Assembly: GCA_900317585.1 (NCBI GenBank)
Contig: ONHG01000020.1
Span: forward strand, 1-47,150
DNA from: an uncultured Lachnospiraceae bacterium
GTDB lineage: Bacteria > Bacillota > Clostridia > Lachnospirales > Lachnospiraceae
Direction: 5' to 3'
Length of the DNA: 47,150 nucleotides
The position numbers were made by a program, and so were the translations under genes. Shown piece after piece: positions 1 to 47,150 of this stretch (the first letter of the stretch is position 1; each line of letters opens with the position of its first letter). The notes beneath the pieces were generated by a model. The model was not told the origin of the DNA, ran no database searches, and saw only the letters and a program-made list of their open reading frames with translations.

Positions 1-103
1 GTAAAAAACAGCACGCTAAGATAGACAATATATAGGAAAAGCTGAATTTAATCTGCGGTAAAGTTGCCGTAGGTGGGAACAATAATTCGACGCATGACAA
101 TTT

Positions 104-955
104 GTGAATAAGAATATTACAATAGGCATTAAGGATGAATATATTTACAGTGTTGGAATTGTGAATGTAGAACCAAAGAATGCAACTAAAAAAATATTAA
201 GTTATAGTTCGTCAGATGAAAGTATATGTGGTGTTGAAAATAGTGCAGGATGGCTTATTCCTAGAAAGGCTGGTGATGTAACAATAACAGCTTCGTCTGT
301 TGATGGAAATTATACTGATAGTGTACATGTTCATGTAATAGATGGGTATAGTGATGCATGGCAGGATATGGGAATGTTTAATTGTGTATCCAGTGGTAAT
401 TGTGGGGACAATGTTAGTTGGCAGCTTTGGAGTAATGGTAGATTGATAATTAATGGTGAGGGAAATATGACTGATTATGGATATAATGAATCACCATGGT
501 ACAATAATACATTTATTAATTTTGTTGAAATTGGTTCCGGAGTGAAGAGTATAGGTGATTGTGCGTTCTCTGGATGTACTAATCTTCAAAATATATATTT
601 TGTGGGATCACCCGAAAAAATAGGAAAAAGTGCATTTTATAATACAGGACTCACGGATGTTAGTCTGCCAGATGGAATGAAATCTATAGATAATTATGCT
701 TTTGCTAATTGTAAAAATCTAAAATCAATCCAAATAGCTGATTCAGTTGATACAATGGGACTGGCGGTGTTTTTAAATTGCAAATCGCTTGAAAAGATTA
801 CACTATCCAAAAAGATGAACTGTATTACGCAGGGGTTATTTATGAATTGCGCAAAATTATCTGAAATTTCAATGACTGATAATATTATAGAAATTGATGA
901 TAATGCATTTTATAAATGCAGTAGTTTAGAAAAAGTTGAAATATATAATGATAAT
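104..955 (+). pseudogene. 5' part of IS-split BspA-like surface protein
   Basis: This is the left part of a gene interrupted by an IS1380-type element. The first ~80 residues resemble a bacterial Ig-like (BIG_2) domain, with a YSSSDES core and a KAGDVTITASSVDG end. From about residue 140 there are BspA/LRR_5 leucine-rich repeats (IGDCAFSGCTNLQNIYF, IDNYAFANCKNLKSIQI, IDDNAFYKCSSLEKVEI). Such domains are usually on secreted or surface adhesins. The only start is a GTG at 104 with no convincing ribosome site and no signal peptide, and all upstream frames carry stops, so the N-terminus is probably also lost. The open frame runs on to 988 through IS sequence. Removing the IS joins it in frame to the piece at 2616, giving a continuous 954-codon reading frame. 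Confidence 0.8.
951..955. repeat. Target-site duplication, left copy (ATAAT)
   Basis: ATAAT directly abuts the left IS end and is repeated at 2611-2615 next to the right end. Dropping one copy plus the IS restores the open reading frame of the host gene. Confidence 0.9.
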
Positions 956-2610
956 CCTGAATTATTCACGGAACAGCATCTGAACTAAAAACTGAGCCAT
1001 GAATTAAAAAATTGATCCTTGCAGCCATAACCGTAGTCCATAAACCTGTCAAAAGGGTATAGTATCCCTGTGACAGATTTCAAGATGGTTATTAAGCTGT
1101 CAAGGTTCGTTAATAGTTGCTATTCCAGCTGTACATGAAGCTCGCTGATATTTGAAAGTGTCTCATAGAACTCTCTCTTATAAGGGCAGCTGCTACACAG
1201 CTTGAAAGTGATATATCTTGCTGAATGAACTACTTTTGCAGCAATCTTCATCAGTTTTAAACGGACGGTATCAATGCGTTGTTTTCGCATGTTTGCTGAT
1301 AACGCCAATCGTCTAAACCAATTAAATATGTTATACGCAAGAGCATGTACCTGTAATCTGTTGGCATTTACTATTCTGGTATGACTGCTTACGGACGCGA
1401 AATCAAAGCCGGATTTGCTTTCTTTGATGAAGTTTTCCATCAGCCCTCGCTTGCTGTAAAATTTGATAAGATACTCTGGTGAGGAATCCATGTTTGTTAC
1501 AACAAATGTGTACATGTAAACCATTTGGTTCTCCGGTTTTTCAACCTTACATACCACGCGTCTTTCATAAGGCCATGAACCTGCTTTGTACATGAATTCG
1601 CCATAGACTACTGCATAATCAACTTTGTTATTCTTGGTGATTTCATCAAGCTCATCCATAAGACAGGATGCTTTTTCGCGGAGAATGCCATTCTCTTTCA
1701 GCCGAATCACATAGCTTGTGCCGTTTTGCTCACACTGCTTATAAAGGTCAGGCGTAGCGAAACCGCTGTCACCACGAAGCAGAATACGGATTGCCGGATA
1801 ATCATTCAGGTATTCATCCAGTATCGGCTGCAGGAAGTCAACCACTCCGGTGCAGGAATACTGTGTTCCATCACGAAGCTGGATTTTAATCAGATCCCCG
1901 GTCATTCCATCATAACAGACAAGCGGGTGGTAGCCATTGCTCTGATAATGAAAGTTAAAGGCTCTGCCTTCCTGTCTGCCGTATGCATCAAGAAGAGTAG
2001 AATCCAGATCCAGAATAACAGCTTGTGGCAACTGTATACTGTAAACTTTTTTACGAAGTACTCTGCCAATTGCAAGGAACTGGTTTAAGGTATCTTCATC
2101 CATACGGTTAAAGAATCTTGATACCGTAGGTTGTGATGCAAGGGCATCTTTTTCAAGTACAGACTTGAATACAGGATCGTTTGTCAGTTCATCGGAAGCG
2201 TCATCTTCGAAATAACCGGCAATGATCATATATATCATCTGGAGCAGGTTTTTCTGATCCGTATGATATCTGAATAATGCAGGATCATTGGTCTTGAAAG
2301 CTTTGCCCAAAAGCTTATCAATACCAAGTTTGCTTACAAATTCTTTGATGAGAAGTAAGCCTGCATCGGAGGATAAGTCTCCTCCATCAAAATTTATTTT
2401 AATCTGTCTATTGCTTTCTAATGATAAGTTGTTTACAATACTCATAAAGGGCTCCTTTGTTGGTTTTTATTAAGTCTTGGACACCTTAATTTTACCACAT
2501 TTGGATGCTCTTTTTTCATTCACTTGATAGGTGAAAAGCAATATTCAGTTAAAATACAGTAACTATGCGGTTTTTAGCCACTTTCACGGCTGTGCCATGA
2601 ATAATCTAGG
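956..2610 (-). mobile_element. IS1380-family insertion sequence, 1655 bp
   Basis: The element has imperfect terminal inverted repeats. The left end starts CCTGAATTATTCACGG at 956 and the right end, read inward from 2610, starts CCTAGATTATTCATGG; 18 of the first 22 positions match. It is flanked by a direct repeat ATAAT (951-955 and 2611-2615), a 5-bp target duplication. Length, CC-starting ends and the single transposase all fit the IS1380 family. The transposase is full length and uninterrupted, so the element may still be active. Confidence 0.93.
1120..2445 (-). CDS. IS1380-family transposase
   Basis: This 441-aa DDE-type transposase catalyses cut-and-paste or copy movement of the flanking element. 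The N-terminus (NFDGGDLSSDAGLLLIKEF) is typical of IS1380 transposases. Catalytic-core signatures include VILDLDSTLLDAYGRQEG, LLRGDSGFATPDLY and a C-terminal RGLMENFIKESKSGFD segment that would hold the glutamate. The C-terminal part is rich in basic residues. The ATG at 2445 follows an AAGGAGC ribosome site on the minus strand. The gene fills almost all of the IS and is read opposite to the host gene. No stops or frameshifts are seen. Confidence 0.93.
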   Translation of the reverse strand: MSIVNNLSLESNRQIKINFDGGDLSSDAGLLLIKEFVSKLGIDKLLGKAFKTNDPALFRYHTDQKNLLQMIYMIIAGYFEDDASDELTNDPVFKSVLEKDALASQPTVSRFFNRMDEDTLNQFLAIGRVLRKKVYSIQLPQAVILDLDSTLLDAYGRQEGRAFNFHYQSNGYHPLVCYDGMTGDLIKIQLRDGTQYSCTGVVDFLQPILDEYLNDYPAIRILLRGDSGFATPDLYKQCEQNGTSYVIRLKENGILREKASCLMDELDEITKNNKVDYAVVYGEFMYKAGSWPYERRVVCKVEKPENQMVYMYTFVVTNMDSSPEYLIKFYSKRGLMENFIKESKSGFDFASVSSHTRIVNANRLQVHALAYNIFNWFRRLALSANMRKQRIDTVRLKLMKIAAKVVHSARYITFKLCSSCPYKREFYETLSNISELHVQLE

Positions 2611-4628
2611 ATAATGTTGATATTTGGGATGATGCGTTTACAAACTGTGAATCCAAATTAATCTTATACGGAAATGCAGGTTCTAATGCAGAAACATTTG
2701 CAAAGAATCATGGTATTTCATTTGTGGCGTTTGATGATATAGATAGAGATTTATATGTAAAAGATTTTACATTTGATAATTCTAATACATACAAAACATT
2801 TGAGAAGATTAATATTATAGGGCAGGCAGCAGGAGGTAAAGCTCCATATCAATACAAATTTTATTACATTATTGATGGAATAAGACACAGTATTAGAGAT
2901 TATACTTCTAGTGGAACTACATCATTTATTCCTATGAAAGGTGGGATTTATTCATTTGGGGTTGAGGTGAAAGATGATAATGGAAAAATAGCTTCAAAAC
3001 AAATAGATGAAATAAGAGTTAAGGGATTTGAAGGTTTTGCAGGAGGAAATGGAACAAAAAATAATCCATATCAAATTAGCAATGTACAAATGTTTGAAGA
3101 AATAGAAAATAGACAAAATGATAATTATATTCTTATAAATGATATAGATTTATCGTGTGCACCGAGAATATCAAAATTTAATGGAACTCTTGATGGACAG
3201 GGATATACTATTAGATGCACTTTTTCGCAGAATAATGGATTGTTCAATTATTTATCGGAATCATCTTATATTCAGAATTGTAATGTCGTTATTATTGATA
3301 ACCACGATTCTTTTCCAGAGCAGTTCGGTTCAATTGCTATTGAAAATTATGGAACTATAGAGGGATGTATATCTCAAGGAGATATTGCTGTAGTTGGATG
3401 TGGCAATGACTGGTTTTGTTATGGTGGAATTTGTAGTTTTAATCGTGGAACTGTAAAAAGGTGTAGGAATGATTTAAACTTTGCATTATATGGTTGTAGC
3501 AGTGGATTTAAAGGAGCAGCGTGGATTGGTGGAATATGTGGACAAGGCGGTGCTGATAAATGTCTTAATACTGGAAATATTAGTGTAGATGTTTATTATT
3601 TGGGAACATATTCTGTAAATGCAGGCGGAATTAATGCTGTTGAAGTAAGTAATAATTGTGCTAATGTTGGAAATGTTTCAGTAAAATGTTTAGCCGATTC
3701 ATATTTTTCAGAGGCACACGTTGGCGCAATTAATGGTGCAGCTGCTCACTATTATGATACAATTATGAAAGAATACGGTAAGAATAATATGGTATCTAAT
3801 GATGCAAAATTTAATCTTGATGTAGAATTTACTAATGTTAATTATGAGATTGTACATAGTAGTAAAATTTATGAATCAAGTGAAATAGAAGGCATTACGG
3901 TAAAATCAAAGGATTATATCATGAACTGGTGGGATGAGCAAGTGATTGGTGATAACGCTACTGACATATGTAATAAAATAAAAAATGCAAAAGAAGGAGA
4001 TTCAATTACATTAAAATTAAAGAATGGGATTCTTGATAAAAAAATAGTGAATGCATTGGTAGGCAAAAATGTAAATTTGTTGATAGATATGCAGAATGGA
4101 CTAAAGTGGAGTATTAACGGCAAAAATGTTAAGGACAATATCAATCAAAATATAAACTTAAATGTTTTGCGTTCTGATGTAAAGATATCTGATATTTCAA
4201 TAGACAATGCACAGAAAATTATTGGAAATAGAACAGTAGAACAAATAATATTTTCAGAAAACGGAGAGTTGAAATTTGATAGTATCTTAATGGTTAGTAG
4301 TGTAAAGGACAATGTGAATAAAGTAGTACAAGTGGATATAGGTAGTATGGTTTATACCGATGCAGCGGTAGTAAAAAGTAATACGTTTACCATAAATATA
4401 GTTAGTAGGGCAAATCGTCTGTTAATATATGGAATAAATGGAGATTTGAATTCTGATAGTAAAATAGATATCAGAGATGCAATGAGTTGCTTAAGGCATG
4501 TGAGTGGAAGAGAAGATTTGGACTGTGTAAAAGAAGGCTTTGCAGATGTCAATTTTGATGGAAAGGTAAATATACAGGATCTTATTAAAGAAATACATGT
4601 TGTAAGCGGAAGAGAAGACGATTTTTAA
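2611..4628 (+). pseudogene. 3' part of IS-split BspA-like dockerin protein
   Basis: This is the right part of the interrupted gene, in frame from 2616. It begins with the rest of the last LRR_5 unit (WDDAFTNCESKLILYGNAGS, then TFAKNHGISFV). Next come an Ig-like/PKD-type domain (PYQYKFYYIIDG...YSFGVEVKDDNG) and a GLUG/right-handed beta-helix-like region (FNGTLDGQGYTI, GICGQGGADKCLNTGNISV). About 120 residues with a KWSINGKNV core are shared with the two next genes. A dockerin-like pair of calcium-loop repeats (GDLNSDSKIDIRD, ADVNFDGKVNIQD) ends in VVSGREDDF. A downstream GTG at 2724 could restart translation but has no ribosome site. Without a signal peptide this half is unlikely to be exported. 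Confidence 0.85.
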
Positions 4629-4640
4629 AGGATGAAATAT

Positions 4641-4680
4641 AACGGTGCTCGGTTAATATTAAACTTAGTACCGTTTTGTT
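4641..4680 (+). terminator. Probable intrinsic terminator
   Basis: A 9-bp stem (AACGGTGCT with AGTACCGTT, one G-U pair) is followed by TTGTTTCTATT, just after the stop of the split dockerin gene. Confidence 0.55.
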
Positions 4681-4771
4681 TCTATTAATATTTACTAATA
4701 GAAAAATTATAATTGACAAATGGTGACGGAAGAAGCATAATGTAAGAAAAAGGTACTAAGGAGGGAGACCG

Positions 4772-6409
4772 ATGAAAAATGCAGTATGTAAAATGATGAC
4801 ATTGTTACTTGTAGGTGTTACAACCGTTTCTGGTTTAAATTATTCTACAGTGTATGCGAATGAAACAGTAAATGATAAAAATCCGATAATTGATGATATT
4901 TCAATTGATAAACAGGGGCAGACAGTAAAAGTATATGATAGTGTGGGGGAATACTACAATAACCCGCAGGATTTATTTACAGTGTCTGTAAAGGCTCATG
5001 ATGATCAGTCTATTGAAAAAGTTGAAGTGAAAATAATATCTCCGTCAGATGATGGTAGCATATATTCTAATGGATATAACATATCAACATATGAATTAAA
5101 GTGGAATGAGGAAGCTGAAAGTTATCAATGTGTTGTAAGCGGTTTGTATACATACAGACCTTCAATGAAAAAAGCATATGTCTCATCAGTTAGTGTTACA
5201 GATAATGAAGGGAATACTACCAAAGCATCAGAGACACAATTATACACAGAAACAACTACGGCATTAAATCCTAAATATTGGGTAGGACTTGATATGTATC
5301 ATAATATTTCGCTTAGAGAATGGAATGAAACAACTGGGAAAATGGATTATAGATCGTATTTTGTTAAAGATGGAACTACATTAGCTCAAATAAAAGAAAT
5401 ATATCCACCACAAAATAATAATCATGGATTGAATTTTAAAGAGTGGAGGGCTATATATGACGCATATATGGGACAGAATGATTCAATTAGATGCGGATAT
5501 GCATTAATAGCATCATATGACAAAAGTATTATAGTCTATAGAACTTTAAATAATAAAGATGGAAAATATATTTATACATATCTGCAATCACAGTATATTA
5601 ACACTAAAGATGAAATAAAGTTTCCAAAAGTTTCCGGATATACAGACAGTGATTGGCAAGAAGGTGAAACAGCACCAGATGAACCATATGGGATATTTGA
5701 ATTACCTACAGATAGGACATTGATTATGCCGGATGATAAGATAAATAGCATTGTCGATGATATAAATTGTGATAAGGTAACAGGAAATATAATAATTGAC
5801 ATGGGAGATGCAGTGTATGCGCCAAAAGAAATTCTTGAAGCAATAAAAGGCAAAGATATTAATGCTGTTTTTAAAATGAATGATGGTACATGGACAATAA
5901 ATGGAAAAAATCTTTCTGGTGCAAATGATGAAAACGATGTTAATTTATCATTACTGAAGGAAAAATATGATCAGAGTGATATAGAAATTTCGGATATTAT
6001 TGGTAAATATAATGCAGAAAAATTAACGTTTGGAGAAAAAAACTATGGTTTCAATTCAAATATCCTGACAACTTCATCATTGGCAGATAATGCGGAGAAA
6101 GTTGTAGTTATTGGTAAAGATGAAAATGGATATAAATTGGATAAGTCTGAAATTATAGAAAACTCAAGCTACAATGTTAATAATGATTTTTCAGAACTTT
6201 ATGCTGTGTATGGTAAAAATGGAGATTGTACCGGTGATGGTAAAGTTGATATTAGAGATGTGATTATGTCTATACATCAAGTAAGTGGAAGGCAGGATAT
6301 AAATCTAGTACAGCAAGGGTTTGCAGATATTGATATGAATAATAATGTTAATATACAGGATCTTATAAAAGTTATCCATTATGTAAGCGGAAGATCCGAT
6401 GAACTCTAA
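4772..6409 (+). CDS. Secreted dockerin-like protein (545 aa)
   Basis: The N-terminus is a signal peptide (basic MKNAVCK, hydrophobic stretch, cleavage near VYANE). The ATG is preceded by a strong AAGGAGGGA ribosome site about 7 nt upstream. Residues ~30-150 look like an all-beta Ig-like domain (SIEKVEVKIISPSDDG, VTDNEGNTTKA). The middle (~165-310) is an unrecognised beta-rich region with many aromatic residues. Residues ~320-470 match the module found in both neighbours (WTINGKNLSG core). The end is a dockerin-like repeat pair (GDCTGDGKVDIRD, ADIDMNNNVNIQD) finishing in YVSGRSDEL. Dockerins usually dock a protein onto cohesins; no cohesin is in the window. The ligand and function are unknown. 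Confidence 0.8.
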   Translation: MKNAVCKMMTLLLVGVTTVSGLNYSTVYANETVNDKNPIIDDISIDKQGQTVKVYDSVGEYYNNPQDLFTVSVKAHDDQSIEKVEVKIISPSDDGSIYSNGYNISTYELKWNEEAESYQCVVSGLYTYRPSMKKAYVSSVSVTDNEGNTTKASETQLYTETTTALNPKYWVGLDMYHNISLREWNETTGKMDYRSYFVKDGTTLAQIKEIYPPQNNNHGLNFKEWRAIYDAYMGQNDSIRCGYALIASYDKSIIVYRTLNNKDGKYIYTYLQSQYINTKDEIKFPKVSGYTDSDWQEGETAPDEPYGIFELPTDRTLIMPDDKINSIVDDINCDKVTGNIIIDMGDAVYAPKEILEAIKGKDINAVFKMNDGTWTINGKNLSGANDENDVNLSLLKEKYDQSDIEISDIIGKYNAEKLTFGEKNYGFNSNILTTSSLADNAEKVVVIGKDENGYKLDKSEIIENSSYNVNNDFSELYAVYGKNGDCTGDGKVDIRDVIMSIHQVSGRQDINLVQQGFADIDMNNNVNIQDLIKVIHYVSGRSDEL

Positions 6410-6431
6410 TGAAGGATAGTGAGGTATACAT

Positions 6432-8465
6432 ATGACAAAACAAATCAAAAGAAAAACTCTAATACTCTTTATGGTACTGACTGTTTTTATGACAACAATA
6501 TGTAGTCAGACAAGTGTAAAAGCAGCAAATAAAGTATACAAAAATGTTAAACTGATATTTGAAGACAATCAGGGAAATACGATAAAAACATTTACGAAAG
6601 ATATTGCTCAAGGAGAAACATTAGGTCAGATTTTGGGTGATCAATACCCAACAATGAAAGCTGACTCTAAACTTGGCAATTTTACCGGCTGGTATAGCAG
6701 TGATTGTCTTTACGGATTGTATTCCGGAAAAAGATATGAAAAAGATACACCGGTAAATATAGAGTATGATTATGAAGAGGATGATTACATACAAATTTCC
6801 TTCAAGGCTGCATATGAAAAAAAGTCTGTTCGTATACAGTATTATTATATGGATAATGATGATTGGCATGAAAAACATGAAGAATGTATTTTAACTGTTG
6901 GAGCAGGTAAGAATGCTATATTGAGTTACGCTCCGGCTGTTGGCGATGTAAAGCCATACTGTCATTTTGAAAACTGGAATATTATATACGGAGAGGATGT
7001 AATAGATGATAATCCGGATCAGTATTATCTTGTAGAGGCTGCGTATGATAATTATCCTGTTGGAGTTAAGAAAAGCTATATTGATAATACGGGAAATGTA
7101 AAAACCGTTGAGGAGACAAAATACTATCCGGCCGGAAGCAAATATGAGGATATATTGGTTGAATTGAAGACAACACCGGATGATGCCTCAACAGATACTA
7201 CAATTACAGGCTGGAACATTTTTGATCCAGATGGTTATACTGATGAAGAGGGAACAATAGGAGTTCACATTGACGAGAGAGGTGCCTGGGAAAATGATTT
7301 TGATTTGATTGCCGAGTATCAGAATGTGGAACTTAATAAAGTGTATTATAAGATTGTCGGTGAAGATCAGAAGATTCATGAAACTGATAAAGTGGTAAGC
7401 AACACAAAAAACAGCAGCGAGCAGGATGTCTATAATGAGGCTATAAAGTATATACCTGATGGTCATATGAAGGCTTTAGAGTATACAGGAAATTGGCATA
7501 TAACAAGAATTACATCAAATATGAATGATGATGTGTATTATTCTATGATGCCAAAATATAATAAAATTCTTGTACAAGTGGATATGGTAAATTATGATCA
7601 TAGTGTAGATACAATAATATATGCAGCAGCTCCGGGAGATACACTGGACATTCCGGATGGATATTTTATGGCTGCATATGATGAGGAAGGTAATACTTCA
7701 TATGTCAATAAATATACAGTTCCTAAGGATGCAAAGGAAAGTGTTTATGTTACATGGTTTTCAAAAAAAATCTTAGAAGATAATTCATTAGAAGATAAGA
7801 TAAATAATGCAAAAGACGGAGAAAATGTAGAGGATACTCTTTCAAAGGATGGTACCGTTTCAAAAGCTGCATTAAATGCACTTAAAGGCAGAGATGTTTC
7901 ATTGGTATTATCCATAGCAAATCAAAATGCTAAGTGGATTATCAATGGTACATCAGTTAATGATGTTAGTGATGATATAAATTTATCAGTTACAAGAAGT
8001 AGTGTTGATACCGGAAATATATCGTATGATAAGATAAGCAAACTGTTAAGCAAAAGACAGGCTGAGCAGATTGCTTTTGGAAATAGTGATAAGTTTAATT
8101 TTACCGGAAAGCTTGAAGTTAGCACATCTGGTCTGGGTGGACAGGATAAAGCAGTTTTGATTCAGAAATCAGATTCTGATAACATGGAATACACAAATTC
8201 AGCTAAAATTAATGATGCATCCACTGCATTTACAATTGATAACGGACATGATGGAGTCATCATTTATGGAATAAATGGTGATACAAATGCAGACCGCAAG
8301 ATTGATATCAGAGATGCGATGGAATGTCTTAGACATGTAAGCGGAAGAGAAGATATTGATGTTGTTAAGCAGGGATTTGCAGATGTGAATTTTGATGACA
8401 AAGTAAATATACAGGATTTAATTAAAGAAATTCATGTTGTAAGTGGGCGTGAAGACACTTTTTAA
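6432..8465 (+). CDS. Secreted InlB-repeat-like dockerin protein (677 aa)
   Basis: A signal peptide (MTKQIKRKTLILFMVLTVF...VKAAN) leads into several InlB B-repeat/Flg_new-like beta-grasp units. Examples are the segments with FTGWYSSDCLYGLYSGKRY then IQISFKAAYE, HFENWNIIYG then YYLVEAAYDN, and TGWNIFDPDGYTDEEG then FDLIAEYQN. Residues ~450-600 carry the shared module (KWIINGTSVND), followed by dockerin-like repeats (GDTNADRKIDIRD, ADVNFDDKVNIQD) ending VVSGREDTF. The GTGAGG ribosome site lies 7 nt before ATG. The gene sits 22 bp after the previous one and is probably co-transcribed with it. The repeats suggest a surface adhesin or scaffold; the ligand is unknown. Confidence 0.8.
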   Translation: MTKQIKRKTLILFMVLTVFMTTICSQTSVKAANKVYKNVKLIFEDNQGNTIKTFTKDIAQGETLGQILGDQYPTMKADSKLGNFTGWYSSDCLYGLYSGKRYEKDTPVNIEYDYEEDDYIQISFKAAYEKKSVRIQYYYMDNDDWHEKHEECILTVGAGKNAILSYAPAVGDVKPYCHFENWNIIYGEDVIDDNPDQYYLVEAAYDNYPVGVKKSYIDNTGNVKTVEETKYYPAGSKYEDILVELKTTPDDASTDTTITGWNIFDPDGYTDEEGTIGVHIDERGAWENDFDLIAEYQNVELNKVYYKIVGEDQKIHETDKVVSNTKNSSEQDVYNEAIKYIPDGHMKALEYTGNWHITRITSNMNDDVYYSMMPKYNKILVQVDMVNYDHSVDTIIYAAAPGDTLDIPDGYFMAAYDEEGNTSYVNKYTVPKDAKESVYVTWFSKKILEDNSLEDKINNAKDGENVEDTLSKDGTVSKAALNALKGRDVSLVLSIANQNAKWIINGTSVNDVSDDINLSVTRSSVDTGNISYDKISKLLSKRQAEQIAFGNSDKFNFTGKLEVSTSGLGGQDKAVLIQKSDSDNMEYTNSAKINDASTAFTIDNGHDGVIIYGINGDTNADRKIDIRDAMECLRHVSGREDIDVVKQGFADVNFDDKVNIQDLIKEIHVVSGREDTF

Positions 8466-8527
8466 ATGAATTTTTATGAAGCTTGATTAAATTAAATGTG
8501 GGCTTTTCATTAGGCAAGGTGATAAAC

Positions 8528-8773
8528 ATGGCATTATTAAATTATGAATTCGACAGACAACTTGAGCTCGAGAGAGCCGATGCATATGCAGAGGGCTTCC
8601 TGAGAGGTTATAAAAAGGGCTTTGAAAAAGAAATGCGTAAACAAATGGTTTTTAACATGTATGAAGAGGGATATTCGGTAGATTTGATAGCAGATATTGT
8701 GGTGGAATTGTCTAAAGAAGAAATAGAAGATGCCATTAAAAAAAGAAAGAAATTATTTGACTCAAAAGAATAA
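8528..8773 (+). CDS. Small charged protein resembling the tail of Rpn-type nucleases
   Basis: The 81-aa protein starts at the ATG at 8528 behind AAGGTG with a 6-nt gap; an upstream in-frame TTG at 8483 lacks a ribosome site. It is nearly all helical and highly charged (ERADAYAEGFLRGYKKGFEKEMRKQ), ending in VDLIADIVVELSKEEIEDAI. This pattern is typical of the C-terminal tail of Rpn/PD-(D/E)XK putative transposases, in which EGxxxGxxxG repeats precede a small helix-turn-helix-like end. The nuclease domain is missing, so it is either a stand-alone regulator-like ORF or a remnant. Function unknown. Confidence 0.55.
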   Translation: MALLNYEFDRQLELERADAYAEGFLRGYKKGFEKEMRKQMVFNMYEEGYSVDLIADIVVELSKEEIEDAIKKRKKLFDSKE

Positions 8774-8897
8774 TAGCTATGAGATATAAATAATCTTTAC
8801 CCCCAATTTACATCCACCCCATTTCGACTTTACAACTTTAAGTTATAGTAATTTCAGCAGCTGTGAAACACACTAACTTAACTTTGTGGAGGAAAAT

Positions 8898-11111
8898 ATG
8901 AGAAAGAACAAGAACATACTGAAGAAGGGCATGATCCTTGCAGCAGTTTCAACAATGGTAGTTACCATGGCACCGGCAATTCCGGCTTATGCTTATGGTG
9001 AAGCAGATTCAACAACAGGTCAGGCGGCTTTTAATGCGGCAACAACAGGCTCAGTGGATTATCAGAACTGGTTAACAGATACATGGCAGGGCGGTACGCA
9101 GGACTTTGCCAATACCAATCAGATTGCACTTACACCGGGCTCTACAGCAAAGGATCTGGGCTTTGCATGGTATTCAAAGACTAAGGGCACGCCGGCTGTG
9201 ATGGTATGGAAGGACGGCGCAAAGTCAGGTGCAAATATTGTAAAGGGTACTGCAACAGATATAAATGTAGCAAACTGGCAGAAAGAAGCCTATGTTGCTT
9301 CAAATAAAGTAAGCATCAACGGTTTTTTTGAACCGAATACAAAGTATGTTTATCAGTATACAGACAATTATTCTGACAATGGTGATACCGTATGGTCAGC
9401 TGAGTATACATATACCACACACGCTACAGATACATTTTCTGTAATTCTTACAGGAGATCCTCAGATTGGAGCGTCAGGCCGTAAAAGTGATAAAGATGCA
9501 AACGATATGAGCGTTGCTCAGGATGCTTACAACTGGAACAAGACAATGCAGAAGGCTATGGAGATTGATCCGGATGCATCATTTCTTTTATCGGCTGGAG
9601 ACCAGATAAATGAGTCCAATGCAGAATCGGAGGAGACTAAGAAGACCAGAGAGAGCGAGTATGCCGGATACCTTTATCCGTCAGTGTTCAGAAGTCTCCC
9701 TATTGCAGCCACAATCGGAAACCACGATAAGGATGGCTCTGACTACACTGCGCATTTCAACAATCCAAATTCAGAGGATAATCTGGGAAGCACCGGTGCA
9801 GGCTGTGATTTCTACTTCAATAACGGAAATGTATTGTTCATTTCTTTGAACAGTAATAACCGTAATCAGGCAGAGCACAGAGAGTTAATGAAAAAAGCTA
9901 TTGAAAGCAATCCGGACGCAGCCTGGAAGGTAGTGGTATTCCATAGTGATATCTATGGCTCAGGACAGCCACATGCAGATACAGATGCTACTACAAACAG
10001 AATTATCTTTGCACCGCTCATGGATGAGTTTGATATTGATGTATGTCTTACAGGTCATGATCATACATATTCAAGAAGCTACCAGGTACAGGATGGAAAT
10101 GTCATAGACTATGATTTGAGCAAAGGTTCGGTTAACAATCCTGAGGGAACTCTTTATATCACAACAGGCTCGGGCTCAGGTTCAAAATACTATAACCTGT
10201 TAAATTACACTCCATACTATATCGCAGAGAGAACCAATGCATGTCTGCCTTCATTTTCTACTATAGATTTTTCAAGTGGAACAATGACCATAAAGACATA
10301 TGACTACAACGGAAACAAATATGCAGATGATTTCACAATCACAAAGACAACTGATGCGCAGAGTGCAGATGAGGTGATTGCGGCAGCAGATGCACTGGTA
10401 AACAGCACAGCTGTAGCATATACAGATGACAGCATGGGTGCATTAAAATCAGCACTCGCTTCTCTTAAGGAGCTTAAGGCTTCAGGCACAACAGCAGATG
10501 ATCCGATGGTCAGTGATATCACAACAAACTATGGAACAGCAAGTGATCGTGTTAAGGGATATGGCTCTATAGCAAATGATTCTGACAAGGATGGTGAAAA
10601 GAACCGTTTCAAGAAGGGTATTTCTACACTTCTTGACAAGACAATCTATTCTCAGGTAGCAGAAGGTAAGGAGGAAAACCTATCCGATTACAGTGTTGAT
10701 AAGGCACCTGTTATAAAGGGTATTGATGAGGCAAAAAAAGCAGTTGTAAGTGCAATAAATGCTTTACAGGTTAAACAGACTGCTCCAAGTGGGAACCAGA
10801 ATGGAAATGCTGACCAGAGCGGAAACGGAGCACAGGACAGCGCAAACCAGAACGGAAACGGGGCACAGGGTGGCGCAGGCCAGCAGATTGCGGGAAACAA
10901 TGCAGGCGGATCAGGAAGCCAGAATGTCAGCACAGCAAATACAGGTGCAGGCAAGTCTGATTCTAATAGCGTAAAAACTTCAAAGAGCGCTAAGGTAAAG
11001 ACAGGAGATGTTAACCATGGCGATATGTATGCAGCACTTGGAGTATTAGGCGCAGCAATCCTTGCAACAGTGCTTGGAATGAGAAAGAAGGGTAAGTTTT
11101 GGCAAAAATAA
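8898..11111 (+). CDS. Wall-anchored purple-acid-phosphatase-like metallophosphatase
   Basis: This 737-aa exported phosphoesterase has a signal peptide (KKGMILAAVSTMVVTMAPAI...AYAYG) and an FN3-like N-terminal domain (~80-180). A calcineurin-type metallophosphatase domain spans ~180-430 with all metal motifs: GDPQIG (D187), AGDQIN (D235), IGNHDKDG (N275, H276), VVFHSD (H349) and GHDHTYSRS (H387, H389). A helical FIVAR-like segment follows (~480-620), then a Gly/Asn/Gln-rich linker. The end is a sorting signal: VKTGD, a hydrophobic helix (YAALGVLGAAILATVLG) and MRKKGK. It probably releases phosphate from organic esters outside the cell. GGAGG lies just before ATG 8898. The stop overlaps the next gene by 13 nt. 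Confidence 0.88.
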   Translation: MRKNKNILKKGMILAAVSTMVVTMAPAIPAYAYGEADSTTGQAAFNAATTGSVDYQNWLTDTWQGGTQDFANTNQIALTPGSTAKDLGFAWYSKTKGTPAVMVWKDGAKSGANIVKGTATDINVANWQKEAYVASNKVSINGFFEPNTKYVYQYTDNYSDNGDTVWSAEYTYTTHATDTFSVILTGDPQIGASGRKSDKDANDMSVAQDAYNWNKTMQKAMEIDPDASFLLSAGDQINESNAESEETKKTRESEYAGYLYPSVFRSLPIAATIGNHDKDGSDYTAHFNNPNSEDNLGSTGAGCDFYFNNGNVLFISLNSNNRNQAEHRELMKKAIESNPDAAWKVVVFHSDIYGSGQPHADTDATTNRIIFAPLMDEFDIDVCLTGHDHTYSRSYQVQDGNVIDYDLSKGSVNNPEGTLYITTGSGSGSKYYNLLNYTPYYIAERTNACLPSFSTIDFSSGTMTIKTYDYNGNKYADDFTITKTTDAQSADEVIAAADALVNSTAVAYTDDSMGALKSALASLKELKASGTTADDPMVSDITTNYGTASDRVKGYGSIANDSDKDGEKNRFKKGISTLLDKTIYSQVAEGKEENLSDYSVDKAPVIKGIDEAKKAVVSAINALQVKQTAPSGNQNGNADQSGNGAQDSANQNGNGAQGGAGQQIAGNNAGGSGSQNVSTANTGAGKSDSNSVKTSKSAKVKTGDVNHGDMYAALGVLGAAILATVLGMRKKGKFWQK

Positions 11112-12232
11112 TTGACACATTAGGCAAATACCTTATTGTGGCTCTTATTACACTGGCAATGTTTATATTCTTTCAAAGCGTTGAAAGAAAACCGCTTCTT
11201 GCAGATGATAATACATCGTTTGTGAGAGCGGTGGTTACGCAAAACGACAATGAAGACCTTCAGGCTGAAGCCTCACTGGATAGCGGTGACAGCCAGAGGG
11301 TTGTTTTGCTTATCAAGTCAGGAAGCCATAAAGGTGAGACTGTTGATGCGTACAGCTTGAACGGATATTTATATGGTGCCAACTGCAAGGTAGGCACACG
11401 AGTTATTGCTAGTCTGTCGGAATACGATGGCAGTCTTTCTGCAAATGTTTATAACTACGACAGGGAAAATGAGATATGGGTGCTTTTGGCGGCATTTTTT
11501 GGACTTATGTGGCTGGTTGGAGGAAAGAAGGGTTTTAATTCCATTCTTGCGCTTATATTTACCTTTGCTACGGTAATATTTTTGTATATTCCACTCATGT
11601 ATATCGGAGTTTCTCCTTTTATTGCGGCAACGGCCTCTGTCGTCATTATTACAGTTGTCACGTTCACACTTATAGCAGACTGGCAGATGAAATCCATAGG
11701 TGCCATGCTTGGAACTGTTTTTGGAGTCGTAGTTTCCGGAATAATCGCGTTGCTTTTCGGATGCTTCGGACATGTGACAGGCTACAATGTGGATGATATT
11801 GAAAATCTGATTTATGTTGGGCAGAACTCAAAGCTTGATATAGGTGGCATGCTGTTTTCCGGTATACTCATTGCATCGCTTGGAGCAGTGATGGATGTGG
11901 CAATGTCTGTAGCCACATCGCTTCATGAGATAAAAGAAAAAAGTCCTGATATATCTGCAAAGGAGATATTTAAGTCAGGCATAAATATAGGTCGCGATAT
12001 GATTGGAACTATGTCAAATACGCTGATTCTTGCTTATGTGGGCGGAAGTCTCGGACTTGTGATGGTTATATATGCATACTCGTATCAGATGCATCAGATA
12101 CTCAATATGTACTCTATGGCAATTGAGATAATGCGAGGCATATCAGGCACAATGGGAATTATCCTGACTGTGCCGATTACATCGCTTATTATGTCTTTTC
12201 TTCTGACAAGAAAAAGAAATGAAAATATATAG
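11099..12232 (+). CDS. YibE/F family membrane protein
   Basis: The 377-aa protein has an N-terminal transmembrane helix (~10-28), an extracytoplasmic OB-like region (~40-120, VVLLIKSGSHKGETVDAYS), then about seven membrane helices from residue ~125, with SLGAVMDVAMSVATSLHE in the conserved core. This is the YibE/F architecture; the substrate of the family is not established. The start is a TTG inside the end of the phosphatase gene, preceded by AAGGG, which suggests translational coupling. Starting at a later ATG would remove the first helix, so the TTG is preferred. A bidirectional terminator follows. Confidence 0.82.
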   Translation: MAKIIDTLGKYLIVALITLAMFIFFQSVERKPLLADDNTSFVRAVVTQNDNEDLQAEASLDSGDSQRVVLLIKSGSHKGETVDAYSLNGYLYGANCKVGTRVIASLSEYDGSLSANVYNYDRENEIWVLLAAFFGLMWLVGGKKGFNSILALIFTFATVIFLYIPLMYIGVSPFIAATASVVIITVVTFTLIADWQMKSIGAMLGTVFGVVVSGIIALLFGCFGHVTGYNVDDIENLIYVGQNSKLDIGGMLFSGILIASLGAVMDVAMSVATSLHEIKEKSPDISAKEIFKSGINIGRDMIGTMSNTLILAYVGGSLGLVMVIYAYSYQMHQILNMYSMAIEIMRGISGTMGIILTVPITSLIMSFLLTRKRNENI

Positions 12233-12238
12233 TAAATA

Positions 12239-12271
12239 AAAAACCTGAGATTTGATTCTCAGGTTTTTTTA
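12239..12271. terminator. Bidirectional intrinsic terminator
   Basis: AAACCTGAGA / TCTCAGGTTT stem with a short loop, an A-run on the left and a T-run on the right, between two converging genes. Confidence 0.9.
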
Positions 12272-12289
12272 GAAATATGAGCTTATACT

Positions 12290-13741
12290 TTATTCATCAA
12301 ACTTTTCTGCCTTATCGAAAAGCTCATAAACCTCTTTTGAAGGCTCCTTTGTGCAAAGTGTCACAACAACGGCTGCGATAAGTCCAAAAACAAATCCCGG
12401 CAACAGCTCGTAGATTCCGGTTGATGAGAGGAATGCATACCACAATATATCAACGGCAGCACCTGTTATGATTCCTGCAACAGCACCCTTGAAGTTAAAG
12501 CGCTTCCAGAAGAGGCTGAGCATGATTGCAGGTCCAAAGGCAGCTCCAAAGATACCCCATGCATTTGAAACAAGCGCCATGATAGAGCCGGCGTTAGGGT
12601 TTGATGCGATGATGAGTGCTGCAACAGCGATTCCAAGAACAACGATACGGCCGATCCACATCATCTCTTTGTCACTTGCCTTACCTTTTCTGATGACAGG
12701 CTTATATACATCACTTGAGAATGCAGATGAAGCAGCAAGCAGCTGGCTGTCTGCGGTACTCATGGAAGCGGCAAGCACTGCTGAGAGCAGTATACCTGAG
12801 ATAACACCCGGGAAAATCTTTCTTACAATCTGGATGAAAACAAGGGAGTTTTCATTTATAGATTCATCAAAGCCAAGGAAAAGTCTTCCGATTACTCCGA
12901 TTAATGTTGCAAAAAATACAATAAGCAGAGTCCATGTGATACCGATTTTTGCTGATTTCTTCAAATCCTTCTGTGATTTGATGGACATGAATCTGATGAT
13001 GATATGTGGCATACCAAAGTAACCAAGTCCCCATGCCAGTCCTGACACGATATCCTGCCAGCTTGAGAATGGATTTAAGTAACCGCCCGGGAGTGCTGAC
13101 ATGGATGATGTATCAAGCATAAATGCTGCAAAAATCGGTGCTATAAACATAGAACCAAGCACGAGCATGCCCTGAAAGAAATCTGTCCAGCATACAGCCG
13201 AGAAACCGCCGAGGAAGGTATATCCTACGATGACAACCGCTGCAAGATACATGGCAATCTGTGGGTCCATTCCTATTACAGTGTGGAAAAGAGTACCGCA
13301 GGCCTTTACGCTTGATGCTGCATAAATAGTGTATGCAACCAAAAACACAATTGCACATATCACCTGCAGTGCAAGTGATTTGGACAGGAATCTGTTGGTC
13401 AGATACTGCGGAATGGTGATTGAGTCGTTTGCTACAATCGAGAATTGTCTCAGTCTCGGTGCTTCAAGCAGCCAGCTTATAGTGTAGCCGATTGCAAGTC
13501 CTACAGGAATCCATACCTGACCTAAGCCCAGTGCATAGATAGAGGTAGGAAGTCCCATGAGTACCCATGCACTCATGTCTGAGGCTCCGGCTGACAGTGC
13601 CGCAACCCATGGTCCCATCTCACGTCCACCGAGGAAGTAGGTCTTTTCTCCACCGTTTCTGTTTTTCACGAAGAAGAAGATACCGATACCCAGCATGCAC
13701 AGCAGATAGACGATAAATACAATAATTTCTGATGTTTTCAT
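12290..13741 (-). CDS. putP: Sodium/proline symporter
   Basis: This 483-aa SSF-family transporter has about 13 predicted membrane helices and couples Na+ entry to proline uptake. Recognisable are YFLGGREMGPWVAALSAGAS, SDMSAWVLMGLPTSIYALG and SAVLAASMSTADSQLLAASS, which belong to the conserved Na+/substrate core (helices 1 and 8). Full length matches PutP (about 480-500 aa). The ATG at 13741 follows GAGGTACTACAA. A monocistronic unit is likely: it has its own promoter-like sequence upstream and shares the terminator with the converging YibE/F gene. Proline specificity is by family resemblance only. Confidence 0.92.
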   Translation of the reverse strand: MKTSEIIVFIVYLLCMLGIGIFFFVKNRNGGEKTYFLGGREMGPWVAALSAGASDMSAWVLMGLPTSIYALGLGQVWIPVGLAIGYTISWLLEAPRLRQFSIVANDSITIPQYLTNRFLSKSLALQVICAIVFLVAYTIYAASSVKACGTLFHTVIGMDPQIAMYLAAVVIVGYTFLGGFSAVCWTDFFQGMLVLGSMFIAPIFAAFMLDTSSMSALPGGYLNPFSSWQDIVSGLAWGLGYFGMPHIIIRFMSIKSQKDLKKSAKIGITWTLLIVFFATLIGVIGRLFLGFDESINENSLVFIQIVRKIFPGVISGILLSAVLAASMSTADSQLLAASSAFSSDVYKPVIRKGKASDKEMMWIGRIVVLGIAVAALIIASNPNAGSIMALVSNAWGIFGAAFGPAIMLSLFWKRFNFKGAVAGIITGAAVDILWYAFLSSTGIYELLPGFVFGLIAAVVVTLCTKEPSKEVYELFDKAEKFDE

Positions 13742-13775
13742 TTGTAGTACCTCTTTAATAGTTTATTTAGTAACC

Positions 13776-13804
13776 ATGCTACCACGTTAGCGTGATAAAG
13801 GCAA
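13776..13804 (-). promoter_or_regulatory. Possible putP promoter
   Basis: On the minus strand TTGCCT (13804-13799) and TAGCAT (13781-13776) are 17 nt apart, about 35 nt before the putP start. The match is moderate. Confidence 0.4.
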
Positions 13805-13872
13805 GAAAAACTTTCTCTTGACATATTTCGAAAAAAGTTTAAAATAATGTTTAATTTAATAAGTAATCCAAC

Positions 13873-13907
13873 AAAAGAGCGATGTTGTTCATACATCGCT
13901 CTTTTTT
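13873..13907 (+). terminator. Terminator-like hairpin in the leader of the alanine symporter gene
   Basis: Perfect 12-bp stem AAAAGAGCGATG / CATCGCTCTTTT with a 9-nt loop and TTTTTT tail. It lies between two divergent genes, about 40 nt before the symporter start, so it cannot end either neighbour; it may be an attenuator or end a short RNA. Confidence 0.75.
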
Positions 13908-13946
13908 GCATTTTTATGCATGGTTGGAGGAAAGCGAGGGTGTATT

Positions 13947-15332
13947 ATGAAAGAATTGAGTAATGTTATTTCGGCAATTGATGACTTTGTCTGGGGGCCG
14001 GTTATGCTGGTGCTCTTGGTTGGAACAGGAATTTATCTGACATTTCGGACGAGATTTCTTACATGGAGAAACCTGGGATATGCGCTAAAGAGCACACTCA
14101 GCAAGGAGGCTCGCACAAAGAGCAGAGGAGAGGGGGATGTATCACCGTTCTCGGCACTGACCACGGCGCTTGCAGCTACAATCGGTACAGGCAATATAGT
14201 AGGTGTCGCTACAGCTATGGTTTCCGGAGGACCGGGAGCACTGGTATGGATGTGGATTTCAGCAGCCTTTGGACTTACATCAAAATTCTCTGAGTGTATG
14301 CTTGCCATCAAATACCGGGAGGTAAATGAAAAGGGCGAAATGAGCGGTGGCCCGATGTATACGATGAAAAAGGGAATAAAGAATAAGAAGCTTGGAGCTG
14401 TTTTAGCATGGCTTTTTGCATTTTTTGCAGTGGTAGCTTCGTTTGGAATCGGAAACATGACACAGGGAAACTCTATATCAGGTGCATTAAAGGCTACCTT
14501 CAATGTGCCAACCTGGCTGTCAGGAATAATTATTACAGTGTTTGCCCTTCTAATCATCGTAGGTGGAATCAAGTCAATATCAAAGGTTTCATCGGTTGTT
14601 GTGCCTGTAATGGCTATCTTCTATGTAATATGTGGACTTATAGTAATAATAGGAAATATCTCTAACCTTCCGGCCGGCATTGCAATGATTTTCAAGATGG
14701 CATTTTCTGTCAAGGCAGTGGGCGGCGGAATGTGTGGAACAATCGTTGCATCAATGATGAATGCTATGCGTTATGGTGTAGCCAGAGGTGTTTTCTCAAA
14801 TGAGGCAGGCATGGGTTCAGCTGCAATCACAGCAGCGGCAGCCACAACCGACAATCCGGTACGCCAGGGTTATATCAACATGACAGGAACCTTCTGGGAT
14901 ACAATAGTTGTTTGTACAATCACCGGACTGGCAATTGCATCATCAGGCGTGCTTGGCATGAAAGATGCTGCTGGAGACTATCTGACAGGCTCTGATATCA
15001 CCATAGCGGCCTTTAAGACAGTGCTTGGAACAGGCGGAGGATGGCTTGTGACAATAGGTATCACCCTGTTTGCTTTTTCGACAATACTTGGCTGGGAGTA
15101 TCACGGAGAGAAGGCCTTTGAGTATTTGCTTGGCACACACAGGTTTAACATGGTTTACAGGGTGATTTTCTCACTCGTTGCATACATAGGCTGTACACAG
15201 ACTCTGAGCCTGGTGTGGAACTTCTCAGATATCGCAAACGCGCTTATGGCTATTCCAAACCTCATCTGTATGCTTCTTTTAAGCGGTGAGATAGCAAGTG
15301 ATATAAAGAAATTCCAGCCGGAGATAAAATAG
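13947..15332 (+). CDS. Sodium:alanine (AGCS) symporter
   Basis: This ~461-aa membrane protein of the alanine/glycine:cation symporter family has about 11 helices and takes up alanine or glycine with Na+. Signatures include DDFVWGPVMLVLLVGTGIYL, ALAATIGTGNIVGVATAMVS and MGSAAITAAAATTDNPVRQG. The ATG at 13947 has GAGGG 6 nt upstream and gives the usual N-terminus MKELSNVI. An upstream in-frame ATG at 13920 would contain the ribosome site in its coding sequence and is rejected. AlsT/GlnT-type proteins fall in this family; the exact substrate cannot be told from sequence. Confidence 0.92.
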   Translation: MKELSNVISAIDDFVWGPVMLVLLVGTGIYLTFRTRFLTWRNLGYALKSTLSKEARTKSRGEGDVSPFSALTTALAATIGTGNIVGVATAMVSGGPGALVWMWISAAFGLTSKFSECMLAIKYREVNEKGEMSGGPMYTMKKGIKNKKLGAVLAWLFAFFAVVASFGIGNMTQGNSISGALKATFNVPTWLSGIIITVFALLIIVGGIKSISKVSSVVVPVMAIFYVICGLIVIIGNISNLPAGIAMIFKMAFSVKAVGGGMCGTIVASMMNAMRYGVARGVFSNEAGMGSAAITAAAATTDNPVRQGYINMTGTFWDTIVVCTITGLAIASSGVLGMKDAAGDYLTGSDITIAAFKTVLGTGGGWLVTIGITLFAFSTILGWEYHGEKAFEYLLGTHRFNMVYRVIFSLVAYIGCTQTLSLVWNFSDIANALMAIPNLICMLLLSGEIASDIKKFQPEIK

Positions 15333-15345
15333 TTTAGATTTTCTA

Positions 15346-15374
15346 TTGACGAATACCCTGCGCTGACATATCAT
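15346..15374 (+). promoter_or_regulatory. Sigma-A-type promoter of the riboswitch-controlled exchanger
   Basis: TTGACG at 15346-15351 and TATCAT at 15369-15374 are 17 nt apart. The expected start near 15381 is right at the 5' end of the riboswitch. Confidence 0.8.
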
Positions 15375-15382
15375 AGTATATA

Positions 15383-15500
15383 AGTGAAAGGGAGTAGCCG
15401 GCACGAAAGTGCTTACTTATCCGTCAGTACGATTGCTCATACATATCATACATATATGACAGCAATCCGGAGAGTGATTAAATGGCGAGACTTTTGTTGT
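15383..15500 (+). ncRNA. yybP-ykoY (Mn2+) riboswitch aptamer
   Basis: The leader carries the hallmark AAAGGGAGTAGC (15387-15398), a short GCAC-GAAA-GTGC hairpin, CCGTCAGTACG (15421-15431), a long arm GATTGCT / AGCAATC (15431-15437 and 15461-15467), CCGGAGAG (15467-15474) and a closing GCGAGACTTTTG. The 5' AAAG pairs with the 3' CTTT to form P1. This fits the yybP-ykoY class, known to sense Mn2+ and to control exporters, among them CaCA-type exchangers such as the gene downstream. No covariance-model score could be computed here. Confidence 0.85.
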
Positions 15501-15528
15501 TTTATACAGCAGAAGTGTCGCCTTTTTT
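15484..15528 (+). terminator. Riboswitch expression-platform terminator
   Basis: GGCGAGACTTTT (15484-15495) pairs, with one mismatch, with AGAAGTGTCGCC (15511-15522), followed by TTTTTT. The 5' arm contains the CTTT that closes aptamer P1, so ligand binding should prevent termination, giving an ON switch. Confidence 0.78.
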
Positions 15529-15616
15529 GTATATAAAAGCCTTCTGCTGATAAGACATAGATGTAACTATCAATTAATCAGGCATCCTTAAAAAGGACAG
15601 CAGAAGGAGGAAAATT

Positions 15617-16552
15617 ATGATTTTTGTAGCAATTTTACTGCTTATAGCAGGCTTTGTAGCACTGGTGAAGGGCGCGGATGTGTTTGTGGATGGAGCGGCG
15701 GCGCTCGCCGGGAAATTTGGTATTCCGCAGCTTGTGATTGGACTGACGATTGTGGCGATGGGTACGTCGCTGCCGGAGGCGGCAGTCAGCATCACTGCAG
15801 GAATAAAGGGTAATGCGGGGATTACAGTCGGTAATATAGTCGGCAGCAATATACTAAATATCCTTATAATCCTGGGAGTGACGGCACTCATCACAAATGT
15901 AGCCATACAAAAAACCACCTTCAAATACGAGATACCGTACATGCTTCTTATCACAGCGGTGCTTCTCGTGATGGGAATGACAGGCAATGAAATCACATTT
16001 ATTGAGGGTGTTATACTGTGGATTTTATTTATTGCATATCTGCTTTATTTGTATATTCTGGCAAAAAAGGGCAATGACAGCGGTGATGAGCATTCGGTAA
16101 AGCTATATCCGGTATGGAAATGTCTGCTCTTTATTGTGCTGGGCGGTGTGTGCGTCGTAATTGGAAGCCAGTTTGTAGTAAACGGTGCCACGACCATAGC
16201 AAGAGCCTGTGGCATGAGTGAGCGCTTTATCGGACTGACAATCGTTGCATTCGGCACATCTCTTCCGGAGCTTGTTACATCTGTTTCAGCAGCACGCAAG
16301 AGAAATGCCGGTATAGCGATTGGAAATATAGTCGGCAGCAATATTTTCAATATACTCTTTGTAATCGGAACAGTAGCTCTCATTTGTCCGGTACCGTTTG
16401 AGAGCAGGTTTGTGATTGATACAGTTGTGGCAATCCTGTGCGGTGTGCTCCTGTGGGGCGGTACGATAAGACATAAAGAGCTTAGAAAGCCATGTGGAGT
16501 GGTGATGCTGCTTTGCTATGCGGCATATTTTGTATATTTGGCAGCTATGTAA
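15617..16552 (+). CDS. CaCA-family cation exchanger, likely Mn2+/Ca2+ exporter
   Basis: This 311-aa protein of the YrbG-like calcium/cation antiporter family has ten predicted helices. Two inverted alpha-repeats are plain: GTSLPEAAVSITAGIKGNAG followed by VGNIVGSNILNILI (from residue ~49), and GTSLPELVTSVSAARKRNAG followed by IGNIVGSNIFNILF (from ~214). The acidic residues in GTSLPE are the cation-binding ones in this family. AAGGAGG lies 6 nt before ATG. The Mn2+ riboswitch in its leader argues for a manganese-export role, although a Ca2+/H+ or Na+/Ca2+ activity cannot be excluded. Confidence 0.9.
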   Translation: MIFVAILLLIAGFVALVKGADVFVDGAAALAGKFGIPQLVIGLTIVAMGTSLPEAAVSITAGIKGNAGITVGNIVGSNILNILIILGVTALITNVAIQKTTFKYEIPYMLLITAVLLVMGMTGNEITFIEGVILWILFIAYLLYLYILAKKGNDSGDEHSVKLYPVWKCLLFIVLGGVCVVIGSQFVVNGATTIARACGMSERFIGLTIVAFGTSLPELVTSVSAARKRNAGIAIGNIVGSNIFNILFVIGTVALICPVPFESRFVIDTVVAILCGVLLWGGTIRHKELRKPCGVVMLLCYAAYFVYLAAM

Positions 16553-16708
16553 TGATGTATTTTTGAACTGCGATGACTGTGTTTAAAAAGGGTGTGATGA
16601 AGAGATAATAATTAAATTTAGCAAACTGTCAATAATTGTGCATACAAATCGACGCTTTGACATCAAAATGATTGAGATTTCACATTAAATATAAATAATT
16701 AATTAAAA

Positions 16709-16735
16709 ATAGCACTCTTGCTTGACAAGTGCTGA
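16709..16735. promoter_or_regulatory. CIRCE-like inverted repeat (possible HrcA operator)
   Basis: ATAGCACTC - 9 nt - AAGTGCTGA. The consensus is TTAGCACTC-N9-GAGTGCTAA; the left arm has one and the right arm two mismatches, with the exact 9-nt spacer. It overlaps the -35 box of the promoter for the 26-aa ORF, as expected for a repressor site. Confidence 0.5.
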
Positions 16736-16750
16736 TTGCAGGTGTATAAC
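16722..16750 (+). promoter_or_regulatory. Strong sigma-A promoter
   Basis: Perfect TTGACA (16722-16727), a 17-nt spacer, and TATAAC (16745-16750), 32 nt before the ATG of the small ORF. Confidence 0.85.
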
Positions 16751-16782
16751 GTAGTCAGAACGAACGGAAGGAAGCGATTATA

Positions 16783-16863
16783 ATGGATAAAAACCCAAAG
16801 CATCCATTGAAGAAAAAAAATAAGGCAGATGCAAAGAAGCATCAGAAGCATGTATATGAATAG
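16783..16863 (+). CDS. 26-aa lysine-rich small protein
   Basis: The short ORF encodes MDKNPKHPLKKKNKADAKKH plus six further residues ending in VYE. It is strongly basic, with about ten lysines and four histidines, and has no membrane segment. Support comes from context: a perfect -35 box with good -10, an AAGGAAG site 8 nt before ATG, and a terminator hairpin ~40 nt after the stop. It may bind nucleic acid or simply mark a short regulatory RNA. The family is not recognised. Confidence 0.5.
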   Translation: MDKNPKHPLKKKNKADAKKHQKHVYE

Positions 16864-16872
16864 CAGCTTCCA

Positions 16873-18675
16873 CTAAGGAATACTATCCAGTAAGCACAAT
16901 GTACCCCAGCCCGTCACAGGGTTGGGGTATTTTGTATTTTTGGAAGTGTTTTCAGGGACAGCCCGTGAGGCAGTTGTAAATACATTTTCACCGGCACCTT
17001 TTATGAGAGAAGCTTTAAGCTTGTCGCCATACATATAGAGGTCATTTCCACGCACAATTCCCCATTCCATCAGAAGCGCAGCCGCACCGGTCACAAACGG
17101 TGCAGCCATAGATGTCCCTGTTTTTGAAGTGTAGCCGCCCGTGTTTGAGCATGAAATAATGTCTACACCGGGCGCAATGATATCAGGCTTTATGCTGTCA
17201 AAGGCCCAGGTATAGCCTCGGCCGGAAAAGGCGGCTGTGCGGTTTGTTCGGCTGTCATAGGCTCCGACAGATATGACATTTTGAGCGGTTGAGGGGATGG
17301 TCAGGGTGATATCAGGCGATGCATGGATAAATGAGGTCTGTGTATTGCGCAGAGCACCTGACGGCAACCATATATCCCATGAGCCGTCCTTTACAGATAT
17401 GGGTTCAAGTGATATTTTCCAGATGCCGGGTGAGATGTATTCCAATCCCATGAGTTCAATGAATATTTCCTGAAAGGGAGAGTAGGGAGAGGGACCGCCG
17501 CCTGTTATATATATGTCTGTCCCATCGAGCCTGTATCTGTATGTAAAGCCCTTTGCCTGATTGGTAATTGTATCGGGAATCTCCAGCATATCATTATTTG
17601 GTGCACTAATGCGCAGCTGTATCTCATCCCAGTATTTTTTCCATAAATCAATGGAAAGAGACGGCTCAGGATAGCCTATCGCAAGCTCTGCATCGGCAGG
17701 GTATGAGCTGCCGTTTGCATGACCAAAGCCGGCTCCATCGTTACCTGAGCCGACTGAGACAGCGCAGCGGTAGTTTCCTGCTATATAGTCCAGGTATGCT
17801 TCAAGCAGTGAGGTGCCGCTGTGCGAGCCGTTGCTTGTGCCAAAGCTTAGGTTTATGGCGATAGGCATGTTCATATCGATTGATTTTCTTATGCAAAAGT
17901 CTACTGCCAGCATAATCTGCGTGGTTGTGGGAAAGCTGGCACCGCCTGAGGTTTTGAGTTTTACGATTATAAGATTGCTTTCATAAGCAACACCGCGGTA
18001 TTTTGTGTTTTGTTCATTACCATTACCATTTCCGTTTCCGGCAGCGATTCCTGCCACATGAGTGCCGTGCCCGGATATGTCGATGCTTGGGCAGATGCGC
18101 TGCATTTCTAAGCTGTTTTCTGCATTTATGGCTTTGGTGATTGTATCGCGGTCATATAAGGTGCCGAAAGGGATGATATCACTGTGTGAGGAATCATCGG
18201 AAACAGTCTGGTCCCACAGATAGGCGATTCTGCTTACACCATCCTGTATAAAAGCCGGATGGGCATAGTAAATTCCGGAGTCGATAATGCCTACGAGCAC
18301 ACCTTTTCCGGTCAGATTATATGGATTGGTGTGTACGGGAGTGATGCATGAGGCCTGCGAGCCTTCGTACACATCGTAGTTAAACTGCTTTGGCTTTTCC
18401 ATATATATGATTTCATCGCACAGGGCAACGGTATTTACAAGTGATTTCTCAATTACGAGCACCGCATAGTTTCCGAGTAGCCTCGTGATGAGTACAGAAG
18501 GATACTTTTCTTTTATTTTTTCGATGTCACCGACATATTTTACTATCACTTCCCAGCTATCACTCTCCGGCAGATAGCCGCTTGAAAGCCCTCCCTCTTT
18601 ACCAAGCTCATAAGGGGTGGACAACAGGGCGGCGGACAGCTGTGGAGAAATTTTCTCACTAAATGCTATTTCCAT
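16873..18675 (-). CDS. Subtilisin-family serine protease (S8), CspC-like
   Basis: The ~600-aa S8 peptidase has an intact catalytic triad: Asp in VGIIDSGIYY (about residue 132), His in DISGHGTHVAGIAAG (about 203) and Ser in KTGTSMAAPFVTGAAALL (about 522). A ~110-aa prodomain-like N-terminus precedes it. An insertion of ~130 aa between His and Ser (DLWKKYWDEIQLRISAP...) is the jelly-roll type seen in clostridial Csp-like proteases. There is no signal peptide, so it probably acts in the cytoplasm or a spore compartment. The first ATG (18687) contains the GGAGG of the second, so 18675 is the better start. Confidence 0.88.
   Translation of the reverse strand: MEIAFSEKISPQLSAALLSTPYELGKEGGLSSGYLPESDSWEVIVKYVGDIEKIKEKYPSVLITRLLGNYAVLVIEKSLVNTVALCDEIIYMEKPKQFNYDVYEGSQASCITPVHTNPYNLTGKGVLVGIIDSGIYYAHPAFIQDGVSRIAYLWDQTVSDDSSHSDIIPFGTLYDRDTITKAINAENSLEMQRICPSIDISGHGTHVAGIAAGNGNGNGNEQNTKYRGVAYESNLIIVKLKTSGGASFPTTTQIMLAVDFCIRKSIDMNMPIAINLSFGTSNGSHSGTSLLEAYLDYIAGNYRCAVSVGSGNDGAGFGHANGSSYPADAELAIGYPEPSLSIDLWKKYWDEIQLRISAPNNDMLEIPDTITNQAKGFTYRYRLDGTDIYITGGGPSPYSPFQEIFIELMGLEYISPGIWKISLEPISVKDGSWDIWLPSGALRNTQTSFIHASPDITLTIPSTAQNVISVGAYDSRTNRTAAFSGRGYTWAFDSIKPDIIAPGVDIISCSNTGGYTSKTGTSMAAPFVTGAAALLMEWGIVRGNDLYMYGDKLKASLIKGAGENVFTTASRAVPENTSKNTKYPNPVTGWGTLCLLDSIP
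16903..16943 (+). terminator. Terminator inside the 3' end of the converging protease gene
   Basis: ACCCCAGCCC / GGGTTGGGGT stem with a 5-nt loop, then ATTTTGTATTTTT. It would end the small-ORF transcript while also coding for the GWG region near the protease C-terminus on the other strand. Confidence 0.6.
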
Positions 18676-18746
18676 ACTAACCTCCATTTTTTATTAGTAA
18701 AATATTAAAAAAATCTTAAAAGACAGATGCAATATATATTTGGTAT

Positions 18747-18761
18747 GATTATGTCATAATC
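18747..18761. promoter_or_regulatory. Operator-like palindrome
   Basis: GATTATG-T-CATAATC, a 7-bp inverted repeat with a 1-nt centre, lies upstream of the protease gene and touches the left end of the hairpin-rich element. Confidence 0.35.
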
Positions 18762-18825
18762 GTAACTATTCAGAATCACCCCACGCACATTCGCAAAATC
18801 GCACGATACTCGTGCTTTGTCTACA

Positions 18826-18873
18826 CTCCGTTACGGTCCGCGCTGAACAAACGTCCCCCGGACGTTTAGCGCC
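18826..18873 (+). repeat. 48-nt covarying hairpin motif, copy 1
   Basis: 38 of 48 positions match the copy at 45583-45630. Six of the ten differences form three compensatory pairs: 18844/18868, 18850/18866 and 18853/18863. Confidence 0.75.
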
Positions 18874-18947
18874 GCTGCTACGCAGCTAATTTTACTCATA
18901 TGTGTGGGGGTGGCTCTATTCGAGCCACCTTGAGAACAAGAAAACCT

Positions 18948-18983
18948 GCTGCTTACATGCAAGCATGACGCATCAGCTTTTTT
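18948..18983 (+). terminator. Terminator-like hairpin upstream of the efflux operon
   Basis: GCTG...CAGC enclosing CATGC-AA-GCATG, followed by TTTTTT. It could end an RNA from the element or attenuate the operon. Confidence 0.5.
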
Positions 18984-19045
18984 GTTCTCAGTGGTTCTGA
19001 ATAGTTACTTATAATCAATATATTATAAGAAACCGGGAGGTCGAA

Positions 19046-20395
19046 ATGAGTAAAAAGAAAAAGATAATCATTTCAGTGATTGCAGCTGTGCTTATCATAG
19101 CAGTGATTGTGTCAGCTGTTGTCATTGCAATGACAAAGGGAAAGAATGCAGCAAAGGCATCGGGAGTCTATGCAAACAAGGTCGCTGATGTCATGTATCA
19201 GGCGGGAAGTACTGACAAGTACAGCGGTGTCGTGGAAGCAGCCGACACCATGGATATCAAGGCTGACAGTGAAAAAACGGTAAAGGATATTCTTGTGTCA
19301 GAGGGGGATGAGGTACAGGTTGGCACACCTCTTTTTACCTATGATACAAAGGATCTTGCTGCGAAAAAGGAAAGCGCCACGCTTGAGCTTGAGAGCTTAA
19401 ACAATACGCTTTCCGGCTATGATGCACAGATAGAGCAGCTCACCAAGGAAAAGAAGGAAGCGCCAAAGGATCAGCAGCTTGACTATACACTGCAGATTCA
19501 GCAGGCGCAGACACAGCAGAAGCAGACTCAGTACGATATTGCCACGAAGAAGGCAGAGATAGAAAAGTATGATGAGAGCATCAAAAATGCCACTGTAAAC
19601 AGCACAATGATTGGTGTTGTAAAGAAAATCAATGAGAATCAGAGTGCAGACACAGCAGATACAGCATTTATGACAATTGTTGCCACGGGTGATTACAGGG
19701 TAAAGGGCACAATTGATGAGCAGAGCTTTTTAAACAGTGGACTCGCAGAGGGGCAGGCAGTTATAGTGCGCTCGAGAGTTGATGAGTTAAAGACATGGCA
19801 GGGTACCATCAGCAAGGTTGATACTGAGGATCCTCAGACTGATAACAGCAATTCCGGTATGTATGATGATGGAAGCAGCGAGAAGAAGGCATCAAAGTAC
19901 AACTTCTATGTGCAGCTTACAGGTACAGGCGACATGCTTTTAGGACAGCATGTATATGTGGAGCCGGATTTCGGACAGACAGAGGTGAAGGATGGTATTT
20001 GGATTGATGAGAGCTATGTCGTAAAGGATGGCGATGATGCATATGTATGGACACTTAATAAAAAGGATAAGCTTGAGAAGACAAAGGTTGAGCTTGGAGA
20101 CTATGACGAGAATCTCATGATGTATGAAATCAAGTCAGGGCTTACAAAGGATGACTATATAGTATGGGCATCTGATGACCTTTATGAGGGTGAGCCGGCA
20201 CAGACATGGGAAGAGTACGTTGAAAATGGCGGCGGTGAAGATTCAGTCTATGACGATATGGGTACAGAAGCCCTTGATGACCAGATGCTTGAGGGCACTG
20301 AGGGAGGTCCTGTTGATGATGGCACAATGGACGATGGCACAATGGACGAAGGTGCTGCAGATGCCACCGGTTCAGGTGACGCGGAGGTACAGTAG
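19046..20395 (+). CDS. Membrane-fusion/adaptor protein of an ABC exporter (MacA-like)
   Basis: The 449-aa HlyD/MacA-type adaptor has an N-terminal membrane anchor (~6-30), a split lipoyl-like domain (SGVVEAADTMDIKADS..., VSEGDEVQVGTPLFTYDT), a coiled-coil hairpin (~105-190, Gln/Lys-rich) and a beta-barrel region (~205-330). The last ~65 residues are acidic with a DDGTMDDGTMDEG repeat. GGGAGG lies 7 nt before ATG. It is the first of four tightly packed genes; the stop is directly followed by the ATPase start. It probably couples an ABC exporter to the outside of the envelope. Confidence 0.88.
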   Translation: MSKKKKIIISVIAAVLIIAVIVSAVVIAMTKGKNAAKASGVYANKVADVMYQAGSTDKYSGVVEAADTMDIKADSEKTVKDILVSEGDEVQVGTPLFTYDTKDLAAKKESATLELESLNNTLSGYDAQIEQLTKEKKEAPKDQQLDYTLQIQQAQTQQKQTQYDIATKKAEIEKYDESIKNATVNSTMIGVVKKINENQSADTADTAFMTIVATGDYRVKGTIDEQSFLNSGLAEGQAVIVRSRVDELKTWQGTISKVDTEDPQTDNSNSGMYDDGSSEKKASKYNFYVQLTGTGDMLLGQHVYVEPDFGQTEVKDGIWIDESYVVKDGDDAYVWTLNKKDKLEKTKVELGDYDENLMMYEIKSGLTKDDYIVWASDDLYEGEPAQTWEEYVENGGGEDSVYDDMGTEALDDQMLEGTEGGPVDDGTMDDGTMDEGAADATGSGDAEVQ

Positions 20396-21100
20396 ATGAT
20401 TCTAGAACTCCAGCATATTTATAAAAACTATGACCAGGATAAGCTTGTGGTGCCGGTTTTAAAGGATGTTTCACTCCAGATTGAGGAGGGAGAGTACGTG
20501 GCAATCATGGGGCCGTCGGGCTCAGGCAAGACCACTCTCATGAATATAGTGGGTTGTCTGGATCTGCCAACATCGGGCACATATATACTTGACGGCAGAC
20601 CTGTCAGTGAGCTTAAGGAAAAGGAGCTTACGAAAGTCAGACGGGATACAATTGGATTTGTATTTCAGAATTTTCAGCTCATGCCGAGAGAGAGTGCACT
20701 GGACAATGTATGCCTGCCACTCATATATGCCGGTGTGAGCAAAAAGGACAGAAGGCAGATGGGTATGGAGGCATTAGAGCGTGTAGGTCTTTCAGACAGG
20801 GCTGATTTCAAGCCAACACAGCTTTCAGGAGGACAGAAGCAGAGAGTGGCGATAGCGAGAGCTATGGTCAATCATCCAAAGCTTCTGCTTGCGGATGAGC
20901 CTACGGGAGCTTTGGATTCAAAGTCAGGCAAGCAGGTGCTTGAGCTCTTTGAGAGCCTTAATGAGTCCGGTGTGACGGTTGTCATGATTACACATGACAG
21001 AAAGGTAGCCGAGCAGGCAAAGCGCATCGTCCACATCATAGACGGCGAGATAACAGAGGAAGGACAGGAGGCAGGTAATGAAAAAGAAAAAGAGAATTAA
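20396..21100 (+). CDS. ABC transporter ATPase (MacB/LolD type)
   Basis: The 234-aa nucleotide-binding subunit has a complete motif set: Walker A GPSGSGKTT (39-47), Q-loop VFQNFQLMP (~89-97), signature LSGGQKQRVAIARAM (143-157), Walker B LLLADE (163-168), D-loop and H-loop MITHD. It hydrolyses ATP to drive the FtsX-like permease encoded two genes on. The start ATG is adjacent to the stop of the first adaptor, and its own end overlaps the second adaptor by 23 nt, so translation is probably coupled. The charged tail (GNEKEKEN) is in that overlap. Confidence 0.95.
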   Translation: MILELQHIYKNYDQDKLVVPVLKDVSLQIEEGEYVAIMGPSGSGKTTLMNIVGCLDLPTSGTYILDGRPVSELKEKELTKVRRDTIGFVFQNFQLMPRESALDNVCLPLIYAGVSKKDRRQMGMEALERVGLSDRADFKPTQLSGGQKQRVAIARAMVNHPKLLLADEPTGALDSKSGKQVLELFESLNESGVTVVMITHDRKVAEQAKRIVHIIDGEITEEGQEAGNEKEKEN

Positions 21101-22655
21101 GATCATTATAATAGCTGTCCTTGTAGTTGCAGTTGCAGCGGGAAGCATCACAGGAGTTGTTTATTACAGGAACTCCAAGGGGCTTGCTTCCGTCATGAGT
21201 GTTTCAATGATCAGCACGACAAACGACTACACATCCATGACCAGTGAGGGAATGGTGTGTGATGATGCATGTCAGACAATCAATTTAAAGGATGGACAGA
21301 AGGTGACAGAGGTTTATGTCACAAAGGATCAGCAGGTAAAGGCCGGAGATAAGCTCCTTGCATATGATGTGACGAGTCTTTCGCTCTCGGTTGAGATGAA
21401 GCAGCTTGAGATACAGAGTCTTGAGAACCAGCTTGCATCGGAAAAGCAGAAGCTTGACAAGCTAAAGAACACTAAACCGGTTGAAAAGCAGCCCGAGACT
21501 CCTGTTACACCTGAGCCACAGCCTGACACACAGCCGTCTGCGCCTGAGCAAACGCCTGATGAACAGCATGATGTGATATCTGATTTGTCAGAGGCCAAAG
21601 GAAGCGGTACAGAGGACGATCCTTATGTATTTACATGTACAGAAGCTTCATATGTATCAGGAGAGCTTTTGAATACACTCTCAGAAAAGAGCGCGGTAGC
21701 GCGGTTTGTAATAGGAGATGCGGATGCACCTGATATGGAGCTTATCGTAAGAGGAGATAGGCTTGGCGGCTATGATGAAAGCGATGAGATAAAGCTTTTC
21801 CTTGCAGGCACAACTACAGCAGGAGATGCTTCTGATGATACAGAAGGAAGTGAGCCGTCAGATACCAAAACAGACAGTGCCACAGAACAGACCGCACAGA
21901 CAGAAGCTGATACCGCGGCAGAAGAAAAGACATACACAGCAGATGAGCTTAAGGATGCCATAAAGGAGCAGACCAGAAGTGTTGCCGATGTTGATTTACA
22001 AAAGAGAATTGCACAGGCTGATTTAAAGGAACTGCAGAGCGAGCTTGAGGATGGCGTGGTATATGCAAAGAAGGATGGAATTGTGACAACAGTCGGTGAT
22101 CCTGCCAATCCACCGCAGGACGGTACACCTTTCCTGCAGCTTTCGGGAGCATCAGGACTGTATATCAGCGGAACAATCGGTGAGCTGGATCTGGATACGG
22201 TAAAAGTAGGACAGAGCGTATCAGCAGTCAATTACATGACAGGTGATACCTATGAGGGCACGGTATCCGAGATAAGCAATGTGCCGTCAGACAGCGTAAA
22301 CTATTATGGAGACAGCAATCCAAACTCCTCATTCTATGAGTACACCGCGTACATTGAGAATCCGCAGAATCTCAAAAAGGGCTATTCGCTTGAGTTGACC
22401 ATAGATACATCATCGGAGGGCTCTGACAGCGGACTATATATCGACAAGTCATATGTCAGAACCGAGAACGGACAGTCATATATATACAAGGATGACAACG
22501 GAAAACTCATAAAGCAGTCTGTTAAAACAGGCAAGTCGCTCTGGGGCTCATATGTGGAGATAAAGTCAGGTCTGACAAATGATGACTATATCGCATTCCC
22601 GTATGGAGTCAGGGAGGGCGAGAAAACCAAGGTGTCGGAAGATGGTATGTATTAG
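21078..22655 (+). CDS. Second HlyD/MacA-like adaptor with a large hairpin insertion
   Basis: The 525-aa adaptor has an N-terminal membrane helix (~7-25) and a lipoyl-like half (LKDGQKVTEVYVTKDQQVKA). A first coiled-coil arm (~100-130) is followed by a Pro-rich stretch (VEKQPETPVTPEPQPDTQ), a small globular segment (~165-240, DDPYVFTCTEASYVSGELL) and a Thr/Glu-rich linker. The second coiled-coil arm (~280-330), the other lipoyl half and a beta-barrel follow. The insertion sits where the tip of the hairpin should be. AGGAGGC precedes ATG 21078, inside the ATPase gene. It is clearly different from the first adaptor, so not a recent duplicate. Confidence 0.85.
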   Translation: MKKKKRIKIIIIAVLVVAVAAGSITGVVYYRNSKGLASVMSVSMISTTNDYTSMTSEGMVCDDACQTINLKDGQKVTEVYVTKDQQVKAGDKLLAYDVTSLSLSVEMKQLEIQSLENQLASEKQKLDKLKNTKPVEKQPETPVTPEPQPDTQPSAPEQTPDEQHDVISDLSEAKGSGTEDDPYVFTCTEASYVSGELLNTLSEKSAVARFVIGDADAPDMELIVRGDRLGGYDESDEIKLFLAGTTTAGDASDDTEGSEPSDTKTDSATEQTAQTEADTAAEEKTYTADELKDAIKEQTRSVADVDLQKRIAQADLKELQSELEDGVVYAKKDGIVTTVGDPANPPQDGTPFLQLSGASGLYISGTIGELDLDTVKVGQSVSAVNYMTGDTYEGTVSEISNVPSDSVNYYGDSNPNSSFYEYTAYIENPQNLKKGYSLELTIDTSSEGSDSGLYIDKSYVRTENGQSYIYKDDNGKLIKQSVKTGKSLWGSYVEIKSGLTNDDYIAFPYGVREGEKTKVSEDGMY

Positions 22656-22675
22656 TTTAGCAGGGAGGATTAAAG

Positions 22676-23935
22676 ATGCTGGAAAATATTAGATTGTCCT
22701 TTAGGGGAATCTGGTCACATAAGATGCGTTCGTTTCTGACCATGCTTGGAATCATCATCGGAATTGCAGCAATTATTGCGATTGTTTCCACAATTCAGGG
22801 CACAAACGAACAGATAGAAAAGAACCTCATAGGTTCGGGAAGTAATAACGTAAAGGTCACACTGCAGAAGGATGGCTATGATATGGATCTGTCATATGAT
22901 ACGGCGCCGGCGGGAGTGACTGAGGTATCGGCTGCCACACTTGACAGCATAAAGGAGCTCGACCATGTGAAAAATGCAGCTCTTTACCGTACAAGACAGG
23001 CTTACAATGCAGTCTATTATCTGAACACGGCGCTTTCGGGCGGAAATATAACAGGTGTCGATGACGGATATTTCGATACTGCAAGCTATGTAGTCATGAA
23101 GGGCAGAGGTTTCTCAAAGAATGACTATGCAAAGGCCCGCAGGGTGGCACTCATCGATGAGAGCGTGGAGAGCAGCCTGTTTTCAGGAGAGAGCGCGCTC
23201 GGCAAGACAGTAGAGATACAGGGATATCCGTTTACAGTAGTTGGTGTAGTCACGGAAAAGGACAGCTATGATCTGGTAATAAACTCAATGGATGATTACT
23301 ATATGTATGCCTATGATGACAGCCAGGGCAATGTATTTGTGCCAAGCGGAACATGGCCGGTTATATTTGGTTATGATGAGCCGCAGAACCTTTTGCTTAA
23401 GGCAGACAGCACGGATACCATGGCTACAGTGGGAAAGGCTGCTGAGGAGATACTTAACAGCAATTTAAATGTCACAGACGGCTCTGATGTGACCTACAAG
23501 GCACAGGATTTACAGGAGCAGGCAAAGCAGATACAGCAGCTCAGCCAGTCAACCAATATGATGCTCATATGGATAGCCGGAATATCACTGCTAGTCGGTG
23601 GTATCGGTGTAATGAATATCATGCTTGTGTCAGTCACAGAGCGTACCTCAGAGATAGGACTAAAAAAAGCAATCGGAGCAGGAAAGGGAGCAATCCTCGG
23701 TCAGTTCCTCACAGAGGCTGTTGTGCTCACAAGCCTTGGAGGCTTAGTCGGAGTGCTGGTCGGAGTGATACTCTCTAAGGTCATCTCAATGCTGAATGGT
23801 ACGCCGACAGCGATAAGCCCGGCAGCAGCTATACTTGCGGTACTTTTTTCCATGGCAATCGGAATCATATTTGGTATGCTTCCATCATACAAGGCAGCGA
23901 ACTTAAACCCGATTGACGCACTGCGCCATGAGTAA
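22676..23935 (+). CDS. MacB/FtsX-type ABC permease
   Basis: The 419-aa permease has one N-terminal helix (MRSFLTMLGIIIGIAAIIAI), a large extracytoplasmic MacB_PCD domain (~40-285), and three C-terminal helices. The conserved FtsX core includes SLLVGGIGVMNIMLVSVTER then TSEIGLKKAIGA, and the end is SYKAANLNPIDALRHE, a classic MacB C-terminus. GGGAGG lies before ATG 22676, 20 bp after the adaptor. With the ATPase and the two adaptors it should form an exporter for peptides, lipids or small molecules; the cargo cannot be told. A terminator ~95 nt downstream closes the operon. Confidence 0.94.
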   Translation: MLENIRLSFRGIWSHKMRSFLTMLGIIIGIAAIIAIVSTIQGTNEQIEKNLIGSGSNNVKVTLQKDGYDMDLSYDTAPAGVTEVSAATLDSIKELDHVKNAALYRTRQAYNAVYYLNTALSGGNITGVDDGYFDTASYVVMKGRGFSKNDYAKARRVALIDESVESSLFSGESALGKTVEIQGYPFTVVGVVTEKDSYDLVINSMDDYYMYAYDDSQGNVFVPSGTWPVIFGYDEPQNLLLKADSTDTMATVGKAAEEILNSNLNVTDGSDVTYKAQDLQEQAKQIQQLSQSTNMMLIWIAGISLLVGGIGVMNIMLVSVTERTSEIGLKKAIGAGKGAILGQFLTEAVVLTSLGGLVGVLVGVILSKVISMLNGTPTAISPAAAILAVLFSMAIGIIFGMLPSYKAANLNPIDALRHE

Positions 23936-24027
23936 TTTTTATTAAAATTGCCGCTATTGTGAAAAAAATAACAATTCTTTGTATTTTGATGAATACAAGG
24001 GTAGAAAAAGTTTATAAAATTTTGTAG

Positions 24028-24066
24028 AATGTTCCTAGTAGATAAATACTAGGAGCATTTTTTTAG
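24028..24066 (+). terminator. Intrinsic terminator of the efflux operon
   Basis: ATGTTCCTAGTA / TACTAGGAGCAT stem followed by TTTTTTT. Confidence 0.88.
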
Positions 24067-24076
24067 AGGAATCAGG

Positions 24077-24103
24077 TCATGTGATATGGGAAGTGTCACA
24101 TGA
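24077..24103. promoter_or_regulatory. Inverted repeat upstream of hydrogenase gene
   Basis: Perfect 8-bp arms TCATGTGA / TCACATGA separated by 11 nt, about 75 nt before the hydrogenase ATG. Spacing differs from CRP/FNR sites (TGTGA-N6-TCACA), so the regulator is unknown. Confidence 0.45.
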
Positions 24104-24175
24104 TGTAATGATTCTTCTAAGTATGTAATTAATTATGTAACAAAATATACATTATTTTAAGGAAAAGGAGATAAT

Positions 24176-25633
24176 ATGTACGCTGACGAAAACGTAATCA
24201 AAATCAAACATGCAGTTTTGCTTGAGGTCGCAAAGGCTGCATTTGCAGGTAACCTCGATGAGATCAGAGATGACATCCCATTTACATTGATTCCGGGACC
24301 GACACCTCAGTTCCGTTGCTGTATCTACAAGGAGAGAGAGATCATCCGTCAACGTGTCAGACTCGCAGAGGGTAAAGCACCAAGCACAAACGATGATGGT
24401 AATATCATCCAGGTAATCAGCTCAGCATGTGAGGATTGTCCGATTTCAAGCTACACAGTTACTGAGAACTGTCAGAACTGTCTCGGCAAGGCTTGTATCA
24501 ATGCCTGTAAGTTCGGAGCAATCGAGGCAGGACGTCTCCGCTCACATATCGACCCACAGAAGTGTAAGGAGTGTGGACGCTGTGCACAGGCATGTCCTTA
24601 CAACGCTATCGCTCATTTAAAGAGACCATGTAAGTTCTCTTGCCCTGTAAATGCCATTACATACAACGAGTACGGCATTTCAGTGATTGATGAGAGCAAA
24701 TGTATCAGATGTGGTAAGTGTATCCACAGCTGTCCATTCGGAGCTATCGGATCAAAGACATACATCGTAGATGTAATCGATGCAATCAAGTCAGAGAACA
24801 AGCATGTATACGCTATGGTTGCACCTGCAGCAGAGGGACAGTTTGGCGTAAACATCACTATGAACAGCTGGAAGAAGGCTATGCAGGCAGTTGGCTTCAA
24901 CGGTTTTGTTGAGGTAGCACTCGGAGGAGATATGACAGCAGCATACGAGGCTGACGAGTGGCTTGAGGCATACGAGGCAGGAGAGAAGAAGGTTACATCA
25001 TGCTGCCCTGGATTTGTAAATATGGTTAGAAAGCACTATCCTGAGCTTGCTGACAAGATTTCTACAACTGTTTCACCTATGTGTGCAGTTTCAAGAATGA
25101 TCAAGGCAAAGGATCCTGATGCAGTTACAGTATTCATCGGACCATGTGTTGCCAAGAAGTCAGAGGTACAGGATCAGAAGATAGAGGGCAATGCAGACTA
25201 TGTACTTACCTTCAGCGAGATTCGTGCTATTATGAAGGCAAAGGGAGTACAGCTTGAGGCTGATGATACATCATATCAGGAGGGCTCAGTATACGGTAAG
25301 CGTTTCGCAAACTCAGGCGGAGTTACAGCAGCCGTAATCGAGAGCATGAAGGAAAAAGGCGAGGATGTTGATTGTAAGGTTTGCAAGGCAAACGGAGCAG
25401 CAGAGTGTAAGAAGGCACTTCTCCTCATGAAGGCAGGCAAGCTTCCTGAGAACTTCATCGAGGGAATGGCATGTGAGGGCGGCTGCGTAGGCGGACCAAG
25501 CTCATACAATGACATGGTGACTACCAAGAAGTTCCGTGATGAGCTCTTAAGCAGAGCAGATGACAGAAAGATTCGTGACAACATCGCCAACTACCATATG
25601 GAGACATTTGATATGCACCGTAAGGAGCAGTAA
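24176..25633 (+). CDS. Monomeric [FeFe] hydrogenase, variant H-cluster motifs
   Basis: The 485-aa iron-only hydrogenase reversibly reduces protons to H2, usually with ferredoxin. Cys-rich cluster motifs lie at ~85-111 (CEDCP, CQNC, CINAC), 130-140 (CKECGRCAQAC) and 176-186 (CIRCGKCIHSC). The H-cluster domain has TSCCPGF (274-280), IGPCVAKKSE (321-330) and EGMACEGGCVGGP (429-441). The second motif has Gly where classical enzymes have Met (MPC), and the third ends GGP rather than GGG. These changes resemble group B hydrogenases. AAGGAG precedes ATG. Codons are strongly biased, suggesting high expression. No maturation genes (hydE/F/G) are in the window. Confidence 0.9.
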   Translation: MYADENVIKIKHAVLLEVAKAAFAGNLDEIRDDIPFTLIPGPTPQFRCCIYKEREIIRQRVRLAEGKAPSTNDDGNIIQVISSACEDCPISSYTVTENCQNCLGKACINACKFGAIEAGRLRSHIDPQKCKECGRCAQACPYNAIAHLKRPCKFSCPVNAITYNEYGISVIDESKCIRCGKCIHSCPFGAIGSKTYIVDVIDAIKSENKHVYAMVAPAAEGQFGVNITMNSWKKAMQAVGFNGFVEVALGGDMTAAYEADEWLEAYEAGEKKVTSCCPGFVNMVRKHYPELADKISTTVSPMCAVSRMIKAKDPDAVTVFIGPCVAKKSEVQDQKIEGNADYVLTFSEIRAIMKAKGVQLEADDTSYQEGSVYGKRFANSGGVTAAVIESMKEKGEDVDCKVCKANGAAECKKALLLMKAGKLPENFIEGMACEGGCVGGPSSYNDMVTTKKFRDELLSRADDRKIRDNIANYHMETFDMHRKEQ

Positions 25634-25661
25634 TAAAATGATTGTTACAGCATAAGCTTTT

Positions 25662-25693
25662 TAAATCCCCCGACTTGTTCGGGGGATTTTTGT
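25662..25693 (+). terminator. Intrinsic terminator after hydrogenase
   Basis: ATCCCCCGA / TCGGGGGAT stem with a CTTGT loop and a T-run. The remaining ~290 nt up to the next gene hold a TATAAT box near 25900 and no visible gene. Confidence 0.92.
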
Positions 25694-25985
25694 GATTGCG
25701 AATATCTGCAAAAAGATATGTGGTTAGTCATATTGAGAACTGAATAGTAACAAAGATATTAAATAAATTAAGTACATATTACGACTCTATCACGGGTTTT
25801 CGGGATAAAGAAACAATTGTAACACAACTGAAATATATGAAGCTAACATTAAGAAATTCTAAAGGAATTTGCAGTAGCAAAAAAGATTGTTTAACGCTAT
25901 AATAGATATTGCTAGAAATAATATTATCAGGTTTGAGTAATAATATAGAGAAAATAATTATAAAATGCTAAAGAGGATTGGAAAA

Positions 25986-27455
25986 ATGGACAAAAATAAA
26001 AAGATGATTATCGGTATACTTACGGCTGCAATAGTTCTGGTGGTGGCGTTTATAGTATATATCGCATGCTTTGACTCACACATTGAGTTCAGCAGCAAGT
26101 TTAAAAACGGTATCACTGTTGAGTATGGCAAAAAGTTTGAGGAGCCCAAAATTAAGGCGTATGTCAGAGGCAGGCTTATAAACCGGAAGGGAAAAGAGAT
26201 AAAATGTACTATAGATAGTAATGTCGATGCGACAAAGACTGGTTCATACGAGATAAAGGTAACTGCTCAATACGGTAAAAAAACTGCGACACAGACCATC
26301 AAGGTTGAGGTAAGGGATAAGAAGGATCCGAAGATCGCATTAAATGGCGATGCTGAGATGACTGTAGAGGCAGGCAGCGAGTTCAGTGACCCGGGATATA
26401 CGGCAACAGACAACTATGATGGGGATCTGACAGACAAGGTATCTGTCACAGGAACTGTCGATACGTCAAAGCCCGGGGATTATGAGATAAAGTACAGTGT
26501 CGCAGACTCGTCAAAGAATGAGGGCGAGGTTAAAAGGACTGTGCATGTCACAGATACCACGGCACCACAGATAAAGCTTTCAGGCGATGATTTTATGTCT
26601 GTAAAAAAAGGTGATAAGTACAGTGATCCGGGATACACGGCAACAGACAACTGTGACGGAGATATCACAGACAGTGTCAAGGTATCAGGAGATAAGGTAG
26701 ATAAGGATAAAGCAGGAAAGTATACCGTGACCTATGAGGTTTCAGATTCATCAGGCAATAAGGCTACAGCTACAAGAGTGGTCAGTGTGTATGATCCGGC
26801 TGCCACGGCAGACACAGTAAATCCGGGCAACAAGATTATTTATCTGACCTTTGACGATGGTCCGGGAAAGTATACACAGGGGCTTTTAGATTTACTTGAT
26901 AAATACAACGTAAAGGTTACCTTCTTTGTTACAAATACGCATCCTGACTATCAGAACCTGATAGCAGAGGAGGCAAAGAGAGGACATACAGTGGCTATCC
27001 ACTCTGCAAGCCATAAATACGACCAGATATATACAAGCGAGCAGGCCTATTTTGATGACCTTGAGCAGATGAACAGCATCATAAAGGCACAGACAGGAAA
27101 TGATGCGTCAATCATGAGATTCCCGGGTGGTTCATCAAATACTATAAGTAAGGATTATTGTCCGGGCATTATGACACAGCTCGTCAATGATGTGACAGCA
27201 AGAGGACTTTTGTACTGTGACTGGAACGTATCGAGCGGAGATGCAAACAGCAAGCCAATCAGTACGGAACAGGTGGTACAGAATGTCATCTCCGGCGTTC
27301 AGAGCCACAACGTATCAGTTGTATTGCAGCATGACATAAAGGATTTCAGTGTCAATGCGGTTGAGCAGATCATCCAGTGGGGACAGGCGAACGGTTACAC
27401 ATTTTTACCACTCACCACAAGCTCACCGATGTCTCATCATCGTGTAAACAACTAA
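25986..27455 (+). CDS. Membrane-anchored polysaccharide deacetylase with Ig-like domains
   Basis: The ~489-aa protein has an N-terminal membrane anchor (~6-27), a first beta domain (~35-105) and two DUF5011-type Ig-like domains (each with FSDPGYTATDN or YSDPGYTATDN and a following DGD(L/I)T). A NodB deacetylase domain (~280-475) follows. NodB motifs are present: TFDDGP, HSASH, RFPGG, DWNVSSGDA and LQHDI. It probably removes acetyl groups from peptidoglycan GlcNAc outside the cell, a lysozyme-resistance trait in other Firmicutes. The ATG at 25986 has AGAGGA ~10 nt upstream, which lies within the codons of the earlier ATG (25965). Confidence 0.9.
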   Translation: MDKNKKMIIGILTAAIVLVVAFIVYIACFDSHIEFSSKFKNGITVEYGKKFEEPKIKAYVRGRLINRKGKEIKCTIDSNVDATKTGSYEIKVTAQYGKKTATQTIKVEVRDKKDPKIALNGDAEMTVEAGSEFSDPGYTATDNYDGDLTDKVSVTGTVDTSKPGDYEIKYSVADSSKNEGEVKRTVHVTDTTAPQIKLSGDDFMSVKKGDKYSDPGYTATDNCDGDITDSVKVSGDKVDKDKAGKYTVTYEVSDSSGNKATATRVVSVYDPAATADTVNPGNKIIYLTFDDGPGKYTQGLLDLLDKYNVKVTFFVTNTHPDYQNLIAEEAKRGHTVAIHSASHKYDQIYTSEQAYFDDLEQMNSIIKAQTGNDASIMRFPGGSSNTISKDYCPGIMTQLVNDVTARGLLYCDWNVSSGDANSKPISTEQVVQNVISGVQSHNVSVVLQHDIKDFSVNAVEQIIQWGQANGYTFLPLTTSSPMSHHRVNN

Positions 27456-27480
27456 AATCATTCAAATAAAAAAGCGCAAA

Positions 27481-27512
27481 AAAGAAGAGTTCGAAATGAA
27501 CTCTTCTTTTTT
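27481..27512 (+). terminator. Intrinsic terminator
   Basis: AAAGAAGAGTTC / GAACTCTTCTTT perfect 12-bp stem, 5-nt loop, then TTT. The A-run on the other side lets it act on the minus strand as well, which would also suit the converging csp transcript. Confidence 0.9.
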
Positions 27513-27624
27513 AATCATGATTCTTATATCTTATTCCCCAATTAACATTTTTGTAACTATCATCTTACCTAAATATATAATAAAGAAAAAGGTACATAGA
27601 AACTAGATTGACTAGGTAGCCAAA

Positions 27625-27828
27625 TTATTTAACTACCTCAACGTTAACTGCCTGTGGACCTTTAGCGCCATCAGTGATATCGAACTCTACTGCTGCACCT
27701 TCCTCGAGAGTTTTGAAGCCCTCCATGTTAAGTCCTGAGAAATGTACGAATACATCATTTCCGTCCTCGGCTGTGATGAATCCGTAACCTTTTTGGTTGT
27801 TGAACCATTTTACTGTACCTTTGCTCAT
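27625..27828 (-). CDS. Cold-shock protein (CspA family)
   Basis: The 67-aa single OB-fold protein binds single-stranded nucleic acid and melts RNA structure. RNP1 KGYGFI and RNP2 VFVHF are both present, and the N-terminus [12 protein letters not shown] is canonical. GGAGGT sits 7 nt before the ATG at 27828; a longer reading to 27867 would place the ribosome site inside the gene. The gene has its own promoter (see next entry) and is monocistronic. Confidence 0.96.
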
Positions 27829-27875
27829 CGAAAGTACCTCCAAATAATAATAATGCTGCTTACGCAACTAACGTT

Positions 27876-27904
27876 AGAATAGCATAACAGGTTTAAGATG
27901 TAAA
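27876..27904 (-). promoter_or_regulatory. csp promoter
   Basis: On the minus strand TTTACA (27904-27899), 17 nt, TATTCT (27881-27876). It leaves a ~40-nt leader with TAACGTTA and an AU-rich stretch before the ribosome site. Confidence 0.65.
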
Positions 27905-27913
27905 GCAATAAAG

Positions 27914-28417
27914 TCAAAGTTCTTTAAAGTTTATGTCATTATTTGCTAAAAATTTCATTACAAGCTTATCCCATTCACTGTCTAAGGTCTTATCCACTGA
28001 AAAAATATTGTAGGATATTCCGGTTGTTAGAGTCAGAAGTTTGTTCTGATACCTGATATTTATGAAAAAGCCACTGATATCGGACACGGTGAAAGCAGAG
28101 TGCAGACTGCTTAGGGTGTGTTCCATATTTTCGGGTGAAAGCAGAAAGACAAATTTGAATGACGATGGCGTCTGTCTGCCCTTTATCAGGTCGAAGCAGT
28201 TTGTGCGAAGCATCCTGAAAGGGAGTATGCCATAGCCTGCTATTCTATTTTCTTCAAGCTCTGTGGAGCTGTAAAAGTCCTTTTGCAGATGTCCGTCTAT
28301 GATGTATGAGGCTGCCTTTGTGATGACGGCCTCCTGGAGCAGGAAGTTGTCAAAGATTTCCGTGCGAAGCAGCTTGTTCATAAAGTCCTTTGTGTCTGTC
28401 AGTTCAATTGATATCAT
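27914..28417 (-). CDS. DUF5721-like hypothetical protein
   Basis: The 167-aa soluble protein starts MISIELTDTKDFMNKLLRTE and has alternating strands and helices, with no signal peptide or membrane segment. The opening and the AAXYIIDGHLQKDFY block resemble the DUF5721 family found mainly in Lachnospiraceae; this is from memory of the family, not a search. The function is unknown. GAGGAG lies 6 nt before ATG. It is transcribed in the same direction as csp but separated from it by the csp promoter. Confidence 0.65.
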   Translation of the reverse strand: MISIELTDTKDFMNKLLRTEIFDNFLLQEAVITKAASYIIDGHLQKDFYSSTELEENRIAGYGILPFRMLRTNCFDLIKGRQTPSSFKFVFLLSPENMEHTLSSLHSAFTVSDISGFFINIRYQNKLLTLTTGISYNIFSVDKTLDSEWDKLVMKFLANNDINFKEL

Positions 28418-28458
28418 AATTTCTCCTCATTTTCCACATTGTATGTGACAGCGAATGA

Positions 28459-28484
28459 TTGTTCTCAATGGTTTTGAATAGTTA
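28459..28484. repeat. Solo 26-nt copy of the hairpin element's right end
   Basis: 24 of 26 positions match 18982-19007 (from TTGTTCTCA through TGAATAGTTA). No left partner is seen nearby, so this is a solo or decayed end between two genes. Confidence 0.7.
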
Positions 28485-28608
28485 TCGATTATTATATCAT
28501 ACATCAGATTTGCGGATTATGCCATAAAAATAAAGCCTGTTCAACTGGAATAATTGTAAAGTCCGTGGTAGAATAAGTGCGTTATGCAATGAAAACAGGA
28601 GGCAATCC

Positions 28609-29901
28609 ATGAAACAGGAAAAATTATTTGATTTACTTAAAGCGGCAGTTTCACCATGCGAGTGTGTGAAGGCTGCAAAGCAGGAGCTTTTGGAAAACGG
28701 ATTTGAGGAGATAGATTATACAGGTGACTGGAAGCTTGTGCGCGGTGGCAGGTATGTCTTAAATCACCATGATACGACCATGTTTGCGTTTACTGTAGGA
28801 AGCGGCTACAACAAAAAGGATATGGTGCGAATAGCGGCAGCTCATACAGACTATCCATATCTTCGCATAAAGCCAAATCCGGATTTTATGACAAACTCAT
28901 ATGCACAGGTCAATGTAGAGGTGTATGGAGGACCGATTTTAAATACATGGTTTGACAGACCTCTCGGAGTGGCAGGGCGCGTGGCTTTAAAGAGTGAGGA
29001 TGTGTTCAATCCGCGTATGGTGCTATATAGGTCTAAAAAGCCTGTCATGATTATTCCAAATCTTGCCATCCATATGAACAGGGATGTGAATAAGGGAGTC
29101 GAGATAAATAATCAGGTGGATCTGATGCCGGTGCTTGATTCAATCCCGGAGGATGAAAAGACCACGGATTATTTCCTTGGCTTTCTGGCTGGTGAGCTGT
29201 CTGTGGAAAAGAGCGACATCATAGACTTCGAGCTCAATACATTTTGCATGGACGAGCCTTGCCTTGTCGGTGTGAATGATACTATGATTTCATCACCGAG
29301 AATCGACAACCAGTCATCCTGCAGAGCACTTCTTGATGCCATAGAGGATGGAAACAGAGCTGATGGAATAAACATCATAGCGCTTTTCGACCATGAGGAG
29401 ATTGGAAGTAACAGTAAGCAGGGCGCGGCCTCTATAATGCTTCACGATATGCTCAGGCGTATTTTAAGAAATATGGACCTTTCAGAAAATGAAATAGATG
29501 AGAGCATATATGATGCCATGCTTTTGTCTGTCGATGTGGCTCATGCGCTTCATCCTAATAAAAAGCAAAAGATGGATATCACAAATATGCCTGTCATGGG
29601 AAAAGGCTTTTGTATCAAGCAGGCGTGCTCACAGTCGTATGCTACGGATGCACAGGCTATCGCCATTCTCTGTCAGCTTTGTGATGAAAAGGGCATACCT
29701 TACCAGCGCTTTGTGAACCGTTCGGACAGCCGCGGTGGTAGCACACTTGGCTCGATTGCAGGCACGCTTTTGCCGGTAAAGACGGTGGATATTGGTATAC
29801 CTATTCTTGCAATGCACTCAGCCTGTGAGCTTATGGGAGTACGCGACATGAAAGCCTTAAGCGACTGTGTGACAGCCTTTTTCGGGTATTTGGGAAAATA
29901 A
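28609..29901 (+). CDS. apeB: M18-family aminopeptidase
   Basis: The 430-aa aspartyl-type zinc aminopeptidase removes N-terminal residues from peptides in the cytoplasm. Metal and catalytic motifs are visible: AAHTDYPYLRIKP (His/Asp ligands), DNQSSC, FDHEEIGSNSKQGA (Glu pair), VDVAHALHPN (Asp/His) and MHSACELMG near the end. The length fits the family. ACAGGAGG lies 8 nt before ATG. The gene seems to stand alone, with a promoter for the next gene in the following gap. Confidence 0.94.
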   Translation: MKQEKLFDLLKAAVSPCECVKAAKQELLENGFEEIDYTGDWKLVRGGRYVLNHHDTTMFAFTVGSGYNKKDMVRIAAAHTDYPYLRIKPNPDFMTNSYAQVNVEVYGGPILNTWFDRPLGVAGRVALKSEDVFNPRMVLYRSKKPVMIIPNLAIHMNRDVNKGVEINNQVDLMPVLDSIPEDEKTTDYFLGFLAGELSVEKSDIIDFELNTFCMDEPCLVGVNDTMISSPRIDNQSSCRALLDAIEDGNRADGINIIALFDHEEIGSNSKQGAASIMLHDMLRRILRNMDLSENEIDESIYDAMLLSVDVAHALHPNKKQKMDITNMPVMGKGFCIKQACSQSYATDAQAIAILCQLCDEKGIPYQRFVNRSDSRGGSTLGSIAGTLLPVKTVDIGIPILAMHSACELMGVRDMKALSDCVTAFFGYLGK

Positions 29902-29914
29902 ATACAGAAACCTC

Positions 29915-29943
29915 TTGCATAAGTTTGGTTTTCGTGTTAATAT
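29915..29943 (+). promoter_or_regulatory. Promoter of the DegV gene
   Basis: TTGCAT, 17 nt, TAATAT; about 90 nt before the ATG at 30037. Confidence 0.65.
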
Positions 29944-30036
29944 GACGTAGTAATGAAAACCACTTGTTACGGAATGAAATAACTTTTAAAAAGGTAATTT
30001 AAACTTTTATTATCATATAGTGCAGGAGGAATAGAT

Positions 30037-30879
30037 ATGTATAAGATTATAATAGATAGCTGTGGTGAGCTCACAGATAGCCTTAAGAAGGATGGACATT
30101 TTTGCAATGTGGCACTCGAGCTTGATGTTGACGGATACAGAATCCGCGATGATGAGAGCTTTGACCAGCATGATTTCTTAAGAAGAGTAAAGGAGAGTGT
30201 AAAGGGACCAAAGTCGTCATGCCCGTCTCCTGAGGAATATATGCAGTCCTTTGAGGGAGAGGCTGATCATATCTATGTTGTCACACTTTCGGGAAAGCTC
30301 AGCGGCTCATACAACAGCGCTGTTTTAGCAGTCAATCTGTACAACGAGGAGCATGAGGACTGTGGCAAGCAAATCTATGTATTCAATTCCCGCTCAGCAT
30401 CTATAGGCGAGACACTAATCGGCATGAAGGTACAGGAGTTTGAAGAGAGTGGACTTTCATTTGATGAGGTTGTAAAGCAGACCGAAGAGTATATTTCTTC
30501 CATGAATACATTCTTTGTGCTTGAGACTCTTGATACATTAAGAAAGGCAGGACGATTAAGCAACTTGAAGGCTTTTGTGGCCAGCACTTTAAATATAAAG
30601 CCTGTCATGGGCTCAACAGATGAAGGCTCAATCCAGCAGCTTGGTCAGGCCAGAGGCATGAAGAGGGCACTTGCCAAGATGGTAGAGGATGTTGTGGCTG
30701 CCACAAAGGACTGTGAGCACAGGATTCTTGCAATTTCACACTGCAACTGCCCGGAGCGTGCGCAGTATGTGAAGGCATGCCTTGAGAAACTTGCCAGATT
30801 TAAGAAGATTGTCATTGTGGATACTGCCGGCATCTCAAGCATGTATGCAAATGACGGAGGCATTATTATAGCAGTATAA
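30037..30879 (+). CDS. DegV-family fatty-acid-binding protein
   Basis: The 280-aa protein has the DegV fold: IIIDSCGELTD at the start, SSCPSPEEYMQ, VVTLSGKLSGSYNSA (the acyl-carboxylate-binding Ser segment), LETLDTLRKAGRLSN and LNIKPVM. Members bind a fatty acid and many act as the FakB subunit that presents it to the kinase FakA; no fakA is nearby. GGAGGA lies 8 nt before ATG. folC follows after 45 nt. Confidence 0.93.
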   Translation: MYKIIIDSCGELTDSLKKDGHFCNVALELDVDGYRIRDDESFDQHDFLRRVKESVKGPKSSCPSPEEYMQSFEGEADHIYVVTLSGKLSGSYNSAVLAVNLYNEEHEDCGKQIYVFNSRSASIGETLIGMKVQEFEESGLSFDEVVKQTEEYISSMNTFFVLETLDTLRKAGRLSNLKAFVASTLNIKPVMGSTDEGSIQQLGQARGMKRALAKMVEDVVAATKDCEHRILAISHCNCPERAQYVKACLEKLARFKKIVIVDTAGISSMYANDGGIIIAV

Positions 30880-30924
30880 GGATATGGTCTTTATTTTATC
30901 GGCCGGATATATTATAATGATGGC

Positions 30925-32199
30925 ATGGGAAATTTAGATTACACACAGGTTTTAAACAAAATAGAAAACACACACCGTTTCGGCAATGAGCCCGGAGTGG
31001 TGGTGACGGCACAGGTAATAAACGTGCTGAGAGAAAAAGGAAAGCAAAAGCGCATAATACCGTATATCCATGTGGCAGGCACCAATGGAAAGGGCTCGGT
31101 GTGCGCTTTTTTTTCTAGTATATTAAAAAAAGAGCATATGAGGGTAGGCACGTTTGTATCACCGCATCTGGTAGATTTTGAGGAGCGCATCACTGTTGAT
31201 GGGCGTATGATACCTAAGGAGGATGTTACACGGCTTGGAAACTATCTGCTTGATATAGATTTTGGTATAGGGCTTACGATGTTTGACTACTGCCTTGCTA
31301 TGGCTCTTTTGTACTTTGAGGAGCAGCAGTGCGATTATATGGTCATTGAGACAGGGCTCGGAGGCAGGCTTGACTCAACGAATGCAATCGGCACACCGCA
31401 ATGTGCCGTTATTACAAAGATAGGCTATGACCATATGGCTATCCTTGGCAGTGATATAGCGGATATAGCGGCTGAGAAGGCCGGTATCATAAAGGAAAAC
31501 GGCACAGTGGTGGTGGAACAGCAGGATAAACGTGCTATGCAGGTGATTGAGCAGGAAGCGCAAAAAAAGCATGCAAGGATAATCACTGTGGAGCAAAGCG
31601 ATATAGCACGCTGCAGCGGCTACGCACTGAGGCTTTGTGGCACATTTCAGTGGGAGAATGCAGCAGCGGCAGAGCTTGCGGCGCGGTATGTGCTGGGAAA
31701 GCACTATAGCGGGCTGGAATACGAAATGCAATATGATAAGACAGGGGCAAAGAGAGAGGAAACAGACCTGAATAAAAGGATAAAAAGCGCTCTTGAAGAA
31801 GCTGTGTGGCCGGGACGCATGGAGATAGTATCAAAGGAGCCGTTTCTGCTAGTGGACGGAGCACACAACAGCAATGGAGTTGATGCACTTAGGGAAAGCC
31901 TCATGCAGATGTATCCGGGTGAGAAATTTTGCTTTTTCATGGGAGTCATGGCTGATAAGGACTATGATGTGATGATACGTGAGATTTTACCTCTTGCTGA
32001 GGAGTTTTATACAGTGACACCGGATTCAGACAGGGCACTGCAGGCATCGCACCTTGCTGATTTTATCAGAAAAGAGGGAGTTGAAGCAACAGAGCTTTCA
32101 GGAGTTGATGAGATAAGTAAGCACCTGAAAAGAGATACGAAAAATGTTGCATTTGGCTCATTGTATTTTATTGGGGAGCTTAAACAGCACCGGATATAA
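30925..32199 (+). CDS. folC: Folylpolyglutamate synthase/dihydrofolate synthase
   Basis: This 424-aa Mur-ligase-type enzyme adds glutamate to folates (and may make dihydrofolate). The P-loop is HVAGTNGKGSVC (GTNGKGS at 52-58); ETGLGGRLDSTNAI, KIGYDHMAILG and DGAHNSNGVDAL follow as in the family. No clear ribosome site precedes the ATG at 30925; instead a TATAAT box lies 7 nt upstream, which raises the possibility of a leaderless message. An alternative is read-through from degV. The next gene starts 25 nt after the stop, so folC may lead a longer transcript with the YhgE genes. Confidence 0.93.
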   Translation: MGNLDYTQVLNKIENTHRFGNEPGVVVTAQVINVLREKGKQKRIIPYIHVAGTNGKGSVCAFFSSILKKEHMRVGTFVSPHLVDFEERITVDGRMIPKEDVTRLGNYLLDIDFGIGLTMFDYCLAMALLYFEEQQCDYMVIETGLGGRLDSTNAIGTPQCAVITKIGYDHMAILGSDIADIAAEKAGIIKENGTVVVEQQDKRAMQVIEQEAQKKHARIITVEQSDIARCSGYALRLCGTFQWENAAAAELAARYVLGKHYSGLEYEMQYDKTGAKREETDLNKRIKSALEEAVWPGRMEIVSKEPFLLVDGAHNSNGVDALRESLMQMYPGEKFCFFMGVMADKDYDVMIREILPLAEEFYTVTPDSDRALQASHLADFIRKEGVEATELSGVDEISKHLKRDTKNVAFGSLYFIGELKQHRI

Positions 32200-32223
32200 A
32201 CACCGGATATAAGAGGATGATTC

Positions 32224-34359
32224 ATGGCTGATATTTTAAGAATTTTTAAAAGAGATATGTGCGGCATATTCCGAAATGTGCTTGTACTCATTATAGTTAT
32301 TGGACTGTGCGTGCTGCCGGCGCTGTATGCATGGTTTAATATCTATGCCAACTGGGACCCGTATGGCAACACTGGAAATATAGCAATTGCAGTAGTCAAT
32401 CTGGACAAGGGCTGGACGAAGAATGACAGCGAAACTGTCAATATGGGCGATGGTGTGGTAGAGTCATTAAAGCAAAAGGATACTATAGGCTGGGAATTTG
32501 TTAAATCAGAGGAAAAGGCTGTTGAGGGTGTTAAATCAGGCAGATATTATTCTGCACTTGTCATAGATGAGCAGTTTACTTACAGCATGTATCATGGTGT
32601 AGCTGACAATATTGAAAATCCAAGGATTACCTACTATCTCAACGACAAGAAAAATGCTGTTGCGACAAAGATAACGGACAGTGCAGCAAGTGCTGTTAAA
32701 TCAAGTATTAATAAGCAGTTTATAAAGGTGCTTGCAGAGAAGGTATTTAAGGAGACCAACGTAATATCCAATGACGTGAAGGAAAAGGATGCTGTGGGGC
32801 AGATGACCGGTAAGCTTGAAGCGGTATCTGAGAGTCTTGCGCAGTACGATGCCATGATAGATATGTTTATTGACGGAAATAAGGCATTATCACAGGTGTC
32901 TAAAGAAACGGGCGAAGCACTCAAAGATGGACAGGATAAGCTTGCAAAGGGCACAGACAGGCTTGAAGAGAGTAAAAATGATCTGCAGTCCACCAGACAA
33001 TCCTTCGACAGCTTTAGCGCAGATATCACAACGGCATTAGCAAAGGTGAAGAGCTCGATTGATGATATATCAAAGCAGATTTCAGATGCAAATCTGTCAC
33101 AGGATGTAAATACTATTCAAAGTGATGTGCAAAATATTAAACAGTCAGCGGATGATTTGAAAGGTAATATTGACACTCTTGAGGACAAAATCAACAAAAT
33201 AAAGCCGGATATGGACGATACCCATGTCGGCACACTTATTTCCAATATAGAGCTTGTCAAGGAACAGACAAAGAGCATGATAGAAAGCACACAGTCTGTG
33301 GATTTATCGGGGAAGACACAGAATTCTGCAGAAACACTTAAGAGCGTAATGTCGGCTCTTTCATCGACCGCGTCAGCAGTGAATGATACATATACCTCAC
33401 AGATAGTGCCACAGGTGGACGGCATGATAAGCAGTATGTCGTCTGTTCTTGATTCAATGCAGACCACACTTGGCAATCTAAGTCAGACATCAGGCTCTAT
33501 GGCGCAGGTGTTTGACGGAGTGGACAGTACGCTTGATACACTCAATATGATCATGACACAGCTTAAGGGAGTCATAGAATCAGCATCTGACAAGATAAAT
33601 ACGACACTCGACAAGCTTGAAGCAGCCTCTGAGGATGAAAAAGCTGATATCATAGTGAATCTTCTTTCGGGGAATCCTGAAAAGCTTGGCATCTTCTTTT
33701 CAGAGCCGGTGCAGGTATCAGATAATTATATATACGAGATAGCCAATTATGGCTCCGGAGTAGCACCTTTTTACACAACACTTGCCATATGGGTGGGCAT
33801 GACTATACTTGTTTCACTGGTAAAGGTTCACGCGGATGCTAAGGGGCTTGGGAAACTAAAGCCTTCACAGCTTTATTTTGGCAGATATCTGACATTCTTT
33901 TTACTGTCACAGGTACAGACTTTTATCATTGTGCTGGGTGATTTATATCTGCTTAAAATACAGTGTGTGCATCCGGTTTCATTTATTGTGACAGGCGCAG
34001 TGGCAAGCCTTACATTTTCACTGCTCATATATTCTCTGACCATATCCTTTGGTGATATAGGAAAGGCACTGGCGGTGGTTGTCATGGTGCTTCAGATTGC
34101 AGGAAGCGGCGGCACATATCCGATAGAGGCGCTGCCGTCATTTTTCAGGGCAGTGTATATTTTCTTCCCATTCCCATATGCGATAAATGCGATGAGGGAG
34201 TGTATAGGAGGTATGTACGAAAATACACTTGGCAAATGTTATATCACGCTTTTACTTTTTGGCGCAACCTCTTTGGTGATAGGACTTGTGATACGAAAGC
34301 CGTTTATCAGACTCAATCATTTTATAGAGAAGCGTATGGAAGATACTGAGATGCTATAG
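32224..34359 (+). CDS. YhgE/Pip-family membrane protein (711 aa)
   Basis: It has one N-terminal helix followed by the conserved segment LPALYAWFNIYANWDPYGNT, a long extracytoplasmic region (~60-510) with coiled-coil heptads and Ser/Asp/Lys-rich repeats, and about five C-terminal helices of the ABC-2 type (AGSGGTYPIEALPSFFRAVY). The phage infection protein Pip and YhgE proteins share this plan; Pip is a phage receptor in Lactococcus and some members assist type VII-like secretion. AGAGGATG lies before ATG. It forms an operon with the next two genes. Confidence 0.9.
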   Translation: MADILRIFKRDMCGIFRNVLVLIIVIGLCVLPALYAWFNIYANWDPYGNTGNIAIAVVNLDKGWTKNDSETVNMGDGVVESLKQKDTIGWEFVKSEEKAVEGVKSGRYYSALVIDEQFTYSMYHGVADNIENPRITYYLNDKKNAVATKITDSAASAVKSSINKQFIKVLAEKVFKETNVISNDVKEKDAVGQMTGKLEAVSESLAQYDAMIDMFIDGNKALSQVSKETGEALKDGQDKLAKGTDRLEESKNDLQSTRQSFDSFSADITTALAKVKSSIDDISKQISDANLSQDVNTIQSDVQNIKQSADDLKGNIDTLEDKINKIKPDMDDTHVGTLISNIELVKEQTKSMIESTQSVDLSGKTQNSAETLKSVMSALSSTASAVNDTYTSQIVPQVDGMISSMSSVLDSMQTTLGNLSQTSGSMAQVFDGVDSTLDTLNMIMTQLKGVIESASDKINTTLDKLEAASEDEKADIIVNLLSGNPEKLGIFFSEPVQVSDNYIYEIANYGSGVAPFYTTLAIWVGMTILVSLVKVHADAKGLGKLKPSQLYFGRYLTFFLLSQVQTFIIVLGDLYLLKIQCVHPVSFIVTGAVASLTFSLLIYSLTISFGDIGKALAVVVMVLQIAGSGGTYPIEALPSFFRAVYIFFPFPYAINAMRECIGGMYENTLGKCYITLLLFGATSLVIGLVIRKPFIRLNHFIEKRMEDTEML

Positions 34360-34444
34360 TTAAATGTACAATTAATAAATTGATAATTGACATATTAATA
34401 TGGTGCTTCTGATGTGCCGTAAGCTATAAAGCAGGAAGGAAAGT

Positions 34445-34939
34445 ATGCAGGATAAAGATAGAAACAGTAATAAAGATTCCAATATGGATAATGATATGAA
34501 TAACAATGCAAATAATAATGTGAATGAGCAGCCACTATCCGATGATAAGAGATTGCGCGAGATGTACGATAAGCTGGTCGGATATGAAAAGACCATACAT
34601 GAGCAGAATCAAAAACGGATAAAAATAGGATTAAGGTGCATATACATCATTCCACTCTTTTTTCTGGTGCTGCTGATGATTGTACCGGACAGTTCAAAAA
34701 TCATTTTTCTTGTGCTGTGGATAGTGAGCCTGTTTGCTATCGCAGTGTATTTAATCGGAGTCGAGTATGTGGACTATAAGCTGCAGGAGAAGATGAATGA
34801 GATAAGTGGCAGTGATGCGCAGAATATGAGCGTGAGTCCTGTCGTGCAGATTGAGGACAGGGTGCAGGAAATAGCCGAAAGAGTGGAGAAGAGATTTGAT
34901 ACGATGCAGCAAAGTACAGGGGAGGATGCCGAGCAATGA
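34445..34939 (+). CDS. Small two-helix membrane protein between YhgE genes
   Basis: The 164-aa protein has a polar Asn/Asp-rich N-terminus (NMDNDMNNNANNN), a short helical region (~35-60), two membrane helices (~65-90 and ~95-115; IYIIPLFFLVLLMIV, ILVLWIVSLFAIAVYLIG-like), and a C-terminal coiled-coil-like tail (VQIEDRVQEIAERVEKRFD). The stop overlaps the second YhgE start (ATGA), so they are translationally coupled. AGGAAGG is before ATG. No family is recognised; it may be a partner or assembly factor for the two YhgE proteins. Confidence 0.75.
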   Translation: MQDKDRNSNKDSNMDNDMNNNANNNVNEQPLSDDKRLREMYDKLVGYEKTIHEQNQKRIKIGLRCIYIIPLFFLVLLMIVPDSSKIIFLVLWIVSLFAIAVYLIGVEYVDYKLQEKMNEISGSDAQNMSVSPVVQIEDRVQEIAERVEKRFDTMQQSTGEDAEQ

Positions 34940-37062
34940 AAAAAATATTTCAAATATATCTGGCTGACCTGAAACGCATATCTACAAATGTGGTTGCCAT
35001 AGTCATTATTATGGGACTTGGCATCATCCCTGCTTTGTACGCATGGTTTAATATTATGTCCAACTGGGATCCTTACGGAGAGGAAGCTACATCACAGATG
35101 CACATAGCAGTATATTCTGAGGATGAGGGGATGAGCATCGGTGATTTAAAGCTATGTATGGGAGACAGTGTCATAAAGGGACTGAAGGAAAACGATGCAA
35201 TTGGCTGGATTTTCACAGATAGCAGTGAAGAGGCACTGGAGTATGTTTATAGTGGAAAGTGCTATGCAGCCTTTATTGTGCCGAAGGATTTTTCAGCTGA
35301 TATGCTTAGCTTCCTAAGCGGTGAGCCGGTCAATCCGCAGATAGAATACTATGAAAACAGCAAGAAGAATGCCATAGCAACAAAGATAACCTCAAAGGTC
35401 AAGACCACGGTGCAGCAGTCTGTAAACTCTTCAATGGTGAGCACGATTACGGAGATAGCGTCAAAGTCGGGAGAGCTCATAGTGGGAGACGGCAAATCAG
35501 GCGATAACCTGGCCGGAACGGTTGTTGACAAGCTAAAGGATATGGATACGACTCTTTCTACATATGCAGGCATGCTCGATACCTTTGCCATGCTCACGGA
35601 TTCAGCAGACAGCCTGATAGGCTCGACACAGTCACTGCTTCCGAGTGTGCAGGGGCTGATTGACGGGGGACAGTCATCAGTGCTCTCGGGGGCGCAGACA
35701 GCACAAACCATCACACAGATGGTCGACATAAGCTTATCAAACATAAACAGCCAGCTCGATGTGCTGGAAAACTCCATACAGCTCTTAAATGCATCGGGAG
35801 TAGCTGATGCCGATACTGCGGATATATCTGTTTCTGTGGCCGGCTTTGATACGGTAGAGCAGCTTGCTGAGAATACGCTTGCCACCATTCAAGGCTTAAA
35901 GGGAGTGGATAGCTCGCAGATAGAGGCTGTCAGGAAAAATATCCAAAGCATTAAAACACAGATAAAAGACCTTAAGTCTGATACTGAATTGACGGCAGAT
36001 AAGCTAAAGCTTCTTAAGGAGTCGGTAAAAGCCGATGTGTCAAGTGCCAAGTCTGCAATAGATACACTTAAAAATACATTTGACCACAGCGTGTCACCGA
36101 ATCTCACAGGAGCGGTATATGATATAGAATATGCGCTTATTGAGACCCGGTCCATGCTTGGTTCTCTGGACAACAGCTTTCCGGATATACAAAAAGCACT
36201 CGATGATTATTCGGCAGTTCTTAAATCAGGAAATGCAGATATTGTAAATACCAGACAGTATGTACAGCAGATCAGAGATGGTTTACAGAATGTTATATCA
36301 GGATTTGACAATTTATCAAACGATGAGCAGTTTAATGAGATTGTAAAGCTGCTTCGGACAGATCCGACACTCATTGCGCAGTTTGTGACATCACCGCTGT
36401 CTATGGATGAGCAGAAGATATATGAGATATCCACATATGGCTCAGCCATGGCACCGTTTTACACAGTGCTGGCTCTGTGGGTGGGAGGTCTGATAACTGT
36501 TGCACTTGTGAAAACAAAGGTAAAGGACACTGACGATATAAAATCACTTGGCAAAGTAAACAGCGTACATAAGTTTTTTGGCAGATATATTACATTTTTC
36601 GTGATAGGACAGCTGCAGACACTTGTGACGGTACTAGGTGATTTGTTCTTCGTCGGCATACAGTGCAGGCATCCGTTCCTTTTCTGGTGCGCAAGCGCGC
36701 TGACAAGCCTTGTATTCACGCTTCTTATGTACTCGCTCACAGCAGCCTGGGGCAATGTGGGACAGGCTGTAGCAGTAGTCATTATGGTCATTCAGGTGGC
36801 AGGCGCAGGTGGCACATTCCCGGTTGAAGTGCTGCCACAGGTGTACAGAGCGCTGTATAAGTTTATGCCGTTTAACTATGCCATGAATGCCCTAAGAGAG
36901 TGCGTGGGCGGCATGTACCGCTTTGATTATGGCAGGGATCTTGCAATCCTTCTTATATTTATAGCCGTATCACTGGTGATTGGTCTGCTGCTTGGGTGCC
37001 CGTTTGGAAAGCTCAATACGGCAATTGAAAAAAGTAAGAAAAAGTCAGGTCTTATTTTATAA
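34936..37062 (+). CDS. YhgE/Pip-family membrane protein (708 aa)
   Basis: This is a paralogue of the 711-aa protein two genes upstream, with the same start (GIIPALYAWFNIMSNWDPYG), long extracytoplasmic coiled-coil region and C-terminal ABC-2-like helices (AGAGGTFPVEVLPQVYRALY, then NALRECVGGMY). The middle regions have diverged strongly while both ends are alike, which suggests a fixed membrane core with different external parts. It starts within the stop of the small protein. The two could form a heteromer. No terminator is obvious immediately after the stop. Confidence 0.9.
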   Translation: MKKIFQIYLADLKRISTNVVAIVIIMGLGIIPALYAWFNIMSNWDPYGEEATSQMHIAVYSEDEGMSIGDLKLCMGDSVIKGLKENDAIGWIFTDSSEEALEYVYSGKCYAAFIVPKDFSADMLSFLSGEPVNPQIEYYENSKKNAIATKITSKVKTTVQQSVNSSMVSTITEIASKSGELIVGDGKSGDNLAGTVVDKLKDMDTTLSTYAGMLDTFAMLTDSADSLIGSTQSLLPSVQGLIDGGQSSVLSGAQTAQTITQMVDISLSNINSQLDVLENSIQLLNASGVADADTADISVSVAGFDTVEQLAENTLATIQGLKGVDSSQIEAVRKNIQSIKTQIKDLKSDTELTADKLKLLKESVKADVSSAKSAIDTLKNTFDHSVSPNLTGAVYDIEYALIETRSMLGSLDNSFPDIQKALDDYSAVLKSGNADIVNTRQYVQQIRDGLQNVISGFDNLSNDEQFNEIVKLLRTDPTLIAQFVTSPLSMDEQKIYEISTYGSAMAPFYTVLALWVGGLITVALVKTKVKDTDDIKSLGKVNSVHKFFGRYITFFVIGQLQTLVTVLGDLFFVGIQCRHPFLFWCASALTSLVFTLLMYSLTAAWGNVGQAVAVVIMVIQVAGAGGTFPVEVLPQVYRALYKFMPFNYAMNALRECVGGMYRFDYGRDLAILLIFIAVSLVIGLLLGCPFGKLNTAIEKSKKKSGLIL

Positions 37063-37132
37063 GATAAAAAGTTTTGAATGGTTAAAAAATTATATAGAAA
37101 CTTAAGTTATGGTTATTATAAAAAAATAGTAC

Positions 37133-37161
37133 TAGACATTTTTTTCCTATTGTACTAGAAT
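37133..37161 (+). promoter_or_regulatory. Probable ilvE promoter with direct repeats
   Basis: TAGACA and TAGAAT are spaced by 17 nt. TACTAGA occurs twice (37130-37136 and 37153-37159), each overlapping one promoter box, 23 bp apart. Confidence 0.5.
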
Positions 37162-37181
37162 GAGCATAAATGATAATAGAC

Positions 37182-37211
37182 CCGATATATGATAACACTA
37201 GGTTATATCGG
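37182..37211 (+). promoter_or_regulatory. Stem-loop in ilvE leader
   Basis: CCGATATA / TATATCGG perfect 8-bp stem with a 14-nt loop, ending 15 nt before the ribosome site. No T-box signature is present. Confidence 0.5.
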
Positions 37212-37238
37212 ATCCGTAAAGAAACGGAGGATATAAAG

Positions 37239-38270
37239 ATGGAAAAGAAGGATATCGATTGGTCAAACCTTAGTTTTGGCTACCAGGAAACAGATTACAG
37301 CTATGTTTCTAATTATAAAGATGGAAAGTGGGACGATGGACAGCTCACAAAGGATCATACAGTGACACTTAATGAGTGTGCGGGAGTATTCCAGTATGCA
37401 CAGACATGCTTCGAGGGACTTAAGGCTTACACGACAGAGGATGGCAGAATTGTCTGCTTCAGACCTGACTTAAACGCACAGCGTCTTAAGGATTCATGTG
37501 AGAGACTTGAGATGCCAGTATTCCCGGAGGATAGATTTGTAAAGGCAGTTGAGGAAGTAGTAAAGGCAAATGCAGCATGGGTCCCACCATACGGCTCAGG
37601 CGCTACACTCTATATCAGACCATATATTATGGGAACAAACGCAGTAATCGGTGTAAAGCCTGCTGATGAGTATCAGTTCAGAATCCTTGTAACACCTGTA
37701 GGACCATACTTCAAGGGTGGCGCAAAGCCAATCACAATCCGTGTGTCAGACTTTGATAGAGCAGCACCTCACGGAACAGGACATATCAAGGCAGGACTCA
37801 ACTATGCAATGAGTCTTCATGCCATTGTAGATGCACACGCACAGGGCTTTGCAGAGAATATGTACCTCGATCCTGCAACACGTACAAAGGTAGAGGAGAC
37901 AGGTGGAGCAAACTTCATCTTTATCACAAAGGATGGCACATTTGTTACACCTAAATCAGACAGCATCCTGCCATCAATCACACGCCGTTCACTGATGGTA
38001 GTTGCAGAGAAGTACTTAGGACTCAAGGTAGAGCACAGAGAGGTGCTCTTTGATGAGGTAAAGGATTTTGCTGAGTGTGGACTTTGCGGAACAGCAGCAG
38101 TAATCTCTCCTGTAGGAAAGATTGTAGACCATGGCAAGGAAATCTGCTTCCCAAGCGGTATGGATGAGATGGGACCTGTCACAAAGAAGCTTCGTGACAC
38201 ACTTACAGGCATTCAGATGGGCCATATTGATGGACCGGATGGATGGGTTCACGAGATTAAGTGTGATTAA
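37239..38270 (+). CDS. ilvE: Branched-chain amino-acid aminotransferase
   Basis: The 343-aa class IV PLP enzyme interconverts Leu/Ile/Val and their keto acids with glutamate. The Schiff-base lysine is K184 in GTGHIKAGLNYAMS. Also present are YAQTCFEGLKAY, YIRPYIMG and EVLFDEVKDFAECGLCGTAA, all typical of the eukaryote-like BCAT-II type. The ATG at 37239 has GGAGG 8 nt upstream; the reading from 37170 would include the leader stem-loop and is rejected. A terminator follows at 38294. Confidence 0.95.
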   Translation: MEKKDIDWSNLSFGYQETDYSYVSNYKDGKWDDGQLTKDHTVTLNECAGVFQYAQTCFEGLKAYTTEDGRIVCFRPDLNAQRLKDSCERLEMPVFPEDRFVKAVEEVVKANAAWVPPYGSGATLYIRPYIMGTNAVIGVKPADEYQFRILVTPVGPYFKGGAKPITIRVSDFDRAAPHGTGHIKAGLNYAMSLHAIVDAHAQGFAENMYLDPATRTKVEETGGANFIFITKDGTFVTPKSDSILPSITRRSLMVVAEKYLGLKVEHREVLFDEVKDFAECGLCGTAAVISPVGKIVDHGKEICFPSGMDEMGPVTKKLRDTLTGIQMGHIDGPDGWVHEIKCD

Positions 38271-38293
38271 TAATAAGAATACACATTTATAAT

Positions 38294-38337
38294 AAAGCAC
38301 CGGGTATTATGTTACATCGTAATATCTGGTGCTTTTG
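38294..38337 (+). terminator. Intrinsic terminator of ilvE
   Basis: AAAGCACC...TATTA pairs with TAATA...TGGTGCTTTT, followed by a short T-rich tail. Confidence 0.82.
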
Positions 38338-38460
38338 TATTATTTTATGTGGCATAATAAGCCGATTTGTGCTAATATACTCTTATATGTATGCAAATGT
38401 TTATAAAAGCTTGGAATAGATATATAAAAGCAAACAAAAGAGATAACCGGGGATAATTAA

Positions 38461-39210
38461 ATGGACGAGTATGAAAAGATAAGACAGAGAAAGCGCGAAG
38501 AATATAGAAAGAGACACCGCGCCCAGGTTAGAAGAAAGCAGCTTATTGGCAATGGCATTGTTATAGGTGTGATAATACTTATAATTGCAACGATAATCAT
38601 AGTGGGAGTGCAAAGAGCCAGAAAGGCAAAGCAGGAAGAGGTAAAGGCAGAGGTGACCAGTACTCTCTACAATCCCACAGAGCCAAAGCTGGATGTAGAG
38701 CTGCTGACACCCAATCCGTATTCCAGACCACAGAAGGCACTTGATAAGGTAAACGGCATAGTTGTACATTACACAGCAAATCCCGGGACTACAGCCAGAC
38801 AAAACAGAGACTATTTCAACGGCCTGGCAGAGACCAAAAAGACCAAAGCAAGCTCACATTTTGTGATAGGATTAGAGGGTGAGATAGTACAGTGCATACC
38901 GTGCAATGAGATATCGTATGCATCAAATAACAGAAACAATGACACCATATCAATAGAGTGCTGTATAGAGGATGAGACCGGAAAGTTCAATGACAGTACA
39001 TACCAGTCACTTATAGAGCTCACGACATGGCTTATGGGACGGTATGATCTGAGTGCGGATGATGTAATAAGACATTACGATGTGACAGGCAAGAAGTGTC
39101 CGCTCTACTTCGTGGAGCATGAGGATGCGTGGGAGCAGTTTCACAAGAATCTGGATACCTATATCAAAGAAAATGGTGTGCCAAAGGAAAATTCGACGGA
39201 AAATAATTAA
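38461..39210 (+). CDS. Membrane-anchored N-acetylmuramoyl-L-alanine amidase
   Basis: The 249-aa protein has a basic N-terminus, one membrane helix (~32-52) and an amidase_2/PGRP domain (~95-235). Zinc ligands are visible in IVVHYTANPG (His) and IRHYDVTGKKCP (His and Cys); SSHFVIGLEGEIVQCIP and SIECCIEDETGKF complete the fold. It cleaves the bond between MurNAc and the peptide stem in the wall. The gene is the first of a four-gene run with gaps of 17, 27 and 13 nt. Confidence 0.9.
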   Translation: MDEYEKIRQRKREEYRKRHRAQVRRKQLIGNGIVIGVIILIIATIIIVGVQRARKAKQEEVKAEVTSTLYNPTEPKLDVELLTPNPYSRPQKALDKVNGIVVHYTANPGTTARQNRDYFNGLAETKKTKASSHFVIGLEGEIVQCIPCNEISYASNNRNNDTISIECCIEDETGKFNDSTYQSLIELTTWLMGRYDLSADDVIRHYDVTGKKCPLYFVEHEDAWEQFHKNLDTYIKENGVPKENSTENN

Positions 39211-39227
39211 AGGATGATTAAATAAAG

Positions 39228-40691
39228 ATGAGAGAAGTTATTGAAGAATTGTTAAAACAGGAAAATACACGTCAGAATCTTAGCAGATTGAGGAGCCTTA
39301 TAAAGGAGCAGGAGTGTAAGGTGCAGGCTTATGAGCTTCTTAAGGAGCATGATGATTTACTTATTTCTTTTCTAGCGTCGGAGGATGCGAAGACCAGAAA
39401 AAATGCTGCTTTATTGATTGGTGATTTACAAATCTCACATCTTGCTGATGATTTATTTAAAGCATATGAATCAGAGAATACACGTTTTGTGAAGAGCTCA
39501 TATCTGACTGCACTTTTGCAGCTTGATATACCGCAGCTTGTCCCAAAGCTTGTAGACCAGAAAAAACTTCTTGAACAGACTGAGATAACTGAAGAAAACA
39601 GAAAACATGTTGATGAAGAACTGCGTGAGATAAATAAAATCCTGATTAAATATAATGGGATCAAACAGCATACACCAATACTTGAGGGCGTCAGAGCAGA
39701 GCTTTTGCTCACCACAAATAAGCTGCACAGAGAGATTGTCAGGCGCCAGCTTCCGGTTAAGGAGACAAAGCTTCACCCGCTCGGCGTGATTGTAAAAACA
39801 GCTAATATCAGGCTTATCATGAAGGTTCGTACATATAGACAGATGTATTTCATGATAAATACAGAAGGCCTTCTGTCAGGTAATGAAAGGGAGATGGCAT
39901 CACAGCTCTGGAAATCAGATATGTATGATATATTAAGACGCATGCACAGGGAACCGGGACCTTTTTATTACAGGATAGAAAGCAGCGCAGATGGGGAGTT
40001 TCAAAGTCGCCTTTCTGCCGCATTAGACAGACTTTCCGGCGGTAAGCTGATAAACTCAGCAAACAATTATGAAATCGTGATTAAATTAATACAGACCAGA
40101 GATGGCAGTTATTTTCCGTGCTTAAGACTTTGCTCTGTTAAGGATGATAGATTTACGTATCGTAAAAATGTTTTGTCCACATCAATTCATCCATCAACAG
40201 CAGCACTTCTGGTAGAGCTTGCAAAGCCATATCTAAAAGAAAATGCGCAGATCATGGATCCTTTTTGCGGCGTGGGAACAATGCTGATAGAGCGTAAGCT
40301 CGCAGTACCGGCGAGGGAGATATATGCGACGGATATATACGGTGATGCCATTGAAATGGGCAGGGAAAATGCAAGAATTGCTAAAACAGGAATTAATTTT
40401 ATACATAGGGATTTCTTTGATTTCAAACATGACTATAAATTCGATGAGCTTATAACGGATATGCCTGTCAGAGGAAAACAGACACGTTCTGAAATGGAGC
40501 TGTTTTATGAGAGGTTCTTTGATAAGGCAAAGCAGATACTGGCCAAGGGCGGTATTATTGTTATGTATTCAAATGAGATTGGTTTTGTGAAGAAACAGAT
40601 AAGGCTCAGACCGGAGTATAAGTTGTTGCAGGAAACTTGTATACTTGACAAAAAAGGCTTTTATCTTTTTGTAATCAGGTATATGGTATAG
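39228..40691 (+). CDS. HEAT-repeat plus TRM11/UPF0020-type methyltransferase
   Basis: The 487-aa protein joins N-terminal helical HEAT-like repeats (~1-140; SEDAKTRKNAALLIGDLQ) to a central region (~160-300) and a Rossmann methyltransferase (~310-487). SAM motif I is IMDPFCGVGTMLIERKL (about 343), the acidic loop is IYATDIYGDAIEMG, and the motif IV position reads ITDMPVRG in place of the usual NPPYG. This loss of NPPY is typical of TRM11-like relatives whose target is not fixed; tRNA or rRNA guanine is likely. It is co-transcribed with the amidase upstream. Confidence 0.82.
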   Translation: MREVIEELLKQENTRQNLSRLRSLIKEQECKVQAYELLKEHDDLLISFLASEDAKTRKNAALLIGDLQISHLADDLFKAYESENTRFVKSSYLTALLQLDIPQLVPKLVDQKKLLEQTEITEENRKHVDEELREINKILIKYNGIKQHTPILEGVRAELLLTTNKLHREIVRRQLPVKETKLHPLGVIVKTANIRLIMKVRTYRQMYFMINTEGLLSGNEREMASQLWKSDMYDILRRMHREPGPFYYRIESSADGEFQSRLSAALDRLSGGKLINSANNYEIVIKLIQTRDGSYFPCLRLCSVKDDRFTYRKNVLSTSIHPSTAALLVELAKPYLKENAQIMDPFCGVGTMLIERKLAVPAREIYATDIYGDAIEMGRENARIAKTGINFIHRDFFDFKHDYKFDELITDMPVRGKQTRSEMELFYERFFDKAKQILAKGGIIVMYSNEIGFVKKQIRLRPEYKLLQETCILDKKGFYLFVIRYMV

Positions 40692-40718
40692 GATTAGATT
40701 TTACTTAGGAGAATTAAT

Positions 40719-43301
40719 ATGTCAAAACCCACACTTTTTCAAAAAATACAGGATTATTTTTGCAGGGCAAACAGAGTATACCTTTCGTGCCTGAACCGTG
40801 AAGATGGTGTTATAACAAAGGCGTATGGAACAGAAAACGAAAAGGTGTTTTTGCACAGTATTGCGGGAGAAAGCAGGTATATGAATCTCCTGAGCAGGCT
40901 GGAGGATTGCGCTGTTGAGAGCGTGATAGAGGAGCCTCTTGATGTTGAATATGCAAAGTTGTATGGAGTATCTGTCAGTGTGGATGGGGAACAGAAGCTT
41001 ATGTGGGCAGCACTTGCGCTTATTGATGAAAAGATACCGGATGATGTCAGGGAAAAGCTGCCTCAGGGAACATTAACCACAACAGAGCAGGGAGTGTCGC
41101 TCGCATTAGAGTTTTTAGAGCTTTTGACCAGGCAGCTTCTTATCACTATGAAGAATGAGAGCCTTGCCAATGAGGCTCTTGAAAAAATAAAAAAGAGTGA
41201 TGAAGAAATCAAGCAGCAATGTCATATGCTTGAGGCGCTCAATTCAGTGATAAAGCTTTTAGAGCCGGATGATAGCTTTGTTTCTACAGCAGAAAAGGCA
41301 CTTGAGAGCACAGTAAAGGCATTGGGACTTTCGGGGGCATTTATTATAAGACAAAATGTTGATGGAGCAAGTTTTGAGGTTATTGTATCAAGTGGAGACA
41401 ACAGACTTAAGACGATAAGCACGAGCGAGGTTCCGTTTTTTACAGGCAGACAGTATATTATTTCATCGAACTCGGTACGGCCGGAAAAGTTCAGAAATTT
41501 CATGGGAAAATATGCTATAAATGCTGCAGTTTTTCAGCCAATGTATATAAAAAACAACTGCCAGATGTATGTCTGCTTCTACGACAGAAATGATGGAAGA
41601 ACATGGGAAAAGTCGGATATCAGTTTTTTGAATGATACAAAATGCGTAATACAGAGCGTGCTCGGCAAAAAAATAACCACCAATTCACTTGCCGGTTCAT
41701 ATGCTTCACTCGAGGCCATTCTTGAGAATACAGGCTGTGGCATATATGTTGCGGATGTATTAAAGCAGGAGATCTTATATATGAACAGTTGGTGTAAGGC
41801 ACTCCTGGGAAATACAATAGAGCAGAACCAGCTTGAAAATCATGTGCTTTTAGATGCTGCGAATGCTAAAAGATTTGAGGAAATATATTCGGTTGAGGAG
41901 GACAAATGGTTTGACGTGCACCGGACAGATATCAAATGGGTAGACGGCAGACAGGTCAGACTTGTGACATTATACGATATAACACAGAAAAAGCGTTATC
42001 AGCAAAAGATGGAAACGCAGGCCAATAATGATTTTCTCACGGGTCTTTATAACAGAATGAGATGCGAGCAGGATCTTGGCAGATTCATAAATGATGCAGT
42101 AAACAGCAGTAGCACGGGAGCACTTATTTATATAGATCTGGACGATTTCAAGCATATAAATGACGGACTCGGACATCAGTATGGTGATGTACTTTTAAAA
42201 GCAATTTCCCACAGCTTAACGCATGTGCATGGTATAGAAAATCATTGTTACAGAATGGGTGGGGATGAGTTTATAGTGATTGTGACAGGCGAGTCAATGC
42301 CACAACTGGAGCATATTCTTAATGATATCCAGCAGATATTTGTAAAGCCATGGTATTTAAAGGGTGAAGATTATTATTGTACAATCAGCGGTGGTGTGGC
42401 TTTCTTTCCGACGGATGCAACAACTGTTGAGGAGGTAATCAGAAAAGCTGACATTGCACTTTTTAATGCGAAAAAAGAAGGAAAGAACCGCATAGTTTAT
42501 TTTGACGGAAAGATAGACGGAAAGAGTACTAAAAGGATTGACCTTGAGAAACATATGCGAAAGGCAGCAATGAATGCGTGTGAGGAATTTATGGTTTACT
42601 TTCAGCCTATTATTGATGTGACCGGAGAGGATACCTGCGCAGGAGCAGAGGCACTGGTCAGATGGAATTCTTCTATGCTGGGATTTATTAATCCGGCAGA
42701 TTTTATCCCGCTTGCAGAATATCTTGGACTTATCAATCCAATCGGGGAGCATGTGCTCTATGAGGCGGCAAAACATTGCAAATATTGGAATGATATGGGG
42801 TATCCTGATTATAAGGTGAATGTGAATCTTTCAGTTGTCCAGCTTTTACAGAATGATGTTGTAAAAAAGATAAAAAAGGTGATAGACGAGGTGAAGATTA
42901 AACCGTGTAATTTATGTCTGGAGGTGACGGAAAGCCTTGCAATCAATGACATGGTCAGGATGAAACGTATACTCAGTGAAATAAAATCGCTTGGTGTTGC
43001 GGTGGCACTGGATGATTTTGGTACAGGTTATTCATCTCTCAATCATATAAGAGAAATGCCTATAGATATCATTAAAATCGATAAATGTTTCATTGAACAT
43101 CTTGGGGATGATGATTTTTCAAATGCATTTGTGAGGATGGTAAGTGAGCTTGCCAATGCTATTGGAGTAAAAGTGTGTGTAGAAGGAGTTGAGACTTCTA
43201 GACAATATGATATAATCAAAAACATTGGGATTGATTATATAAAGGGATATTATTTTGATAAGCCTATGTGTATAAAAGATTTTGAGAGTAAATATATCTA
43301 A
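40719..43301 (+). CDS. PAS-GGDEF-EAL c-di-GMP signalling protein
   Basis: The 860-aa cytoplasmic protein has an N-terminal unrecognised region with a coiled coil (~150-180), a GAF-like domain (~180-315), a PAS domain (~330-425; AILENTGCGIYVADV), a GGDEF domain (~440-595, RMGGDEF with GGDEF at 514-518) and an EAL domain (~615-860; EAL at 644-646, DDFGTGYSS near 765, EGVET). Both active-site motifs are intact, so it may make and break c-di-GMP. There are no membrane helices; the sensor input is probably a cytoplasmic ligand. GGAG lies 8 nt before ATG. Confidence 0.93.
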   Translation: MSKPTLFQKIQDYFCRANRVYLSCLNREDGVITKAYGTENEKVFLHSIAGESRYMNLLSRLEDCAVESVIEEPLDVEYAKLYGVSVSVDGEQKLMWAALALIDEKIPDDVREKLPQGTLTTTEQGVSLALEFLELLTRQLLITMKNESLANEALEKIKKSDEEIKQQCHMLEALNSVIKLLEPDDSFVSTAEKALESTVKALGLSGAFIIRQNVDGASFEVIVSSGDNRLKTISTSEVPFFTGRQYIISSNSVRPEKFRNFMGKYAINAAVFQPMYIKNNCQMYVCFYDRNDGRTWEKSDISFLNDTKCVIQSVLGKKITTNSLAGSYASLEAILENTGCGIYVADVLKQEILYMNSWCKALLGNTIEQNQLENHVLLDAANAKRFEEIYSVEEDKWFDVHRTDIKWVDGRQVRLVTLYDITQKKRYQQKMETQANNDFLTGLYNRMRCEQDLGRFINDAVNSSSTGALIYIDLDDFKHINDGLGHQYGDVLLKAISHSLTHVHGIENHCYRMGGDEFIVIVTGESMPQLEHILNDIQQIFVKPWYLKGEDYYCTISGGVAFFPTDATTVEEVIRKADIALFNAKKEGKNRIVYFDGKIDGKSTKRIDLEKHMRKAAMNACEEFMVYFQPIIDVTGEDTCAGAEALVRWNSSMLGFINPADFIPLAEYLGLINPIGEHVLYEAAKHCKYWNDMGYPDYKVNVNLSVVQLLQNDVVKKIKKVIDEVKIKPCNLCLEVTESLAINDMVRMKRILSEIKSLGVAVALDDFGTGYSSLNHIREMPIDIIKIDKCFIEHLGDDDFSNAFVRMVSELANAIGVKVCVEGVETSRQYDIIKNIGIDYIKGYYFDKPMCIKDFESKYI

Positions 43302-43314
43302 AAGAGTCATTGGC

Positions 43315-45258
43315 ATGAAAAAAGAAATAGTCGGGCAGAAGCAATATACAATGAAGCAGATAGAGGAAAAAATAAAGGATTACAGGGAAATCTTTGATGT
43401 GGTCCGCCTCATTGACAAAAAGAGAATGGAGCGCATGGAGCTGGATTGTGATAATGAGGATAAACTAGACCCATGTCCATGTTATTCGTTCTGGAAGAAA
43501 AACGAGCAATGTGCAAATTGTATATCTTCAAAGACAATGAAAGACAGAGTACAGCGTATAAAGATGGAGTTTTCAGGGTTCGACGCATATCAGGTTATTT
43601 CCGGATATTATAATATTGACGGTGAAGATTACGTGATGGAGCTTGTAAACCGCATGGATAATCATACAATTGCAGATGAAGAGGTCAGGAAAAAGCTGGA
43701 ATCAAAAATTGTAAGCTACAAGGAGAAAATGTACAGTGATGCGCTGACAGGAGTCTATAACCGACGGTTTTATGAGGAAAATGTCAAAAACAATATTATG
43801 AAGGCTGCCGGAGTGGCGATGCTTGATATAGATGATTTTAAACTGTACAATGATTCACTCGGGCATATGGCAGGAGATATGGCTCTTTGTGCAGTGGCGG
43901 ATGTCATTAAAAGCAGTATCAGAAAGTCTGATATGGCAATCCGTTATGGTGGAGATGAGTTTCTTATAATTATACATGATGTGACAGAGCAGGAGTTTGG
44001 CAAAAAACTTAAGGATATTCACGAAGCTATAAACAGGACGGTTATTCCCGGGCTCTCAAAGCTCCAGCTTCATGGGAGCATCGGAGGCATTATATGTGAT
44101 GATGAAACTGTTATGAATGCGGTGCTTAAGGCGGACTCTCTTTTGTATATAGCTAAAAACAGAAAAAATATTGTAATTACTGAAAAAGATGGGGATATAG
44201 CAAATAAAGAGATTGATGAGATAAAACAGCAGGTCCTTATAGTTGATGATTCAAAGGTTAATCGTGAAATCCTGACAGAAATGTTAAATGACGATTTTAG
44301 AATCATTGAGGCAACAGACGGAATCGAGGCTATTGAGAAAATCGAACAGTATGGCACAGGAATAGCAATAGTACTGCTTGACATTGTTATGCCAAACATG
44401 GATGGCTATGGTGTGCTTAATTATATGAATAAAAATCACTGGATCGGAGATATTCCTGTTATTATGATATCGGGTGAGGACTCTGAAAATTGTGTTAGAA
44501 AAGCATATGAGCTTGGCGTGTCAGATTATATAAGCAGACCATTTGATATGAAGATTGTACATCAGCGTGTGGTTAATACCATTAAGCTGTATACAAAGCA
44601 GCGCAGGCTTATAAGGATGGTGACAGACCAGATATACAGACGTGAGAATAATAATAAAATCCTGATTTCAATTTTGAGCCATATAGTTGAGTTTAGAAAC
44701 GGAGAAAGTGGAAGTCATGTGATACATATAAACAAGCTTACAGATTTGCTTTTAAAGGAGCTTATTGTGGAGACTGATAAATACACGATAAGTGGCAGCG
44801 ATATTGAGCTCATCTCTACTGCGTCGGCACTGCATGATATTGGTAAAATCGGCATTGCGGATGAAATACTCAACAAGCCGGGACGACTCACTGACGAAGA
44901 GTTTGAGATAATGAAAACACATACCATTATAGGTTCAAAGATGCTTGATGATATTGATGCGTTCAAGGGAGAAAAGCTTTTGAAAACAGCATGGCAGATA
45001 TGCAGATGGCATCATGAGCGGTATGATGGTAAGGGGTATCCGGATGGTCTGGTTGGAGATGAGATTCCGATATCTGCACAGGTGGTCTCGGTTGCAGATG
45101 TGTATGATGCACTGACAAGCGATCGTGTTTACAAGAAGGCATTTTCGCATGAGAAGGCCATGCAGATGATTCTGAATAGGGAATGCGGTACGTTTAATCC
45201 AATTCTGCTCAAATGTCTGGTTAAGATTCAGGATCAGATTGAAGACGGACTCGATTGA
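43315..45258 (+). CDS. GGDEF-REC-HD-GYP fusion protein
   Basis: The 647-aa protein has an N-terminal Cys-containing region (~40-110; DPCPCYSFWKKNEQCANCIS), a GGDEF domain (~135-300, GGDEF at 212-216), a receiver domain (~310-430, phospho-acceptor D356 in LLDIVMPNMDG) and an HD-GYP phosphodiesterase domain (~455-640; HD at 507-508, HHERYDGKGYP with GYP at 574-576). All active motifs are intact. It could be a phosphorylation-switched enzyme that turns c-di-GMP over. The ATG at 43315 is 13 nt after the previous stop; the ribosome site is weak, so coupling to the GGDEF-EAL gene is likely. No cognate histidine kinase is adjacent. Confidence 0.92.
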   Translation: MKKEIVGQKQYTMKQIEEKIKDYREIFDVVRLIDKKRMERMELDCDNEDKLDPCPCYSFWKKNEQCANCISSKTMKDRVQRIKMEFSGFDAYQVISGYYNIDGEDYVMELVNRMDNHTIADEEVRKKLESKIVSYKEKMYSDALTGVYNRRFYEENVKNNIMKAAGVAMLDIDDFKLYNDSLGHMAGDMALCAVADVIKSSIRKSDMAIRYGGDEFLIIIHDVTEQEFGKKLKDIHEAINRTVIPGLSKLQLHGSIGGIICDDETVMNAVLKADSLLYIAKNRKNIVITEKDGDIANKEIDEIKQQVLIVDDSKVNREILTEMLNDDFRIIEATDGIEAIEKIEQYGTGIAIVLLDIVMPNMDGYGVLNYMNKNHWIGDIPVIMISGEDSENCVRKAYELGVSDYISRPFDMKIVHQRVVNTIKLYTKQRRLIRMVTDQIYRRENNNKILISILSHIVEFRNGESGSHVIHINKLTDLLLKELIVETDKYTISGSDIELISTASALHDIGKIGIADEILNKPGRLTDEEFEIMKTHTIIGSKMLDDIDAFKGEKLLKTAWQICRWHHERYDGKGYPDGLVGDEIPISAQVVSVADVYDALTSDRVYKKAFSHEKAMQMILNRECGTFNPILLKCLVKIQDQIEDGLD

Positions 45259-45334
45259 TTAAAGAGGTTTCTTATTAATGTTTAATGTATTTTAAAAATT
45301 TAAGCTGAAAAAATAAAAAAATTTGAAATAAGTG

Positions 45335-45363
45335 TTGACATATTTGGTTTGATTTGATATTAT
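45335..45363 (+). promoter_or_regulatory. tRNA-Leu promoter
   Basis: TTGACA, 17-nt spacer, TATTAT, about 40 nt before the tRNA 5' end. Confidence 0.85.
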
Positions 45364-45404
45364 ATCAAAGTCGCGTGAGACAAGCGACAGAAAATCAAAT
45401 ATAT

Positions 45405-45489
45405 GCGGAAGTGTCGGAACTGGCAGACGAGCAAGACTAAGGATCTTGTGATTATTGCAATCGTGTGGGTTCAAGTCCCATCTTCCGCA
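45405..45489 (+). tRNA. tRNA-Leu(AAG)
   Basis: The 85-nt class II tRNA has acceptor arms GCGGAAG / CTTCCGC plus A73, anticodon stem CAAGA / TCTTG with loop CTAAGGA (anticodon AAG), a long variable arm GATT / AATC, and a T arm with TTCAAGT loop. CCA is not encoded. A34 would need deamination to inosine to read CUC and CUU. Confidence 0.95.
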
Positions 45490-45499
45490 TTATAAAATT

Positions 45500-45536
45500 A
45501 AAAAGGGTTAAGCCTTAGGGCTTAGCCCTTTTTGAT
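45500..45536 (+). terminator. Terminator of tRNA-Leu
   Basis: AAAGGGTTAAGCC / GGCTTAGCCCTTT stem with a TTAG loop and T-run. Confidence 0.92.
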
Positions 45537-45539
45537 TTT

Positions 45540-45822
45540 AGAAGCGGAAGCGGACCTTGTCCCCATGGGTTCAAGGTCTCCGCTCCGCTTCGGTCGGCGC
45601 AGAGCAGACATCCCCCGGATGTCTTGCGCCCCATCTTCCGCATGGCTCCGGTCGTTGCGGGGCAGGCGCCCATGGGTCAAGGTCTCGCCTCCGGCTCGGT
45701 CGGCTCGTGGCATGAGGTCCCCCCCCGGACCTCACTCGCCCCATCTTCCGCATGGCTTCGGTTGTTGTAGTGCGAGTGCTCCATGGTTCACGGTCTCGCC
45801 TCTGCACTCCATCTTCCGCGTT
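45540..45822 (+). repeat. GC-rich array of tRNA-3'-end-bearing repeats
   Basis: This ~280-nt stretch is much richer in GC than its surroundings. CCATCTTCCGC, the exact 3' end of the tRNA-Leu gene (45478), recurs at 45631, 45741 and 45809. Each unit opens with a T-arm-like CCATGGGTTCAAGGTCT or variant (45563-45579, 45670-45685, 45781-45796). In between are perfect hairpins, such as 45547-45582 (AGCGGACCTTG / CAAGG..TCCGCT) and TGAGGTCC / GGACCTCA (45713-45734). It lies between the tRNA terminator and the MutS-like gene. Open frames here are GC-rich artefacts. Nothing else is seen up to 45894 apart from the ribosome site. Confidence 0.82.
45583..45630 (+). repeat. 48-nt covarying hairpin motif, copy 2
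   Basis: This matches copy 1 (18826-18873) at 38 of 48 positions. The stems are AGACATCC / GGATGTCT and GCGCA / TGCGC, with paired changes relative to copy 1. Confidence 0.75.
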
Positions 45823-45894
45823 AAAATGGGGTAAGCTAAATTATACGGATTTCGCTCAAAATTGCATATTAGATCAGAAGGAGAGGACAAGCTT

Positions 45895-47061
45895 ATGAGC
45901 CAGAAAAAATACAGTTTATTATACCTGGATACAAATGCACAATACCGGACCTTGAGTGATGTGACTATGCATGATCTGGGGATGGATCAAATCTGCAAAA
46001 AGCTGTCAGCAAAGGAGCGGGAGCAGAACTACATCCAAAACGTGATGGCACGTATGTATGCAGATCCGGCGGTGACACAGTACCGCTGCGATATTTTCGA
46101 GGATGTCCTTCAACAGAAAAAAATGCGTGATGATCTTATGGAAATACTCGAGCGCATCAGTTTTCTGAGGGAGTACGGTAGCTTTAACCGGGAATATGAT
46201 GAGAGTGCCTGCATCTGGGATCTTTTGCATCGTCTGGACGAGCTTAATGATTATATCAAGTGCGTGGATGCGCTTCATACATGTCTGGCAGCTTCGGACA
46301 TTCATTCCGCAGGCTTTCTGGGTTTAAAAGCCTATGTGGAGAAAATCTATGCAGACAACGGATTCGCAGAACTGAAAAAAGATATCTCAGAACTGAAAAT
46401 GGATACTTCACAGCTTAAGAGCATTACGGTAGGTATTAACTTGAATGACCGCTTTGAAGCGGATGGAATCGGTCTGATATCTGTAAATAGCAAATATTTT
46501 ACCAAGTCCGGAATTCTGGGCAATTTTTATGACCATATAGCGTCAAAGGATCGGATCAATGAGGATACCATATGGAAAAAGAATTTCAAATTTCAGCCAT
46601 TTGATGTGAATGCAGATTCGGTGATTAGCACTCCTATGCAGAAAGTGATGGATACAGCTGTTATGCGGTCGGAAAGCCGGGGTGGCATTGTGAAGATTCC
46701 CGAGGGAGATCAGGCAAAGGATGTGACTCGTTATACAGACCGAATCGTCAACCATATGATTTCCCATATGGTGAAAAGAGTCAGAGAAGTACTGAACAAA
46801 TATGTTTCTATTACCATTACCGACATGACAGACTTGATTCCGGAGCTGCTCTACTATATCAAATGGGCGCAGTACATCCAAAAATTGCAGGAACAGGGCT
46901 TTACCTTTGCTAAAGCTTCTGTATATAAAGAGGGAGAAAATGAATCTGATCCGTATATGATGCAGGCACGTGGAATTTACAATTTAAAGCTTGCTGTTTT
47001 TGAGACAGAGGAGTTCGGGAATATTGTACCGAATGATATGGATTTCGACCGGAATAGATAA
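45895..47061 (+). pseudogene. MutS-like protein truncated before its ATPase domain
   Basis: 388 codons remain. The start is ATG 45895 behind AAGGAGAGG (an upstream TTG at 45862 lacks support). The sequence resembles the helical core (MutS domain III-like) of stand-alone MutS-related proteins found in Firmicutes: YLDTNAQYRTLSDVT near the start, long helices, and GIYNLKLAV and NDMDFDR near the end. In such proteins this segment leads directly into the Walker A loop, but here the frame stops at DFDRNR. The following bases (TGAAGTGACCCC from about 47064) look like the end of an insertion element. Without the ATPase the product is very likely inactive. Confidence 0.7.
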
Positions 47062-47150
47062 TATGAAGTGACCCCACATTTGTAGCAACGTGGATTTACC
47101 TGTATACTAGAGTTTGATAAGAACAAAGGTAACAGGGATTACCGCATACA
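47062..47150. mobile_element. Possible left end of another insertion sequence
   Basis: The sequence beyond the broken gene starts TATGAAGTGACCCCACATTT, resembling the ends of IS3-like elements. An open frame (EFDKNKGNRDYRI) runs off the window. The family is not established. Confidence 0.35.

Follow-up and report, generated by a model that had tools for sequence, protein, structure and literature searches.

The tyrT repeats of E. coli (rtT RNA) are tandem units that follow a tRNA gene, the tRNA 3′ end being repeated in each of them, and insertion sequences of the IS66 type make 8-bp repeats. REPs of the GTAG and CGTC super-families are short dispersed palindromes with an unpaired tag at one end (PMC3733652). 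There, the CGTC REPs are described as without a transposase of their own and with a short tail rich in C, variants of the CGTC tag such as TGTC and CCTC are reported, and Firmicutes is not among the phyla listed for the two super-families; the word itself has 0 occurrences in the main text (PMC3733652). A further point of comparison is the Clostridiales-1 RNA (RF01699, PMC2864571).

Here we describe a hairpin module found in three copies in a 47,150-nt stretch of DNA from an uncultured Lachnospiraceae bacterium (contig ONHG01000020.1; hereafter, the window). Like the REPs, it is a short, dispersed stem-loop with an unpaired tag at one end; the short C-rich tail it shares with the CGTC REPs. 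It differs from them in its 17-nt conserved leader, its one-sided 4-nt bulge, its two stems, its residence in tRNA T-loops and tRNA 3′-end echoes, and its tag, which is not GTAG or CGTC; GGTC stands before the hairpin in nearly all rows of a 29-copy alignment. Some of its units share with the tyrT repeats the tandem layout after a tRNA and the 3′-end copies, but differ in sequence, in phylum, in the many tRNAs concerned and in the hairpin that lies in each unit's T-loop. The carrier of one copy shares inverted ends and 8-bp flanking repeats with IS66-type MITEs, whereas the module itself has neither terminal inverted repeats nor such a target repeat. With RF01699 the module has a short overlap in one genome.

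Results

The earlier note on this DNA reported that 18826-18873 and 45583-45630 share 38 of 48 bases without gaps, and this identity was confirmed; for comparison, in 100 dinucleotide-Markov sequences as long as the window, searched on both strands, the best match of the first 48-mer had a mean of 24.9 and a maximum of 27. The three double changes pointed out there (18844/18868, 18850/18866 and 18853/18863) proved to be true pairs of the hairpin predicted by DNA folding in both copies. The remaining four differences (18831, 18833, 18839 and 18847) fall outside both long stems, which are indeed free of uncompensated changes. Copy A lies in an inverted-repeat element (a MITE) and copy B in repeats of a tRNA-Leu 3′ end. 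The actual unit is a module of ~56 nt with an insertable part of ~51 nt; it has the 48-base motif as its core and extends beyond the motif at both loci (Table 1). A third, diverged copy (copy C) had been missed; its outer stem is mostly unpaired, its fold is no better than that of many shuffles (z -1.39), and it has close relatives at L022 and L036. Near twins of copy A occur in the same MITE in the source genome (L009) and in G015 (L029). Recent copying between the two window loci was ruled out, both being members of a large family.

Table 1. Features of the window that concern the module; R1 scores are from a search over 100 sources.
Feature	Coordinates	Strand	Basis and remarks
MITE, 247 nt, host of copy A	18762..19008	.	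inverted ends GTAACTATTCAGAA../..TTCTGAATAGTTAC; flanked by 8-bp repeats TCATAATC/TTATAATC, 7/8 identical
Module copy A, 56 model columns	18819..18874	+	R1 match, 78.4 bits (copy A among R1's building sequences)
Insertable part of copy A, ~51 nt	about 18822-18872	+	MITE lengths with and without module
Bulged hairpin of copy A	18840..18872	+	DNA fold, pair counts
Outer stem of copy A	18840-18844/18868-18872		
Bulge of copy A	18845-18848		
Inner stem of copy A	18849-18856/18860-18867		
Loop of copy A	18857-18859		
tRNA-Leu (AAG)	45404..45490	+	ARAGORN; Rfam RF00005
Terminator-like hairpin between tRNA and echo units	45500..45533	+	scan, with core stem at 45517-45529; outer limits drawn visually
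Left part of echo unit 1	45543..45575	+	degenerate inverted and direct tRNA-Leu 3′-end copies, read by eye; terminates in T-loop sequence GGGTTCAAG
Module copy B	45576..45631	+	R1 match, 80.4 bits (copy B among R1's building sequences)
tRNA-Leu 3′-end echo CCCATCTTCCGCAT	45630..45643	+	exact 14-nt match; repeat D1
Module copy C (diverged; loop rich in C, outer stem poor)	45682..45741	+	R1 match, 26.8 bits, E 8e-4
Second tRNA-Leu 3′-end echo	45740..45753	+	repeat D1/D2
Third unit, internally deleted	45781..45821	+	repeats D1 and D3; read by eye; T-loop-like start, module-leader remnant, echo CCATCTTCCGCG

Alignment of 29 copies (27 distinct) gave the plan of the module: a 17-nt, TMCGCTCCGCTTCGGTC-like leader, GTCTMCRCTCCGYTNCGGTC, and then a hairpin with an outer stem of 5 bp, a 4-nt bulge on the 5′ side, an inner stem of 8 bp and a 3-nt loop. 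In this alignment (A3, which is the 35-row alignment A2 minus six rows with gaps or an extra base) 97.9% of the cells are paired and 57 show double changes, vs. 13.5 in shuffles; with the partners slid, pairing falls to 26-37%. Among 129 distinct rows, 97.4% of the cells are paired and 339 double changes were counted against 90.8 in shuffles. Because both alignments had been fitted to or gathered with the structure, an independent test was made with an exact pattern that spans the leader and the beginning of the outer stem and is blind to the inner stem. It gave at least 126 sites, from at least 119 named-genome stretches plus 4 viral stretches. A bulged hairpin with at most two mismatches followed at 118 of the 126 leader sites listed, compared with 11 of 125 after shuffling of the downstream bases, and 109 of the 118 listed hairpin copies have a bulge of 4 and a loop of 3, with an inner stem of 7 or 8 bp. 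The structure is real, and its covariation in the wider alignments is far above that of shuffled and slid controls. A small 5′ hairpin (columns 10-12/16-18) was weakly supported, with 29 wobble cells and 1 double-change cell, and was set aside.

Matches to the model R1 were found in 43 of 60 genomes of the genus (E≤0.01), in 35 of 295 genomes and 22 of 130 genera of the order (E≤1e-5), and in 5 of 398 genomes of the phylum, four of these in the bacterium's own family (source genome included) and one, G638, outside the class. The G638 copy (L357, G638:C4:11131-11186) is a full-score module with no tRNA nearby, and would reflect horizontal transfer or contamination. The module is an element of gut bacteria related to Roseburia; carriers among the leader-pattern matches listed include Butyrivibrio, Coprococcus comes, Roseburia porci, Mediterraneibacter and [Clostridium] asparagiforme. 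That it might be a portable module, as the earlier note had proposed, was borne out by its presence in several contexts.

One such context is the MITE. Copy A interrupts an IS66-like MITE of which relatives without the module exist. The 247-nt carrier has both terminal inverted repeats and a target-site duplication; among 17 MITE copies the flanking 8-mers agree at 8/8 positions in 3, at 7/8 in 6 and at fewer in the remaining 8. A query covering 18770-19010 gave 29 matches in the source genome and matched in 11 of 40 genomes, source genome included. Some of these copies are without the middle, query positions 1-52 directly adjoining 103-241, and positions 50-104 are found elsewhere without either part; the MITE has thus taken up the module. 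Complete MITE copies measure 245-247 nt with the module (n=3) and 191-197 nt without it (n=10). One of nine IS66 transposase loci (L366, G017) has a MITE-like end, with one base different, shortly past the domain; two further end matches at IS66 loci, with four changes, may be chance. The ends of the module itself, GTCT.../...GCGCC, are not inverted repeats, and no target duplication was seen in comparisons of empty and filled sites (MITE copies and tRNA-Asn). On the minus strand, 18922-18997 of the MITE is weakly like Clostridiales-1 RNA (18.6 bits, below the cut-off of 48).

Alleles with and without the module at one and the same site were seen both in MITE copies and in tRNA-Asn, species and paralogues being compared. 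Removal of 51 nt gave normal ARAGORN tRNAs for Asn (G305), Lys-CTT (G351) and Pro-CGG (G059), the last of which also gave a longer ARAGORN call in its filled form. When ten relatives of the tRNA-Asn gene were aligned, eight had no insert and two (G369 and G354) carried in the same T-loop a different hairpin, MOD2, which by eye follows the same design; module and MOD2 thus occupy one tRNA-Asn T-loop in different species. A pattern search for uninterrupted tRNA-Pro(CGG) had 0 matches in 60 genomes, so that no empty site was seen for the G059 case. In the G351 array a further Lys-CTT gene is intact, so that a loss of function would be bearable there. Ten array loci picked from earlier hits yielded ten T-loop interruption candidates, and their reversed sequences none. 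Seven of the ten carry the module (the Asn and Lys-CTT cases of G305 and G351) or MOD2 (Asn twice, Lys-TTT twice, Met once); those in Ser (L174), Ile (L175) and Gln (L183) have neither hairpin by eye and were dropped. MOD2 sits in the T-loops of tRNA-Asn, Lys and Met genes in the arrays L163, L168, L175, L176 and L182, where R1 did not detect it (search over 55 sources). L161 was rejected as an interruption, the module lying beside the tRNA and outside the gene.

The module also occurs beyond tRNA 3′ ends, and in the window copies B and C lie in repeats of the preceding tRNA-Leu's 3′ end. In three samples, 17 of 30, 6 of 29 and 7 of 40 loci had a module overlapping a called tRNA or at most 250 nt 3′ of one, and 13, 23 and 33, respectively, had no tRNA neighbour; the 30-locus sample, consisting of the top-scoring genus matches, is richer in tRNAs than the 40 others chosen from the same list or the 29 order loci. 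L128, inside an uncalled interrupted tRNA, was left out of these counts. Among the leader-pattern copies listed, 14 of 118 lie on the 3′ side of a tRNA vs. 5 of 118 on the 5′ side, and 104 of 118 have no tRNA on the 3′ side. At distances above 1 kb from the module, these same stretches gave a background of 250 of 619321 bases, and we estimate the genome-wide value to be higher, perhaps 0.5%. There is an excess of the module just beyond tRNA 3′ ends, and most copies lie away from tRNAs.

For 55 module-tRNA pairs 40-110 nt apart, which include related loci and tandem copies, 42 modules are followed by that same tRNA's 3′ end, with ten anticodon types represented. An echo was scored when, within 24 nt after the module, 8-15 nt exactly matched sequence from the final 15 nt of the tRNA, and by arithmetic an 8-nt match is expected by chance in about 0.3% of cases. 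Between tRNA and module an inverted copy of the tRNA 3′ end was detected in 33 of the 55 pairs (p≤0.05 in shuffles, ~3 expected); in the window this copy is borderline (p 0.065). The usual order is tRNA, terminator, inverted partial copy, T-loop, module and 3′-end echo, often with another terminator. In the 55-pair list the module has the orientation of the tRNA where this is Gly, Leu or Arg, and the opposite one where it is Lys, Met or Pro. At L081/L149 (G065:C13) two tRNA-Gly genes have several echo-plus-module units between and after them, a layout that resembles the E. coli tyrT repeats.

The insertion site was examined in 118 copies of 56 nt. Their first three columns read GTC in 83, TTC in 22, CTC in 6, ATC in 5 and others in 2, and a C directly follows the hairpin in 116. 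Nested copies (L020, L091, L147, L186 and L188) occupy steps of the TC^C kind, in one case (L188) in a hairpin tip with the sequence GTC^CCC. The target can be read as approximately (G)TC^C(C). In the tandem arrays L019, L022, L036 and L144 the copies join as GCG|GTCT, which is beyond what simple insertion explains. Positions 949-1241 of L144 (G344:C113) hold five head-to-tail copies with a period of ~54 nt and one spacing of ~75. Several genomes contain identical or near-identical copies with common flanks, indicative of recent copying by larger repeats or MITEs and not by the module.

Open frames within 1.5 kb of the listed leader-pattern copies numbered 929, from 115 stretches, and formed 32 shared clusters, the largest of which (7 stretches) consists of ABC-transporter ATPases. 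Pfam analysis of eight cluster members revealed no transposase; one Pfam-checked member, from a 2-stretch cluster, is a phage integrase with an AAA domain. The idea of a gene that recurs beside the module was rejected, and the open frames near the 118 listed copies revealed no recurrent transposase. An IS91-type Y2 transposase was likewise set aside, having matches in 3 of 10 carriers (G015, G003 and G333) and none in the other 7. In the genomes and flanks searched, no transposase dedicated to the module was found.

Discussion

The wide dispersal and strong covariation of the module, together with its presence in otherwise intact units (the MITE, tRNA genes and its own copies) whose relatives are without it, are probably best explained by a non-autonomous mobile DNA element of ~51 nt that consists of a leader and a one-sidedly bulged hairpin. 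It would insert near a TC^C step, often GTC^CC, without evident target duplication; such steps occur at the 3′ side of tRNA T-loops, in the module's own hairpin tip and in other repeats. An enzyme might recognise a folded strand or cruciform, and template switching in the DNA, from one arm to the other, would largely keep the stems paired while recognition preserves the bulge. Insertions in needed tRNAs would be lost, and the surviving copies would be those in redundant tRNA genes, tRNA 3′-end echoes, MITEs or other carrier repeats. We infer the insertions by comparing species with one another, and the exact ends of the element have an uncertainty of 1-3 nt. The best reading at present is a new REP/MITE-like hairpin element with a bias towards the tRNA T-arm.

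The earlier note took compensation to imply that structure is under selection, as opposed to recent copying, and its implied reading, a structured RNA (small RNA, or processing or stability element) under RNA-pairing selection, could account for the strong covariation and for the conserved bulge and loop; transcription past the tRNA terminator could be possible for some copies. Selection on an RNA strand should clearly favour G-U over A-C. Instead, wobble pairs are nearly absent from the long stems (~8 wobble vs. 338 double-change cells of ~1,600 in the 129 rows), and A-C mispairs are nearly as common as G-T ones: 10 vs. 17 in 112 distinct leader-pattern copies among the matches listed, and 10 vs. 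11 in 118 model-found 56-nt copies. The slight G-T excess in the leader set is favoured by the filter, which counts A-C, not G-T, as a mismatch. In addition, the RNA fold of copy A gives a different register, a terminator-like hairpin separates the tRNA from the module in the window, and the orientation of the module relative to the tRNA varies among isoacceptors. No Rfam family covers the module: in the window, tRNA was the sole family over its gathering score (Rfam 15), and low-threshold scans of both module regions again placed tRNA alone above its cut-off. We therefore regard the RNA reading as unlikely. Template switching in DNA can produce compensatory pairs in one event (PMC8794818), and so the covariation seen here is no proof of RNA selection. 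Template switching between palindrome arms adds the complement of the bulge to the other arm, and 4 of 272 distinct copies (L219, L256, L284 and L294) are perfect palindromes of this form; by eye, L083 has one further palindrome-like copy at 2133. The matched changes in the stems resemble what a DNA hairpin would produce and do not prove an RNA; pairing seems to be kept at the DNA level, and selection on RNA goes beyond the evidence from the module. As stated, then, the claim of structural selection is not supported: the copies belong to a dispersed DNA family, in which double changes are almost without wobble intermediates. What stands is that the 4-nt bulge, kept in nearly all copies, argues for some constraint on shape; something, probably a protein, would need the hairpin shape.

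Should that protein be a Y1 transposase (RAYT or IS200/IS605 type), the module would be a true REP whose enzyme has since been lost from many hosts. Its size, bulged hairpin and unpaired GGTC before the hairpin, its lack of target duplication and its tandem and nested copies all resemble REPs (PMC3733652). Y1 genes are present in 9 of 17 carriers, among them G169 (15 copies) and G303 (11 copies). Yet the Y1 domain (PF01797) had no match in the source genome and none in 8 of the 17 carriers, including those with 25, 18 and 13 module copies; the flanks of the first-examined Y1 gene loci had no good module match by alignment, and no Y1 gene flanked by the repeat was found there. Y1-less carriers and module-less Y1 flanks weaken a Y1 transposase as the present driver, and we consider this origin improbable. 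Integrases, for their part, commonly leave 3′-end echoes at tRNA genes, and the tRNA-tail copies could be footprints of integrative elements, with attR-like echoes and the module as part of the attachment sites; the 42 of 55 copies that precede their own tRNA's 3′ end would fit. This reading appears very improbable to us, as the observed distances are only 51-103 nt, the duplicated stretch takes in the terminator in L078, and the module is also found in MITEs, in itself, far from tRNAs and, in the interrupted tRNA genes, within the gene.

Under the mobile-element reading, what surprises is the T-arm habit, together with the occurrence of a second family at the same site. The two may tentatively be taken as a new class of hairpin mobile elements that aim at tRNA T-arms, with at least two sequence families (module and MOD2) of one architecture and with the 3′-end echoes as part of landing without killing the tRNA, a broader proposal that we hold to be possible rather than probable. 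Removal of the insert from the RNA might leave some interrupted tRNA genes working; we know of no T-loop inserts in bacteria that are removed in this way. The module would be a widespread mobile hairpin of common gut bacteria, of which we found no description in the open-licence literature. It also carries a warning for RNA discovery, as DNA palindromes kept paired by template switching can give near-perfect covariation, which alone need not prove RNA. The rarity of G-T vs. A-C mispairs is a simple check that others can use.

Two observations concern other contexts. In G072, which has many copies, the loci L083 and L142 were run on Rfam, and the module overlaps RF01699 matches (L083 1531-1715 and 2180-2374; L142 1229-1388) by ~26 nt, confined to the last 26 nt of the matches. 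Near other module copies RF01699 was mostly absent, L142 being the sole match in one ten-locus search. The repeated carrier of the module in G072 resembles this 'RNA', which may itself be a repeat element. At L090, L096, L206, L076 and L131, from several species, modules share a similar non-tRNA context, ..TTTTCTTG or TTTTTCT, the module, and then a CCCTTGTATTTGCCC-like sequence, perhaps an old shared site.
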